Source: Nesterenkonia sp. F
GTDB taxonomy: Bacteria > Actinomycetota > Actinomycetes > Actinomycetales > Micrococcaceae
Direction of reading: 5' to 3'
DNA: 64,000 nucleotides
Assembly: GCF_000220985.1 (NCBI RefSeq)
Contig: NZ_AFRW01000095.1
Coordinates: forward strand, 1-64,000
Under the pieces are notes generated by a model. That model was not told where the DNA came from. It was given only the letters and a program-made list of their open reading frames with translations, and ran no database searches. Positions 1 to 64,000 of the stretch are shown here, piece by piece; position 1 is the stretch's first letter; every line of letters begins with the position of its first letter. The translations under genes and the position numbers were made by a program.

Positions 1-231
1 CTTGATCTGCCACTTGGTCAGGCCGACGGTTCCTTGGTCCGCGATGGTCGCCGCCAGCGAGAGCGCCCGGCTCACGGCGCGCTCGGCGCTGACGTCCTGC
101 TCGTGCTGCTCATCGTGCGCGGCGGAGAAGTCCGCCTCCTCGCCGCGGGCCAGGTCAGCGGCGTCGCCGAGAGGACTGGTGGCCTGCTGCGCGGCGGAGC
201 GCGATCCTCCGCGGTACTGGTAGCCGGCCAC
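1..231 (-). CDS. pafB: PafB-like transcriptional regulator, N-terminal fragment (partial)
   Basis: Only the first 77 codons are present; the gene runs off the left edge. A GTG start at 231 lies 6 nt after the stop of the preceding FKBP gene, with GGGG just upstream. The fragment has a charged, low-complexity lead of about 50 residues and then a segment (ALSLAATIADQGTVGLTKWQ) resembling the first helix and turn of the winged-helix domain of PafB/PafC WYL regulators. In actinobacteria pafB and pafC follow pafA and together activate the LexA-independent DNA-damage response. The assignment rests on gene order plus this short stretch; the WYL domain is outside the window. Confidence 0.6.
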   Translation of the reverse strand, partial: MAGYQYRGGSRSAAQQATSPLGDAADLARGEEADFSAAHDEQHEQDVSAERAVSRALSLAATIADQGTVGLTKWQIK

Positions 232-237
232 AGTCGC

Positions 238-642
238 TCACCCCGCTCGGCGCACGCCGACCAGGTCGACGACGAAGATCAGCGTCTCGTTCGGTCCGAT
301 GGCCGGCCCGGCGCCCTGCTCCCCGTAGGCCAGGTGCGGCGGAATCTCGAAGCGCCGCCGCGCCCCCTCCTGCATGCCGATCAGGCCCTGGTCCCATCCC
401 TGGATGACCTGACCGATCCCGGCGGTGAAGTCCAGGGGCCTGCCGCGGTTCCAGGAGGCGTCGAACTCCTCCCCGGTGGACCAGGAGACGCCGACGTAGT
501 GGCAGGAGACCTGATCGCCGGGCTCCACGGCCGTCCCGCCGCCCGAGATGAGCTCCTCGATCACCAGGTCCTCCGGCGGAGTCTCACCGGGGAAGTCGAC
601 CTCGGGTCGGGTGCGATCGTAGCTGCGCTGGCCGAAGGACAT
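238..642 (-). CDS. FKBP-type peptidyl-prolyl cis-trans isomerase (cytosolic)
   Basis: A 134-residue single-domain FKBP with no signal peptide. It shows the family core: STGEEFDASWNRG, then FTAGIGQVIQGWDQGLIGM (the active-site region), then HLAYGEQGAG and the closing strand ETLIFVVDLVGV. Its role is prolyl isomerisation and folding in the cytosol. The start MSFGQRSYD at 642 is chosen because this N-terminus is typical of Micrococcales homologues and AGAGG-like SD (AGAGGAAG) lies 8 nt upstream; an upstream in-frame start at 666 has no such support. A candidate -10 (TAGGCT, 721-726) gives it its own promoter. It sits between a lipoprotein FKBP and pafB, the usual Micrococcales arrangement. Confidence 0.9.
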   Translation of the reverse strand: MSFGQRSYDRTRPEVDFPGETPPEDLVIEELISGGGTAVEPGDQVSCHYVGVSWSTGEEFDASWNRGRPLDFTAGIGQVIQGWDQGLIGMQEGARRRFEIPPHLAYGEQGAGPAIGPNETLIFVVDLVGVRRAG

Positions 643-801
643 GGTCCGGGCTTCCTCTCGATTCACGGGCGGTGTCGACCGGCGGCCCCTCAGCCGGACC
701 GGTCCTGCGTCACGTCGGACAGCCTATCCGAGCGCCGCGTGCCGACGAACCGCACCGGACGATCGTGTCACACCACTCCGTCGCACACGGAGGAGCCGGA
801 G

Positions 802-1872
802 CTACTGGCCCTGCTGGCCCTGCTGGCCCTGCTGGCCCTGCTGGAGATCCTCCTGCGGCACCGCGGCCACGAGGTCGACGACGAAGATCAGGGTCTCGCC
901 GGCGAGCTCGCTCTCGCCCTCCTCGCCGTAGGCCTCCGAGGCCGGCACGACCATGAGCACCCGGTCGCCGACGTGCTTGCCGGTCAGCGCCTCCTTCCAC
1001 CCGGGGATCGTCTGGTCGAAGGTGAACTGGTAGGGCCGCTCCGGCGTCTCCTCCTCGGAGTCCTCCGAGGCGGAGGCCGACTCGCCGTCGGATTCACCGT
1101 CGGCGTCTCCCTCGGACTCCTCCGACGACGCCGAGACCCCGGGCCAGCTCGAGTCGAAGATCTCGCCGTCGGACCACGTCCAGCCGGTGTAGCGGGCGAG
1201 CATCACCTGGTCATCGGCGATCTCCTCGCCGTCGCCCTGGATGAGCACCTCGCTCTGCGTGGCCTCCGGCACCTCGGCATCCTCGCCGGGCGCCTCGACC
1301 AGCTCCGGCGCCTCGCCCTCAGCCGACTCGACGGCCGGCAGGTCGCCGGACTGCTCGACCTCCTCGCCGACGGCATGATCCGGGAACGTGTCCTCCACGC
1401 GCAGCACCGACAGCTGGTCGGTGGGCTGCTGCATCATCTGCTCCTGCCCGCCGCTCTGTGCCTCGGCAGGCACGTACAGAGCGATCTCACCGCCGACCTT
1501 CAACCCGGTCTCGGTCAGCGACTCGTAGGAGAACTCGTCGCCGGCCTTCAGCTCGGGCAGGTACAGCATGCCCGGCGCACCGGAGGAGAAGTTCTCCTGC
1601 TGGACCGACCCGGAGCTGGGATCCACGGAGGCCTGGGAGAACTCGATGAGGTGATCGCCCTCGACCTCAGCACCGTCGCCGGCGTCGAGGACGAGCGAGG
1701 ACCGCTCCTCGGTCTCGATCGCATCCTTGACGACGACCTCCGGGGCGCCCTCCTCGGTCATGTGCACGTCGAGGCCCTCCAGGGCCGACGAGTCGCCGAC
1801 GCCGTCGCCTCCGCCGCAGCCCGCGAGCAGCAGGACGGCGGGCAGGGACAGGGCGAGATGCTTTCTGCTCAC
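802..1872 (-). CDS. FKBP-type peptidyl-prolyl isomerase lipoprotein with Gln/Gly repeat tail
   Basis: A 356-residue exported lipoprotein. Signal peptide and lipobox LLLAGC place the lipidated Cys at residue 19, followed by a Gly-rich linker. Residues about 30-150 look like a degenerate FKBP-like domain; residues about 210-340 hold a recognisable FKBP domain (GDQVMLARYTGW-like strand, QTIPGWKEALTGKHVGDR, ASEAYGEEG, ETLIFVVDLVAAV). An acidic Ser/Glu-rich loop interrupts the second domain. The C-terminus is a QGQ repeat encoded by a 9-bp tandem repeat. The GTG start at 1872 is supported by GGAGG 9 nt upstream and by the signal peptide. A probable extracytoplasmic folding factor next to pafA. Confidence 0.85.
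   Translation of the reverse strand: MSRKHLALSLPAVLLLAGCGGGDGVGDSSALEGLDVHMTEEGAPEVVVKDAIETEERSSLVLDAGDGAEVEGDHLIEFSQASVDPSSGSVQQENFSSGAPGMLYLPELKAGDEFSYESLTETGLKVGGEIALYVPAEAQSGGQEQMMQQPTDQLSVLRVEDTFPDHAVGEEVEQSGDLPAVESAEGEAPELVEAPGEDAEVPEATQSEVLIQGDGEEIADDQVMLARYTGWTWSDGEIFDSSWPGVSASSEESEGDADGESDGESASASEDSEEETPERPYQFTFDQTIPGWKEALTGKHVGDRVLMVVPASEAYGEEGESELAGETLIFVVDLVAAVPQEDLQQGQQGQQGQQGQ
805..840 (-). repeat. 9-bp tandem repeat encoding the QGQ tail
   Basis: Four perfect copies of ctggccctg (plus strand) lie directly before the stop codon of the lipoprotein FKBP gene. Each unit encodes Gln-Gly-Gln on the minus strand. Because the unit is a multiple of three, copy-number change would lengthen or shorten the tail without a frameshift. 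Confidence 0.9.
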
Positions 1873-1956
1873 GAGGGACGACCTCCAGAGTCGGGACGAC
1901 GGGGACGCGGATGCGGATCGCGGCGGGGCCTCGGGAGACGTTCCCCGCCGGGGAGC

Positions 1957-1962
1957 ACTGTA
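1957..1962 (-). promoter_or_regulatory. candidate -10 element for the FKBP lipoprotein gene
   Basis: TACAGT on the minus strand, in the 140-bp gap between pafA and the FKBP lipoprotein gene, fits the TANNNT actinobacterial -10 consensus. No convincing -35 is seen. The implied leader is about 80 nt. Confidence 0.35.
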
Positions 1963-2012
1963 CCTGCGGAATCTGGACTCGCCGCACACGGACGCTCCGG
2001 CGCGGCGCCGGC

Positions 2013-3503
2013 TCAGATCAACGGCGGATCCGGCGGCGGCGCGCCGCGGACGCGATAGCGCTCGCTCAGCGCCAGCGGCCCCGGCTGCGCGGCGCGCTGC
2101 TCGAGGTCAAGCTCCTGCAGCCGGGCGGCTCGGTCGCCGAGCTTGTCGAGCAGCGCCTCCATGCGCGGCTCCTCCACGGCGAGGGGGTCCTTGAGCATCA
2201 GCGCCTCCAGCGGACGGTCCACGAGCTTGTGCTGGACCCAGTCCACCTGGTGCTCGACGCCGAAGGCCCGCGCCGTGGACAGGAAACGACCGCGCAGGCT
2301 CGCCCGCGTGGTCGCCGGCGGCGCCACCGTCGCGCGGCGGACGGCGTCGTCGTCGACCAGCCGCGTCGCCCGCCCGCGGCGCTCGAGCACGCGGAAGAGC
2401 CCCCGCTCGGGGTGGACGTCGTGGTAGGCCATGTCGACCTGGGTCAGCCGCGGAGCGTCCAGCTCCAGACCGCCGCGGGCGGCGACATCCTCCACCGTCC
2501 GCTTCTTGATCGCCCAGTCGACGTCGGTCTCGATCAGCGCGTGGTCGCCCGAGGAGACGGCCTGCAGCGTGCGCTCCCAGAGTTCGAGCACGGCGTCGAC
2601 GTGCTCGTGATGGGCGCCGTGCTCGGCGACGAAACGGCGGGCCCGGTCCAGCAGCGCCGCCTGCACGTCGACGGCGGTGACCCGCCTCCCGTCGCGGGTC
2701 GGCACGGCCGCGGTGCCGGTGAGGTCATGGCTGATCGTGCGGATGGCGACGATCGGGTCCTCGAGCTCGAAGTCCCCCAGCGGGACGCCGGCCTCGATCA
2801 TCCGCAGCACCAGGTCGGTGGACCCGAAGCGCAGCAGCTGCGTGGTCTCGGACATGTTCGAGTCGCCCACGATGACATGCAGCCGCCGATGCACGCCGGC
2901 GTCGGCGTGCGGCTCGTCGCGCGTGTTGATGATCGGCCGCGCGCGGGTGGTGGCCGAGGAGATCCCCTCCCACATGTGGTCGGCGCGCTGGGAGAAGGCC
3001 CAGTGCGCGCCGCGGCCGTCGGCCGCAGGCACGATGCGTCCGGCCCCGGCCAGCAGCTGGCGGGTGACCAGGAACGGCAGCAGGATCGTCGACAGCCGCC
3101 GGAAATGCGTGGTGCGCGGGATCAGGTAGTTCTCGTGGGAGCCGTAGGAGTTGCCCTGCGAGTCGATGTTGTTCTTCAGCAGATACAGCGTGCCCGCATA
3201 GCCGTCGGCGGCCATCGCCTGCTCCGCCCGGACGGCGAGGTCGTGCATGATCAGCTCCCCGGCCCTGTCGGAGGCGATCAGGTCGGTCAGCCGGTCGCAT
3301 TCGGCGGTGGCATACTCGGGGTGCGAACCCACGTCGAGGTACAGCCGGGAGCCGTTCGGGATGAACACGTTGGAGCTGCGCCCCCAGTCCAGCACCGGCC
3401 GGAAGAGATAGCGGGCGGCCTCCTCGGGAGGCAGGCCGCGCCGCTCCCCACCGTGGTGGGCCAGGCCGAACTCGGTCTCGACGCCGACGACGCGACGATC
3501 CAT
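2013..3503 (-). CDS. pafA: Pup--protein ligase PafA
   Basis: A 496-residue ATP-dependent ligase joining the C-terminal Glu of Pup to substrate lysines. It belongs to the glutamine-synthetase-like carboxylate-amine ligase family. Visible landmarks are the N-terminal VETEFG (Glu9, nucleotide/Mg site), YLDVGSHPEYATAECD, NNIDSQGNSYGSHENYL, INTRDEPHADA and RLHVIVGDSNMSE. The ATG at 3503 is 4 nt after the pup stop and an SD-like AAGGGCGGA overlaps the end of pup, so the two are translationally close. The C-terminus is extended by about 30 Pro/Gln-rich residues relative to mycobacterial PafA. No proteasome genes separate it from pup. Confidence 0.97.
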   Translation of the reverse strand: MDRRVVGVETEFGLAHHGGERRGLPPEEAARYLFRPVLDWGRSSNVFIPNGSRLYLDVGSHPEYATAECDRLTDLIASDRAGELIMHDLAVRAEQAMAADGYAGTLYLLKNNIDSQGNSYGSHENYLIPRTTHFRRLSTILLPFLVTRQLLAGAGRIVPAADGRGAHWAFSQRADHMWEGISSATTRARPIINTRDEPHADAGVHRRLHVIVGDSNMSETTQLLRFGSTDLVLRMIEAGVPLGDFELEDPIVAIRTISHDLTGTAAVPTRDGRRVTAVDVQAALLDRARRFVAEHGAHHEHVDAVLELWERTLQAVSSGDHALIETDVDWAIKKRTVEDVAARGGLELDAPRLTQVDMAYHDVHPERGLFRVLERRGRATRLVDDDAVRRATVAPPATTRASLRGRFLSTARAFGVEHQVDWVQHKLVDRPLEALMLKDPLAVEEPRMEALLDKLGDRAARLQELDLEQRAAQPGPLALSERYRVRGAPPPDPPLI

Positions 3504-3507
3504 CCGG

Positions 3508-3735
3508 CTACTGTCCGCCCTTCTGCACGAAGCCGCGGACGAACTCCTCGGCGTTGGACTCCAGCACCGAGTCGATCTCGTCGAGCAGCCCGTCGAGCTC
3601 CTCGGCCTGCTGTCGGGCCTGGGCGCTGCCGCCGGCCGCGCCGGCGTCGCCCGCACCGGGCCCGCCGTCGACCGTCTCTTCCTGCCGGGCATCCTGCGGG
3701 CGGCGCTCGGCGCCGCCCTGGGTGTGTGGAGCCAT
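3508..3735 (-). CDS. pup: prokaryotic ubiquitin-like protein Pup
   Basis: A 75-residue, largely disordered modifier. The N-terminal half is Gly/Ala/Gln-rich; the C-terminal half carries the helix-forming segment (EELDGLLDEIDSVLESNAEE) that binds the Arc/Mpa coiled coil and PafA, and the terminal FVQKGGQ. Because it ends in Gln, Dop must deamidate it to Glu before ligation. The ATG at 3735 is preferred over an in-frame GTG at 3744 because AGAAGG is 8 nt upstream. A candidate -10 TAGACT (3812-3817) overlaps the end of dop, so pup-pafA may have its own promoter in addition to read-through. Confidence 0.95.
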   Translation of the reverse strand: MAPHTQGGAERRPQDARQEETVDGGPGAGDAGAAGGSAQARQQAEELDGLLDEIDSVLESNAEEFVRGFVQKGGQ

Positions 3736-3811
3736 GGAGATCACCTTCTGCCGAAGTGTCGTTCTGCCAGTGTCTGGTCCGCCGACGGACCCGTCGAGGG
3801 GCCGTCCTGCG

Positions 3812-3817
3812 AGTCTA
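3812..3817 (-). promoter_or_regulatory. candidate -10 element for pup-pafA
   Basis: TAGACT on the minus strand overlaps the dop stop codon, giving a predicted leader of about 70 nt before pup. The leader contains a short perfect hairpin (GGTCCG/CGGACC, about 3776-3791). Inferred from the hexamer only. Confidence 0.35.
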
Positions 3818-5650
3818 CGTCGTCCGCCGCGAGGCGGCGGTCGAAGAGCCCGGGCCGCTCGACGGCGCCGAGCCCGGACCGCCGTCGTGCCAGGAGACCT
3901 GCTCCAGCATGCGGCGCAGCCCGCTGATCATCGCGCGCGGATCCTTCGCCGCGAGCAGCACCGGCTCGGCCTCGGCACGCGCGCCGGTGGTGGGCTCGGG
4001 CATGCTGAGCCGCTCGGGCGGCGACGCCGGATCCGGACGCAGCAGGATCTGGTCCCAGCTGGCCCCGGCGAGCAGCTCAGGATGCTCGGCGACGAGCTGG
4101 CCGCGCAGCCAGGCCCGGGTCTCCTCCGGGGCATGGCCGGCCGACCAGCGCACTGCGTCGTCGGTGAACAGCCGGCGCATCCGGCCGGCGCGCACGAGCC
4201 GGTGGTGCAGCCCCTTCTCCGGCCGGATGTCGTGGTACTGCAGGTCCACCATCGCCAGCACCGGCGCGTCCCAGTCCAGCCCGTCTCGCCGGCGGTAGGA
4301 CTCCAGCAGCTGCCGTTTGGCCACCCAGTCGACGCGATCGGCCGCGGAGTCGACGTCCTCCGCGAGGTCGTCGAGCAGCTGCTCCCAGGCCTCCAGCACC
4401 TCGGCGGTCTCGGTGTCGGGCGCATGGCGGGCGGCCTTGGGGCCGGACTTCTCGGCGGCCCGGGAGACGGCGGCGCGCAGATACAGCCTCTGGATCTGCA
4501 GGGCCGTCATCTCGCCGCGGTTGGTGCGCACCGCCGTCTGCAGCGTCGGGTCGTGGGAGATCGCCTTCAGCGCGCCGACCGGATCCCACAGCCGCAGCTG
4601 CGGGGCGCGGCCCGACTCGATGAGGTCGAGGACGAGCGCCGTGGTGCCCACCCGCATCCAGGAGGAGTACTCGCTCATGTTCGCGTCGCCGATGATCACA
4701 TGCAGCCGACGGTGCCGGCCGGCGTCGGCGTGCGGCTCGTCGCGAGTGTTGATCAGCGGGCGCCGGATCGTGGTCTCCAGCCCGACCTCCTCGAAGAAGA
4801 AGTCCGCGCGCTGCGAGATCTGATACCCAGGCTCCGGGTGCTCGGCGCCGATCCCCACGCGTCCCGCGCCGCAGAGGATCTGCCGAGTGACGAAGAACGG
4901 GATCAGCCCGGCGACGAGATCGTCGAAGGACAGCTCGCGAGGCACCAGATAGTTCTCGTGCGCCCCGTAGGAGGCCGACTTGCCGTCGGTGTTGTTCTTG
5001 TAGAGCAGCACCTGCGGACTTCCCTCCTCGGCGGCCAGCCGCTCCGCGGCGCGACGGACCACCAGGTCGCCGGCGACGTCGTGCAGCACCGCGCGTTTGG
5101 CCCCGACGGTCTCCGGAGCCGAGTACTCCGGATGGGCGTGGTCGACGTAGAGCCGCGCCCCGTTGGACAGCACCAGGTTGGTCAGCAGATGCGGCTGGCC
5201 CTCGCGCATCCGGAAGAAGTCGCCGCGCCAGCCGGCGGCGCCGGCCTGCTGGAACTCGACGTCGGCGCGGCCGGCGGCCGCTCCCCCGGCACCTTCGGCG
5301 ACGTCGGCCGGGCTGGGGTCCGGGCCGCTGACCCCGGCCAGGGGCCCGACGCCCGCGATCTCCTCGCCGTCGCCGACCGACGAGACACCGGACTCGGCTG
5401 CCTCAGAGCTGTCGGTCAGCTGGCTCGGATGAGCCGCTGAGCGCGGGAGCACCCAGCCGCGCGCGTCCACCAGCGGCGACTCGGACTGATAGTCCCATTC
5501 GGCACCGGCGACCTGACCTCCGGCCTCCGTGACGGCGGCGGCATAGGCGTTGACCAGCTCGATGGACAGGGCCACATGGCTGGCCCGAGGATTGCTCGGC
5601 GCATGGATCCCGTACTCGGTCTCCATGCCGATCAGTCGTCGCACGCTCAT
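3815..5650 (-). CDS. dop: Pup deamidase/depupylase Dop (extended Dop loop)
   Basis: A 611-residue enzyme that deamidates the C-terminal Gln of Pup and removes Pup from substrates. It is homologous to PafA: METEYG at residues 9-14, YVDHAHPEYSAPE with the predicted nucleophilic Asp at 170, NNTDGKSASYGAHENYL, INTRDEPHADAG and RLHVIIGDANMSE. Mycobacterial Dop is near 500 residues; most of the excess is an Ala/Gly/Ser/Asp-rich insertion at about 75-153, just before the catalytic strand, where the regulatory Dop loop lies. The C-terminal 30 residues are also extra. The ATG overlaps the arc stop (ATGA), indicating translational coupling. Confidence 0.96.
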   Translation of the reverse strand: MSVRRLIGMETEYGIHAPSNPRASHVALSIELVNAYAAAVTEAGGQVAGAEWDYQSESPLVDARGWVLPRSAAHPSQLTDSSEAAESGVSSVGDGEEIAGVGPLAGVSGPDPSPADVAEGAGGAAAGRADVEFQQAGAAGWRGDFFRMREGQPHLLTNLVLSNGARLYVDHAHPEYSAPETVGAKRAVLHDVAGDLVVRRAAERLAAEEGSPQVLLYKNNTDGKSASYGAHENYLVPRELSFDDLVAGLIPFFVTRQILCGAGRVGIGAEHPEPGYQISQRADFFFEEVGLETTIRRPLINTRDEPHADAGRHRRLHVIIGDANMSEYSSWMRVGTTALVLDLIESGRAPQLRLWDPVGALKAISHDPTLQTAVRTNRGEMTALQIQRLYLRAAVSRAAEKSGPKAARHAPDTETAEVLEAWEQLLDDLAEDVDSAADRVDWVAKRQLLESYRRRDGLDWDAPVLAMVDLQYHDIRPEKGLHHRLVRAGRMRRLFTDDAVRWSAGHAPEETRAWLRGQLVAEHPELLAGASWDQILLRPDPASPPERLSMPEPTTGARAEAEPVLLAAKDPRAMISGLRRMLEQVSWHDGGPGSAPSSGPGSSTAASRRTT

Positions 5651-7386
5651 GTCCGTCCTCCGTTCCGCGCCGTGCCGCGCTCGCTCGTCCGTCCGCCGTT
5701 CTCGGCCAGCCGCTCGACGGCGACCACCGGCGTCGGAGCCGAGCCGAGCACCCGGGCCCACTCCTGCGGGTCCGCGGTGCTGAGCAGATCCTGCTGGTCG
5801 GCCAGCTCGTCGTCGACGGCGACGCGCAGATGCTCGGCCGTCACGCCCTTGGTCTCCGGATCGCGTCCGGCACCGAGGTGTTCCTTGATCGCGGCCTTCT
5901 TCGCCCGGTCGACGATGCTGCCCAGCACCGCACCCGAGACGAACTCCGCGGCAGCCAGGTCCGTGATGCCCCCGTCGGCATGACGCAGGCGCAGCCACGC
6001 GCGACCGTCGGCCGGGAAGAGCCGCGCGACCACGGCCTCCACCAGCTGCTGGACCGCCTCGTCGCGACCACCGCGCTCGGCCACCTGATCGGCGCGCAGC
6101 GGCACCCCGGCGCCCAGGTGGATGCGCATGATCTCGCGGGCGCCGTCGACGGTGGGGCGCCGCACCCGGATCTTGACGTCCAGCCGCCCCGGGCGCAGGA
6201 TCGCCGGGTCGATCATGTCTTCACGGTTCGACGCGCCGATCACGATGACGTTGTCCAGCGTCTCGACGCCGTCGATCTCGGCCAGCAGCTGCGGCACGAT
6301 CGTCGTCTCCACGTCGGAGGAGACTCCGGAGCCGCGGGTGCGGAACAGCGCCTCCATCTCGTCGAAGAAGACCACCACCGGATGGCCGGCGTCGGCGCGC
6401 TCCCGGGCGCGGGAGAAGATCACCCGGATATGGCGCTCGGTCTCGCCGACATACTTGTTCAGCAGCTCCGGGCCCTTGATGTTCAGGAAGAACGGCGAGC
6501 GCACCCCGCCGTCGGCGCCGGGCCCCTCCTCGGCCAACGAGGACGCGACCGCCTTGGCGATCATCGTCTTGCCGCAGCCGGGCGGCCCGTAGAGCAGGAT
6601 GCCCTTCGGCGCGGAGAGCCCGTGCTCGCGGAAGAGGTCGGCATGCTGGAAGGGCAGCTCGACGGCGTCGCGGATCTGGGTGATCTGCTCGCCCAGTCCG
6701 CCGATGTCGGCATAGCTGACGTCGGGGGTCTCCTCCAGCACGACGTCCTCGACCTCGGAGAGCGGGACGATCTCGGTGGCGGTGCCGGTGCGCAGGTCCA
6801 CGGTGACCGCGTCGCCGACGCGGACCGGCTGCTCGGCGCGGCGGCTCGCCGCCGGCGACAGGCGGACGAGCCGCTCATCCTCGCCGCGGGAGAGGATCAC
6901 CAGGCGGTCGTCGGGCAGCACTTCCTTGACCCGCGCGATCTCTCCGGTGGTCTCCGGCTCGAGCACCGCGACGACGGCCAGGTGCTCGTTCAGCAGCACC
7001 TCCGCGCCGGGCTCGAGCTCCTCGGGGTCCAGCAGCGGCGAGAGGCTCACCCGCATCCGACGTCCGGCGTGGAGCACGTCGACGCCGGGCCCGGCGGTCG
7101 CCTCGATCTCGCGCCCCTCGACGACCTCGTGCCGCGGACGATAGGCGATGACGGTGGCGAAGGAGAACGGCGCCTGCCCGTCGGCGTGCAGCGCCTCGCG
7201 CAGCTCCTCGATGCGTCCGCGCGCGGCCTGCAGCGTCTCGGCGAGCTGGGTGTTCTGCCGCCCGGCGGTGCGCGCCTGGTCCTCGAGCTCGCGCGCCCGG
7301 CGGCGCATGGCGTCGAGCTGGCGGTGCGCCTGCTCGAGCCGACTGTGCAGCTGCTCGGCGTCGGCCTGCTGCTGGTCCTCGCTCAC
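5647..7386 (-). CDS. arc: AAA+ ATPase forming ring-shaped complexes, Arc/Mpa
   Basis: A 579-residue hexameric unfoldase that recognises pupylated proteins. Order: N-terminal coiled coil (about 5-68), tandem OB folds (about 75-215), then the AAA module with Walker A GPPGCGKT (267-274), Walker B VVVFFDEMEAL and the second region of homology GASNREDMIDPAILRPGRLD. The C-terminus ends RGTARNGGRT and lacks the QYL-type tail by which Mpa docks on the 20S proteasome. The GTG at 7386 overlaps the trmI stop (GTGA), and GAGAGGAG lies upstream. Coupled to dop downstream. Without the docking tail it may feed another protease or act alone. Confidence 0.95.
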   Translation of the reverse strand: MSEDQQQADAEQLHSRLEQAHRQLDAMRRRARELEDQARTAGRQNTQLAETLQAARGRIEELREALHADGQAPFSFATVIAYRPRHEVVEGREIEATAGPGVDVLHAGRRMRVSLSPLLDPEELEPGAEVLLNEHLAVVAVLEPETTGEIARVKEVLPDDRLVILSRGEDERLVRLSPAASRRAEQPVRVGDAVTVDLRTGTATEIVPLSEVEDVVLEETPDVSYADIGGLGEQITQIRDAVELPFQHADLFREHGLSAPKGILLYGPPGCGKTMIAKAVASSLAEEGPGADGGVRSPFFLNIKGPELLNKYVGETERHIRVIFSRARERADAGHPVVVFFDEMEALFRTRGSGVSSDVETTIVPQLLAEIDGVETLDNVIVIGASNREDMIDPAILRPGRLDVKIRVRRPTVDGAREIMRIHLGAGVPLRADQVAERGGRDEAVQQLVEAVVARLFPADGRAWLRLRHADGGITDLAAAEFVSGAVLGSIVDRAKKAAIKEHLGAGRDPETKGVTAEHLRVAVDDELADQQDLLSTADPQEWARVLGSAPTPVVAVERLAENGGRTSERGTARNGGRT

Positions 7387-8486
7387 TGCTGCTCCTCTCG
7401 CTCCTCCTCGGCGACCGAGGCCTCGCCGGCGTCGTCGCCGTCGACCGCCCCGCGGGCGGCCTCGGCCAGCTTCTGCGCGTGGGCGGCGGCCTTGCGGGCC
7501 TTCTTCCCGGTGACCGGACGCTTCTTGAACGCCTGCTCGTCCCAGGGCTGCTGGACGTCGTCGGGCAGCCAGGCCGCCAGATCCTCCGAGCTGACCTCGG
7601 ACTGCTTCTCCCGCTTCTTCAGCTGCAGCGGCGTCTGGTCGTCGGCCAGCCGGCGGACCGCCAGCAGGAAGCCGGTGTGGGCGATCATCCGGTGGTCCGG
7701 CCGCACCGCCAGCCCGTCGAGATGCCAGGTGCGCACCATGGTCTCGTGCGCCTCGGGCTCGGTGAAGCCCTCGGAGGCGCGGATCGCCTCCGCCAGCCGG
7801 GAGAGCTGGGTCACCGTGGCCACGTAGCTGACCCACACCCCGCCCGGAGCCATGACCTGCTTGACCGCGTCCAGGCACTCCCAGGGGGCGAGCATGTCCA
7901 GCACGACCCGGTCCACCGACCCGGGCTCCTCCACCTCGAGGACCTTCTCCTGCATGTCGCCGACGTGGACCTCCCAGCCGGGATGCTCCTCGCCGAAGAA
8001 GGCCTCGACGTTGCCGCGGGCGATCTCGGCGAAGTCCTCACGCCGCTCATAGGAGTGCAGCACGCCCTGGTCGCCGACCGCGCGCAGCAGCGAGAGCGAC
8101 AGTGCCCCCGAGCCGACTCCGGCCTCGACGACGGTCGCACCCGGGAAGACGTCGGCGACCTGGACGATCTGGGCGGAGTCCTTGGGATAGACCACCGTCG
8201 CACCGCGCGGCATGGAGAGCACGAAGTCGTTCAGCAGCGGACGCAGCACCTGGTATTCGTGCCCGGCCTCGTTGGCCACCACGATCCCCTCGGGCCGGCC
8301 GATGAGCGTGTCATGCCGCAGCACGCCCTGATGCGTGTGCCACTCGCCGCCGCGCTGCAGCGTGATGGTGCTCGGCCTGCCCTTGCGATCGGTCAGCTGG
8401 ACGCGCTGGCCGGCGCGCAGCGGGCCGGTGCGCATCCGTGCGCCGACGGGTCCGGTGCTCTGGCCGTCGGGCTGGGTGGTGGTCAC
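7383..8486 (-). CDS. trmI: tRNA (adenine-58-N1)-methyltransferase TrmI
   Basis: A 367-residue SAM-dependent enzyme making m1A58 in the tRNA T loop. It has an N-terminal beta domain (about 20-105), then a Rossmann methyltransferase with the SAM loop VVEAGVGSGALSLSLLRAVG, the acidic YERR strand end and the catalytic-region DMLAPWECL. A 70-residue Lys/Glu/Ala-rich tail follows. The GTG start at 8486 has GGAGGA about 9 nt upstream. It is conserved immediately upstream of arc in many actinobacteria, and its stop overlaps the arc start. Confidence 0.93.
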   Translation of the reverse strand: MTTTQPDGQSTGPVGARMRTGPLRAGQRVQLTDRKGRPSTITLQRGGEWHTHQGVLRHDTLIGRPEGIVVANEAGHEYQVLRPLLNDFVLSMPRGATVVYPKDSAQIVQVADVFPGATVVEAGVGSGALSLSLLRAVGDQGVLHSYERREDFAEIARGNVEAFFGEEHPGWEVHVGDMQEKVLEVEEPGSVDRVVLDMLAPWECLDAVKQVMAPGGVWVSYVATVTQLSRLAEAIRASEGFTEPEAHETMVRTWHLDGLAVRPDHRMIAHTGFLLAVRRLADDQTPLQLKKREKQSEVSSEDLAAWLPDDVQQPWDEQAFKKRPVTGKKARKAAAHAQKLAEAARGAVDGDDAGEASVAEEEREEQQ

Positions 8487-8574
8487 GGGGGATCGTCCTC
8501 CTCGAGGGGTCGGTCATCAGGCGGGGCCGGGCCGCCGACGGAGGCGGCCGATCCTGCCGGGCGGCACTGCGAGC

Positions 8575-9336
8575 CTATCGTCCCCGACCCTCGCGACGCT
8601 CTCGCCGCAGACCGGCGCGGGCCGCTGCGACGGTGTCCGAGGCGCCCTGCCACAGGAAGAAGCTCACCATCGCGGCGACGACCACGACCACCAGGTTCGT
8701 GCCGCCGTCGCCGATCAGCAGCCACACGGCGGCGACGACGAGTCCGGCGACGACGACGCGTCCGGCCCAGCCGGCCGCCAGCGCTCCGCGCCGCTGGCTG
8801 CCCGTGACCGCCCAGACCGTCGATTCGACGAGTCGGCCGCCGTCCAGCGGCAAACCGGGCAGCAGGTTGAACACCCCGACCAGGAAGTTCATCAGCACCG
8901 TCACCGAGGCGAGCATGCCGAGGACTCCGACCGGGGTGAACGTCTCGATCAGCCACCAGCCGATCCCGGCGATCACGAGGTTCGCCGCCGGCCCGGCGAG
9001 CGAGACTGCCAGCGACTTCGTGGGCGTGGAGTCGGCGGCGAGGAACTCGGTGTGCCCGCCCCACAGGTTGAGCTCGATCTCGGTCGACGGCCAGCCGAAG
9101 GCCCGCGCGCTCAACGCGTGAGCCAGCTCATGGGCCAGCACCGAGACCAGCAGCAGCCCCGCATAGGCCAGCGCCACCGCGTAGGCTCCGGCGCCGAGCT
9201 CGGGGAAGATCCGGGCGACCTGCGGACCGAAGAGCAGCACGATGGCCGCGGCGACGATCAGCCACGAGGCGCGCAGTCGCAGCGGGATGCCGGCGATGCG
9301 GACCCGCGCCGCGGCTCCTCCGCGCCGACGCGCCAT
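8575..9336 (-). CDS. M50 (site-2 protease) family zinc metalloprotease
   Basis: A 253-residue integral membrane protease. Several hydrophobic segments flank the zinc motif HELAH (in VLAHELAHALSARAFG) and the second metal motif NLLPGLPLDGGRL. The family cleaves substrates inside the membrane. Homologues of the Rip3/Rv2625c type usually carry C-terminal CBS domains; here the protein ends in a basic tail and the 88-bp gap to trmI leaves no room for them. The ATG at 9336 overlaps the stop of the upstream HAD gene (ATGA), so the two are coupled. Confidence 0.85.
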   Translation of the reverse strand: MARRRGGAAARVRIAGIPLRLRASWLIVAAAIVLLFGPQVARIFPELGAGAYAVALAYAGLLLVSVLAHELAHALSARAFGWPSTEIELNLWGGHTEFLAADSTPTKSLAVSLAGPAANLVIAGIGWWLIETFTPVGVLGMLASVTVLMNFLVGVFNLLPGLPLDGGRLVESTVWAVTGSQRRGALAAGWAGRVVVAGLVVAAVWLLIGDGGTNLVVVVVAAMVSFFLWQGASDTVAAARAGLRRERREGRGR

Positions 9337-10151
9337 CAGCCGGCCGCCGGGGCGTCCGGGACCGCGTCGACGGACCGGGTGCGCGAGGAGGGAGCGCCGT
9401 CGCCGACCATCCGTGCCAGGGCGCCCACGTCGAGCCCCTCCAGGCTCTCGCGCAGATGCCAGCGGTCGTCCTGGGGCAGCGGGCTGAAGTGCGGGACCGC
9501 CAGCGTGGGCAGACCGGAGGCGGCCGCCGCGGCGGTGCCGGGCACCGAGTCCTCCACGGCCAGACAGCGCGCCGGGTCCAGCGGCTCGCCGGCGACGTCG
9601 GCATGGTCGGCGGCCATCCGCTCGACCGCCTGGTGGTAGGCCTCCGGATCGGGCTTGCCGGCGGTGACCATGTCCCCGGAGACGACGAACTCGAGGTGCC
9701 CGGTCGGCAGGGCGGCGACGACCGTCTCGGCCAGCAGCGACTCCGACATGGTCACCAGCGCGCAGCGCACCCCGGCGGCGTGCAGATCGGCCAGCAGCTC
9801 GCGCGCGCCGGGCCGCCACGGCATGTTCTCCCGAGCCCGGGCGGCGACCCGGGTGATCATCCAGTCGATGATCTCGCGAGCGGTCATCCGCACCCCGGCC
9901 TCCTGGAGGACGGCCGCGCTGTGGGTCAGCGCCTGGCCGACCAGGGCATGGGCCTGCTCCTGGGACCACGTGCCGCCGTAGGAGGCGACGAGCTCGTACT
10001 CGGCTTCGATCCAATGCGGCTCGGTGTCGACCAGCGTGCCGTCCATGTCCCAGAACACCGCCTGCAGACGCTGCTCCGGACGGTCCGACGCCGACGCATC
10101 GGCGAGGGAGGGACGGACGGCGGAGGACGGGACGGGGGCGCTCGAGACCAT
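9336..10151 (-). CDS. HAD-superfamily phosphatase (beta-phosphoglucomutase/GPP-like subgroup)
   Basis: A 271-residue cytosolic HAD hydrolase. Motif I DMDGTLVDTEPHW, motif II VTMSES, motif III Lys in AGKPDPEAY and motif IV VEDSVPGTAAAAASG are all present. The cap between motifs I and II is helical (subfamily IA). Substrate is not predictable; related proteins act on small sugar phosphates. The ATG at 10151 lies 7 nt after a TAGACT -10 box with no SD, so the mRNA is probably leaderless. Divergent from the PAC2 gene across about 110 bp. Confidence 0.88.
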   Translation of the reverse strand: MVSSAPVPSSAVRPSLADASASDRPEQRLQAVFWDMDGTLVDTEPHWIEAEYELVASYGGTWSQEQAHALVGQALTHSAAVLQEAGVRMTAREIIDWMITRVAARARENMPWRPGARELLADLHAAGVRCALVTMSESLLAETVVAALPTGHLEFVVSGDMVTAGKPDPEAYHQAVERMAADHADVAGEPLDPARCLAVEDSVPGTAAAAASGLPTLAVPHFSPLPQDDRWHLRESLEGLDVGALARMVGDGAPSSRTRSVDAVPDAPAAG

Positions 10152-10158
10152 GGAGACC

Positions 10159-10164
10159 AGTCTA
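10159..10164 (-). promoter_or_regulatory. -10 element for the HAD gene (leaderless)
   Basis: TAGACT on the minus strand, 7 nt before the ATG at 10151. The spacing places the transcription start at or next to the initiation codon. Confidence 0.55.
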
Positions 10165-10250
10165 GGAGGTCGCGCCGCGTCGCGCCGTCGAGCAGATCAC
10201 AGCCGGAGGCGACGCTGACCTGGGTGCTTCCCCCGCGCAGGCCCCGGGGC

Positions 10251-10256
10251 TAGTGT
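10251..10256 (+). promoter_or_regulatory. -10 element for the PAC2 gene (leaderless)
   Basis: TAGTGT followed by 7 nt and then a GTG at 10264. This geometry argues for the downstream GTG rather than the one at 10255, which overlaps the hexamer itself. Confidence 0.55.
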
Positions 10257-10263
10257 GAGGAGC

Positions 10264-11208
10264 GTGGACGAGACGACGCAGCCGCAGGACCGGCCGGCCG
10301 AGGAGCCCGGCCGCGCCGCCCGCTTCGCCGCGCATCTGCGCGAGGTGGGCGACGGCACGACCGCGCGCCCGACGGTGATGGTGCTGGCCTTCGAAGGGTG
10401 GAACGACGCCGGAGGCGCGGCGACGGCGGCAGTGCGCTCGATCGGCTCCGCCGCCGACGCCGAGCTCGTCGAGCGACTGGAGGACGAGGACTACTACGAC
10501 TACCAGTTCACCCGCCCGAAGGTCCGCCGCACCGGCTCCCACCGGGAGATCATCTGGCCCTCGACGCGGATCTTCCGGGCCCGTCCCCGGCGGGCCGAGA
10601 TGGATCTGCTGCTGGTCCACGGCGTCGAGCCCAGCTTCCGCTGGCAGGGCTTCACCGCGGATCTGCTGACCCGGGCGGCCGAGCATCACGTCGACGCGAT
10701 CGTGCTGGTGGGCTCGCTGCTGGCCGATGTCCCGCACACGCGCCCGATCCCCGCGGCGCTGTCCACCGAGGACGAGCAGCTGCAGAACCTGCTCGACGTC
10801 GACGAGCCGACCTACGAGGGCCCCACCGGCATCGTCGGGGTGCTCTCGCACACCGCTTTCCAGGCCGGGATCCCCGCGGTCTCGCTGTGGTCGGCGGTGC
10901 CGCACTATGTGGGCCAGGCGCCGTCGCCGAAGGCGCAGCTGGCGCTGATGCGCGAGCTCGAGGACCTGCTCGGGCTCGCGCTCGACGTGGAGGACGTCGC
11001 CGAGGACGCCGCGGCCTGGGAGCGCGGCGTCGACGACCTCGCTCAGGAGGACGAGGAGATCGCCGAGTACGTCAAGCGTCTCGAAGAGGCCACCGACGCC
11101 TCGGACCTCCCCGAGGCCAGCGGCGAGGCCATCGCCCGGGAGTTCGAGCGCTACCTGCGCCGTCGGCGCCCGCCGGAGGGCGGATTCGGCTCCGGCGGCC
11201 GCGGCTGA
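10264..11208 (+). CDS. PAC2 family protein (proteasome assembly chaperone-like)
   Basis: A 314-residue soluble protein with the PAC2 fold: early VMVLAFEGWNDAGGAA, then MDLLLVHGVEPSFRWQGF, IVLVGSLLADVPHTRP, TGIVGVLSHTAFQAGIP and SLWSAVPHYV. The C-terminal 90 residues are acidic and helical. PAC2 proteins in actinobacteria are named for resemblance to eukaryotic proteasome assembly chaperones; a biochemical role is not established. The start is set at GTG 10264 from the leaderless promoter; GTG 10255 would add three residues. Found 8 kb from the pupylation genes. Confidence 0.82.
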   Translation: MDETTQPQDRPAEEPGRAARFAAHLREVGDGTTARPTVMVLAFEGWNDAGGAATAAVRSIGSAADAELVERLEDEDYYDYQFTRPKVRRTGSHREIIWPSTRIFRARPRRAEMDLLLVHGVEPSFRWQGFTADLLTRAAEHHVDAIVLVGSLLADVPHTRPIPAALSTEDEQLQNLLDVDEPTYEGPTGIVGVLSHTAFQAGIPAVSLWSAVPHYVGQAPSPKAQLALMRELEDLLGLALDVEDVAEDAAAWERGVDDLAQEDEEIAEYVKRLEEATDASDLPEASGEAIAREFERYLRRRRPPEGGFGSGGRG

Positions 11209-11226
11209 TCCACCGCGGCCGATCCC

Positions 11227-11255
11227 TCGGACCCACGGCCGCCGGCCGGGTCCGA
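11227..11255. terminator. hairpin terminator between convergent PAC2 and mshC genes
   Basis: Arms TCGGACCC and GGGTCCGA form a perfect 8-bp stem around a GC-rich loop, directly between the two convergent stop codons. There is no U-tract; it could serve both directions. Confidence 0.5.
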
Positions 11256-12545
11256 TCAGGCACGCAGGTCGATGCCGAGCAGCGCCTGCACGACGTCGGC
11301 GACGCGTGCGGCGTCGGTGCCGGCGGCCAGCTGACCGGCCGCCCAGAGGTCCAGCTGCTCGAGCGCCGCCGGAGCGTTGAGGTCCTGGGAGAGCGTCGAG
11401 TGCAGCGCGTGCTGAAGATCCTCGGGCTCCTCGCCGGCCTCGCCGGTGCGCGGCGCCCGGGCCAGGGCCTCCTTCCAGCGCGTCAGCCGCTCCCCCGAGG
11501 CGGCGAGCTCCTCGTCGGTGAAGCTCCAGTCGGAGCGATGGTGGTGGCTGAGCAGCAGCACCCGGACGGCCTGCGGATCGACGCCGGCCTCGCGCAGCGC
11601 GGAGACCAGCACCAGGTTCCCCTGGGACTTCGACATCTTCTCGCCGCGCAGCCCGACCATGCCGGTGTGCACGTAGGTCTCGGCCAGCGGCACTCCGTCG
11701 GCGGCCGTGGCATGCGCGGCGGAGAACTCGTGGTGCGGGAAGCGCAGGTCGGAGCCGCCGCCCTGCACGGTGAACGGGGCCGGCAGGTGACGCCGGGAGA
11801 TCACCGAACACTCGATGTGCCAGCCCGGTCGGCCGGGACCGAGCGTGCCGCCCTCCCACCAGGGCTCGCCCGCGCGCCGCGCGCTCCACAGCAGCGGATC
11901 CAGCGCATCGCGCTTGCCCGGACGCTGCGGATCGCCGCCGCGCTCGGGGAAGAGCTCCTCCATCGCGGCGCGGTCGTAGGCGCCGATCGAGCCCAGCCTC
12001 CAGTCCGTGGCGGCCTCGGCGGCGGCGATGTCGAAGTAGACGTCGTCGCCGTCTGCGGCGTCGACGCGCTCCTCCTCCGGCACCGGCACCCGGTACCCGA
12101 TCCCGGCCTCGACGAGCCGCTGGACGTCGGCGACGACCTCGGGCACCGACTCGACCGCACCGCGGAAGACGTCCGGAGCGATGACGCCCAGGGCGGCCAT
12201 GTCGCGACGGAAGAGCTCGGTCTGCTCCTCCCCCAGCTCGCGCCAGTCGACGCCGGTGGCGGCCGCGCGCTCGAAGAGCGGGTCGTCGACGTCGGTGACG
12301 TTCTGCACGTACTGCACCTCGAGCCCGCAGGCGCGCCAGTAGCGCACCAGCAGGTCGAAGTTCACATAGGTGTTCGCATGCCCCAGATGCGTGGCGTCGT
12401 AGGGGGTGATCCCGCAGACGTAGAGCGAGCCCACGCCGTCGCGGGCCTCGACCTCGACCAGTCGGGCGGTCGCCGTGTCATGCAGCCGCAGCGTCGGCGG
12501 CAGCGCGGGGATTCTCGGCACAGTCGGGGAGGTCCACGATTCCAC
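11256..12545 (-). CDS. mshC: cysteine--1-D-myo-inosityl 2-amino-2-deoxy-alpha-D-glucopyranoside ligase MshC
   Basis: A 429-residue ATP-dependent ligase adding cysteine to GlcN-Ins in mycothiol synthesis. It is a class I cysteinyl-tRNA synthetase paralogue: zinc Cys and HIGH-like motif in CGITPYDATHLGHANTYV, GWHIECSV, FPHHEFSAAHA and KMSKSQGN. It lacks the anticodon-binding C-terminus of CysRS, as expected. The GTG start at 12545 (VESWTSPTVP) matches the usual MshC N-terminus, with AGGA 8 nt upstream. A terminator follows its stop. Confidence 0.95.
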   Translation of the reverse strand: MESWTSPTVPRIPALPPTLRLHDTATARLVEVEARDGVGSLYVCGITPYDATHLGHANTYVNFDLLVRYWRACGLEVQYVQNVTDVDDPLFERAAATGVDWRELGEEQTELFRRDMAALGVIAPDVFRGAVESVPEVVADVQRLVEAGIGYRVPVPEEERVDAADGDDVYFDIAAAEAATDWRLGSIGAYDRAAMEELFPERGGDPQRPGKRDALDPLLWSARRAGEPWWEGGTLGPGRPGWHIECSVISRRHLPAPFTVQGGGSDLRFPHHEFSAAHATAADGVPLAETYVHTGMVGLRGEKMSKSQGNLVLVSALREAGVDPQAVRVLLLSHHHRSDWSFTDEELAASGERLTRWKEALARAPRTGEAGEEPEDLQHALHSTLSQDLNAPAALEQLDLWAAGQLAAGTDAARVADVVQALLGIDLRA

Positions 12546-12669
12546 GCAGTCGGTCCTTTCCTCCCCGTCGCGCGCGGCGCGGGGGCGTTGTGGGGCAGGG
12601 GGCGTCCGACCACTGGCCAACAGTCCGACGTCCGCCGGTATTTCCGCGCTCAGGCCGGCCCGGGCCGGA

Positions 12670-13515
12670 TCATGCGCTGATCAGGCCCAGGCCGAGCAGC
12701 ACGAAGACCGCCAGCCCCACCAGGATCCGATAGACCACGAACAGGGTGTAGGAGTGGCTCGAGATGAACTTCAGGAACCAGCCGATGATCACATAGGCGA
12801 CCAGGAAGCCGACCACCGTCGCCAGCGCCGTCTGAGGCAGCGAATAGGGCCCGGAGGCCTCGCCGACGGACTGGATGAGCATATAGAAGCCCGAGCCGAA
12901 GACGGCCGGGATGGCCAGCAGGAAGGAGTACCGGGCCGCGGCCTCGCGGGTGTAGCCCATCAGCAGACCGGCGGTGATCGTGCCGCCCGAGCGCGAGACG
13001 CCGGGCACCAGCGCCAGCGACTGCGCGAGCCCGAAGAGGATGCCGTCGCGGACGGTCAGCTGGTCCAGCGGCTTGCGCTGCCGGCTCTTCAGGTCCGCGA
13101 CGGACAGGATGAATCCGAAGATGATGAGCATGGCGGCGACCAGCCAGAGCGAACGAAAGACGCTCTCGATCTGGTCCTCGAAGAGCAGTCCCAGCACCAC
13201 GATGGGCACCGAGCCGACGATGATCAGCCATCCCATGCGCACATCGGGATCCCGATGGGGGCGCTTCCCCGCGATCGCCAGGCACCAGGCGCCGACGATG
13301 CGCACGATGTCACGCCAGAAGAACGTGACCACCGCCGCCTCGGTGCCGAGCTGAGTGATGGCGGTGAAGGCCGCTCCCGGGTCGGTGCCTCCGGGCAGGA
13401 ACTCCCCCACGATGCGCAGATGCGCCGAGGAGGAGACCGGGAGGAACTCCGTCAGACCTTGGACCAGCCCCAGGATGATCGCTTCAATCCATTGCACACC
13501 GTGAGCGTATTCCAT
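12670..13515 (-). CDS. uppP: undecaprenyl-diphosphate phosphatase UppP (BacA)
   Basis: A 281-residue polytopic membrane enzyme that dephosphorylates undecaprenyl diphosphate to recycle the cell-wall lipid carrier. Signature motifs are [17 protein letters not shown] near the N-terminus and PGVSRSGGT in the second repeat; about eight hydrophobic segments are visible. The ATG at 13515 ([12 protein letters not shown]) is used, with a weak GGCGGA upstream; a GTG seven codons later is possible. mshC lies 124 bp downstream on the same strand. Confidence 0.94.
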
Positions 13516-13667
13516 CAGTCCGCCCACATGGTGAACCTGACGCTGTGTGCCGTGGACGCCGTCAGTGACATCGCCCACCCCTCGCCGACCGCACCTCCTC
13601 TCCGGTCACCGACGGCGCTCTGCGCTCCGGACAGGACGTCGCGCCGGTGCCGGACCGTGCCGTGGGA

Positions 13668-14036
13668 TCAGAGGCCGCGGGCCGAGGCGGGCTCGTCCTC
13701 CTCGGCCTCCTCGTCGAAGTCGCCCTCGTCTTCGTCCTCTTCGTCCTCTTCGTCCTCTTCGTCCTCTTCGTCCTCTTCGTCCTCTTCGTCCTCTTCGTCC
13801 TCTTCGTCGTCGAAGTCGTCCTCGTCGTCGCCCTCCTCCTCGTAGAGGTCGAGCGGAGTGACTTCACCGGTGGCCGCGAACAGGGCGTCCTCATAGGCTT
13901 CGAAGGCGTCGGCGACGCCGTAGAAGGCCGACTCGACTGCAGGGTCCTCCTCGCCGCGACGGTTGAGGGAGGCAGAAAGGTGCTCCTCGAGGGCGTTCGT
14001 CAGCGTGCTCAGTGCGACGCGGGGATCGATGTTCAT
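13668..14036 (-). CDS. small acidic-repeat protein, conserved in Micrococcales
   Basis: A 122-residue soluble protein. Residues 1-65 (starting MNIDPRVALSTLTNALEEHL) form a predicted helical domain; the remainder is almost entirely Asp/Glu, with a run of Glu-Glu-Asp units from a 9-bp tandem repeat, then a short ASARGL end. Homologues have, to my recollection, been loosely labelled primosomal proteins; nothing in the sequence supports a specific function. The ATG at 14036 lies 6 nt after TACCGT, so a leaderless mRNA is likely. Confidence 0.75.
   Translation of the reverse strand: MNIDPRVALSTLTNALEEHLSASLNRRGEEDPAVESAFYGVADAFEAYEDALFAATGEVTPLDLYEEEGDDEDDFDDEEDEEDEEDEEDEEDEEDEEDEEDEDEGDFDEEAEEDEPASARGL
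13733..13806 (-). repeat. 9-bp tandem repeat encoding an Asp/Glu tract
   Basis: About eight near-perfect copies of ttcgtcctc (plus strand) encode Glu-Asp-Glu-type units in the acidic protein. The unit preserves frame, so slippage would change only tract length. Confidence 0.9.
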
Positions 14037-14042
14037 GGCTTC

Positions 14043-14048
14043 ACGGTA
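14043..14048 (-). promoter_or_regulatory. -10 element for the acidic-repeat protein (leaderless)
   Basis: TACCGT on the minus strand, 6 nt before the ATG at 14036; no SD sequence is present. Confidence 0.45.
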
Positions 14049-14175
14049 CCAACGCCGCGGCCCGACGGTAAGACGTCGACGGAGGAATCCTCGGCCGGAC
14101 ACGATGAGGCACGACACATCGACGGCGCGCCGCGGAGACCGCGCCCGACGGTGCCGGCCGCCGCCCGTCGTGCGC

Positions 14176-14181
14176 TAGGGT
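14176..14181 (+). promoter_or_regulatory. candidate -10 element for the DUF5703 gene
   Basis: TAGGGT, giving a predicted start near 14188 and a leader of about 60 nt. Confidence 0.4.
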
Positions 14182-14250
14182 GTGGCCCCGAGGGCCCGAC
14201 CGCGCCGGCCGGCCCTGCCGGAAGGACCGCAGCAGAGAGCGAGCGTGACG

Positions 14251-14502
14251 ATGTCCGAGCACTTCTCCGGATCCGCCTCCGCCGTGGCGGCGCACCACAC
14301 CGACGACTCCGGGGCGGGCTCCGCCTGGGAGTACCTGGTGATCCGCTGCGAGCCGCGCGAGTCCCTCGCCGAGGTCCGACGCCGGGTCGTCGACCACGCC
14401 GAGCAGGGGCGCTGGGAGCTGCGCCGCAGTCGGATCTACTCCGGCGGAGTCCGCAAGTACTGGCTGCGCCGGCGCATCATGAAGGTCCGGCGCACGCTCT
14501 GA
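14251..14502 (+). CDS. DUF5703 family protein
   Basis: An 83-residue basic protein of unknown function. Its core WEYLVIRCEPRESLAEVRRR followed by HAEQGRWELRRS and GGVRKYWLRRRIMKV is characteristic of the DUF5703 family of small actinobacterial proteins. The ATG at 14251 (MSEHF) is preferred because family members start similarly; a GTG two codons upstream is possible. Convergent with the acyl-CoA dehydrogenase gene 21 bp away. Confidence 0.8.
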   Translation: MSEHFSGSASAVAAHHTDDSGAGSAWEYLVIRCEPRESLAEVRRRVVDHAEQGRWELRRSRIYSGGVRKYWLRRRIMKVRRTL

Positions 14503-14523
14503 GCGTCCGGGCCTCCGGCCGGG

Positions 14524-15723
14524 TCAGTCCTCCAGCGGGCCGAGCAGCTGGGCGGCCAGCGTGCGGTGGGCCGACTCGTCGTCGGAGGGATGGTGGATGC
14601 CGGCCAGCACGTCCCGATGCAGCCGGGACAGCTCGCTCGTCCGGACATACTGCCCTCCCCCGCTGACCTGCAGCGCGGCGTCGACGCCGGCTCGGGCGAT
14701 GCGCGTGGCCCGCGTGCGCAGCGACACCAGGCGCGGGAACCAGGTCTCGCCGTGGTCGACGCCGGACTCCAGATCCGTCAGCGTCGCGCGCAGCTGGGCG
14801 TCGAGGGCGAGCTGCTCCAGCTGCGCCTCGGCCAGCCGATAGCGCACGTCGGGGTCCTGCGAGAGCGCACGCCCGGTGGACAGCGCGGTGCGTGCGGCGG
14901 CATGCTCGGCGCCGAGCTGCAGCGCCCTGTCGCCGAGTCCGGTGTAGACCGCGGACAGCAGCCCGAGGAAGCTGGAGAAGATCGCGAAGACCAGCGGGTC
15001 CCGATTCGGGCCGGCGGGCAGCCGGCGCACCACCCGCTCGGCGGGCACCGTCGCGGCGTCCAGCGCAGTGGCGAAGGAGCCCGAGGCGCGCATGCCCAGC
15101 GCGTCCCATTCCCCCGTCGGCGACCAGCCGTGGGCCGATCGCGGCAGGAATCCGACCACCAGCGGGGTCTCGCCGCCGTCGACGTCGCGACCGAGCAGCC
15201 CCAGCCGAGTCCAGACCGGGGTGAGCGAGGTGAAGATCTTCAGCCCGGTGAACGACGCCGAGCCGTCGGCACCGGTGCGCACATCGGTGGTGGAGTCGAA
15301 GAGCACCGTGTCGTTGCCCGGTTCGGAGATGCCGAAGGCGAAGATCTCGCCGGCGGCGGCCTCGTCGAGCACCTGGGTGAATTCGGAGTGCCCGCCGGCG
15401 ACCATCCGCCGGGCGACGGCGACCCAGACCTGGTGCATGTTCACCGCCAGCGCGGTGGCGGGAGCGTGGGCGGCCAGCAGCCGCTGAGCGGCCGCCGTCG
15501 TCGGCAGGTCCCAGCCCAGGCCGCCGTGCTCGACGGGCACCAGACCGCGCAGCAGGCCGGCGGCGGCGAGCTCCTCGACGTCCTCGTGGCAGAAGGCGTT
15601 GCGCGCATCGTAGTCGCCGGCACGGGCACGGATGCGGTCCAGCAGCTCCTCGTCCAGCACGGCGGCGAGCCGGTCCCCGTCGTGGGTGCGTCCGTCGGCG
15701 CCGACCCCCGGACCGCCCGTCAC
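14524..15723 (-). CDS. acyl-CoA dehydrogenase family flavoprotein
   Basis: A 399-residue protein with the acyl-CoA dehydrogenase layout: helical N-terminal domain, a beta middle domain with FAFGISEPGNDTVLFDS and FTGLKIFTSLTPVW, and a C-terminal four-helix domain with the FAD/adenine loop QVSGGGQYVRTSELSRLHRD. The usual catalytic Glu is not obvious, and the helical C-domain has Arg/His, so a monooxygenase-like member is possible. The substrate is unknown. GTG start overlaps the stop of the M20 peptidase gene (GTGA), so it is translationally coupled to it. Confidence 0.82.
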   Translation of the reverse strand: MTGGPGVGADGRTHDGDRLAAVLDEELLDRIRARAGDYDARNAFCHEDVEELAAAGLLRGLVPVEHGGLGWDLPTTAAAQRLLAAHAPATALAVNMHQVWVAVARRMVAGGHSEFTQVLDEAAAGEIFAFGISEPGNDTVLFDSTTDVRTGADGSASFTGLKIFTSLTPVWTRLGLLGRDVDGGETPLVVGFLPRSAHGWSPTGEWDALGMRASGSFATALDAATVPAERVVRRLPAGPNRDPLVFAIFSSFLGLLSAVYTGLGDRALQLGAEHAAARTALSTGRALSQDPDVRYRLAEAQLEQLALDAQLRATLTDLESGVDHGETWFPRLVSLRTRATRIARAGVDAALQVSGGGQYVRTSELSRLHRDVLAGIHHPSDDESAHRTLAAQLLGPLED

Positions 15724-17051
15724 TGCGCCTCCAGGAAACGGTGCAGCACGCGGACGCCGAACTGCAGCGCATCCACCGGCACCCGCTCATCGACGCCGTG
15801 GAACATGCCGGTGAAGTCCAGTTCGGCCGGCAGACGCAGCGGGGCGAAGCCGTAGCCGGCGATGCCGAGCGAGGCCAGATGCTTGTTGTCCGTGCCGCCG
15901 CCGAGCATGTACGGCAGCACCACGGCTTCGGGGTCCTCGACCCGCAGGCTGGAGACCATGGACTCGACCAGCGCTCCGGAGAAGGGCACCTCCAGCGAGG
16001 GGCCGCCGTTCTGCAGCTCGAAGCGCACCTTGTCCCCGGCCAGCTCGGCCAGTGTGGCGGCGACCTTCGCGTCCTGCTCCGGCAGCGTGCGCGCGTCGAC
16101 CAACGCTTCGGCGGAGCCCGGGACCACGTTGTGCTTATAGCCGGCGTCGAGCGCCGTCGGATTGGAGGTGTTCTGCAGGGTCGCGGCGATGAACTTCGCC
16201 GTGGACCCGGTGGCCTCCAGCAGCGGCGCGGGGTCCTCCTCGTCGAAGGGGATCCCGGTGAGCTCGGAGAGCTGCTCCATCAGCGCCCGAGTGGTCTTGG
16301 TGTACTCGATCGGCCAGCGGTGCGCGCCGATCGCGGCGACGGCCTCCCCCAGGGTGACCACCGGGTTGTCGCGCTGCACGGCCGATCCGTGTCCGGCGGT
16401 CCCCTCGGCGATCATCTTCGTCCAGTGCAGGCCCTTCTCCCCGGTCTGGATCAGGTAGGCCCGCTGACCGGCGATGTCGGCGGAGAACCCGCCGACCTCG
16501 CTGATCGCCTCGGTCGCGCCGTCGAAGAGCTCGGGGCGGTCGGCGACGATCCGGCCCGCGCCCCGGCGCCCGTTGTCCTCCTCATCGGCGAAGAAGGCGA
16601 TGATGAGGTCACGCCGGGGACGGCGCCCCTCCCGGCTCATGCGCAGCACGGCGGCGAGGATCATCGCGTCCATGTCCTTCATGTCCACCGCACCGCGGCC
16701 CCAGATCATGCCGTCCACGATCTCCGCGGAGAACGGGTCGACCTGCCAGTCGGCCGCCTGGGCGGGGACCACGTCGAGGTGGCCGTGGACCACCAGCGCG
16801 CCCGCCTCCGGATCGGTGCCGGCCAGCCGCGCCACCACGGAGGTGCGTCCGGGCGCGGTCTCGACGAGCTCGGGCTCGAGGCCGGCCTGCTGCAGGATCC
16901 CCGCGCAGTACTCGGCGGCCTCGCGCTCGCCGGAGGCCTCACCGTTGCCCCAGTTCTGCGTGTCCATGCGGATCAGGTCGCGACAGAAGTCGACGACGTC
17001 GGCCTCGGCCTGCGCCGCGGGATCGACGGTGTCGGCATCGGTGGGGGTCAT
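15720..17051 (-). CDS. M20/M25/M40 family metallo-hydrolase (peptidase)
   Basis: A 443-residue di-zinc hydrolase. Metal and catalytic motifs are in order: GHLDVVPA, WGRGAVDMKD, FFADEEDNGRRGAG and, near the C-terminus, MFHGVDERVPV. The lid/dimerisation domain lies at about 190-310. Such proteins hydrolyse dipeptides or acylated amino acids. AGGAGG lies 6 nt before the ATG at 17051. Overlap with the downstream acyl-CoA dehydrogenase suggests co-expression. Confidence 0.88.
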   Translation of the reverse strand: MTPTDADTVDPAAQAEADVVDFCRDLIRMDTQNWGNGEASGEREAAEYCAGILQQAGLEPELVETAPGRTSVVARLAGTDPEAGALVVHGHLDVVPAQAADWQVDPFSAEIVDGMIWGRGAVDMKDMDAMILAAVLRMSREGRRPRRDLIIAFFADEEDNGRRGAGRIVADRPELFDGATEAISEVGGFSADIAGQRAYLIQTGEKGLHWTKMIAEGTAGHGSAVQRDNPVVTLGEAVAAIGAHRWPIEYTKTTRALMEQLSELTGIPFDEEDPAPLLEATGSTAKFIAATLQNTSNPTALDAGYKHNVVPGSAEALVDARTLPEQDAKVAATLAELAGDKVRFELQNGGPSLEVPFSGALVESMVSSLRVEDPEAVVLPYMLGGGTDNKHLASLGIAGYGFAPLRLPAELDFTGMFHGVDERVPVDALQFGVRVLHRFLEAQ

Positions 17052-17153
17052 CAGCGCCTCCTGCAGACGGTGGGGTGGTCTCGCCGGTGACCAGCCTACC
17101 GCGGGGTCTGCCCTCGGGGTCCTTCCGCCGACAGGGGAGACCGGGCAGGACGT

Positions 17154-18620
17154 TCAGGCATCGGACGCCGGTGCCGGGGTGCTGGACTCCTGGTGAGCCT
17201 GGTCGCCGACATCGGGTGCGGAGGACTCGGCCGCCGGCCCGGGCGATCCTCCGGAGCGGCCCTGTCCGGACTCGGAGATCGCCGTCCCGACGGCCTCTCC
17301 CTGGACCTTCGCCTGCAGGATCGACCCCAGATCGATGCCGGTGGCGGCCTCGACGCGCTTGAAGACTCCGGCCAGGGCCACGGAGGATTCTCCGTCGAAG
17401 TGTTCGGAGGCCCCTGACTCGCCGGACCCGCCGATCAGTGTCATCGAGCCGATGTTGGCATAGCCGGCGGCGAAGGAGTCCATCAGCTGGGGCAGCACTG
17501 CCAGCGCCTCGCGGGCCAAGACGGCTTCCTGGTTCTCGCGCAGTGCTTCCGCCTCTGCGCGGATCGCCGCGGCCTTGGCCTCACCCTGCTCGCGGATCGC
17601 GGTGGCCTCAGCCTCGGAGCGCTGCAACCGCGCACGGGCCTCCGACTCGGCGACCAGGGCTTCCGCCTCTGCGGCCTTGGTGCGCTCATAGGCTTCGGCG
17701 TCGGCATGCTTCTGCTGCTTGTAGAGATCAGCATCGGCGACACGCTTGACCTCGGCGTCCAGCTCGGACTGACGGTTCTCCGCCTGCTGGCCGAGCACCT
17801 GCTGGCGAGCCTTCTCGCCGGCCAGAGCTTCTGCCTGCTCCGCCTCGGCTCGTGCCTGCCCCACACGAGACGTCGCGGCGGCCTGGTTCGAGTCGTACTC
17901 GGTCTCCTCGATGAGGTTCTGCTCGCTGTTCGCGATCCGCTCTTTGGCGATGGCCCGCTCGGCGTTGGTCGCGGCGATCTCCGCCGCCTGGCGCTTGGCC
18001 TCGATCTCCGGAGCACCCAGGGAGGAGATGTACCCCGAATCGTCGGTGATCTCGCGGATCTGGAAGGAGTCCAGCAGAAGGCCCTGGGTCCGAAGCTCCG
18101 GGGAGATCGATCGAGAGATCTCGTCGGAGAACTTCTGCCGATCCCGCATCAGCTGGATGACCGTCTGCTGGGCCATCAGGCCGCGCAGTGCGCCTTCGAG
18201 CTGGTCCTGGGTGTATTCGACCACCGCCTCATCCTGGGAGGCGAAGCGCTCGGAGGCCGCCTTGACGTCGTCGACCGCGCTGCCGATCTTCACCAGCGCC
18301 ACGGCCTCGGCGTTGATGGTCACATTGTCATGGCTCTGCGCGGTGACGGTCATCGAGACCTGTCGGGAGCGCAGCGAGATGATCTCGTGCCGCTGCCGGA
18401 TCGGGTTGACGATCGCCCGTCCGTTGACGATGACCTGTTTGGGCCGCGTCTCCGGGGCGTCGGATTTCGAGGACTTGCCGGTGACCACCAGGGCCTCGTC
18501 CGCACGGGCGACCTTCGTCCAGGCACGCATGATGATCAGCCCGACGATCCCGGCGAGCACGGCCGCCACGACCAGGGTGATCACGATCGCGATCGCGCCG
18601 CCTGTTGTCAGAATGTCCAC
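17154..18620 (-). CDS. SPFH/Band 7 domain protein (flotillin-like)
   Basis: A 488-residue membrane-anchored scaffold. A transmembrane segment at about 8-31 is followed by an SPFH domain (about 35-200) and a long Ala/Glu-rich coiled coil (about 205-365), then a flotillin-type C-terminus and a Ser/Gly/Pro-rich tail. Flotillins organise membrane microdomains. GTG start at 18620 has AAGGA 8 nt upstream. It is more like the YqiK/flotillin-1 type than FloA, with no NfeD-like partner nearby. Confidence 0.88.
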   Translation of the reverse strand: MDILTTGGAIAIVITLVVAAVLAGIVGLIIMRAWTKVARADEALVVTGKSSKSDAPETRPKQVIVNGRAIVNPIRQRHEIISLRSRQVSMTVTAQSHDNVTINAEAVALVKIGSAVDDVKAASERFASQDEAVVEYTQDQLEGALRGLMAQQTVIQLMRDRQKFSDEISRSISPELRTQGLLLDSFQIREITDDSGYISSLGAPEIEAKRQAAEIAATNAERAIAKERIANSEQNLIEETEYDSNQAAATSRVGQARAEAEQAEALAGEKARQQVLGQQAENRQSELDAEVKRVADADLYKQQKHADAEAYERTKAAEAEALVAESEARARLQRSEAEATAIREQGEAKAAAIRAEAEALRENQEAVLAREALAVLPQLMDSFAAGYANIGSMTLIGGSGESGASEHFDGESSVALAGVFKRVEAATGIDLGSILQAKVQGEAVGTAISESGQGRSGGSPGPAAESSAPDVGDQAHQESSTPAPASDA

Positions 18621-18993
18621 GAGTTCGTCCTTCCATGAGTTGTGGGGCTTCGGCTGCCGTGACCATCAGCTGGTCTCCCGCCAGGCGTGCTCCGAGACCT
18701 CTGCGCGCGGAGCAGGAGGTCATGACGTGGTGGGTGCCCGCCGGGGCTCATCGCCGCAGGACCCATGGGGCCGATGGTACGTGTCATGACCGGTGTATAT
18801 CGACAGGGATTTCCGGCGTGCTGGGCTCTGCCGACGACCGGGCCGGCTCCGCGGCCCGCGCCGCCGGAGCGACGCCGTGGGTGCAGACGGCCTCGTCCTC
18901 GGCCGACCCGGCCGCCCCCGAGCAATGTGCCGGGCCCGGCCGCTGACCCCCGCTAACCCACGAACGGCGACCCCGGACGTCCGGGCGCACGAA
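18621..18993. other. non-coding gap upstream of the SPFH gene
   Basis: A 373-bp region between the SPFH start and the tRNA-Leu terminator. No gene with plausible codon use is seen. A TACCAT hexamer at 18774-18779 (minus strand) is a possible -10 for the SPFH gene but would leave a 150-nt leader. Nothing else is recognised. Confidence 0.5.
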
Positions 18994-19035
18994 AGAAGCC
19001 CCGGACCGATCCGCGGGGATCGATCCGGGGCTTCT
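18994..19035 (-). terminator. intrinsic terminator of tRNA-Leu
   Basis: A 12-bp perfect stem (AGAAGCCCCGGA with TCCGGGGCTTCT), followed on the minus strand by TTTCGTGC, 8 nt after the tRNA 3' end. Confidence 0.8.
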
Positions 19036-19043
19036 GCCGTTCG

Positions 19044-19129
19044 TGCGCGAGACGGGACTTGAACCCGTACCCTCTAAGACGAGGACTAGCACCTCAAGCT
19101 AGCGCGTCTACCTATTCCGCCACCCGCGC
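19044..19129 (-). tRNA. tRNA-Leu, anticodon GAG
   Basis: An 86-nt tRNA. Acceptor arms GCGCGGG and CTCGCGC pair over 7 bp (one G-T) with discriminator A73. The anticodon arm CTAGC-TTGAGGT-GCTAG shows anticodon GAG; a long variable arm and the T arm ACGGG-TTCAAGT-CCCGT are typical of leucine tRNA. CCA is not encoded. It decodes CUC and CUU. Confidence 0.96.
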
Positions 19130-19141
19130 AGGTGCTGATCA

Positions 19142-19175
19142 CCGCCGACCTCGTCGGCGGCACCAGAAAACTCTA
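19142..19175 (-). promoter_or_regulatory. tRNA-Leu promoter and leader hairpin
   Basis: TAGAGT (19170-19175, minus) is a candidate -10 box. Just downstream, CCGCCGAC-GAG-GTCGGCGG (19142-19160) is a perfect 8-bp inverted repeat that would fold in the pre-tRNA leader, 13 nt before the mature 5' end; alternatively it is the terminator of the lipoate-ligase gene. Confidence 0.4.
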
Positions 19176-19261
19176 GCACGACCGGACCGCCGACCACCAA
19201 TCCGCGCCCCGGCTCACCAGGCCTTCCTCGGCGCATGCGGCGCCCGATCCCGCAGACCGGT

Positions 19262-20356
19262 TCAGGGCACGCGCGCTGTCCATGCCTCGGCGCCGAACTT
19301 CTCCTCCACCAGCTGCCGGGCCCGGGCCATCTCATGCTCGCGGATCTCGGCGACCTCGGCGCCGTGGCGCCGGGCGAAGACCTGCACGAAGGTGTCCAGG
19401 ATGTCCTCGCGGGCCATGCCCGTCTGGCTGCGCAGCGGGTCCACGCGCTTGACCGCCGAGCGGATCCCCTTGTCGGAGATCTTCTCGCGCCCGATGCGCA
19501 GCACCTGCATCATCCGCTCGGCGTCCATGTCATAGCTCATCGTCACATGGTGCAGCATCGCCCCGCCGGCCAGCCGCTTCTGCGCCGCCCCGCCGATCTT
19601 GCCCTGCGGGGAGACGACGTCGTTGAGCGGCTGATACTGCGCCTCCACGCCGACCTCCCGCAGGGCCTCCATCATCCAGGCGTCGAGGAACGGATAGGAG
19701 TCGGCGAAGCTCATCCCGTCGACCAGCGACGTCGGCAGCGACAGCGAGTAGGTCACGCAGTTGCCCGGCTCCATGAACATCGCCCCGCCGCCGGAGATGC
19801 GCCGGACGACGGTGGTGTCGTGCGCGGCGGCGGCATCGGCGTCGACTTCGTTGGCCAGCGACTGGAAGGAGCCGATCACCACGGCCCGCTCGTTCCAGTC
19901 CCAGAGCCGCATCAGCGGCGGGCGGCGCCCCGCGGCCACCTCCTCGGTGAGCACCTGGTCGAGGGCCACGTGCAGCGCGATGGGCAGCTTCTGCGCCGGC
20001 ATGACCTCCCATCGGTGGTCTTCCCAGCGGGTGGCGTGGCCCAGTGCCCGACGCACGGCGATGCCCACCGCCTCCGGGTCGAAGCCGAACAGCTCGGCCT
20101 CGGGGCGCAGGCCGGAGCGGACCGCCTCGGCGATCGTCGCCCGCGAGGCGTCGGTCGGCAGGCCGACCAGGGCGCGGTTGATGTCGCCCAGGGCTTCGTC
20201 GGGCTCCAGGAAGAAGTCGCCGTTGACCGAGGCGTCGCCGATCGTGTCCTGGTCCGGATCGACGGTCACGTCGACGACGACCAGCTTGCCGCCGGGAACC
20301 TTGTACTCGCCGTGGGGGACGTCCTCGCCGCGGTGGGCGCGCTCGACAGCACTCAT
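19262..20356 (-). CDS. lipoate--protein ligase family protein
   Basis: A 364-residue BPL/LPL-fold protein. The catalytic domain (about 105-350) has RRISGGGAMFMEPGN, GKIGGAAQKR with the expected catalytic Lys, and GGAMLHHVTMSYD. Residues 1-95 (GEYKVPGGKLVVVDVTVD, NGDFFLEPDEALGDINRAL) resemble the small accessory domain that lies at the C-terminus of E. coli LplA, or in the separate LplB, so the domain order is swapped. It probably attaches lipoate or octanoate to E2/GcvH proteins. The ATG at 20356 is 8 nt after AGGA; an ATG at 20365 is less likely. Confidence 0.85.
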   Translation of the reverse strand: MSAVERAHRGEDVPHGEYKVPGGKLVVVDVTVDPDQDTIGDASVNGDFFLEPDEALGDINRALVGLPTDASRATIAEAVRSGLRPEAELFGFDPEAVGIAVRRALGHATRWEDHRWEVMPAQKLPIALHVALDQVLTEEVAAGRRPPLMRLWDWNERAVVIGSFQSLANEVDADAAAAHDTTVVRRISGGGAMFMEPGNCVTYSLSLPTSLVDGMSFADSYPFLDAWMMEALREVGVEAQYQPLNDVVSPQGKIGGAAQKRLAGGAMLHHVTMSYDMDAERMMQVLRIGREKISDKGIRSAVKRVDPLRSQTGMAREDILDTFVQVFARRHGAEVAEIREHEMARARQLVEEKFGAEAWTARVP

Positions 20357-20377
20357 GGGCTCCATCCTACGCTCGGC

Positions 20378-20383
20378 ACGTTA
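20378..20383 (-). promoter_or_regulatory. candidate -10 element for the lipoate-ligase gene
   Basis: TAACGT on the minus strand, between the rpmE2 terminator and the ATG at 20356, implying a leader of about 15 nt. Confidence 0.35.
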
Positions 20384-20391
20384 TCCCCTCG

Positions 20392-20438
20392 CGCACGACG
20401 AAGGGGGCCCCGACCGCAGTCGTGACCCCCTTCGTGCG
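20392..20438 (-). terminator. intrinsic terminator of rpmE2
   Basis: A 13-bp stem (CGCACG...AAGGGGG with CCCCCTTCGTGCG) interrupted by a 3-nt bulge, 23 bp after the rpmE2 stop on the minus strand. Confidence 0.7.
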
Positions 20439-20461
20439 ACGGACCGTCGTCGGTCAGCGGC

Positions 20462-20719
20462 TCACTGGCCGCCGCCGAAGCCCTTGAAGCGCTTGTTGAA
20501 CTTGTCCACACGGCCGGCGGAGTCCATGATCCGCTGCTTGCCGGTGTAGAACGGGTGCGACGCGGCGGAGATCTCGACGTCGATCACCGGGTAGGTGTTG
20601 CCGTCCTCCCACTCCATGGTCTTCTCGGAGGTCGCGGTGGAGCGGGTCAGGACCTTCTCGCCGGAGGCCAGGTCGTTGAAGATGACCGGCGCGTAGGCGG
20701 GGTGGATGTCAGACTGCAT
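20462..20719 (-). CDS. rpmE2: 50S ribosomal protein L31 type B
   Basis: An 85-residue bL31 starting [16 protein letters not shown] and containing [14 protein letters not shown] and [11 protein letters not shown]. It has no cysteines, so it is the zinc-free (C-) paralogue that replaces zinc-containing L31 when zinc is scarce. In several actinobacteria this paralogue is repressed by Zur; I do not recognise a Zur box here, but a perfect palindrome lies about 80 bp upstream. A terminator follows it. Confidence 0.95.
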
Positions 20720-20793
20720 AGGTTCACGTGTCCTTCGTGTCTGCCGCTGGTTTTTGCCAGAAGCTCGTGGATCGTCTCGGCCCATGGTGGACC

Positions 20794-20806
20794 AACATGA
20801 CATGTT
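20794..20806. promoter_or_regulatory. palindrome upstream of rpmE2, possible operator
   Basis: AACATGACATGTT, two perfect 6-bp arms around one base, overlaps the trmH stop codon. On the minus strand it overlaps TAACAT (20802-20807), a possible -10 for rpmE2. It is AT-rich in a GC-rich setting. The regulator is unknown. Confidence 0.35.
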
Positions 20807-21710
20807 AACCCAGACCGGGCCGCCGGCCCAACTCCCAGCAGGCCACGGCCGCGGCGGCCGCGACGTTCAGCGAGTCGAGGCCCGCGGCCTCCGCCATCGG
20901 GATCGACGCGTGGTGGTCGGCGGCCGCCAGCGCCGAGGCGGAGACGCCCGGCCCCTCGGCGCCGAGGACCAGCGCCAGCCGCTCGGCGGCCGCGACCGGC
21001 GCATCGGTCAGCGACCGCGAGGTCTCGGACAGCTCGAGCGCGACGAGCGTGATCCCCACCGCCCGGAGCCTCGCGGCGGCCGTCGCCCAGCCGCCGTCGG
21101 CGTCGCGCGGCATCCGGGCCCAGGGCATGGTCAGCACCGCGCCCATCGAGACCCGCACGCTGCGTCGGTAGAGCGGATCGGCGCAGCCGGGCGAGAGCAG
21201 CAGGCCGTCGACGCCGAGGGCCGCGGCGGTGCGGGTGATCGCTCCGAGGTTGACATGGTCGGTCAGTCCGTCGAGCACCAGCAGCGTCCGGGCGCCGTCG
21301 ACGACCTCGTCGGCCGCGGCCTCGCGCGGGCGTTCCATCGCCGCCATCGCTCCGCGGTGCATGCGGAAGCCGGTCAGGGACCGCAGCTGGTCCTCGCCGC
21401 CGAGGAACACCGGCGCCTCGGGGCACGCGGCGACGACGTCGGCCAGATCCTCCAGCCGCTCCTCGGCCAGCAGGAAGGAGCGCACCCGATGTCCCGCGGC
21501 CACGGCGCGGCGGACGACCAGCGGAGACTCGGCGAGGTACATCCCCTGCTCGGCGTCGCGGCGGCGGCGCAGCTGCGCGTCGGTCAGCGACCGGTGGTCG
21601 TCCAGCCGGGGATCGCCGCCTGCAGCTCCATGCCGCAGGTCGACGCCGTCCAGCCGGATCACCGGATTCGGCAGGGAGTCCGCCGACGGCGTCGCGGACA
21701 GGTCGCTCAT
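20805..21710 (-). CDS. TrmH/SpoU family RNA 2'-O-methyltransferase
   Basis: A 301-residue protein with an N-terminal substrate-binding domain (about 40-130) and a C-terminal SPOUT domain: [20 protein letters not shown] (motif 1), [11 protein letters not shown] (motif 2) and [20 protein letters not shown] (motif 3, knot). It methylates ribose in rRNA or tRNA; the target is undetermined. The ATG overlaps the stop of the TSUP gene (ATGA). Confidence 0.9.
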
Positions 21711-22530
21711 CCGACCACCAGGTCGCGGACCATGACGCCCAGCGCCACCAGTCCCAGCACGACGATGACCCCACGCAGCACCCCGGGGCTGAGTCGCCGA
21801 CCCACCCAGGCGCCGGCGAAGCCGCCGATCGTCGAGCCGACGGCGACGATGAGCACCACCGGCCAGGCGATGCGATCGAAGGCCAGCAGCAGGTAGCTCG
21901 CCGCCGCAGTCAGGTTCACCGTGAGCACCAGGGCGTTCTTCACGGCGTTGGCGTGCTGCATGGTGCCGGCCAGGAAGACGCCGAGGATGCCGACCAGCAG
22001 CACGCCCTGGGCGGCGACGAAGTAGCCGCCGTAGACGCCGGCGCCGAAGACCAGCGCCGTCAGCGCGGCCGAGGGGCGCGGGTCGGGGTCCGTCGGCCGG
22101 CCGGCCGGCTGCTCGTCCCGGGCGCGGGCGGCCCGGTCGGCGACCCACCGCTTCAGCCGCGGCTGTCCGAGGACGAAGCCCAGCGCGACGACGATGAGCA
22201 GCGGGGCGACGGTCTCGAAGACCTCCTCCGGCAGCGTGAGCAGCAGCAGCGCGCCGACGACGCCGCCGACGAGCGAGGCCGGCACCAGACGCAGCAGCGT
22301 GGTGCGCACCTGGGCGATCTCGCGGCGATAGCCCAGCGTACCGGTGACGTTGCCGGCGATGAGGCCCATCGCGTTGGAGATCGTCGCGGTCACCGGAGGG
22401 AAGCCGACGGCGACCAGCACCGGGAAGGTCACCAGCGTGCCGGAGCCGACGACGACGTTGATCGCCCCGGCCCAGATCGCCGCCAGGGCGATGACCAGGA
22501 TCTGGTCGAGGCCGAGCCCCAGCAGCTCCA

Positions 22531-22531
<1 letters not shown>
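21707..22531 (-). CDS. TSUP (TauE/SafE) family membrane permease
   Basis: A 274-residue membrane protein with about eight hydrophobic segments in two halves, each containing a TSUP-type motif (GTLVTFPVLVAVGFPPVTAT and GGYFVAAQGVLLVGILGVFL) joined by a hydrophilic loop at about 130-155. The family exports or imports sulfite, sulfonates or related anions; the substrate is not predictable. The start shares one base with the stop of the ABC ATPase gene, so both are coupled. Confidence 0.88.
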
Positions 22532-23316
<785 letters not shown>

Positions 23317-23323
23317 GCGCCCC

Positions 23324-23329
23324 ACACTA
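23324..23329 (-). promoter_or_regulatory. -10 element for the ABC/TSUP/trmH operon (leaderless)
   Basis: TAGTGT on the minus strand, 7 nt before ATG 23316. Confidence 0.55.
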
Positions 23330-23372
23330 TCGAACGGTGCGGCCGTGCACGGCGGCCGCGTCGCGGCGACGC

Positions 23373-23378
23373 TAGTCT
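23373..23378 (+). promoter_or_regulatory. -10 element for serB
   Basis: TAGTCT, 9 nt before the serB ATG at 23388, back-to-back with the ABC operon promoter 43 bp away. The predicted leader is 0-3 nt. Confidence 0.55.
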
Positions 23379-23387
23379 GGGACCACC

Positions 23388-24434
23388 ATGACTGAGTCCT
23401 CCTCCACCTCCTCGTCAGCGGCCTCCGCCGACCGCTCCGTCGCCCGCCCCGCCGACTCCCCCGCCGACCTGCCCGCCGACCTGCCCGCCGACATGCCCGC
23501 CGGCACGGTGGCGATGCTCGCCGCCGAGACGCTGCCCGCCCCGCTGCTGCGCGCCCTCACCGAGGAGATGCGCCGCCGCGGCGCCGTCCACGCCGTGGAG
23601 GTCCATGACGTCCCGGTCCGCCCGGTCGGCGCGGCAGAGCCGACGACGGTGCGCGCGGCCCGCTGGTCGACGACGCTGACCGACTCCGACGACGGCCACG
23701 GGCATCAGCTGCTGGCCTCGCTGCTCGAGGACGCCGCCGAACAGCTCGACGCGCCGGAGGAGGCAACCGTCACCGTGCTCCCGGAGGCGATGCGGCCGGC
23801 GGATCCGGGGATGCTGATCATGGATGTCGACTCCACGCTCGTCGACCAGGAGGTCATCGAGCTGCTCGCCGCCCACGCGGGCCGCGAGGCGGAGGTCGCG
23901 GAGGTCACCGAGCGGGCGATGCGCGGTGAGCTGGACTTCGCCGCCTCGCTGCACGAGCGGGTCGCCGCACTGGCCGGGCTGCCGACCTCCGTCATCGCCT
24001 CCACCGTCGAGGCCGTCTCCCCGACCTGCGGCGCCGAGGAGCTCATCGCCGCCTGCACACGCCGCGGCTGGCCCGTCCATGCAGTCTCCGGCGGCTTCCT
24101 GCAGGTGCTCGAGCCGCTGGCGGCCCGGCTGGGGCTGAGCGGCGTCGACGCCAACGACCTCGCCGTGGCCGGGGAGACGCTCACCGGAGCGGTCTCCGGC
24201 GCCGTCGTCGACCGTGGCGCCAAAGCGGCTCGGCTGCACGAATGGGCGGCGGCCGCGGGCGTCCCATCCGCCTCGGTGGTCGCGATCGGCGACGGCGCCA
24301 ACGATCTGGACATGGTGACCGCCGCCGGCGTCGGCGTCGCCTTCTGTCCGAAGCCGGCGCTGGCCGACCGGGCGGACCTGGTGATCCGCCATCGCTCGCT
24401 GGACCTGGTCCGAATGGCGCTGGGACTGGGCTGA
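23388..24434 (+). CDS. serB: phosphoserine phosphatase SerB
   Basis: A 348-residue HAD enzyme for the last step of serine biosynthesis. The catalytic domain begins at DVDSTLVDQEVIELLAAHAG (motif I), with VHAVSGGFLQVLEPLA (motif II), the Lys in RGAKAARLHEW and GDGANDLDMVTAAG (motif IV). Residues about 40-140 form an ACT-like regulatory region. The first 40 residues are Ser/Ala/Asp/Pro-rich with PADLPADLPADMP, from a repeated 12-bp unit. Start ATG 23388 has no SD but a well-placed -10 box. Confidence 0.93.
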   Translation: MTESSSTSSSAASADRSVARPADSPADLPADLPADMPAGTVAMLAAETLPAPLLRALTEEMRRRGAVHAVEVHDVPVRPVGAAEPTTVRAARWSTTLTDSDDGHGHQLLASLLEDAAEQLDAPEEATVTVLPEAMRPADPGMLIMDVDSTLVDQEVIELLAAHAGREAEVAEVTERAMRGELDFAASLHERVAALAGLPTSVIASTVEAVSPTCGAEELIAACTRRGWPVHAVSGGFLQVLEPLAARLGLSGVDANDLAVAGETLTGAVSGAVVDRGAKAARLHEWAAAAGVPSASVVAIGDGANDLDMVTAAGVGVAFCPKPALADRADLVIRHRSLDLVRMALGLG

Positions 24435-24793
24435 GCCGGCGTCCGAGCCTGCGCGACCGTCGTCGGACGTCATCCTCCTCACGGTCCCGACCCGCCCGAT
24501 CTGCTCATCTGAGCACCTCCGTCCCGTTGCGCCGGGGCTGGGACTCCCGCGCTCCGGGCAGTCGCCCCCTCGTCCTCCCCCTGGCGCGCGACGGCGGCGA
24601 GGAGGAGGATGGGGACAGAAGGTCCGGAACCCGTCGGAGGCCCCGTTCTCACAGGGAGCATGCGCTCTCGTGAGCGTTCGGCAATCCCCACATGATGCGA
24701 GACACATAGACTGTGCGGCGGTACTCTGGACGGGCGCGGCACGACGATGTGCGGCCTCTCTTCGTCATCCGTAGACACCTTGGAGGAACTTCA
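24435..24793. other. gap between serB and tkt with the tkt promoter region
   Basis: A 359-bp non-coding region. A weak hairpin (GTCCGA/TCGGAC, 24441-24468) after serB may terminate it. Near the right end are two TANNNT hexamers, TAGACT (24707-24712) and TACTCT (24722-24727); the latter has GAGACA 17 bp upstream. TGGAGGAA is the tkt SD. No gene is recognised. Confidence 0.5.
24699..24727 (+). promoter_or_regulatory. candidate promoter of the tkt operon
   Basis: -35 GAGACA (24699-24704), 17-bp spacer, -10 TACTCT (24722-24727). It gives a leader of about 60 nt before the GTG at 24794. Confidence 0.4.
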
Positions 24794-26926
24794 GTGACCG
24801 ATACAGCCGTGAACGACTCCGCCGTCTTCACCGATCTCGACCGGCGAGCCGTGGACACGCTGCGCGTGCTCTCCGCCGACGCGGTGGAGAACAGCCCCGG
24901 CGCCGGCCACCCGGGCACGGCCATGTCGCTGGCCCCGGCCGCCTACCTGCTCTTCCAGCGCGCCATGAAGCATGACCCCAAGGACCCGGAGTGGATCGGC
25001 CGCGACCGCTTCATTCTCTCGGCCGGCCACAGCTCGCTGACGCTGTACCTGCAGCTCTACTTCTCCGGCTACGGCCTCGAGCTCGACGACATCGCCGCAC
25101 TGCGGCAGTGGGACTCGCTGACCCCGGGCCACCCGGAGTACGGCCACACCGCCGGGGTGGAGATGACCACCGGCCCGCTGGGCCAGGGCCTGGCCTCCTC
25201 CGTCGGCTTCGCCTACGGCCAGCGCCGCATGCGCGGCCTGCTGGACCCCGAGGCCCCGGCCGGCGAGTCGCCGTTCGACCACAGCGTCTTCGTCATCGCC
25301 TCCGACGGCGACCTCGAGGAGGGCGTGACCTCCGAGGCCTCCTCGCTGGCCGGCCACCAGGAGCTCGGCAACCTCGTGGTGATCTGGGACGACAACCGGA
25401 TCTCCATCGAGGACGACACCGAGATCGCCTTCACCGAGGACGTCGAGGCCCGCTACGCGGCCTACGGCTGGCACGTGCAGCGCGTCGACTGGACGAAGAC
25501 CGGCGACTACGTCGAGGACATCGCCGAGCTGGACCGCGCGATCGCCGAGGCCAAGGCCGCCACCGACAAGCCCTCGCTGATCGCCCTGCGCACGATCATC
25601 GGCTGGCCGGCGCCGACCAAGCAGAACACCGGCGCGATCCACGGCGCCAAGCTGGGCGGCGACGAGGTCCAGAGCGTCAAGAAGATCCTCGGCTTCGACC
25701 CGGAGCAGAACTTCGTCGTCGAGGACGAGGTCCTCGCCCACGCCCGTCAGGTCGCCGACCGCGGCGCCGCGGCGCGCGGCGAGTGGGACACCGCCTACCA
25801 GGCCTGGCGCGAGGCCAACCCGGAGAACGCGAAGCTGCTCGACCGGCTGCAGACCGGCGAGCTGCCGGAGAACTGGGAGGAGGCGCTGCCGGAGTTCCCG
25901 GCCGGCGACGCGCTGGCCACCCGTGCCGCCTCGGGCAAGGTCCTCAACGCCATCGGGGAGGTGCTGCCGGAGCTGTGGGGCGGTTCGGCCGACCTCGCCG
26001 GCTCGAACAACACGCTGATCACCGAGTCGCCGTCCTTCGTGCCGGAGAGCCGCTCGACCTCGAAGTTCGCCGGCAACCCCTACGGACGGAACCTGCACTT
26101 CGGCGTCCGCGAGCACGCCGCCGCCTCCATCACCAACGGCATCTCGCTGTCGACGCCGCTGCGCACCTACGCCGGCACCTTCCTGATCTTCAGCGACTAC
26201 CAGCGTCCGGCCGTCCGGCTGGCCGCGCTGATGGGCGCGGGCTCCATCTTCGTCTGGACCCACGACTCCATCGGCCTCGGCGAGGACGGCCCGACCCACC
26301 AGCCGGTCGAGCAGCTCGCCAGCCTGCGGGCCATCCCCGGCCTGGACGTGGTCCGGCCGGGCGACCCGAACGAGGTCGCCGTCGCCTGGCGCGAGGTCCT
26401 CAAGCGCGCCGACCGTCCGGCCGGTCTGGCGCTGACCCGCCAGGGCATCCCGACCTTCGAGCGCGGCGCCGGCGAGGCCACCGCCGAGGCCTTCGGCTCG
26501 GTGGAGGGCGCCGCCAAGGGCGCCTACGTGCTGGCCGAGGCCGTCCGCGACGGCGTCGTCGTCACCCCGGACGTCCAGCTGATCGGCACCGGCTCCGAGG
26601 TCCACCTGGCCGTGGAGGCCCGCGACCAGCTGGCCGAGACGGGCATCGCCGCCCGGGTGATCTCCATGCCGTCGCAGGAGTGGTTCGCCGAGCAGACCGC
26701 CGAGTACCGCGAGAAGGTGCTGCCGGCCGCGGTGAAGGCCCGCGTCTCGGTCGAGGCCGCCCACCCGCAGGGCTGGCGCGAGTTCGTCGGCGACGCCGGC
26801 CGGATCGTCGGCCTGGACCACTTCGGCGCCTCCGCCGACTACAAGACGCTCTACCGCGAGTTCGGCATCACCTCGGAGGCCGTCGCCGCGGCCGCCGAGG
26901 AGTCCATCGCCGCCGCGTCGCACTGA
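24794..26926 (+). CDS. tkt: transketolase
   Basis: A 710-residue thiamine-diphosphate enzyme moving two-carbon units between sugar phosphates. N-terminal pyrophosphate domain: AGHPGTAMSLAP, TTGPLGQGLASSVG and the ThDP motif SDGDLEEG... with DDNRISIED. Pyrimidine domain: FGVREHAAASITNGI with the catalytic Glu, and FLIFSDYQRPAVRLAALM; then the C-terminal domain. The GTG start has TGGAGGAA 8 nt upstream. First gene of the tkt-tal-pgi-zwf-opcA-pgl series. Confidence 0.97.
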   Translation: MTDTAVNDSAVFTDLDRRAVDTLRVLSADAVENSPGAGHPGTAMSLAPAAYLLFQRAMKHDPKDPEWIGRDRFILSAGHSSLTLYLQLYFSGYGLELDDIAALRQWDSLTPGHPEYGHTAGVEMTTGPLGQGLASSVGFAYGQRRMRGLLDPEAPAGESPFDHSVFVIASDGDLEEGVTSEASSLAGHQELGNLVVIWDDNRISIEDDTEIAFTEDVEARYAAYGWHVQRVDWTKTGDYVEDIAELDRAIAEAKAATDKPSLIALRTIIGWPAPTKQNTGAIHGAKLGGDEVQSVKKILGFDPEQNFVVEDEVLAHARQVADRGAAARGEWDTAYQAWREANPENAKLLDRLQTGELPENWEEALPEFPAGDALATRAASGKVLNAIGEVLPELWGGSADLAGSNNTLITESPSFVPESRSTSKFAGNPYGRNLHFGVREHAAASITNGISLSTPLRTYAGTFLIFSDYQRPAVRLAALMGAGSIFVWTHDSIGLGEDGPTHQPVEQLASLRAIPGLDVVRPGDPNEVAVAWREVLKRADRPAGLALTRQGIPTFERGAGEATAEAFGSVEGAAKGAYVLAEAVRDGVVVTPDVQLIGTGSEVHLAVEARDQLAETGIAARVISMPSQEWFAEQTAEYREKVLPAAVKARVSVEAAHPQGWREFVGDAGRIVGLDHFGASADYKTLYREFGITSEAVAAAAEESIAAASH

Positions 26927-26935
26927 TCCCCGCCG

Positions 26936-26976
26936 CGCCGTCCGCGTTCCGGCCTCGAACCGGGTCGCGGACGGCG
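26936..26976 (+). terminator. hairpin between tkt and tal
   Basis: An 11-bp perfect stem (CGCCGTCCGCG with CGCGGACGGCG) 10 bp after the tkt stop, with a 19-nt loop and no T-tract. It may be a partial terminator or a 3'-end stabiliser inside the operon. Confidence 0.5.
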
Positions 26977-27056
26977 TCGGGAACAGCCCACCGACTCCAC
27001 AGCGTTCATACCGGGGAGACGTCCTCTGACGCCGCCCCGCCGACAGGAGACATTCC

Positions 27057-28199
27057 ATGACTGCGAATCCTGAGACCACCACTGCGAACCCGAACACCCA
27101 GGCCCTCTCCGACCTCGGGGTCTCGATCTGGCTGGACGACCTCTCCCGCGAGCGGCTCAACACGGGCGAGCTGCCCACGCTGATCGCCGGGCGGAACGTG
27201 GTCGGCGTGACCACCAATCCGACCATCTTCGAGAACGCCCTGAAGAACGGCGAGGCCTACGAGCAGCAGCTCACCGAGCTGGCCTCCGCCGGCGCCGATG
27301 CCGAGAAGGCCGTCTTCGAGATCACCACCGACGACGTCCGCGAGGCCTGCGACGTCTTCGCCGACGTGCACTCCGCCACCGACGGCGTCGACGGCCGGGT
27401 CTCCATCGAGGTCGACCCGCGTCTGGCCCGCGACACCGAGGGCACCATCGCCCAGGCTCGTCAGCTGCACGAGGCGATCGGCCGCGAGAACGTGATGATC
27501 AAGATCCCGGCCACCGTCGAAGGCCTGGAGGCCATCTCAACCGTGCTGGCCGACGGCATCAGCGTCAACGTCACGCTGGTCTTCTCGCTGGAGCGCTACC
27601 GCGCGGTCATCAACGCCTTCATGCTGGGCCTGGAGAAGGCCCTGGAGAACGGCCACGACATCTCCCGCATCCACTCGGTGGCGTCCTTCTTCGTCTCCCG
27701 CGTGGACGCCGAGGTCGACAAGCGGCTGGAGCTCGCCTCCGAGGAGGGCAAGCAGGACGCCGCGTCGCTGCGCAGCCAGGCCGCCATCGCCAACGCGCGG
27801 CTGGCCCACCAGATCGCCGGGGAGTCCTTCAGCTCCGAGCGTTGGAAGGCCCTCGCCGACCGCGGCGGCCACCCGCAGCGTCTGCTGCTCGCCTCCACCG
27901 GCACCAAGGACCCGAACCTCTCGGACACCCTCTACGTGACCGAGCTGGCCGGCGCCGGGGTGGTCAACACCATGCCGGAGAAGACGCTGGAGGCGCTGGC
28001 CGACCACGGCACCGTCGACGGCGACACCCTCTCCGACACCTACGTGGAGGCCAACCGCGTCCTCGACGGCATCTCCGCGATGGGCATCTCCTACCGCGAG
28101 GTCGTCGACACTCTCGAGGCCGAGGGCGTCGAGAAGTTCGAGAAGTCCTGGGAGGGGCTGCTCGACACGATCACCGAGGGTCTGCGGCGCAACAGCTGA
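27057..28199 (+). CDS. tal: transaldolase
   Basis: A 380-residue TIM-barrel aldolase of the non-oxidative pentose-phosphate branch. It carries [15 protein letters not shown] near the N-terminus, the Schiff-base Lys in [28 protein letters not shown], and [19 protein letters not shown] lies 6 nt before the ATG at 27057. It is the longer, subfamily-2 actinobacterial type. Hairpins flank it on both sides. Confidence 0.97.
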
Positions 28200-28210
28200 G
28201 ACGCTGCTGA

Positions 28211-28255
28211 GGATCTCCTGCCGGTGCGCCTGGACCGCGCACCGGCAGGGGATCC
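28211..28255 (+). terminator. strong hairpin between tal and pgi
   Basis: A 19-bp stem (one G-T pair) with a 7-nt loop: GGATCTCCTGCCGGTGCGC pairs with GCGCACCGGCAGGGGATCC. It starts 11 bp after the tal stop. No T-tract follows, so termination may be partial. Confidence 0.65.
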
Positions 28256-28448
28256 TAGGCAAGCGCATTCCCCATGACTTTCCCGAGGTCTGCCCGCCGG
28301 CCCCGGACCGACACGACCTGCGCGGTCCCGCGAGGCCGGACCCGGATCGGACACCGCTCTCCCCCGCCCCGCTGACAGCGGCGGCCCCGCCACGAACGAC
28401 CCGGTCCGTCTCCGCACCGACCGGCCCCGCTTCGAAAGGATGCACACC

Positions 28449-30097
28449 ATGAGTTCGCTCTCCCTGTCCCTGCGCGGCGCCGCGCGGGAGCCGTCGACTC
28501 CGAGGTCCCCGGCCTCGTCGACCACGAGTTCGCCTCCCGCCTGGTCGCGAAGGACCACACCCTGTGGGGCCGCGCCGCGGAGGGCGAGGCCTCGAAGCGT
28601 CTCGGCTGGGTGGCGCTCTTCGACGAGTCCCGCGCCCTGCTGCCGCGCCTCGAGCAGCTCCGCGCCGAGCTCGCCGAGGAGGGGGTGACCCGGGTCGTGC
28701 TGGCCGGCATGGGCGGCTCCTCGCTGGCCCCGGAGGTCATCTGCGCCACCGAAGGCGTGGAACTGACCGTGCTGGACTCCACCGACCCGCAGCACGTCGC
28801 CGCGGTGGTCGCCAAGGACATCGACTCCACGGTGCTGGTGGTCTCCTCGAAGTCCGGGTCCACCGTGGAGACCGACTCGCAGCGACGCATCGTCCAGCAG
28901 GCGATGACCGCCGCCGGCGTCGACCCGCTGCGCCGGACCGTCGTCGTCACCGACCCCGGCTCCCCGCTGGCCGAGCAGTCGGCGGCCGAGGGCGTGCGTG
29001 CGGTCTTCGAGGCCGACCCCACGGTGGGCGGGCGCTACTCGGCGCTCACCGCCTTCGGCCTGGTCCCCTCGGGGCTCGCCGGCGCCGACGTGGCGCGGCT
29101 GCTCGACGACGCCGAGGAGACCGCCGGCGTCCTCGCCGCCGACGACGCCGCCAACCAGGGTCTGCAGCTCGGCGCCGCCATCGGCGGCACGCGGCCGCTG
29201 CGCGACAAGATCGTCGTCGTCGACGCCGGCTCCCCGCTGGTCGGCCTGGGGGCCTGGATCGAGCAGCTGCTCGCCGAGTCCACCGGAAAGGAGGGCACCG
29301 GCCTGCTGCCGGTCATCGTCGCCGACGGAGAGCCTGAGCTGGCCCGCGACGCCGACGACGTGCTCGTCGTCCAGCTCGTCGACCCCGAGGCCGAGGACGA
29401 CGCCTCGGTCGACGGCGACCTCGGCGACACCGTCGCCTCGCCGCACGTGGTGCGCACCGGAGGCAGCCTGGGCGCCCAGTTCGTGCTCTGGGAGGTCGCC
29501 GCCGCGGTGGCGGGCTCGCTGCTCGGCATCAATCCCTTCGACCAGCCCGACGTGGAGTCCGCCAAGGCCGCCGCGCGCGGCCTGCTGGACTCCCCCGCTC
29601 CGCAGGCCGCAGACGCCGTCGTCGACGGTGCCGTGGAGATCCGCATCTCCGGCGACGAGGCGCTGGCCGACGGGGCGACGACCGTCTCCGGCGTGCTCGA
29701 GACGCTGATCGGCCGGATCCCGGAGGCCGGCTACCTGGCCGTGATGGCCTACCTGGACCGCACCTCGGAGACCTCCCTGGAGGAGATCCGGCCGGAGCTG
29801 GCGCAGCGCGCCGGCCGCCCGGTGACCTTCGGCTGGGGCCCGCGCTTCCTGCACTCCACCGGCCAGTTCCACAAGGGCGGCCCGCACGTGGGCGCCTTCC
29901 TGCAGATCACCAGCACGGCCGCCGAGGACGTGGAGGTCCCCGACCGCCCGTTCACGCTGCAGCAGCTCATCGCCGCCCAGGCGGCGGGCGACGCCCAGGT
30001 GCTCGCCGACCACGGCATGCCCGTGGTGCAGCTGCACCTGACCGACCGTGCCGCCGGTCTGCAGCAGATCCTCGACGCCGTCCACTCGCCGTCCTGA
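28449..30097 (+). CDS. pgi: glucose-6-phosphate isomerase (apparent -1 frameshift near the 5' end)
   Basis: Interconverts glucose-6-P and fructose-6-P. From 28610 on the frame encodes GMGGSSLAPEVI, VVSSKSGSTVETD, NPFDQPDVESAKAA and FHKGGPHVGAFL, typical of the actinobacterial Pgi. Upstream, the same frame encodes EVPGLVDHEFASRLVAKDHT with no start codon, while the ATG at 28449 (SSLSLSLRGAARE) is in another frame. One missing base near 28488-28492 (GAGCCGTC for GAGGCCGTC) would join them into a 549-residue protein. GTG 28610 would delete about 54 residues and has no SD. A sequencing error is the simplest explanation. Confidence 0.85.
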
Positions 30098-30110
30098 CCA
30101 GGAGATCCCG

Positions 30111-31754
<1,644 letters not shown>

Positions 31755-31776
31755 GCGCAGACCCTAGGAGACAGCC

Positions 31777-32736
31777 GTGATCGTAGACATCCCCGACACC
31801 ACCACCTCCAAGGTCGCCAAGCAGCTGAATCAGCTGCGCGAGGCCGGAGGCGTCGTCGCCCTGACCCGTGTGCTGACGCTGGTGATCCTCACCTCCGAGG
31901 AGAATGCCGAGCCGGCCATCGAGGCGGCCAATCTGGCCTCCCGCGAGCATCCCTGCCGGATCATCGTGCTGGCCACCGGCGACGCCGGGCGCCGCACCCA
32001 CCTGGACGCACAGATCCGCGTCGGCGGCGACGCCGGGGCCTCCGAGGTCATCGTGCTGCGCGGCTCCGGCGAACTCGCCGAGCACAGCGAGGCCATGGTC
32101 TCGGCGCTGCTGCTGCCGGACGCGCCGATCGTCGCCTGGTGGGCCGACGACATCCCGCCGAAGGTCAGCGAGACCTCCATCGGCCGGCTGGCCCACCGAC
32201 GCATCACCGACACGGCGAAGGATCCGCGCCCGCTGCAGGCGCTGCGCACGCTCGCCGCGAGCTACACCGACGGCGACTCGGACCTCGCCTGGACTCGGCT
32301 CACCGGCTGGCGCGTCCAGCTGGCCAGCATCCTGGACACCCTCGACCCTGCGTCGATCACCGAGGTGACCGTCGAGACCGCCCCGGAGCTGCCCAGTGCG
32401 GCGCTGCTGGCCTCCTGGCTGCAGCGCTCCCTGCGGGTTCCGGTGACCCTGCGCCGCGACGAGGTCGGACGCTTCCAGGCGCTCTCCGCGGTGCGGCTGC
32501 ACACCCCCGACGGCGATGTCGTCCTCTCCCGGCCGCATGGCGACATCGCCGATCTGCACCTGCCCGACGTGCCGGTGCAGCGGGTGCCCCTGCCGCTGCG
32601 CACGCTGGAGGACTGCCTGGCCGAGGAGCTCCGTCGGCTCGACGCCGACGAGGTCTTCGGCGAGGTCCTCACCCGAGGGCTGGCCGACACCGATCTGGCA
32701 GACTGCCTCGAACAGTCTCCGCGGGTCGCCGGCTGA
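31777..32736 (+). CDS. opcA: glucose-6-phosphate dehydrogenase assembly protein OpcA
   Basis: A 319-residue soluble protein needed for active G6PDH in cyanobacteria and actinobacteria. Recognised by position between zwf and pgl and by family segments HPCRIIVLATGDAG, LPDAPIVAWWADDIP, and RRITDTAKDP. GTG start at 31777 with TAGGAGAC 5 nt upstream. It is 22 bp downstream of zwf in the same operon. Confidence 0.94.
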   Translation: MIVDIPDTTTSKVAKQLNQLREAGGVVALTRVLTLVILTSEENAEPAIEAANLASREHPCRIIVLATGDAGRRTHLDAQIRVGGDAGASEVIVLRGSGELAEHSEAMVSALLLPDAPIVAWWADDIPPKVSETSIGRLAHRRITDTAKDPRPLQALRTLAASYTDGDSDLAWTRLTGWRVQLASILDTLDPASITEVTVETAPELPSAALLASWLQRSLRVPVTLRRDEVGRFQALSAVRLHTPDGDVVLSRPHGDIADLHLPDVPVQRVPLPLRTLEDCLAEELRRLDADEVFGEVLTRGLADTDLADCLEQSPRVAG

Positions 32737-32834
32737 CCCGTCCGGCGGCGCGGGCAGCCGGAATCCGCCGGCCCGTCCGGCCGACCCCGCCGACCCTCGC
32801 CGACCCTCGCCGACCGTCGAACAGGAGCGACTGC

Positions 32835-33623
32835 ATGATGATCCAGGTCGACACCGACCTTCCCGCACCCCGGATCGAGATCTTCGCCGACAAGGACGCG
32901 CTCTGCGCGTCCGTCGCCGAACGGCTCGTCGAGCTGCTGCGCAGCACCGTCGAGGCCGACGGTGTCGCACATGTCGCCCTGACCGGGGGCGGCGCAGGCA
33001 TCGGCACGCTCGCGGCGGTCTCCGAGCTGCTGCGCGGCGACGCCTCCGCCGCCCCCGACTGGCGGGCCGTCCACTTCTGGTGGGGCGACGAGCGGCTGCT
33101 GCCGGCCGGCGACGCCGAGCGCAACGCGCAGCAGGCCCACGAGGCCCTGCTCGAGGAGCTGATCCGCGAGCACGGGCTTCCGGAGGCGAACGTCCATCCG
33201 ATGGCCGCGGCCGAGCAGACCGGCTCCCCGGACGAGGGCGCCGAGCGCTACGCCGCCGAGCTGGCCTCCCATGCCGCCGCCGGCGCGGCGCTCCCGGAAT
33301 TCGCCGTCGTGCTGCTCGGCGTCGGGCCCGACGGCCATGTCGCCAGCCTCTTCCCCGGCCGCGACGCGCTGGCGACGACCGGACGGAGCACAGTCGGCGA
33401 GCACGACTCGCCCAAGCCGCCGCCCGCGCGGATCTCGCTGACCTTCGACGCGATCCACTCCGCCCGCCGGGTGTGGACCGTCGTCGCCGGCGCCGACAAG
33501 GCCGAGGCGGTCGGCCGCGCCTTCGAGGAGGCGACGCCGGTCGAGGAGATCCCCGCGAAGAAGGCCCGCGGCGCTGAGGAGACGATCTGGCACGTCGACG
33601 CCGCGGCCGCCGAACGCCTCTGA
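32835..33623 (+). CDS. pgl: 6-phosphogluconolactonase
   Basis: A 262-residue enzyme hydrolysing 6-phosphogluconolactone, the step after Zwf. Motifs: VALTGGGAGIGTL, HFWWGDERLLPAGDAERNA and VVLLGVGPDGHVASLFPG. The ATG at 32835 (rather than the adjacent 32838) is 7 nt after AGGAG. The 98-bp gap from opcA contains three copies of a CGCCGACCCT-like 10-mer (32789-32818). Last gene of the operon, followed by a bidirectional terminator. Confidence 0.95.
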   Translation: MMIQVDTDLPAPRIEIFADKDALCASVAERLVELLRSTVEADGVAHVALTGGGAGIGTLAAVSELLRGDASAAPDWRAVHFWWGDERLLPAGDAERNAQQAHEALLEELIREHGLPEANVHPMAAAEQTGSPDEGAERYAAELASHAAAGAALPEFAVVLLGVGPDGHVASLFPGRDALATTGRSTVGEHDSPKPPPARISLTFDAIHSARRVWTVVAGADKAEAVGRAFEEATPVEEIPAKKARGAEETIWHVDAAAAERL

Positions 33624-33670
33624 CGCCGGCGGCCCGGCTTCAGCGATCCGGACCTCTCCGACGATCGCGG

Positions 33671-33732
33671 CCCGGACACGACGAGGGCCCTCCTGCTCCG
33701 GATGGAGCGGGAGGGCCCTCGCCGTGTCCGGG
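33671..33732. terminator. bidirectional terminator between pgl and secG
   Basis: A very long hairpin of about 28 bp with a single mismatch and a 4-nt loop (arms contain CGAGGGCCCTC and GAGGGCCCTCG), centred between two convergent genes. Near-symmetric, so it can work both ways. Confidence 0.85.
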
Positions 33733-33770
33733 CGGTCTCGGGGTCGAGACCGTCGCCGGCGGGCAGCGGC

Positions 33771-34022
33771 TCAGGCGTCGACGTTCACGCCGATGAGCAG
33801 CCCCAGGGTGAGGATGATCAGCCCCCAGAGCACACCCAGCGTGATCGTCAGCCGGTTCAGATTCCGCTCGGCGACGCCGGAGGCCCCGAGCGAGGACGTC
33901 ACGCCGCCGCCGAACATGTCGGACATGCCCCCGCCGCGTCCCTTGTGCAGCAGGATCAGCATGATCAGCAGCAGGCTGATCACGGCCAGGGCGACCTGGA
34001 GTGTGATGGTCAGTAGAGACAC
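33771..34022 (-). CDS. secG: preprotein translocase subunit SecG
   Basis: An 83-residue inner-membrane subunit of SecYEG. It has two hydrophobic segments (about 6-25 and 60-80) separated by the cytosolic loop LLHKGRGGGMSDMFGGG, which is diagnostic. GTG start at 34022 with AAAGGTC upstream. It follows tpiA in the gap-pgk-tpiA-secG order conserved in actinobacteria. Confidence 0.94.
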   Translation of the reverse strand: MSLLTITLQVALAVISLLLIMLILLHKGRGGGMSDMFGGGVTSSLGASGVAERNLNRLTITLGVLWGLIILTLGLLIGVNVDA

Positions 34023-34070
34023 GGCGACCTTTCGTCGACGGCGGGCAGGTCAGCAGATACCAGGATAATC

Positions 34071-34886
34071 CTAGTCGGTGACCAGATGCTTCTCGAACGT
34101 GGCGATCTTGGCGAACTCCTCGGCATCCAGACTCGCTCCGCCGACCAGCGCGCCGTCGACGTCCGCCCCGGCCAGGATGGAGGCGACGTTCTTCGACTTC
34201 ACCGAACCGCCGTAGAGCAGACGGACGCCGTCGGCGAACTCGGCCGAGTACGTCGAGGACAGGTGCTTCCGGATCGCCTCGGCCATCTCCTGGGCGTCCT
34301 CCGGACCGGCGACCTCGCCGGTGCCGATGGCCCAGACCGGCTCGTAGGCGATGACCAGCTCGCCCAGCTCCTCGGCGGAGAGGCCCTCCAGGGCGCCGTC
34401 CACCTGCTGCAGCGTGTGGGCGACGTGCTCGCCGGCCGTGCGGACGTCGAGGCCCTCCCCGACACAGAGCACGGGCGCCAGTCCGTGGCGCAGCGCCGCG
34501 CGGATCTTGCTGTTGACCGTCGCGTCGGTCTCGCCGTGGATCTCCCGCCGCTCGGAGTGGCCGATCAGCACCTGCGAGCAGCCCAGCTTGTCCAGGAACT
34601 GCCCGGAGATGTCACCGGTGAAGGCGCCGGAGTCCTGGTCGGAGAGGTCCTGGGCGCCGTACTCCACCGCGAGCTTGTCCCCGGCGACCAGCGTCTGGAC
34701 GCCGCGCAGATCGGTGAACGGCGGGAAGACCGAGACCTGGACCCGCTCGTAGTCGTGGCCGGCGTCGTCGAGCGTCCAGGCCAGCTTCTGGACCAGTGCG
34801 ATCGCCTGCATGTGGTCCATGGTCATCTTCCAGTTGCCCGCGATCAGCGGGCGACGGACGAACTGTCCGTCCTTCTGTGCAGTCAT
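34071..34886 (-). CDS. tpiA: triosephosphate isomerase
   Basis: A 271-residue TIM barrel interconverting DHAP and glyceraldehyde-3-P. Motifs: AGNWKM with the catalytic Lys, IGHSERR with the catalytic His, [11 protein letters not shown] with the catalytic Glu, and LYGGSVKS phosphate loop. It lies 30 bp after pgk on the same strand. GGAAGGAA lies upstream of the ATG at a longish spacing of about 11 nt. Confidence 0.97.
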
Positions 34887-34916
34887 GGGGTCTGCCGTTC
34901 CTTCCGTGGGGTTCCG

Positions 34917-36149
34917 TCAGCCGGCCAGGGCGTCGACGCCCGGCAGCTCCTTGCCTTCCAGGTACTCCAGCGAAGCGCCGCCGCCGGTGGAGATATGGCC
35001 GAAGGCGGCCTCGTCGAAGCCGAGCCCGCGCACTGCGGCCGCGGAGTCGCCGCCGCCGACGACGGTGAAGCCCTCGGCCTCCGTCAGCGCCTGCGCCACC
35101 GTCGCGGTGCCGGCGGCGAAGGCCTCCATCTCGAAGACGCCCATCGGGCCGTTCCAGAACACGGTGTTCGACGCCGCGATCTCGGCGGCGAAGGCCGCGG
35201 CCGAAGCCGGACCGATGTCCAGCCCCAGGGCCTTCTCCCCGTGGGCGCCGGACTCCAGCGCGTCGACGGCCAGCACCTCGTGCTCGGCGTCCGCGGCGAA
35301 GGCCGAGGCCATCACGACGTCGGTGGGCAGCACGATCCGGCACTCCAGGCGCTCGGCCTCGGCGAGGAAGCCCCGCACCGTCTCCAGCTGGCCCTCCTCG
35401 ACCAGCGAGGACCCGATGCCGTATCCCTGGGCCTTGAGGAAGGTGAAGACCATGCCGCCGCCGATCAGCAGCGTGTCCGCCCGGCTCATCAGGTTCTCGA
35501 TGACCGCCAGCTTGTCCGAGACCTTCGAGCCGCCGAGGACCACGGTGTAGGGCCGCTGCGGCTCCTCGGTGAGCCGCTTGAGCACCACGAGCTCGTCGCG
35601 GACGAGGTCGCCCTGATAGCTGGGCAGCTCGCCGGTGATGTCCACGACGGAGGCGTGGCGGCGATGCACCGCGCCGAAGGCGTCGCCGACGTAGGCGCCG
35701 TCCTCGCCGACCAGGCCGGCGAGCTCACCGGCCAGTGCGGCGCGCTCGGCGTCGTCCTTCGAGGTCTCGCGCGGGTCGAAGCGCACGTTCTCCAGCACCA
35801 GGATCTCGCCGTCGGCGAGGTCGGCGGCCTGGCTGCGGGCGCTCTCGCCCACCAGGTCGTGGGCGCGGCGCACCGGCGTCTCGGTCAGCTCGGCCATCCG
35901 GTCGGCGACCGGCCCGAGGGAGAACTGCGGGTCCACCTGCCCCTTCGGGCGGCCGAGATGGGCGGCGACGACGACGCGGGCGCCGGCGGCGGTGAGCTTC
36001 TCCAGGACCGGCAGCGAGGCGCGGATGCGGCCGTCGTCGGTGACGGTGGTCCCGTCCAGCGGCACGTTGAGGTCCGATCGGACCAGCACGCGGCGGCCGG
36101 AGACGCCGTCGGCCAGCAGGGCATCGAGTGTGTTGGTGGAGGCTGTCAT
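34917..36149 (-). CDS. pgk: phosphoglycerate kinase
   Basis: A 410-residue two-domain kinase. N-domain: [11 protein letters not shown] and [10 protein letters not shown]; hinge and C-domain: [30 protein letters not shown] and [11 protein letters not shown]. The ATG at 36149 is preferred to an in-frame GTG at 36158, because TACTGT lies 7 nt before it, the leaderless geometry seen repeatedly here. Forms an operon with tpiA and probably secG. Confidence 0.97.
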
Positions 36150-36156
36150 GGAGTTC

Positions 36157-36162
36157 ACAGTA
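36157..36162 (-). promoter_or_regulatory. -10 element for pgk (leaderless)
   Basis: TACTGT on the minus strand, 7 nt before ATG 36149. It overlaps the alternative GTG codon, arguing against that start. Confidence 0.5.
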
Positions 36163-36294
36163 CCAATCGTCGCTGGGGGTTCGTCCGTGGTCGCGGCGAG
36201 TCCGCACGGTGGCGGAGGGACGCGCGCGGGGCCGTCCGCGGCGCCCTCGGCGCCGCCGGTCGACGACCGCCGCTCCGTCGCGCCGTCGCACGCG

Positions 36295-36343
36295 CGAGGC
36301 CCCGCCCCGTCCGCGCCGGCGGCGCAGTCGGGACGGGGCCTCG
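36295..36343 (-). terminator. terminator of gap
   Basis: Nine base pairs CGAGGCCCC/GGGGCCTCG plus an inner GTCC/GGAC, lying 43 bp after the gap stop. It separates gap from the pgk promoter. Confidence 0.6.
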
Positions 36344-36385
36344 TCGCCGGGTCGAGGAGCCGGGGCGGGCCGGCTCAGCGCCGAC

Positions 36386-37396
36386 TCAGAGCTGGGCGCC
36401 GATGTACGAGGTCATCGCCACCAGGCGCGAGCTGTAGCCGTGCTCGTTGTCGTACCAGGAGACGACCTTGACCTGGTTGCCGATGACCTTGGTCAGCGGC
36501 GCGTCGTAGATCGAGGCGTGCGAGTCGCCGACGATGTCCGAGGAGACGATCGGGTCCTCGTTGTAGGACAGCACGCCGGCCAGCTCGCCCTCGGCGGCCT
36601 TCTGGAAGGCGGCGTTGACCTGCTCGGCGGTCACGCCGTCCTTCTCCACGGTGACCGTCAGGTCGGTGGCCGATCCGGTGATGACCGGCACGCGGATGGC
36701 GTAGCCGTCCAGCTTGCCGTCGACGGCGGGCAGCACCTCGCCGATGGCGGCGGCCGCACCGGTCGAGGTCGGCACGAGATTGTTCGCGGCCGCACGGGCG
36801 CGGCGGGCGTCCTTGTGCGGGGCGTCGTGCAGGCGCTGGTCGCCGGTGTAGGCGTGGACCGTGGTCATCAGGCCCTCGACGATGCCGAACTCGTCGTGCA
36901 GGACCTTCGCCAGCGGCGCGAGGCAGTTGGTGGTGCAGGATGCGTTGGAGACCACGGTGTGGTTCGCGGCGTCGAAGGTGTCCTCGTTGATGCCCATCAC
37001 CAGCGTGGCGTCGACGCCCTTGGCCGGTGCGGAGATGACGACCTTCTTGGCTCCGGCCTCGACGTGCTTGCTCGCGGCCTCCTTGGAGGCGAACAGGCCG
37101 GTGCACTCCAGCACGATGTCGACGTCGAGCTCGCCCCACGGCAGGTCGGCCGGGTCCTTCTCGGAGAGCAGCTTCACACGGCGCTCTCCGGCGACGAGGG
37201 TGTCGCCGTCCAGCGAGACGTCCTTCGGGTATCGGCCCATCACCGAGTCGTACTTGGTGAGGTTGACCAGGTCCGCAGGGCTGGTCAGGTCGTTGATGGC
37301 CACCAGCTCCAGGTCGTCGTAGCCCTGGTCCTCCAGCACGCGCAGCACGTTGCGGCCGATGCGTCCAAAACCGTTGATCGCGATCTTCGTCGCCAT
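36386..37396 (-). CDS. gap: glyceraldehyde-3-phosphate dehydrogenase
   Basis: A 336-residue type I enzyme. NAD fold INGFGRIGRN at the N-terminus; AINDLT suggests NAD specificity; SNASCTTNC holds the catalytic Cys154; GLMTTVHAYTGDQ and SWYDNEHGYSSR close the active site. The ATG at 37396 has AAGGAAGG about 7 nt upstream. It is separated from pgk by a terminator, so expression is probably independent of the pgk operon. Confidence 0.97.
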   Translation of the reverse strand: MATKIAINGFGRIGRNVLRVLEDQGYDDLELVAINDLTSPADLVNLTKYDSVMGRYPKDVSLDGDTLVAGERRVKLLSEKDPADLPWGELDVDIVLECTGLFASKEAASKHVEAGAKKVVISAPAKGVDATLVMGINEDTFDAANHTVVSNASCTTNCLAPLAKVLHDEFGIVEGLMTTVHAYTGDQRLHDAPHKDARRARAAANNLVPTSTGAAAAIGEVLPAVDGKLDGYAIRVPVITGSATDLTVTVEKDGVTAEQVNAAFQKAAEGELAGVLSYNEDPIVSSDIVGDSHASIYDAPLTKVIGNQVKVVSWYDNEHGYSSRLVAMTSYIGAQL

Positions 37397-37834
37397 GGGT
37401 TCCCTTCCTTGACTTCTCCGTCCGCCGGTCCGGCGGGCCGGTCGGATGATCCTGCGCACCGTGGCCGCAGACCCCTGGAAAGCACGAAGGGGACCAGCAG
37501 CCCGACGCAGGTCGTGGCCGCTGACCCCCAACAACTTCCTTGTTCTCAGGATGTCTGCAGAACGCAGTGTTCGATTATCAGCTCACATTCTCGCACATCT
37601 CGTCGGGCGATGCCCGGCCCGAGGTCCGCGGCATGTCCGGGATCTCACCCCGGAGTCCGCCGCCGGACCGCCCGGTCGGGCGGGTCCCGCCCGGCGCGAG
37701 CCGAGGACGCCGGATCCCCTGGGATCCGACGCCCTCGATGCGCGGCGCGGCCGCGCTGCGGAGCGTCGACGCACTCACAGGTGCGGCGCGGCCGCTCCGG
37801 TCACGCGCGGCTCACTGAACCGTCAGCGTCTCGC
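37397..37834. other. 438-bp gap upstream of gap and downstream of sodA
   Basis: Contains a candidate gap -10 box GATAAT (37574-37579, minus), implying a long leader of about 170 nt. A short palindromic hairpin CGGATCC/GGATCCG (about 37711-37728) may help end sodA transcription. Minus-strand reading frames here have no family resemblance. Nothing else is recognised. Confidence 0.45.
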
Positions 37835-38458
37835 TCACGGAGTGATCAGCTGCGAGGCGCCCGAGCGGGCGGCCTCGAAGCGGCGGGCCACGTCCTCCCA
37901 GTTCGCGATGTTCCAGAAGGCCTTGACGTAGTCCGGCTTCACGTTCTGGTAGTCCAGGTAGAAGGCGTGCTCCCACATGTCCAGCATCAGCAGCGGGGTG
38001 GTCGCCACCGGGACGCCGTTCTGCTGGTCGTAGAACTGCTCGACGAGCAGGTTGCCGCCGATCGGCTCGTAGGCCAGGATCGCCCAGCCCGAGCCCTGGA
38101 TGGTCAGTGCGGCCTGGGTGAACTGCTGCTGGAACTTCTCGAAGGAGCCGAAGTGCTCGTCGATCGCGGCGGCCAGCTCGCCCTCCGGACGGTCCGGGCC
38201 CTCCGGGGACAGATTCTTCCAGAAGATGGAGTGGTTGGTGTGGCCGCCCAGGTTGAACTGGAGGTCCTTCAGCAGCTTCGGCACATTGCCGTACTCGCCC
38301 TTCTCGCGAGCCTCGGCCAGCTGCTCCAGCGCGGTGTTGGCGCCCTTGACGTAGGTGGCGTGGTGCTTGGAGTGGTGGAGCTCCATGATCCGCGCGGAGA
38401 TGTGGGGCTCCAGCGCGGAGTAGTCGTAGTCGAGCTCAGGAAGGGTGTACTCAGCCAA
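37835..38458 (-). CDS. sodA: superoxide dismutase (Mn/Fe type)
   Basis: A 207-residue cytosolic enzyme. Metal ligands are in [21 protein letters not shown] and [23 protein letters not shown] is the core strand. The start codon is TTG at 38458, set 6 nt after a strong AGGAGG; no ATG or GTG fits. The 5' leader carries a 10-bp hairpin. Located between whiA and gap, as in other Micrococcaceae. Confidence 0.96.
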
Positions 38459-38483
38459 AATATCCTCCTAGTGACGATGGTCC

Positions 38484-38518
38484 TCGAGGTCGGCTCGAGC
38501 GGACGTCTCCGACCTCGA
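38484..38518 (-). promoter_or_regulatory. hairpin in the sodA leader
   Basis: TCGAGGTCGG and CCGACCTCGA form a perfect 10-bp stem with a 15-nt loop, between the candidate -10 (38527-38532) and the SD. It could regulate translation or stability. Confidence 0.45.
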
Positions 38519-38526
38519 CCGCGTTC

Positions 38527-38532
38527 ATCCTA
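38527..38532 (-). promoter_or_regulatory. candidate -10 element for sodA
   Basis: TAGGAT on the minus strand; predicted leader about 60 nt, including the hairpin at 38484-38518. Confidence 0.4.
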
Positions 38533-38666
38533 TGCCCGCCCGGGGACCCGGGTGAAGGTCTGCGGCGGAGATGGCCCGCAGTGTTCACCATGGGAGGAAA
38601 ACATGACGTCCCTGCGACGAACTATGACGTCGCCCCAGGTCACCAGGACGGTCGCACGACCGCGCC

Positions 38667-39647
38667 TCAGCCGTCGAGCATATCGGAGGTGACGTTCGAG
38701 TCCGTCCCCGGGATGTCCAGGTCGGCGGCGCGCTTGTCCGCCATGGCCAGCAGCCGACGGATCCGCCCGGCGATGGCATCCTTGGTCATCGGCGGCTCGG
38801 CCATCCGCCCGAGCTCGTCCAGCGACGCCTGCTTGTGCTCCAGGCGCAGCCGCCCCGCATAGCGCAGATGCTCGGGCACGTCGTCGGCGAGGATCTCCAG
38901 AGCACGCTCCACCCTGGCGCCGGCGGCCACCGCGGCCTGAGCCGAGCGCCGCAGGTTGGCGTCGTCGAAGTTGGCCAGCCGGTTCGCCGTCGCCCGGACC
39001 TCCTTGCGCATCCGGCGCTCCTCCCACACCAGCAGCGCCTGGTGGGCGCCCATGCGGGTGAGCAGCTGGGCGATCGAATCGCCGTCGCGGATCACCACCC
39101 GGTCGACGCTGCGCACCTCGCGGGCCTTGGCGGTGATCCCCATCCGACGTGCCGAGCCCACCAGCGCCAGAGCGGCCTCCGGCCCCGGGCACGTGACCTC
39201 CAGCGAGGAGGAGCGACCGGGCTCCGTGAGCGATCCATGGGCCAGGAAGGCCCCGCGCCAGACGGCGACGGCGTCGGCCACCGACCCGTTGACGATCGCC
39301 GAGGGCAGACCGCGCACCGGCCGGCCGCGCACGTCGAGCAGCCCCGTCTGCCGGGCCAGGGCCTCGCCCTCGCGGACGACGCGGACCACGTAGCGGCTCC
39401 CCTTCTTCAGCCCGTTGCCGGAGACGACGATGACCTCGCTCTCATGGCCGTAGACCTCGGAGATCGTCGCACGCAGCCGACGTGCGGCCGCGGCGTGGTC
39501 GAGCTCGGCCTCGATGACGATGCGACCCGAGATGATGTGCAGCCCGCCGGCGAAGCGCAGCATGGCCGAGACCTCGGCCTTGCGCTCCGAGGTCGTGGAG
39601 ACCTCCTGTCGGGAGAGCTCGTCCTTGACCGATTCGGTCAGCGCCAT
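38667..39647 (-). CDS. whiA: DNA-binding protein WhiA
   Basis: A 326-residue regulator of cell division and, in streptomycetes, sporulation. The N-terminal two-thirds is a degenerate LAGLIDADG homing-endonuclease fold ([26 protein letters not shown]); the C-terminus is a helix-turn-helix ([20 protein letters not shown]). GGAGGAC lies upstream of the ATG at 39647; TACCAT (39698-39703) may be its -10. Part of the conserved rapZ-yvcK-whiA cluster. Confidence 0.95.
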
Positions 39648-39794
39648 GTGTCCGTCCTCCGGGTTCCTGGGTCGCGTCGGGGTCCTGGGGCGAGGCAATG
39701 GTAGTGGATGCTCCTGAGCACCGCCCGATCGGAGACCCTGACGATCGTGCGGAGCGACGCCGGCGGCGACTGCGAAGGCGGCGACTGCGCCGCG

Positions 39795-40823
39795 TCAGCG
39801 CGAGAAGACGTCGTCGAAGGCGATCGCCAGGCGCAGCGGATCGTGGACCTCGCGCTCCTCCTCGCGCCGCACGTGGCGGTAGTGCACGACCGCGCCCAGC
39901 GCCGCGGCGGCCTGCTCGAAGGCCGGCCGATCGGGCCCCTCCACCGAGCTCGGGTCAGCGATGACCGCGTCGACGCGCAGCCCCGGCGCGTGCTGGACCA
40001 GCACCTCCAGATGGTCCGCGGGAGTCAGTCCGGCGGTCTCCTCGTCCTCGCTCGAGAGATTCATCACCACACAGCGCCGCGCCTCAGTCCCGTGGATGGC
40101 CTCACGCAGATCCGCCAGGAGCAGATGCGGCAGCACCGAGGTGTACCAGGACCCGGGACCGAAGACGATCCAGTCGCTGAGCTCGATGGCCGAGATCGCC
40201 TCCGCGCAGGCCTCGGCCTCGGCCGGATGCAGCTGCACATCCGTGAGCCGCCCCAGGCGGCCGGCGCGGGCGAGCTCGACCTGGGACTCGACCCGCTCGG
40301 CCGTCCCGTCGCGGCGGACCTGCCCGGACATCGTCAGCGGCTGCCGCGACATCGGCAGCACCTGGCCGCGCGCGCCCAGCAGCGCACCGGCCCAGCGGAG
40401 TCCGTCCACCGGGTCGCCGAGCAGCTCCCAGAGCGAGACGATCAGCAGGTTCCCCATGGCATGGTCGTCGAGACTCCCGACGATGCCGTCGCGCGAGCTG
40501 AAACGGTGCTGCATGACCTGCGCCCAGGTCCTCCCCCAGTCGGTGTCGTCGCACAGCGCGGTCAGCGCCATCCGCAGGTCCCCCGGGGGCAGCACGTCCA
40601 TGTCCCGCCGGATGCGTCCGGACGAGCCGCCGTCGTCGGCGACGGTGACCACGGCGGTGAGATGTTCGGCGGCGATGATGCGCAGCGCCGCCAGCGTGGC
40701 GGACAGCCCGTGCCCGCCGCCCATCGCCGCCACGCGGAACGTCCCGTGGCGCGGGGTCATGTTCGCCGGAGAGCCGACGACCTCGGGCGGCCGCGGGACC
40801 GGTCCGGTGAGCGAATGCGTCAT
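39795..40823 (-). CDS. yvcK: YvcK/CofD-like uridine diphosphate-GlcNAc-binding protein
   Basis: A 342-residue protein of the YvcK/gluconeogenesis-factor family that binds UDP-sugars and influences cell-wall and carbon metabolism. N-terminal GGGHGLSATLAALR, TVADDGGSSGRIR, DHAMGNLLIVSL, and later VFGPGSWYTSVLPHLL are hallmarks. The ATG at 40823 has GGGAG 5 nt upstream; a GTG at 40829 overlapping the rapZ stop is the alternative. Co-transcribed with rapZ. Confidence 0.93.
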   Translation of the reverse strand: MTHSLTGPVPRPPEVVGSPANMTPRHGTFRVAAMGGGHGLSATLAALRIIAAEHLTAVVTVADDGGSSGRIRRDMDVLPPGDLRMALTALCDDTDWGRTWAQVMQHRFSSRDGIVGSLDDHAMGNLLIVSLWELLGDPVDGLRWAGALLGARGQVLPMSRQPLTMSGQVRRDGTAERVESQVELARAGRLGRLTDVQLHPAEAEACAEAISAIELSDWIVFGPGSWYTSVLPHLLLADLREAIHGTEARRCVVMNLSSEDEETAGLTPADHLEVLVQHAPGLRVDAVIADPSSVEGPDRPAFEQAAAALGAVVHYRHVRREEEREVHDPLRLAIAFDDVFSR

Positions 40824-40825
40824 GC

Positions 40826-41719
40826 TCACTCCCGTCCGAGATCACGGTGGCTGGTGCTGACCGTGACGTGAGGCAGCTGGTCCAGCCGGCGTGCGAGCTC
40901 CTCGGCGATCGCCACCGAGCGGTGCTTGCCGCCGGTGCAGCCCACCGCCAGCGTCGCGTAGTGCTTGTTCTCCCGGCGATAGCCGTCGAGCACCGGATAC
41001 AGCGCCTCCAGATAGCGGTCGACGAACTCGCCGGCGCCCTCGTCGACGAGCACGAAGTCGCGCACTGCGGCATCCTGGCCGGTCAGCGCCCGCAGCTCCG
41101 GCACCCAGTGCGGATTGGGCACGAAGCGCACGTCGGCGACGAAGTTCGCATCGGCGGGCACCCCATACTTGAAGCCGAAGCTCATCACGTTCAGCCGCAG
41201 CTGAGTCGGGCCGTCGGCGGAGAAGATCTCGGTGACCGCGCGGGCCAGTCCGTGCACGTTGAGGTCGGTGGTGTCGACCACCACCTCCGCGCTGGCCTTG
41301 ACCTCCTGGAGCAGGTCGCGCTCGGCGACGATGCCGTCCAGGACGCGTCCCGAGCCCTGCAGCGGATGCGGGCGCCGGCCCTGCTCGAAGCGACGCACCA
41401 GCAGGTCGTCCGAGGCGTCGAGGAAGAGCAGGCGATAGGTGATGCCGGCGGCCTTGACCTGCTCGAGCGCCGAGAGCATGTCGCTGAAGAGATTGCGCGA
41501 GCGGACGTCGAGCACCACGGCCAGCTTCTCCACCGACCCCGGATTCCGCGAGACCAGATCCATCATCGTGGTGATCAGCTCCGGCGGAAGTCCCTCGACG
41601 ACGTACCAGCCCAGGTCCTCCAACGCATGGGCCGCAGTCGTGCGTCCGGCCCCGGACATGCCGGTGACGATCAGCAGCTCGCTCTCCGGGGGCTTGACCG
41701 GGGTCAGTGCATCGCGCAT
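40826..41719 (-). CDS. rapZ: RNase adapter / nucleotide-binding protein RapZ
   Basis: A 297-residue P-loop protein: Walker A GMSGAGRTTAAHALED (Thr in place of the more usual Ser), VVLDVRSR Walker B and a C-terminal domain with VMSFGFKYGVP and GCTGGKHRSVAIAEEL. In E. coli RapZ controls GlmZ/glmS; the actinobacterial target is unknown. The ATG at 41719 is 6 nt after TAGTCT and has no SD, so it is leaderless. Confidence 0.95.
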   Translation of the reverse strand: MRDALTPVKPPESELLIVTGMSGAGRTTAAHALEDLGWYVVEGLPPELITTMMDLVSRNPGSVEKLAVVLDVRSRNLFSDMLSALEQVKAAGITYRLLFLDASDDLLVRRFEQGRRPHPLQGSGRVLDGIVAERDLLQEVKASAEVVVDTTDLNVHGLARAVTEIFSADGPTQLRLNVMSFGFKYGVPADANFVADVRFVPNPHWVPELRALTGQDAAVRDFVLVDEGAGEFVDRYLEALYPVLDGYRRENKHYATLAVGCTGGKHRSVAIAEELARRLDQLPHVTVSTSHRDLGRE

Positions 41720-41725
41720 ACCAGC

Positions 41726-41731
41726 AGACTA
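41726..41731 (-). promoter_or_regulatory. -10 element for rapZ-yvcK(-whiA) (leaderless)
   Basis: TAGTCT on the minus strand, 6 nt before ATG 41719. Confidence 0.55.
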
Positions 41732-41815
41732 CGTGGCCGCCCCGCCGCGGACAATCGCCGTCCAGCACCGCACCAGGACGCCGACGCCGGTCCACTCGAC
41801 CGACGCCGTCCCAGG

Positions 41816-43882
41816 TCAGCGTTCCGGACGAACCTCGTCGTCCGGTCGGTCCGGCGGGTCGGCGGCGGCCTCCTCGACGACATCCCCGTCGGCGACGTCG
41901 CCGCCCCCCTCCGCGGAGGGCTCGGCGAGATGGTCGCGGATCCGGGCGGCCAGCTGCGGCCCGATGCCCGGGACCCGGGCGATCTCCTCGGCGTCGGCCC
42001 GCTTCAGCCGCTCGACCGATCCGAAGTGCGTGACCACTGCCGAGCGCCGCGACGGGCCGAGTCCCTCGACCTCGTCGAGCACCGAGGCGGTCATCTGCTT
42101 GGCGCGCTTGGAGCGGTGGTGGGCGATGGCGAAGCGATGCGCCTCGTCGCGGATCCGCTGGAGCATGTAGAGCGCTTCGGAGCTGCGCGGCAGCACCAGC
42201 GGGAAGTCGTCGTCGGGCAGCCAGACCTCCTCCAGACGCTTGGCCAATCCGACCACGGGCATGTCGGTCAGACCCAGCTCGTCCAGGGCGGCGCGGGCGG
42301 CGGCCACCTGCGGCTGGCCGCCGTCGACGACGACGAGGCTGGGCGGGTAGGCGAAGCGCGCGGACTCGCGGTCCACAGTGGTGTCCTCCGCCGGCTCCGC
42401 TCCCCCGGCGCCCTCACCGATCTCCTCGACGCCCTCGGCGACTGCCTGCTCCGCCTGGTCGGCCCGCTCCCGGGTGACGCGCTCCTCCTCCAGGTGGCGG
42501 GCGAAGCGGCGGGTGATGACGTCATGCATCGCACTGGTGTCGTCGCGGGCGGCCTCGCCGCGGATGGAGAAGCGGCGGTAGTCCTTCTTGCTCGGCACGC
42601 CGTCCTCGAGCACGACCATCGAGGCCGAGACGTTGGTGCCCGACGTGTGCGAGATGTCGTAGCACTCGATGCGCAGCAGCGGCTCCGGCGCCCCGAGGGA
42701 CTCCTGCAGCTCCCGCAGCGCCTGCGACCGGCTGGTCAGGTCCCCGGCCCTCCGGGACTTGTGGAGCCGCAGGGCCTGGTCGGCGTTCTCCCGGACGGTG
42801 TCCAGCAGCGAGGCCTTGTCGCCGCGCTGCGGCACCTTCACCGTCACCCGCGCACCGCGCTGCTGGGACAGCCAGGCGGTCAGCCCCTCGTGGTCGGCGG
42901 GCAGCTCCGGGACGAGCACCTCCCGGGGAATCCGCTCGGCGTCGGCCATCGAGCCGTAGACCTGAAGCAGCAGCTGCTCGACCAGAGAGGCCGGATCGGT
43001 CTCCTCGACCTTCTCGACGACCCAGCCGCGCTGACCACGGATCCGGCCCTGGCGGATGTGGAAGACCTGGAAGGCGGCCTCCAGCTCGTCCTCGGCGAAG
43101 GCGAAGACGTCGGCCTCGGTGTCCTCGCCGAGCACCACCGCATTCCGCTCGAAGACCCGGCGCAGCGCCTCGAGGTCGTCCCGATGGCGCGCGGCGTCCT
43201 CGTAGCGCAGCTCGGCGACGGCCTCCTTCATCTGCGCCTCGATCCGCCGCATGTGCGGCCCCGGCCGCCCGGCCATCACCTCGCAGAACTCCTCGGCGAG
43301 CGTCCGATGGTCCTCTTCGCCGATCCGTCCGACGCAGGGCGCCGAGCACTTGTCGATGTAGCCCAGCAGGCAGGGCCGGCCCGAGGCCTGGGCCCGACGG
43401 AAGACCCCGGGCGAGCAGCTGCGCACCGGGAAGACCCGCAGCATGGTGTCGACGGTCTCCCGGATCGCCTTGGCCGGGTGGAAGGGGCCGAAGTACTTCA
43501 CCCCGGGCTTCTTGTCCCCGCGCATGACCTGCACGCGCGGGTACTTCTCGTTCATCGTCACCGCGAGGTAGGGGTAGGACTTGTCGTCGCGGTACATGAT
43601 GTTGAACCGCGGGGTGTGCTGCTTGATCCAGGTGTACTCCAGCTGGATGGCCTCCAGCTCGGAGCCGACCACGGTCCACTCGACCGAGGCGGCGCTGTGC
43701 ACCATCGCATGGGTCTTCGGCGGCAGCGTGGCCGGATTCGCGAAGTAGGAGTTCAGCCGCGACCGCAGGTTCTTGGCCTTGCCGACATAGACGACCCGTC
43801 CGTGCGGATCGATGAAGCGGTAGACGCCCGGCGAGGTCGGAATCTCCCCGGCCGCCGGACGGTAGGACGCCGGATCAGCCAT
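41816..43882 (-). CDS. uvrC: excinuclease ABC subunit C
   Basis: A 688-residue dual-incision nuclease of nucleotide-excision repair. Order: GIY-YIG domain at residues about 13-95 (TSPGVYRFIDPHGRVVYVGK); a Cys-rich segment around CLLGYIDKCSAPC; UVR motif at about 205-240; RNase H-like domain from RIECYDISH to DGGQPQV; and C-terminal tandem helix-hairpin-helix (VEGLGPSRR, VPGIGPQLAARI). The ATG at 43882 overlaps the end of plsC by 8 nt. No SOS box was seen at this gene. Confidence 0.96.
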   Translation of the reverse strand: MADPASYRPAAGEIPTSPGVYRFIDPHGRVVYVGKAKNLRSRLNSYFANPATLPPKTHAMVHSAASVEWTVVGSELEAIQLEYTWIKQHTPRFNIMYRDDKSYPYLAVTMNEKYPRVQVMRGDKKPGVKYFGPFHPAKAIRETVDTMLRVFPVRSCSPGVFRRAQASGRPCLLGYIDKCSAPCVGRIGEEDHRTLAEEFCEVMAGRPGPHMRRIEAQMKEAVAELRYEDAARHRDDLEALRRVFERNAVVLGEDTEADVFAFAEDELEAAFQVFHIRQGRIRGQRGWVVEKVEETDPASLVEQLLLQVYGSMADAERIPREVLVPELPADHEGLTAWLSQQRGARVTVKVPQRGDKASLLDTVRENADQALRLHKSRRAGDLTSRSQALRELQESLGAPEPLLRIECYDISHTSGTNVSASMVVLEDGVPSKKDYRRFSIRGEAARDDTSAMHDVITRRFARHLEEERVTRERADQAEQAVAEGVEEIGEGAGGAEPAEDTTVDRESARFAYPPSLVVVDGGQPQVAAARAALDELGLTDMPVVGLAKRLEEVWLPDDDFPLVLPRSSEALYMLQRIRDEAHRFAIAHHRSKRAKQMTASVLDEVEGLGPSRRSAVVTHFGSVERLKRADAEEIARVPGIGPQLAARIRDHLAEPSAEGGGDVADGDVVEEAAADPPDRPDDEVRPER

Positions 43883-44634
43883 CGCGGCGCGGCTCCGAGC
43901 GGTTCGAGGCGTCGCCGGCGGCATCTCCCTCCGGCTCGGGCGGCGGCGCGTTGTAGCTGTCCACGCGCACCTGGCCGGTCAGCGCGGCGATGGCGTCCAT
44001 GACCTGCTCAGTGGCCTCGCGGCGGACGGGCAGGCCATGGCGCGGTCCGAGGTGGTCGAAGTGCAGCGGCTCGCCGACGCACAGCGAGAACTTCGCCGGG
44101 CGCACACGGTTGGAGTCCGGCGCCTGCAGCGCCTCGGTCCCCTGCAGACCCACCGGCACCACCGGCAGCCCGGTCGCCAGCGCCAGCCAGCCGACACCGT
44201 TCTTCCCCCGGTACCAGCCGGCCGTCGCGGCTGCGCGTGCCCTCCGGGTAGATGCCTACTCCGTGGCCGGCCGAGGCGATCTCGCCGAGCTGGTGCAGCG
44301 CCTCGACCGACGCCGATTTGCGCTGTCGTTCGACCGGCACGGAGCCCACCGATTCGAAGAACATCTTCATCGCCCGGCCCTTGAGGCCGGGCTGGGTGAA
44401 GTACTCCGCCTTCGCGAAGAAGCTCACCGGGCGCGGGAAGATCGCCTGGATGAGCACCGAGTCGAGGAATGAGAGGTGGTTGCTGGCGACGACGAAGCCG
44501 CCCTCGTCCGGCACACGGTCCAGGCCGGTGATGGTCGGACGGCAGGTGAGCTTCAGGACGGCGGCGAAGGACCGACGGATCGCGTCGTGGGTGACCACGC
44601 GCTGCTCGTCGGGCGCGGACGGGTCTGTGCTCAC
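43875..44634 (-). CDS. plsC: 1-acyl-sn-glycerol-3-phosphate acyltransferase (apparent +1 frameshift)
   Basis: A phospholipid-biosynthesis acyltransferase. The N-terminal part has ASNHLSFLDSV (the HX4D catalytic motif), KAEYF and GIYPEGTRSRDGRL; then the frame is lost. The sense continues one frame over as GWLALATGLPVVPVGLQGTEAL to the stop at 43875. One extra base near 44214 (minus CTGGTACC for CTGTACC) accounts for it; corrected, the length is 252 residues. The GTG at 44634 with GAAGGA 7 nt upstream is preferred to GTG 44721. Probably a sequence error. Confidence 0.85.
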
Positions 44635-44743
44635 GGACGGGTCCTTCACGTCGTCGGGTCCACTGGGCGTCGCCGCCGGCTCGCGGCCGCCAGGCCGCCC
44701 ACGAAGAGTGGTCGAGGCCACCCGTCGGGCGCCGGCGCCGATC

Positions 44744-44749
44744 AGTCTA
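44744..44749 (-). promoter_or_regulatory. candidate -10 element for plsC-uvrC
   Basis: TAGACT on the minus strand, between the uvrA stop and plsC; the leader to GTG 44634 would be about 100 nt. Confidence 0.35.
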
Positions 44750-44763
44750 GCCCAGAGACGTCG

Positions 44764-47760
<2,997 letters not shown>

Positions 47761-47767
47761 GATGCCC

Positions 47768-47796
47768 AGTGTAGGCCCCCGCGCTGACTCGAACAA
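47768..47796 (-). promoter_or_regulatory. uvrA promoter
   Basis: -35 TTGTTC (47791-47796), 17-bp spacer, -10 TACACT (47768-47773), then GTG 7 nt later. The -35 is inside the LexA box, so repressor binding would block RNA polymerase. Confidence 0.7.
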
Positions 47797-47804
47797 GTGT
47801 TCGA
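47789..47804. promoter_or_regulatory. LexA (SOS) box
   Basis: TCGAACAAGTGTTCGA is a perfect 6-bp inverted repeat around 4 bp and matches the Gram-positive/actinobacterial LexA consensus CGAACRNRYGTTCG at every specified position. It lies between uvrA and the divergent HAD gene, overlapping the uvrA -35. Confidence 0.85.
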
Positions 47805-47866
47805 ACGCCGTGCGGCCCCGCATCACACCGGCGTGACCCCGACGAAGCCGATGCGATCATGGAGAC

Positions 47867-48646
47867 ATGACCCGACCGCTCTCCCCCGCTCCCGCCGCCG
47901 TGCTCTTCGACCTCGACGGCACGCTGGTGGACTCCGCCCCGGGGATCACCTCGGGCATCGCCGCCGCGCTGGCCGCCCACGACGTCGCCGTCCCCGGACA
48001 GCCGGTCCTGGACGCGATGGTCGGTCCGCCGCTGGCCTCCAGCCTGCTCTCCGTCCCGGGCGTCGACGAGACCAACCTGGCCGGCATCATCGACCACTAC
48101 CGCCGCGACTACGTCGCACGCGGCCTGGCCGACGCCGCAGTCTTCCCCGGCCTGACGGAGCTGCTCGACGAGCTGCGCGCCGCCGGCACCGCCCTCGCGG
48201 TGGCGACGTCGAAGCCGCAGACGCTGGCCGAGCGGCTGATCTCCCGGCAGGGGCTCCGCGAGCGGCTCGACGTCGTCGTCGGCTCGGACCCGGACGAGAC
48301 CCGCCCGCATCCGGGCAAGGCCGCGATCGTCGGCGAGGCTCTGCAGGCCCTGGGACTGGGCCCCGGAGCGCCGCGGACCGCGATGGTCGGGGACCGGATC
48401 TTCGACGTCGAGGGCGCCCGCGGCAACGACCTGCCCTGCATCGGCGTGCGCTGGGGCAGCGCTCCCGACGGCGAGTTGGAGGAGGCCGGCGCCGCGCCGG
48501 TCGTCGACGACGTCGCAGGACTGCGCGAGGCGCTGCGCCGGATCGCCGCGACCGAGTCCGCGACCGAGTCCGCGACCGGCCCGGGGGACGCCGCGGGCGC
48601 GGAGACGGCCGAGGCCGCCGAGGCCGGTCGGCGTCATGGCATCTGA
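47867..48646 (+). CDS. HAD-superfamily hydrolase, Gph/PpaX-like
   Basis: A 259-residue phosphatase: FDLDGTLVDSAPGI (motif I), VATSKPQTLAE (motif II), HPGKAAIVGEAL with the motif III Lys, and MVGDRIFDVEGARGNDLPCI (motif IV). Subfamily IA with a helical cap; related to phosphoglycolate phosphatases. The C-terminal 35 residues are a low-complexity ATESATESATG/Ala-rich tail. ATG 47867 is divergent from uvrA, within about 60 bp of the SOS box. Confidence 0.87.
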   Translation: MTRPLSPAPAAVLFDLDGTLVDSAPGITSGIAAALAAHDVAVPGQPVLDAMVGPPLASSLLSVPGVDETNLAGIIDHYRRDYVARGLADAAVFPGLTELLDELRAAGTALAVATSKPQTLAERLISRQGLRERLDVVVGSDPDETRPHPGKAAIVGEALQALGLGPGAPRTAMVGDRIFDVEGARGNDLPCIGVRWGSAPDGELEEAGAAPVVDDVAGLREALRRIAATESATESATGPGDAAGAETAEAAEAGRRHGI

Positions 48647-48660
48647 CCGACAGCAGACCA

Positions 48661-48666
48661 TAGACT
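48661..48666 (+). promoter_or_regulatory. -10 element for the MBL-fold gene (leaderless)
   Basis: TAGACT, 7 nt before ATG 48674; it follows the HAD stop by 14 bp. Confidence 0.55.
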
Positions 48667-48673
48667 GTCGCGC

Positions 48674-49342
48674 ATGGCCTCCGACAGCACATTGATCCAC
48701 GACCTCCCGGCGATCACGGTCCGCCGCCTCGCCGTGTCCGAGATGAGCAACAACGTGTATCTGCTCACCGCGAAGAAGTCCGGGATCCAGGTGCTGATCG
48801 ATGCGGCCGCCGACGCCGAGGCCGTCCGCGGGATGCTCGCCGCCTCCGCCGAGGACACCCCCTGCGCCCCGCAGCTGCGCGCGGTGCTGACCACGCATCG
48901 GCACTGGGACCACATCCGCGCGCTGCCCGCGATCGCCGGAGACCCCGGCGTCGAGACCGCCGCCGGGGATGTGGACGCCGCGGCGATCGAGGAGGCCGAG
49001 GACGTGCGGATCGACCGCCGGCTCGAGCACGGGCAGCTGGTCCAGTACGACGGCATCGGCCTCGACGTCATCGCCCTGCGCGGCCACACTCCCGGATCGG
49101 TCGCCTTCGTCTACCCCGTCGAGGACGGCCCGACGCACATCTTCACCGGAGACTCGCTCTTCCCCGGAGGCGTCGGGAAGACCCAGTCCGCGGAGGACTT
49201 CCGCTCGCTGCTCGACGACGTCGTCGAGCGACTCTTCGCCGTCTTCGACGACGACACGATCATCCACCCCGGCCACGGCGAGCCCACCACGATCGGCGCC
49301 GAACGTCCGCACCTGGCCGAGTGGCGGGAGCGCGGCTGGTGA
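48674..49342 (+). CDS. MBL-fold metallo-hydrolase (glyoxalase II-like)
   Basis: A 222-residue metallo-beta-lactamase-fold protein: TTHRHWDHIRALP (HxHxDH metal motif), ALRGHTPGSVAF, FTGDSLFPGGVGKT and IHPGHGEPTTIG. The arrangement resembles hydroxyacylglutathione hydrolases; in a mycothiol organism the thioester substrate would be different. ATG 48674 is leaderless. Its stop overlaps the start of the helicase gene. Confidence 0.88.
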   Translation: MASDSTLIHDLPAITVRRLAVSEMSNNVYLLTAKKSGIQVLIDAAADAEAVRGMLAASAEDTPCAPQLRAVLTTHRHWDHIRALPAIAGDPGVETAAGDVDAAAIEEAEDVRIDRRLEHGQLVQYDGIGLDVIALRGHTPGSVAFVYPVEDGPTHIFTGDSLFPGGVGKTQSAEDFRSLLDDVVERLFAVFDDDTIIHPGHGEPTTIGAERPHLAEWRERGW

Positions 49343-51930
49343 GCGCCCGGCCGTCGCTGAGTCAGCATCTGCCCGCCGCGGGGGCCGCGAGCGCCGACGA
49401 GCTCGTCGCCGCCTTCCAGGAATGGACCTCCGCCCAGGGCATCACTCTCTACCCCGCCCAGGAGGACGCCGTCCTCGAGCTGGCCTCGGGCGGCCACGTC
49501 ATCATGGCCACCCCCACCGGCTCGGGGAAGTCGCTGGTGGCCGCGGCCGCCCACTTCCTCGCCCTGGCGCGAGGCGAGCGCAGCGTCTACACCGCACCGA
49601 TCAAGGCGCTCGTCTCGGAGAAGTTCTTCGATCTGGTCGAGATCTTCGGCGCCGAGAACGTCGGCATGGTCACCGGCGACTCGGCGGTCAACGCCCATGC
49701 ACCGATCATCTGCTGCACGGCCGAGATCCTGGCGAACGAGGCGCTGCGCGACGGCGCCGAGGCCGAGGTGGGGCCGGTCATCATGGACGAGTTCCACTTC
49801 TACGCCGAGCCGCAGCGCGGCTGGGCGTGGCAGGTGCCGCTGATCGAGCTGCCGCAGGCGCAGTTCCTGCTGATGTCGGCGACGCTGGGCGACACCTCCG
49901 GCTTCGAGCGCCGCATCTCCGCGCGCACCGGCCGCGACGTCGTCACCGTCGCCTCGGCCCACCGTCCGGTGCCGCTGAGCTTCGAGTACTCGACGACGCC
50001 GCTGCAGCAGAAGCTGGAGGAGCTCGTCGCCGACGCCAAGGCGCCGGTCTACGTGGTGCACTTCTCCCAGCGCGAAGCCGCCGAGCGGGCCGCCGGGCTG
50101 GCCTCGCTGAACGTGGCCTCCACCGAGACCCGCGAGCGCATCAAGGAGCGGCTGAAGACCTTCCGCTTCGCCAAGGGCTACGGCACCGTGCTCAACCGGC
50201 TGCTGCGCAGCGGCATCGGCGTCCATCACGCCGGGATGCTGCCGAAGTATCGTCGACTGGTCGAGCAGCTGGCCCAGGAGGGGCTGCTGAAGGTCATCTG
50301 CGGCACCGACACGCTCGGCGTCGGCATCAACGTGCCGATCCGTACTGTGCTGCTGAGCGCGCTGAGCAAGTACGACGGGTCCCGGACGCGGCAGCTCAAG
50401 GCCCGCGAGTTCCACCAGATCGCCGGCCGGGCCGGCCGGGCGGGCTACGACGACGAGGGCACCGTGGTCGTGCAGGCTCCCGCCCACGTCGTCGAGAACG
50501 AGCAGGCGCTCGCCAAGGCGCGCGCCAAGCACGGCGACGATCAGAAGAAGGTCGACCAGGCGGTGCGCTCGGCGGGGAAGAAGAAGCCTCCGGAGGGTTT
50601 CGTCTCCTGGAGCGAGAAGAGCTTCGACCGGCTGGTCGCCGCGCAGCCGGAGCCGATGGTCTCCCGGATGCGCATCAGCTATGCGATGGTCCTGCAGGTG
50701 CTGCAGCGCCCGGAGGATCCGATCCGCGCGCTGCGCCGGCTGATCCTGGCCTCCGACGAGACCCCGGCGCGGAAGGCGATCCTCCAGCGCCGGGCGCTGG
50801 AGATCCTCCGCGAGCTGCTCACCGCCGGGGTGCTGGAGCGCCTCGACGAGCCCGACGAGGACGGCCGGACAGTGGACCTGACGCTCGCGCTGCAGGACGA
50901 CTTCGCGCTCAACCAGCCGCTGGCGCCCTTCGCAGTGGCCGCCCTGGAGCTGCTGGATCCGGAGTCGGAGTCCTATGCGCTGGACGTGATCAGCGTCGTC
51001 GAGTCCATCCTGGAGACGCCGTACCAGGTCACCGGTGCGCAGGTGAAGAAGCTGAAGTCGGAGAAGCTGGCAGAGCTCAAGGCCGACGGCGTCGAGTACG
51101 TCGAACGGATGCGGATCCTCGACGAGATGTCCCATCCCCAGCCGCTGAAGGAGCTGCTCACCCAGCAGTTCGAGGTCTACCGGACCTCCGCCCCGTGGGT
51201 CGGCGACCACGAGCTCACTCCGAAGGCGGTCGTGCGCGACATGGTGGAGCGCGCCTTCAGCTTCACCGACATGGTCAACCACTACCAGCTCGCCCGCTCG
51301 GAGGGGGTGCTGCTGCGCTACCTGACCGACGCCTACAAGGCGCTGCGCCGGACGGTGCCGCAGGACAAGGTCACCGAGCCGCTCCAGGACCTGGTCGAGT
51401 GGCTCGGCGAGCTCATCCGCCAGACCGACAACTCGCTGCTCGAGGAGTGGGAGAAGCTCGCCCACGGGACTGAGGACGCCACCGCCGAGGACCTCGACCT
51501 CTCCCCCGACGTCGCGGAGGAGCCCGACCGGGTGACCGCCAACGCGCGGGCCTTCAAGGTCATGGTGCGCAACGCGATGTTCCTGCGCGCCCAGCTCTTC
51601 GCCGACGAGAAGGAGCGCGAGCTCGAGGAGCTCGACGGCGAGACCAGCGGTTGGACCGCCGACCGCTGGGGCGAGGCCATGGACGCCTTCTTCGGCGTCT
51701 ACGACGACGTCTTCGTCGACGCCCATGCCCGCGGCCCGGGGCTCATCCGCATCGACGAGTCGCCCGACGGGCATCCCGGCCGCTGGCGGGCGGTGCAGGT
51801 CCTCGACGACGCCGAGGGGAACCACGACTGGGGCATCCACGCCTGGATCGATCTGGCGGCCTCCGACGAGGCCGGTGCGCCGGCGGTGATCGTCGACCAC
51901 GTCGGCGAGCTGCATCAGGCGCCGTCCTGA
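49339..51930 (+). CDS. DEAD/DEAH-box helicase with DUF3516-type C-terminus
   Basis: An 863-residue Ski2-like superfamily 2 helicase. RecA domain 1: Q-like YPAQEDAV, Walker A ATPTGSGKS, DEFH Walker B (VIMDEFHFY), SAT motif. RecA domain 2: GIGVHHAGML, GTDTLGVGINVP, and HQIAGRAGRAG. The C-terminal half (about 440-860) matches the DUF3516 arrangement of actinobacterial helicases. GTG at 49339 overlaps the MBL stop (GTGA). RNA or DNA substrate is unknown. Confidence 0.9.
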   Translation: MSARPSLSQHLPAAGAASADELVAAFQEWTSAQGITLYPAQEDAVLELASGGHVIMATPTGSGKSLVAAAAHFLALARGERSVYTAPIKALVSEKFFDLVEIFGAENVGMVTGDSAVNAHAPIICCTAEILANEALRDGAEAEVGPVIMDEFHFYAEPQRGWAWQVPLIELPQAQFLLMSATLGDTSGFERRISARTGRDVVTVASAHRPVPLSFEYSTTPLQQKLEELVADAKAPVYVVHFSQREAAERAAGLASLNVASTETRERIKERLKTFRFAKGYGTVLNRLLRSGIGVHHAGMLPKYRRLVEQLAQEGLLKVICGTDTLGVGINVPIRTVLLSALSKYDGSRTRQLKAREFHQIAGRAGRAGYDDEGTVVVQAPAHVVENEQALAKARAKHGDDQKKVDQAVRSAGKKKPPEGFVSWSEKSFDRLVAAQPEPMVSRMRISYAMVLQVLQRPEDPIRALRRLILASDETPARKAILQRRALEILRELLTAGVLERLDEPDEDGRTVDLTLALQDDFALNQPLAPFAVAALELLDPESESYALDVISVVESILETPYQVTGAQVKKLKSEKLAELKADGVEYVERMRILDEMSHPQPLKELLTQQFEVYRTSAPWVGDHELTPKAVVRDMVERAFSFTDMVNHYQLARSEGVLLRYLTDAYKALRRTVPQDKVTEPLQDLVEWLGELIRQTDNSLLEEWEKLAHGTEDATAEDLDLSPDVAEEPDRVTANARAFKVMVRNAMFLRAQLFADEKERELEELDGETSGWTADRWGEAMDAFFGVYDDVFVDAHARGPGLIRIDESPDGHPGRWRAVQVLDDAEGNHDWGIHAWIDLAASDEAGAPAVIVDHVGELHQAPS

Positions 51931-52019
51931 CTCCCCGTCGCCGGAGCCGCGACGAGCAGACGCACCGGTCAGCATCCGAGCCGGCCGGCCGACGACCACG
52001 AGCCGACCAGGAGGAGACG

Positions 52020-53390
52020 ATGACCCCGCATCCCGCCCGCGACGCCTCGCCGACGGCCGAGCCGCTCGGCGAACCGGTGGTCCGCACCCTGCGCGACGGC
52101 ACCCGCCTGGTCGACCGGCGCTTCCGCGTGCCGCTGGACCACGCGACGCCGGCGGGCGAGCATATCGAGGTCTTCGCCCGCGAGTTCGTCTCCGCCGAGG
52201 CCGTCGGCCGCGGCGAGGAGCACGTCGCGTCGATGCCCTGGCTGCTGTTCCTTCAGGGCGGGCCCGGCGGCAAGGGCTCGCGTCCGGCACGATTGACCGG
52301 CTGGATGCAGGAGGCCGCCGGGCGCTTCCGGATCCTGATGCTCGACCAGCGCGGCACCGGCCGCTCGACCCCGCTGACCCGGCGCAGCATCGCCGACCGC
52401 GGCGAGGTCGCCGCGCAGGCCGAGCACCTGCGCCGCTTCCGCGCCGACGCCATCGTCGCCGACGCCGAGCGCATCCGACGCGCCCTGGGCGTGGAGAGCT
52501 GGAGCGTGCTGGGCCAGAGCTTCGGCGGATTCTGCACGCTGACCTACCTCTCCTTCCACCCCGAGGGCCTGGATCGGGCTCTGCTCACCGGCGGCCTCGC
52601 CCCGCTGACCGGCCACGCCGACCGCGTCTACCGGGCGACCTGCACGCGGATGCGGGCGCGGAACGCCGAGCACTTCGCGCGCTTCCCCGAGGACCGCGAG
52701 CGGCTCGACGGCGTCGTCGACCATGTGCGCGCCCATGACGTGCGGCTGCCCGACGGCTCGGCGCTGACCGTGCCGCGGCTGCAGATGCTGGGGATGCGGC
52801 TCGGCGGGAACACCCGCGCCGACTCGCTGCACTATCTGCTCGAGGAGGCCTTCGAGGACGTGGCCCGGACCCGCCTGGCCGACAGCTTCCTGGCCGAGGT
52901 CGGCGCCGAGATCTCGCTGGCCGACCGGCCGCTGTACGGCCTGATCCACGAGTCGATCTACGGGCAGCCGGCCGAGCGCACCGACGGCCGCGGAGCCACC
53001 GCCTGGGCCGCCGAGCGCGTGCTGGCCGAGCACACCGACTTCGCCTCGGACGCCGAGTCCCCGCTGCTGCTCGGCGAGATGTTCTTCCGTGAGCATGTCG
53101 CCGGCGACCCGGTGCTCGCTCCGCTGCTCGAGACCGCCGAGGCGGTCGCGACGATCGACGACTGGGCGCCGCTCTACGACCTGGAGCAGCTGGCGCGCAA
53201 CGAGGTGCCCGCCGCCGCGGCGGTGTACACCGACGACGTGTACGTCGATCGAGACCTCTCGCTGGAAACGGCCTCCCGCGTGCAGCATCTGCAAGTGTGG
53301 GAGACCGACGAGCTCCACCACGACGGACTCGGCGACGACGGCGCCCGCGTGCTGCGCGAGCTGCTGCACCGCACCGACGCGCCGCGCTGA
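52020..53390 (+). CDS. alpha/beta hydrolase, S33 proline iminopeptidase-like
   Basis: A 456-residue peptidase: oxyanion region FLQGGPGGKGS, LDQRGTGRST, nucleophile elbow LGQSFGGFCTL with the catalytic Ser, and a late His in TDELHHDGLG. This agrees with the S33 proline iminopeptidase group, which removes N-terminal Pro. No signal peptide. AGGAGGAG lies upstream of ATG 52020. It is 89 bp after the helicase gene, so perhaps a separate unit. Confidence 0.9.
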   Translation: MTPHPARDASPTAEPLGEPVVRTLRDGTRLVDRRFRVPLDHATPAGEHIEVFAREFVSAEAVGRGEEHVASMPWLLFLQGGPGGKGSRPARLTGWMQEAAGRFRILMLDQRGTGRSTPLTRRSIADRGEVAAQAEHLRRFRADAIVADAERIRRALGVESWSVLGQSFGGFCTLTYLSFHPEGLDRALLTGGLAPLTGHADRVYRATCTRMRARNAEHFARFPEDRERLDGVVDHVRAHDVRLPDGSALTVPRLQMLGMRLGGNTRADSLHYLLEEAFEDVARTRLADSFLAEVGAEISLADRPLYGLIHESIYGQPAERTDGRGATAWAAERVLAEHTDFASDAESPLLLGEMFFREHVAGDPVLAPLLETAEAVATIDDWAPLYDLEQLARNEVPAAAAVYTDDVYVDRDLSLETASRVQHLQVWETDELHHDGLGDDGARVLRELLHRTDAPR

Positions 53391-53455
53391 CGCGCCGCTC
53401 CGAGGTCCCGCGCCAGAGACCGACGACGCAGGTCGCGCCGTCCGGCCTCGGCCGC

Positions 53456-54685
53456 TCAGCCGCGCGGGGGGCCTCCGCCGAGATCCTCGGGGCGCAGCTC
53501 GCGGTGCTCGACGCCGTGGGCATCGTCCAGCACCGCCAGGTACCGCTCGCGGTGCTCGATCAGCGCATCCTTGTGCTTCTCGGGCACCTTCTCGTAGCGG
53601 GCCCGCCACCGGTCGACGGCCTCGCGGGCGGCGTCGAGCTCCTGCTGCGTCCCGCCGGACTCCACCAGGGTCAGGTACTTCCGCGAGGACTGCTCGGCAT
53701 TCTGGATGGCCCGCAGGGCCCGGCCCTTCGGCGCCAGCAGCGAGGCGACCACGGTGATGACGAGCACCACCAGGATCACCAGCAGCGACAGGCCCGTGGG
53801 CACCTCGGCGACGTGGACGCTCTCGCCGTCGTTGATGAAGGGCAGCTTGTTCTCGTGCAGGGCGTGGAGCATCAGCTTCACCCCGATGAAGCCCAGGATG
53901 ATGGCCAGACCGTAGGAGAGGTAGATCAGTCGATCCAGCAGGCCGTCGATGAGGAAGTAGAGCTGACGCAGTCCCATCAGCGAGAACGCCGTGGCGGTGA
54001 ACACGATGTAGGGCTCCTGGGTGAGCCCGTAGATCGCCGGGATCGAGTCCAGCGCGAAGAGGATGTCGGTGCCGCCGATGGCCACCATCACCAGCAGCAT
54101 CGGCGTCATCATCCTCTTGCCGTCGACGCGGGTGACCAGCCGGTCGCCGTCGTAGTGGTCGGTGGTGGGGATGACCTTCTTCGCCAGCCGGATGAAGATG
54201 TTGTCGGCCTCGTCGGCCTCGTCGCCGGTGAGCTCCTTCTTCAGCAGCTGCCCGGCGGTGAGCAGCAGGATGATGCCGAAGAGGTAGAAGACGTCGCTCC
54301 AGACGCTGATGATCCCGGCGCCGGCGAGGATGAAGGCCGTGCGGGCGATCAGCGCGAAGACGATGCCGAAGAGCAGGACCTTCTGCTGGTCCTCGCGGGG
54401 GACGTTGAAGCTGGCCATGATGACCAGGAAGACGAAGAGGTTGTCCACCGAGAGCGCCTTCTCGGTGACGTAGCCGGCGTAGTACTCGGTGGCTCCGGCA
54501 TGATCGCCGACGACGAGGAAGACCAGGCCGAAGAGCAGCGCCAGGGCGATGTAGATCGTCGACCAGACGGCGGCCTCGCGGATCGAGGGCGCGTGGGCCT
54601 TGCGGACGTGGGCGAAGAAGTCGAAGAGCAGCAGGCCGGCGATGACGGCGATGGTGATGCCCCAGATGGGCACGGTGTATTCCAT
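53456..54685 (-). CDS. TerC family integral membrane protein
   Basis: A 409-residue membrane protein with about nine hydrophobic segments. The paired acidic motifs ALSVDNLFVFLVIM and GGTDILFALDSIPAI are diagnostic for TerC and are thought to bind metal. The last 100 residues are cytosolic, charged and helical. TerC/Alx proteins export manganese. A yybP-ykoY riboswitch precedes it, which supports a Mn2+-efflux role. SD GAAAGGA lies 9 nt before ATG 54685. Confidence 0.93.
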   Translation of the reverse strand: MEYTVPIWGITIAVIAGLLLFDFFAHVRKAHAPSIREAAVWSTIYIALALLFGLVFLVVGDHAGATEYYAGYVTEKALSVDNLFVFLVIMASFNVPREDQQKVLLFGIVFALIARTAFILAGAGIISVWSDVFYLFGIILLLTAGQLLKKELTGDEADEADNIFIRLAKKVIPTTDHYDGDRLVTRVDGKRMMTPMLLVMVAIGGTDILFALDSIPAIYGLTQEPYIVFTATAFSLMGLRQLYFLIDGLLDRLIYLSYGLAIILGFIGVKLMLHALHENKLPFINDGESVHVAEVPTGLSLLVILVVLVITVVASLLAPKGRALRAIQNAEQSSRKYLTLVESGGTQQELDAAREAVDRWRARYEKVPEKHKDALIEHRERYLAVLDDAHGVEHRELRPEDLGGGPPRG

Positions 54686-54693
54686 GGACGGAG

Positions 54694-54734
54694 TCCTTTC
54701 ACGAGGTCGCTCGCGGACACGGGCAGGCCTCGTG
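54694..54734 (-). promoter_or_regulatory. expression platform of the terC riboswitch
   Basis: CACGAGG (54728-54734) can pair with CCTCGTG (54700-54706), immediately next to the SD AAAGGA (54694-54699). The first arm overlaps the P1 3' strand of the aptamer, so the hairpin and P1 exclude each other. This predicts translation on when Mn2+ is bound. Confidence 0.6.
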
Positions 54735-54867
54735 AGTCTCTCCGCCCGATGCCGCCGGCCCGTCCCGGAGCAGGCCCCGGCGGGCGGTCGGCGCGAGCCG
54801 CCGTCCCCGGCGGGCCGCCTTCGGCCCGCGTGCTGACGTGGACGACGCGGCAGGATACTCCCTCACG
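54731..54867 (-). promoter_or_regulatory. yybP-ykoY (manganese) riboswitch upstream of terC
   Basis: The minus-strand leader begins CGTGAGGGAGTATCC and ends AGAGACTCACG. P1 is CGTGA/TCACG (54863-54867 with 54731-54735). Next to P1 are the conserved loops GGGAGTA on the 5' side and AGAGAC on the 3' side, and CACGTCAGCACG lies in the second half, as in other members. The element is about 137 nt, precedes a TerC gene (a regular partner) and begins at the predicted start site. Structure was judged by eye. Confidence 0.8.
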
Positions 54868-54876
54868 CGCATGCCC

Positions 54877-54882
54877 ATCATA
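54877..54882 (-). promoter_or_regulatory. -10 element for the riboswitch-terC transcript
   Basis: TATGAT on the minus strand. The expected start near 54870 coincides with the 5' end of the riboswitch. Confidence 0.6.
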
Positions 54883-54925
54883 GCCGCTCGGCCGCCGCCC
54901 GGCACCATGACGTCCCGGGCGAGGA

Positions 54926-57088
<2,163 letters not shown>

Positions 57089-57094
57089 GGGTCC

Positions 57095-57100
57095 ACCCTA
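57095..57100 (-). promoter_or_regulatory. -10 element for uvrB (leaderless)
   Basis: TAGGGT on the minus strand, 6 nt before ATG 57088. Confidence 0.5.
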
Positions 57101-57125
57101 TCGCCCGTCTCCCCGGGAGATGAGT

Positions 57126-57171
57126 CCGTGGAAGGTGTGGCAGAGATGCCGCATTCCCACACGTTCCACGG
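57126..57171 (-). terminator. inverted repeat between coaE and uvrB
   Basis: Arms CCGTGGAAGGTGTGG and CCACACGTTCCACGG pair over 15 bp with one mismatch, 16-nt loop. It is 35 bp after the coaE stop and 26 bp upstream of the uvrB -10 box. It reads as a coaE terminator but could also be an operator for uvrB. Confidence 0.5.
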
Positions 57172-57205
57172 AGTCATCGCCCGTGGCGGGCCCGACGCGG
57201 CGGCA

Positions 57206-57863
57206 TCAGCGGCGTAGCCGTCGACGCAGCGCGTCCATCAGCTCGTCGACCTGCACCTCGAGGGCATCGCGCGTCGAGTCGTTGTCCAGCACGACGTCGG
57301 CGGCCGCGGCGCGCTCGGCGTCGCTCGCCTGGGCGGCGAGGCGAGCACGGGCGTCGGCCTCGTCGGTGCCGCGGTCCTCGACGAGTCGGCGCACCCGCTC
57401 CTCCTCCGGCGCGCGGACCACCACGACGACGTCGAAGCGGTCCTGCTGTCCGGTCTCGACGAGCAGCGGGATGTCCTCGACGACGATGCTCCCCGGCGCG
57501 GCCGCCTCCAGCCGGCGCCGGGACTCGGCACGCACCCGGGGATGCACGATGTCGTTGAGCCGCTCGCGGGCCGCCTCGTCGGCGAAGACGATACGTCCCA
57601 GCGCCGGCCGGTCCAGTGCGCCGTCGGCGTCGAGGATCTCCTCGCCGAAAGCCGAGACGACCTCCCTCATCCCCTCGGTGCCGGGCTCGAGCACGTCACG
57701 GGCGATGCGATCGGCGTCGATGATCTGCGCGCCGTCGGCGGCCATCCGCGCCGAGACCGTGGACTTGCCGGAGGCGATCCCCCCGGTCAGTCCGACGTGG
57801 ACGATCGCGTCGGCGGCGCGCGGCCGGGGCCCGTCGTCCGCCGACGACGAGCCCCGGCTCCAC
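57206..57863 (-). CDS. coaE: dephospho-CoA kinase (start unresolved; possible +1 frameshift)
   Basis: Last enzyme of CoA synthesis. VHVGLTGGIASGKSTVS (P-loop), DADRIARDVLEPG, and DIPLLVETG are clear. However, the frame carrying the P-loop has no ATG, GTG or TTG before it; the first ATG (57745) would remove the Walker A. Deleting one base near 57856-57857 puts GTG 57863 in frame, giving 218 residues starting VERGSSSADDG. Either a sequence error or a non-standard start. The corrected start lies 10 nt after the BCCT stop, so the two would form one operon. Confidence 0.75.
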
Positions 57864-57873
57864 GCGAGGGCGC

Positions 57874-59771
57874 TCAGTTCCCGCGCTCCTGCTCGTCCGC
57901 ACCGCCGGTGCTCGGACCGCCCCGGTCGCCGTCGGCGGCGCCCCGGCCGCGCGCTCGGCCGCGACCTGGTCCACCGTCGGCAGGTCGCCGGTGCGGATCC
58001 TGTACTCCTCGACGATCTCGGGCTGCTCGACGTGCTCGACGTCCGGCGCGTTCTCCGGCTGCGTGCCTTCCTGATAGTCCGGAGCCACGACCGCCTCGGT
58101 GAGCGAATCGTCGTACTCCTCCATGCGCCGCTCGTACTCCTCGGGCGGCAGCGTCTTCAGCCAGCGGCGGGTGCGCAGGTACCCGACCTCGCCGGCGTCC
58201 TCGCGCATCGCTCGGGACAGGTTGAACATCATCAGGTAGCCCAGCAGGAAGAACGGCAGGCCGAGGACGATGGCCACGCTCTGCAGCGCGTTCAGCCCGC
58301 CGTCGCCGGTGGCGGTCAGCAGGATCGCGGCGATGAGACCGATCGCCACCGCCCAGAAGCCCTTCTGGTGCCCGGGGACCTTCCCCTCGAAGCCCGAGGA
58401 CATGTCGTTGAGCACCAGGGCCGCGGAGTCCATGGAGGTGACGAAGAAGATCGCCACCAGCATGATCGCGATCGCCGAGGTCAGCGTGGCCAGCGGGAAC
58501 TGATCCAGGAAGGCGAAGAGCGCGCCGGGGATGTCTCCGTCCCCGACCACACGCTCGACGAGCCCGCCCTCGCCGTTCATCTGGATGTCGAAGACTCCGG
58601 TGCCCCAGATGCCGAACCAGACGATCGTGAAGAGCGTGGGCAGGCCCAGGACGCCGGCGACGAACTGGCGCACGCTGCGCCCGCGCGAGATCCGGGCGAT
58701 GAAGATGCCGACGAAGGGCGACCAGGTGATCGTCCAGGCCCAGTAGAAGATCGTCCAGCCGTTCTGCCAGCCGGTGTCGGCCAAGGTGTCGTTCCAGAAG
58801 GCCAGCTCCGGCAGCATCGAGGCGTAGACGCCGGTCCATTCGATCATGCCCTTCAGCAGATGGACCGTCGGACCGGAGATCAGGATGAACGCCAGCAGCA
58901 GGATGGCGACCCAGATGTTGAAGTTCGACAGCCGCTTCACGCCCTTCTCGACGCCGAGCAGCGTGGAGGTCAGCGCCACCAGCGTGACCGCCGCGATGAT
59001 CAGGATCTGCGAGAGCGCCGACTCCGAGATGCCCAGCACGCTGGCCAGACCGGCGTTGATCTGCAGCGTCCCCAGACCGATGGAGACCGCGACGCCGAAG
59101 ACGGTCCCGACGATGGCGAGGATGTCGATGGCGCGGCCCCAGTTGCCGTGGATCTTCTCGCCCAGCAGCGGCTGGAAGATCGAGGACACCCGCGGCGGCA
59201 GGTTGCGCTTATAGATGAAGTAGGCGAAGGCCAGCCCCGGCAGCGCGAAGATCGTCCAGGTGTGCAGGCCGAAGTGGTAGAGCGTGAAGCCCATCGCCTC
59301 CCGGGCGGCGTCGGCGGTGCCGCCGATGATGGTGGTCGGATCCACCGACTCGCCGGCCGCCTCCATCTCGGCGGCCTCGTCCGCCGAGAGTCCGCGCGGC
59401 GGGTTGGCGAAGTGATTGACCGGCTCGGCCACCGCCCAGAACATCAGGATGGTGCCGATGCCGGCGGCGAAGAGCATGCCGAACCAGGAGATGTCGCTGT
59501 GCTCGGGGGCCTCGTCGTCCTGCCCCAGCCGCATGCGGCCGAAACGGCCCAGGGCGATGTAGATCAGGAAGAGCAGGAAGATCGTGACGCCGGAGATGTA
59601 GAACCAGCCGAGGTTGTCGTAGATCCACGTCGACATCGTGCCGAACAGATCACCGATGCGTGTGGGGATGATCAGCGTGACCACCACGAAGGCCAGGATG
59701 AGACCGGCCGAGACGAAGAAGACCGCGGGGCTGGTGCGCAGCCTCAGCAGGTCGTGGAACCTCTCGAGCAT
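57874..59771 (-). CDS. BCCT family choline/glycine-betaine transporter (apparent frameshift near the 3' end)
   Basis: A 12-helix Na+-coupled osmolyte carrier. WTIFYWAWTITWSPFVGIFI is the BCCT Trp-box signature, with WAVAEPVNHF earlier. The ORF stays open into coaE with implausible Arg-rich sequence. In the alternative frame it ends GDRGGPSTGGADEQERGN at 57874, a typical hydrophilic tail. One missing G in the run at 57941-57944 unites the frames into 632 residues. ATG 59771 has AAAGG 9 nt upstream. Suggests osmoprotection. Confidence 0.88.
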
Positions 59772-60007
59772 GTCGTCGCCTTTCCGGGGAGGGTGCGTTC
59801 CGGCCGGGTCGGATCCGGGCATCGTCGGCGACGACGCGCAGACCCGGCGAGGCCCGACTGATACCCCAACGGTAGGCAATTATCGCTCGGAGGGCACGCG
59901 ACACACGGCTGACGGCTGTGGCTGACGCCATCGTCGCTCCTCCAGGTCGTCGCGCCGCGAGGCCCTCGACGCCCCGGGGAACGACCGGCCCGTCCGGAGC
60001 GATCGCC

Positions 60008-60013
60008 TAGACT
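60008..60013 (+). promoter_or_regulatory. -10 element for yigZ (leaderless)
   Basis: TAGACT, 5 nt before ATG 60019 and 8 nt before ATG 60022; either could be the leaderless start. Confidence 0.5.
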
Positions 60014-60018
60014 GGACG

Positions 60019-60777
60019 ATGATGCCCCCTCCCCCGCCGCCCTCCTCCGAGGCTTCCGACGCCGCGTCCTGCACCGTGCTGCGTCCCGGCGTCGACGTCG
60101 TCGCCGAGATCGACCGGCGGAAGTCCCGCTTCCTGGCCGTGCTGCGCCGCACCGAGTCGACTGCCGAGGCGCAGGAGCTCGTCGACGCGCTGCGCCGTCG
60201 GCACCACGCGGCCCGGCACCATTGCAGCGCCTGGCTGATCGGCCCGGATCGGCACGTGCAGCGGGCGAACGACGACGGCGAGCCCTCCGGCACCGCCGGC
60301 GCCCCGATGCTCGAGGTCCTCGCCCAGACGACGATGCCGTCGGGCCGCGCCGATCTGACCGACGTGGCCGCCGTGGTGGTGCGCTGGTTCGGCGGCACGC
60401 TGCTCGGCGCCGGGGGTTTGGTCCGCGCCTACTCCGACGCCGTGGGCGAGGCCCTGCAGCAGGCGGTGGAGACGGAGAGGACGCTGGCACGTCGTCGCAT
60501 GCGCCGCTTCCTGCTCGACGCCCCGATCGCCGACGTCGGCCGCTGGGAGAACGAGCTGCGCGCCGCCGGGGCCGCGGTGCGCGACACCGAGTACGGCGTC
60601 GGTCCCTCCGGCGCCCGGCTGCATCTGGCCGTGCCCGACGACGACGCGCCGGTCGCGGCTCTGCAGGCGCGGATCGCCACGGTCTCCGCAGGAGCCGGCG
60701 ACCTGCGTCCCGCCGGCGTGGACTGGATCGACGTCGAGCACACCTCCGACGACGGCGCGGGCGAGGTCCCGGCATGA
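60019..60777 (+). CDS. YigZ/IMPACT family protein
   Basis: A 252-residue protein: residues about 25-135 form the UPF0029 N-terminal domain (DRRKSRFLAVL, RHHCSAWLIG, ANDDGEPSGTAGAPML, RWFGGTLLGAGGLVRAYSDA), followed by a DUF1949-like C-terminal domain. IMPACT proteins relate to translation stress in eukaryotes; the bacterial function is uncertain. Starts with an unusual MMPPPPPP run. Its stop overlaps the next start (ATGA). Confidence 0.9.
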   Translation: MMPPPPPPSSEASDAASCTVLRPGVDVVAEIDRRKSRFLAVLRRTESTAEAQELVDALRRRHHAARHHCSAWLIGPDRHVQRANDDGEPSGTAGAPMLEVLAQTTMPSGRADLTDVAAVVVRWFGGTLLGAGGLVRAYSDAVGEALQQAVETERTLARRRMRRFLLDAPIADVGRWENELRAAGAAVRDTEYGVGPSGARLHLAVPDDDAPVAALQARIATVSAGAGDLRPAGVDWIDVEHTSDDGAGEVPA

Positions 60778-61985
60778 GCCCCGCGGTGGAACCCGGCCGC
60801 ACGCCTGAGGCGGTCCCGTCCCCACTGACCTCGCCGCCGCAGGACGGCGGCGGCCTCGACCTGTCTCGACTGCGCCGGCGTCCCGACGACGGTGAGCAGG
60901 CCTACGACGCGGCCGACCTGCTGCTGCTCGACACGGCGGCCGCCTGGTGGGCGGCCGGACATCCCGATGACGAGATCGTCGTCCTCGACGACCGCTGGGG
61001 CGCTCTCACCCTGCCGCTGGTCGCCGCCGGGCACAGGGTGCGCGCGGCCCAGGACGCCCGCGGCGGCGAGCTGGCTCTGGCCGAGAATGCGGCGGCCCTG
61101 GGTCTCGCGGCTCCGCGACCCTTCGACGCCGGCACAGTGGCCGGTGCCCGCACCGTGCTGATGCCGCTTCCCCGCTCGCTCGATGCGCTGGCCGACCGCG
61201 CCCACCTGGTCGCCGAGCACGCCGCGGAGGACGTCGTGCTGCTGGCCGGCGGACGCGACAAACACATGACCCGGTCGATGAACGACGTGCTGGACCGGTA
61301 CTTCGCCGATGTGGTCCCCGGCCGGGGCCGGTCGAAGTCGCGGGTGCTCACCGCCCGGTCGCCGCGGCGGGGGCTGCCGGCCCCGGGACCGCGGCGCGCG
61401 GTCCACGCCGTCGCCCCGATCGACGAGCTCACGCTGTGCAGCACGGGCACCACCTACGGCGGCACCAGCGTCGACCCCGGCACCCGACGGCTGCTGGCGG
61501 CGGTGGACGGACTCGCGGCGTTCGAGACGCAGCTGGCCGCGGCCGATCGGCTCGTCGACCTGGGATGCGGCAACGGGACGGTGGCCGCCTGGGCGGCGCG
61601 GCGCTGGCCGAAGGCGCAGGTGCTGGCCGTCGACGACTCGGCCTCGGCGGTCGCCTCGACGACGCTCACGGCAGAGGCCAACGACGTCGCGGACCGCGTG
61701 GAGGTCCGCCGTGCCGACGGTCTGGAGGACGTCGCGGCCGCCGACGGCGAGCGGCTGATCCTGCTGAATCCGCCCTTCCACCGGGGCAACGCCGTCGATC
61801 CGACGGTCGCCCATCGGCTGATCGCCTCGGCGGGCCGCGCTCTGGCGCCGGGCGGGTTGCTCTACTGCGTGTGGAACTCCCATCTGCAGCACCGCGCGGC
61901 GCTGCGGCGGTTCGTCGGACCGACGCGCCAGCTCGCCCGGGACCGGAAGTTCACCGTGACGGTCAGCGAGAAGTCCGCCGGCTGA
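60774..61985 (+). CDS. class I SAM-dependent methyltransferase, RsmC/RlmG-like
   Basis: A 403-residue protein with a duplicated Rossmann layout: an N-terminal degenerate half (about 45-190) and a catalytic C-terminal half with DLGCGNGTVAAWAAR (SAM loop) and LILLNPPFHRG (NPPF catalytic motif for amino-group methylation). Similar proteins make m2G in 16S or 23S rRNA. Coupled to yigZ. Convergent with a small minus-strand gene, overlapping it by 23 nt. Confidence 0.88.
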   Translation: MSPAVEPGRTPEAVPSPLTSPPQDGGGLDLSRLRRRPDDGEQAYDAADLLLLDTAAAWWAAGHPDDEIVVLDDRWGALTLPLVAAGHRVRAAQDARGGELALAENAAALGLAAPRPFDAGTVAGARTVLMPLPRSLDALADRAHLVAEHAAEDVVLLAGGRDKHMTRSMNDVLDRYFADVVPGRGRSKSRVLTARSPRRGLPAPGPRRAVHAVAPIDELTLCSTGTTYGGTSVDPGTRRLLAAVDGLAAFETQLAAADRLVDLGCGNGTVAAWAARRWPKAQVLAVDDSASAVASTTLTAEANDVADRVEVRRADGLEDVAAADGERLILLNPPFHRGNAVDPTVAHRLIASAGRALAPGGLLYCVWNSHLQHRAALRRFVGPTRQLARDRKFTVTVSEKSAG

Positions 61986-62328
61986 GGCGTCGGTCCAGGT
62001 CCGGCCAGGCGACGACGAACTCCTCGGTCGCCGCCAGCGCCTTGGTGGCCGTCCGGTCGGCCAGTCGGATGCCGCGCGGAGCGACCTCTATGATGGTCAG
62101 GTCCTCCACCGTGCCGTCCTCGGTGGTGAGCGTCCAGGGCTCGAGGAGCTCGCCGAGGCCGCGGTCCAGGAGCAGCTCCTCGGCCGGGATGAACTCCATG
62201 GCGTCCCCGGCGGGATGCCCCAGGACAGTGCGTGGACGCACTGCTGACCAGTCGTCTGTGAGCGGCTCCAGATGACCCACCGTCTCACCGTCGTGCCGAG
62301 TGACCGGGACCCAGTCTCCGTGGCTCAT
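61963..62328 (-). CDS. hypothetical protein (121 aa)
   Basis: I do not recognise a family. The protein is acidic and soluble, beginning MSHGDWVPVTRHDGETVGHL, with strand-rich segments and WTLTTEDGTVEDLTIIEV; it ends in an Arg-rich tail. GGAGGAGAA about 6 nt before ATG 62328 supports it as a real gene. Its 3' end overlaps the methyltransferase gene on the other strand. Confidence 0.7.
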   Translation of the reverse strand: MSHGDWVPVTRHDGETVGHLEPLTDDWSAVRPRTVLGHPAGDAMEFIPAEELLLDRGLGELLEPWTLTTEDGTVEDLTIIEVAPRGIRLADRTATKALAATEEFVVAWPDLDRRLSRRTSR

Positions 62329-62413
62329 CCGTTCTCCTCCTTCGTCCGTCCTGCCCCTGGCGAATCGGCGGTCGCCGTCCTGCACATCCGCCGGACTCCC
62401 CCCCCCGGATACG

Positions 62414-62455
62414 CATGGAGGCCGCGCCCCACCGTGGTGGGACGCGGCCTCCATG
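62414..62455 (-). terminator. intrinsic terminator of rpsA
   Basis: CATGGAGGCCGCG and CGCGGCCTCCATG form a 13-bp stem, extended inward by CCCACC/GGTGGG with one mismatch. It is 49 bp after the rpsA stop and is followed by a run of nine G on the minus strand (C9 at 62398-62406). Confidence 0.8.
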
Positions 62456-62503
62456 ATGCGTCGTCGGGCCTCTGCCCTCAGGCGCCGGCCGTCAGGCGGA
62501 TGC

Positions 62504-64000
62504 TCAGCCCTGGCCGGTGAGCTTCTCGCGCAGGGCGGCGAGAGCCTCGTCGGAGGCCAGCGTGCCGGCGTCCTCCGGAGCCTCCGAGGAGTAGTTCGAC
62601 GGAGCCGGCTCGCGCTTGGCGGCGCCGGTGTTCGACGAGCTGGAGCTGCTGCTTCCGCCGCCGACCGTCTGCTGCGCGACGACCTCGGCGTCGGCTTCGA
62701 GGGCCTTCCGCACCTGCTCCTTGTGGGCCTCCCAGCGCTCCTGAGCGGCGGAGTACTGGGCCTCCCAGGCAGCGCGCTGCTCCTCGAAGCCCTCCATCCA
62801 CTCGTTGGTCTCCGGGTCGAAGCCCTCGGGGTACTTGTAGTTCCCCTCCTCGTCGTACTCGGCGTCCATGCCGTACATGGCCGGGTCGAACTCGGTGCCG
62901 TCCGGGTCGACGCCCTCGTTGGCCTGCTTCAGCGAGAGGCTGATGCGGCGACGCTCGAGGTCGATGTCGATGACCTTGACGAAGAGCTCCTCGCCCACCG
63001 AGACGACCTGCTCGGCGAGGTCCACGTGGCGGACCGCCAGCTCGGAGATGTGCACCAGGCCCTCGATGCCGTCCTCGACGCGGACGAACGCGCCGAAGGG
63101 CACCAGCTTGGTGACCTTGCCGGGGACGACCTGGCCCAGCGCGTGGGTCCGGGCGAAGGCCTGCCACGGGTCCTCCTGGGTGGCCTTCAGCGACAGCGAG
63201 ACCCGCTCGCGGTCCATGTCGACCTCGAGCACCTCGACGGTGACCTCCTGGCCGACCTCGACGACCTCGTTCGGGTGGTCGATGTGCTTCCAGGACAGCT
63301 CGGAGACGTGCACCAGGCCGTCGACGCCGCCCAGGTCCACGAAGGCGCCGAAGTTGACGATCGAGGAGACGGTGCCGGTGCGGACCTGGCCGCGCTCGAG
63401 CTTGTTGAGGAAGGAGGAGCGCACCTCGGACTGGGTCTGCTCCAGCCAGGCGCGGCGGGACAGGACCACGTTGTTGCGGTTCTTGTCCAGCTCGATGATC
63501 TTGGCCTCGATCTCCTGACCGATGGTAGGGGGCCAGGTCGCGCACGCGGCGCATCTCGACCAGCGAGGCCGGGAGGAAGCCGCGCAGCCCGATGTCGAGG
63601 ATGAGGCCGCCCTTGACGACCTCGATGACCGTGCCGGAGACGACGCCGTCCTCGTCCTTGATGCGCTCGATGTCGCCCCAGGCGCGCTCGTACTGGGCGC
63701 GCTTCTTGGACAGGATCAGGCGGCCTTCCTTGTCCTCCTTGGTGAGGACCAGAGCCTCCACCTGGTCACCGACCGCGACGACCTCGTCCGGGTCGACATC
63801 GTGCTTGATGGACAGCTCGCGGGACGGGATGACGCCTTCGGTCTTGTACCCGATGTCGAGGAGGACCTCGTCACGGTCGACCTTGACGATGACGCCCTCG
63901 ACGAGATCGCCGTCGTTGAAGTACTTCATCGTGGCGTCGACGGCGGCGAGGAACTCTTCCGAGGTGCCGATGTCGTTGACGGCGACCTGCGGGGTGGTTG
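62504..64000 (-). CDS. rpsA: 30S ribosomal protein S1 (5' partial; apparent +1 frameshift)
   Basis: An essential translation-initiation protein with four S1 RNA-binding repeats; the third and fourth (VDGLVHVSELSWKHI, EGLVHISELAVRHVD) are unmistakable. The first few codons lie beyond the right edge (first visible TTPQVAVNDIGTSEEF). The frame MRRVRDLAPY breaks near 63525: CCCTACCATCGG is read where CCCTACATCGG (PYIGQEIEAK) is expected, and the sense resumes one frame over as VLSRRAWLEQTQSEV. The C-terminal tail is Ser-rich, ending ALREKLTGQG. Very probably a sequence error. Confidence 0.93.

Follow-up and report, generated by a model that had tools for sequence, protein, structure and literature searches.

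A yybP-ykoY-type aptamer in the terC leader of a Nesterenkonia-like genome, probably a manganese riboswitch acting on translation

The leader of E. coli alx has been named as a Mn-sensing riboswitch (PMC9603457). In the solved aptamers of the class, Mn2+ is reported to be bound by five phosphates and by N7 of an invariant L3 adenosine, while A10 in L1 is described as making a cross-helix A-minor contact and Mn2+ as stabilising the switch helix P1.1 (PMC6754395). The terC gene of V. parahaemolyticus is reported to lie 3' of a yybP-ykoY riboswitch and its product to export Mn; Mn raises its expression about 38-fold, and the same account gives no significant rise with Fe, Zn, Cu, Co or Ni, Ca being outside the metals compared (PMC13274385). 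TerC proteins of B. subtilis are reported to be metal loaders for exported enzymes (PMC10550928). The leader of the C. glutamicum terC gene cg2157, with an observed 5' UTR, is reported as scoring 49.13 bits with RF00080 in an earlier Rfam (PMC3890552), so that actinobacterial members of the class were already known. Within the titles and abstract starts that we searched, subscription papers lying mostly outside this scope, we found no Mn riboswitch of Nesterenkonia or the Micrococcaceae.

We analysed a stretch of 64,000 nucleotides (hereafter the window) from a Nesterenkonia-like genome whose TerC is 96% identical to that of N. halophila. On its minus strand uvrB is followed by terC, with a yybP-ykoY-type leader between both genes. 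An earlier sequence-only reading had taken the downstream gene as terC, correctly: its product falls in the TerC/Alx subfamily (TIGR03718) with 355 bits against a cut-off of 246.4, and shares 35% identity with E. coli Alx in an alignment of 318 columns. The leader contains a yybP-ykoY-type aptamer at 54867-54731 (minus strand). The features, all on the minus strand, are given below in order of transcription; R1 is a covariance model that we built from 40 actinobacterial terC leaders, none of them from Nesterenkonia, and constancy refers to a set of 42 aligned rows.

54926-57088, minus: uvrB, upstream neighbour of terC
54877..54882, minus: -10 element TATGAT; predicted start near 54870, no more than about 3 nt from P1
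54731..54867, minus: aptamer, P1 to P1 (R1 match 54729-54870; MFE fold of the isolated aptamer identical)
54862..54867, minus: 5' strand of the P1 switch helix, CGUGAG, pairing with 54736-54731 over 6 bp; P1 covaries
54856..54861, minus: 5' side of L1, GGAGUA, constant in 42/42
54853..54855, minus: 5' strand of P1.2, UCC, pairing with GGA at 54741-54743; changes of UA to CG and of CG to UA
54799..54847, minus: P3, with L3 and P4 inside (P3, 54847-54840 with 54806-54799; P4, 54829-54823 with 54816-54810)
54839-54829, minus: ACGUCAGCACG, named in the sequence-only reading and confirmed
54830..54838, minus: L3, CGUCAGCAC, with GUCA constant in 42/42
54748..54798, minus: variable hairpin region, completing the predicted three-way junction (helix 5, 87.7% of cells paired)
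54740..54747, minus: 5' arm of the clamp stem, GGGCGGAG, including the 3' strand of P1.2 and one L1 base
54741..54743, minus: 3' strand of P1.2, GGA, from fold and covariation
54737..54740, minus: 3' side of L1, GAGA (AGA constant in 42/42, the first G in 38/42)
54731..54736, minus: 3' strand of P1, CUCACG, common to the anti-P1 stem
54728..54735, minus: 5' arm of the anti-P1 stem, UCACGAGG, from the fold; uses the 3' strand of P1
54699..54706, minus: 3' arm of the anti-P1 stem, CCUCGUGA, adjoining the SD; 8 bp
54694..54699, minus: Shine-Dalgarno (SD) sequence AAAGGA, looped between the anti-P1 and clamp stems
54686..54693, minus: 3' arm of the clamp stem, CUCCGUCC, between SD and AUG
54685, minus: start codon ATG of terC
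53456..54685, minus: terC, 409 aa (PF03741, 160.7 bits; NCBIfam R_switched_Alx, 355 bits)

In the target, GGAGUA faces GAGA(C) between P1.1 and P1.2, as is usual for L1, and we take A54859 as probably equivalent to A10, conserved in the solved aptamers, the mapping being our own. The Mn-contacting adenosine of L3 is present as A54834, the likely counterpart of the residue whose N7 binds Mn2+ (A41 in L. lactis, A48 in X. oryzae). The helix P1.2 (UCC/GGA) comes in addition to the elements named in the sequence-only reading. The isolated aptamer folds into the aptamer structure (MFE); the fold energy of the whole leader is no better than that of shuffles (z -0.59). The target has no helix between P1.2 and P3 and therefore not the four-way junction of the solved aptamers. 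We do not treat this junction as defining, because E. coli alx also aligns without it, and the three-way junction is a known variation, since a member with one has been reported (PMC9495176). The spacer from P1.2 to P3 measures only 5-7 nt in 37 of the 40 rows on which R1 was trained.

Comparison with N. halophila shows 62 identical nt at 54747-54686, and within the aptamer five differences, four of them in the variable hairpin and the fifth in P3, where the pair is kept (C-G to U-G). Between the uvrB stop and the -10 box, 44 nt hold 13 differences and a gap. This pattern of conservation fits the riboswitch reading.

R1 was derived from 110 terC loci, of which 9 repeats were dropped, leaving 101 distinct upstream stretches; GGAGTA, GTCA and GAC occur in this order in 83 of them, and 18 are without the motif. 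Nesterenkonia contributes 21 of the 83 motif leaders, and 62 lie outside the genus. From the latter, 40 were chosen by hand to thin near relatives, and P1, P1.2, P3, P4 and the last variable hairpin were imposed on this training set (A1) as its structure. The constancy of the core in the 83 leaders and in A1 arises partly by selection, because the search expression demands GGAGTA, GTCA and the GAC end.

Applied to the window, R1 matches 54729-54870 on the minus strand with 52.1 bits (E 2.9e-11), with P1 and L1 at the places where the sequence-only reading had put a yybP-ykoY core with GGGAGTA and AGAGAC loops; the next-best place in the 64 kb reaches 10.8 bits. In the host genome the target is the sole match with E<1, a second one (C126, 16.8 bits, E 1.35) being at chance level. 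The same model finds E. coli alx (46.4 bits, E 4.1e-11), and has no match at E<=10 on E. coli mntP. R1 thus covers one type of the class only, and the target, matched by one model together with the established member alx, belongs with the alx type.

Covariation is seen in the helices P1.1, P1.2 and P3. The imposed structure pairs 88.4% of the cells of A1, as against 69.4% in shuffles, and two-sided changes fall in 203 cells, with 60.5 in shuffles and far fewer, at most 70, in slid controls. We also assembled the 42-row set, comprising 40 places found by R1 and hand-picked from the order-wide list, the target and alx, none of them repeating a training row. Here 94.7% of cells pair, 22 of 23 pairs show two-sided changes (294 cells, 89.1 in shuffles) and P1.2 swaps UA for CG and CG for UA, in an alignment that was fitted to the R1 structure and so favours it; GGAGUA, GUCA and AGAC are constant in all 42 rows, target and alx included, R1 itself leaning to its core. 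All 40 sampled order-wide matches have terC downstream, 39 by tblastn with the TerC N-terminus and the fortieth (L137), for which the search covered only 86 nt of downstream sequence, by coordinates.

Several leaders depart from the common picture. Two are element-like and fail the motif expression: L046, which contains a run of N, and L006 (N. aurantiaca), in which a similar element before terC has L1 GGCAGTA in place of GGGAGTA, a natural change in the core that is constant across the 42-row set. Some genomes have multiple R1 matches, namely three in G174, two of them 2.7 kb apart, and four in G068, where one copy (L163) precedes terC. In Kocuria salsicia (L034) and K. tytonicola (L045), terC follows the end of a uvrB-like reading frame with a short leader that, by eye, is without the element; the switch seems to have been lost or never gained there.

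The covariance model RF00080 had been put forward in the sequence-only reading as the check, with the absence of a hit as grounds for rejection, and no hit was found. A cmscan of the 64-kb window at the gathering level (Rfam 15) returned tRNA only, and RF00080 gave no match at E<=10 either on 54600-54960 with permissive filters or in the host genome. We do not accept this negative as a refutation and hold it to be uninformative, because E. coli alx, a reported Mn-sensing riboswitch, is missed as well (nothing at the gathering level, nothing at E<=1); RF00080 was thus rejected as the decisive test. Even the E. coli mntP leader, with 41.6 bits (E 4.7e-10), stays under the 45-bit cut-off. No match at E<=10 was obtained in 16 related motif-bearing terC loci, and none at the gathering level in 20 loci, 16 with the motif. 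With laxer filters, 19 order-wide R1 loci plus L114 yielded three matches at E<=0.1 (31.7, 19.4 and 18.6 bits), all below 45. A control gave matches in 9 of 14 genomes, above the cut-off in 2. Across the order, RF00080 matches 36 of 149 sampled genomes at E<=10 and R1 101 of 149 at E<=0.01, an uneven contest since R1 was trained partly on the same order. The three order-wide RF00080 matches with E<1e-5 (G094, G138, G152) coincide with R1 elements, and two further R1 elements are weakly touched (19.4 and 18.6 bits).

The printed consensus of RF00080 has GGGGAGUA and GUCA in common with the terC type. It differs in leaving P1 and the two sides of L1 unpaired, in having a hairpin before P3, and in reading CAACAUACUUG..UGGC around L3, and the model misses alx and nearly all examined terC-type leaders. 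Two sequence types within one class can be seen in E. coli, where RF00080 finds mntP and not alx and R1 finds alx and not mntP (L111:1873-2001 and L175:2462-2558). We therefore file the target, which does not reach 45 bits, under the class only and not under RF00080 as scored, since it has no match at E<=10, alx is missed and mntP scores 41.6 bits. The limited reach of the current RF00080 model is a side result of this work: annotation with it misses the terC-type switches of the order, with 0 of 149 genomes over the cut-off.

The claim that the leader begins at the predicted start of a TATGAT promoter held up well. TATGAT lies at 54882-54877, and 76 of the 83 terC leaders have a TANNNT that begins 18-24 nt 5' of GGAGTA, as against 0 to 9 of 83 in the seven other 7-nt bins reaching up to 73 nt upstream. 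A transcript starting near 54870, as predicted, would carry P1 at its 5' end. As a simple promoter scan gave no -35/-10 pair of sigma-70 type, no -35 is claimed.

With the downstream sequence added to the leader, the lowest fold and the centroid both carry the stems UCACGAGG/CCUCGUGA and GGGCGGAG/CUCCGUCC. The first, the anti-P1 stem (8 bp, 54735-54728 / 54706-54699), is the alternative stem beside the SD with which the sequence-only reading had let the 3' half of P1 overlap, and it excludes P1; compared with shuffled versions of the downstream sequence, its length has p between 0.003 and 0.013 (300 shuffles in each of two runs, on L081 and L001, identical in letters). The second, the clamp, closes the spacer between SD and AUG with another 8 bp (p=0.004), and was not among the elements listed earlier. 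The alternative fold and the aptamer are mutually exclusive, because the 3' strands of P1 and P1.2 are common to both. Including the SD region makes the alternative fold the more stable one by about 10 kcal/mol; in the growing transcript the aptamer fold stays within 0.5 kcal/mol of the best ensemble until about 54721, and is 2 to 12 apart from it afterwards. In our judgement this gap is likely more than one bound ion pays, so that switching would have to be kinetic.

The proposal that Mn2+ frees the SD stands in part. P1 does exclude the stem beside the SD, but the SD core (AAGGA) is unpaired in the alternative fold, in the loop between the anti-P1 stem and the clamp, and in the model the SD of the target is not freer with P1 enforced (access 0.50) than without P1, its 5' strand being kept open (0.53). 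We made the same calculation, and the counts of stem and clamp, on 58 of the 83 leaders, those with a TerC match from residue 1 (in a few, residue 2) and a distance from P1 to the start within the limit. Access is higher with P1 enforced in 44 of the 58 (median +0.08; target -0.03), a measure too noisy for the target itself. The anti-P1 stem has at least 6 bp in 29 of the 58 leaders and p<0.05 in 24; it is shorter than 6 bp in the other 29 and, under the rule used, absent from 19 (9 of 18 Nesterenkonia, 5 Dietzia, 5 Kocuria). Among the 39 leaders of the order-wide set, searched over 65 nt after P1 with the start codon disregarded, it reaches at least 6 bp in 34 and p<0.05 in 26, and by our count 17 have the SD sequence GGAGG at the end of its 3' arm. 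The clamp has at least 8 bp in three of the 58 leaders only (L001, L011 and L081, p=0.004 each; two are near-identical), and 4 bp or fewer in 13 of 18 Nesterenkonia. With p<0.05 in only 8 of 58, it was rejected as a general feature, and we keep it as a probable feature of N. halophila-like leaders and L011; in L011, C54744-G54689 of the target is U-A, one compensating change.

Taken together, the locus probably holds a yybP-ykoY Mn2+ riboswitch that acts in cis, belongs by its L1 and L3 to the type of E. coli alx, and turns terC translation on. The aptamer (P1, L1, P1.2, P3 with L3, and P4) covaries across Actinomycetota and is placed just 3' of the conserved -10 box and upstream of terC. At low Mn2+ the second fold would win and hold the SD in a closed loop; Mn2+ would dock L1 on L3 via A54834 and keep P1 shut, the ribosome site would then be open, and the TerC made would lower or distribute the Mn2+ of the cell. 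Homology is what suggests that the ligand is Mn2+, the sign ON and TerC an exporter, and we infer translation as the level of control. For the order-wide relatives with GGAGG within the anti-P1 stem (17/39), closing P1 should free the SD, which points to an ON sign; in the target it is carried over by homology, because the SD there lies beside the anti-P1 stem and not in it. The sequence-only interpretation is thus supported, its observation being right and its reading largely right.

Some Nesterenkonia are haloalkaliphiles, which counts towards a reading in which the same aptamer answers to a signal other than Mn2+ alone, either Ca2+ with Mn2+, or Mn2+ with alkaline pH as a gate; we think this unlikely, if the best placed of the alternatives. 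The predicted three-way junction also speaks for it, as the pneumococcal mgtA aptamer with such a junction is said to bind Ca2+ tighter than Mn2+ (PMC9495176), as do the 17- to 22-fold tighter Mn binding reported for E. coli mntP RNA at alkaline pH and the response of alx to alkaline shock (PMC9603457). However, the position of the Mn-selective adenosine, A54834 in the target, is invariant in 42/42, and of the metals compared for V. parahaemolyticus terC, Ca not among them, Mn is reported to raise expression, with no significant rise for Fe, Zn, Cu, Co or Ni (PMC13274385).

Slightly less probable is that the aptamer is real and controls transcription, by Rho or a weak terminator, and not translation. 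At least one related leader (L073) does carry a U-run after the anti-P1 stem (GACCGGAGGTCTTTTTTCATG), but the target has none, a scan of 53300-55100 gave no terminator-like site on the minus strand, and the stem adjoins the SD in the target and includes GGAGG in 17 of the 39 order-wide leaders. The leader L073 itself, from Corynebacterium dentalis, has the anti-P1 stem GACCGGAGG followed by TCTTTTTTC and then ATG, and so looks like both an SD mask and a terminator.

Lower again we place a reversed sign, an improbable arrangement in which closing P1 would free the strand CCUCGUG to pair with the SD via CCU/AGG and metal would turn terC off. The fold model with P1 enforced does pair the SD bases with CCU, and two Nesterenkonia leaders (L085, L087) read CCUU-CGCGA-AAGG; yet this local hairpin has only 3 bp in the target, closure of P1 should free the GGAGG held in the anti-P1 stem of 17/39 order-wide leaders, the reported terC, alx and mntP cases are Mn-induced (PMC9603457, PMC13274385), and an OFF switch is ill-suited to an exporter. 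Chance GC-rich inverted repeats with no riboswitch, for which one might cite the whole-leader fold (z -0.59) and the silence of RF00080, are already very unlikely given the R1 match (E 2.9e-11), the covariation, the constant core, the kept promoter position and the linkage to terC.

To return to the Mn2+-induced switch of translation, the host assembly has two Nramp matches above the cut-off (importer type) and two repressor domains of DtxR/MntR type, and no match to the MntP exporter at 93% completeness, at which the gene may be missed; with importers and repressors present and MntP not found, TerC may be the main Mn outlet of the host. Its role as a Mn exporter there is suggested by homology, and the sequence is compatible with exporter and metal loader alike. 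The target is an ordinary, well-supported further member of a known riboswitch class, very probably a metal-sensing switch that turns on a Mn-handling membrane protein when Mn is plentiful. The prediction is Mn2+-inducible TerC in the host and, by R1, in 101 of the 149 sampled genomes of the order. One might speculate further, with more doubt than confidence, that the terC leaders of actinobacteria constitute a large branch of Mn2+ riboswitches with a three-way junction, unseen by the present Rfam model, in which a strand of the aptamer itself masks the ribosome site and the response to metal or pH may differ from that of four-way-junction forms; in the N. halophila line the 3' strands of P1 and P1.2 would jointly enclose the SD.

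Among known systems, the C. glutamicum cg2157 leader is like the target in being an actinobacterial terC leader, a likeness of gene and clade. The aptamers of L. lactis (4Y1I) and X. oryzae yebN (6N2V) are reported with the same L1 A-minor adenosine, Mn-contacting L3 adenosine and P1.1 switch helix, and differ in their four-way junction, the target having a predicted three-way junction (PMC6754395). The L3 of L. lactis (UCA41AUUC) resembles UCAGCAC of the target, whereas that of X. oryzae (ACA48UACU) is nearer to the printed RF00080 consensus (PMC6754395), and for this reason we take RF00080 to represent the mntP/X. oryzae type within the class. E. coli alx comes closest: it shares L1 GGAGUA / GAGACC, L3 CGUCA..ACG / CCGG, the order of the helices, the absence, as aligned by the model, of any helix from P1.2 to P3, and the downstream gene family (R1 46.4 bits; 35% identity). 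The sequences of P3, P4 and the variable hairpin differ; the comparison covers the aptamer and the gene family.
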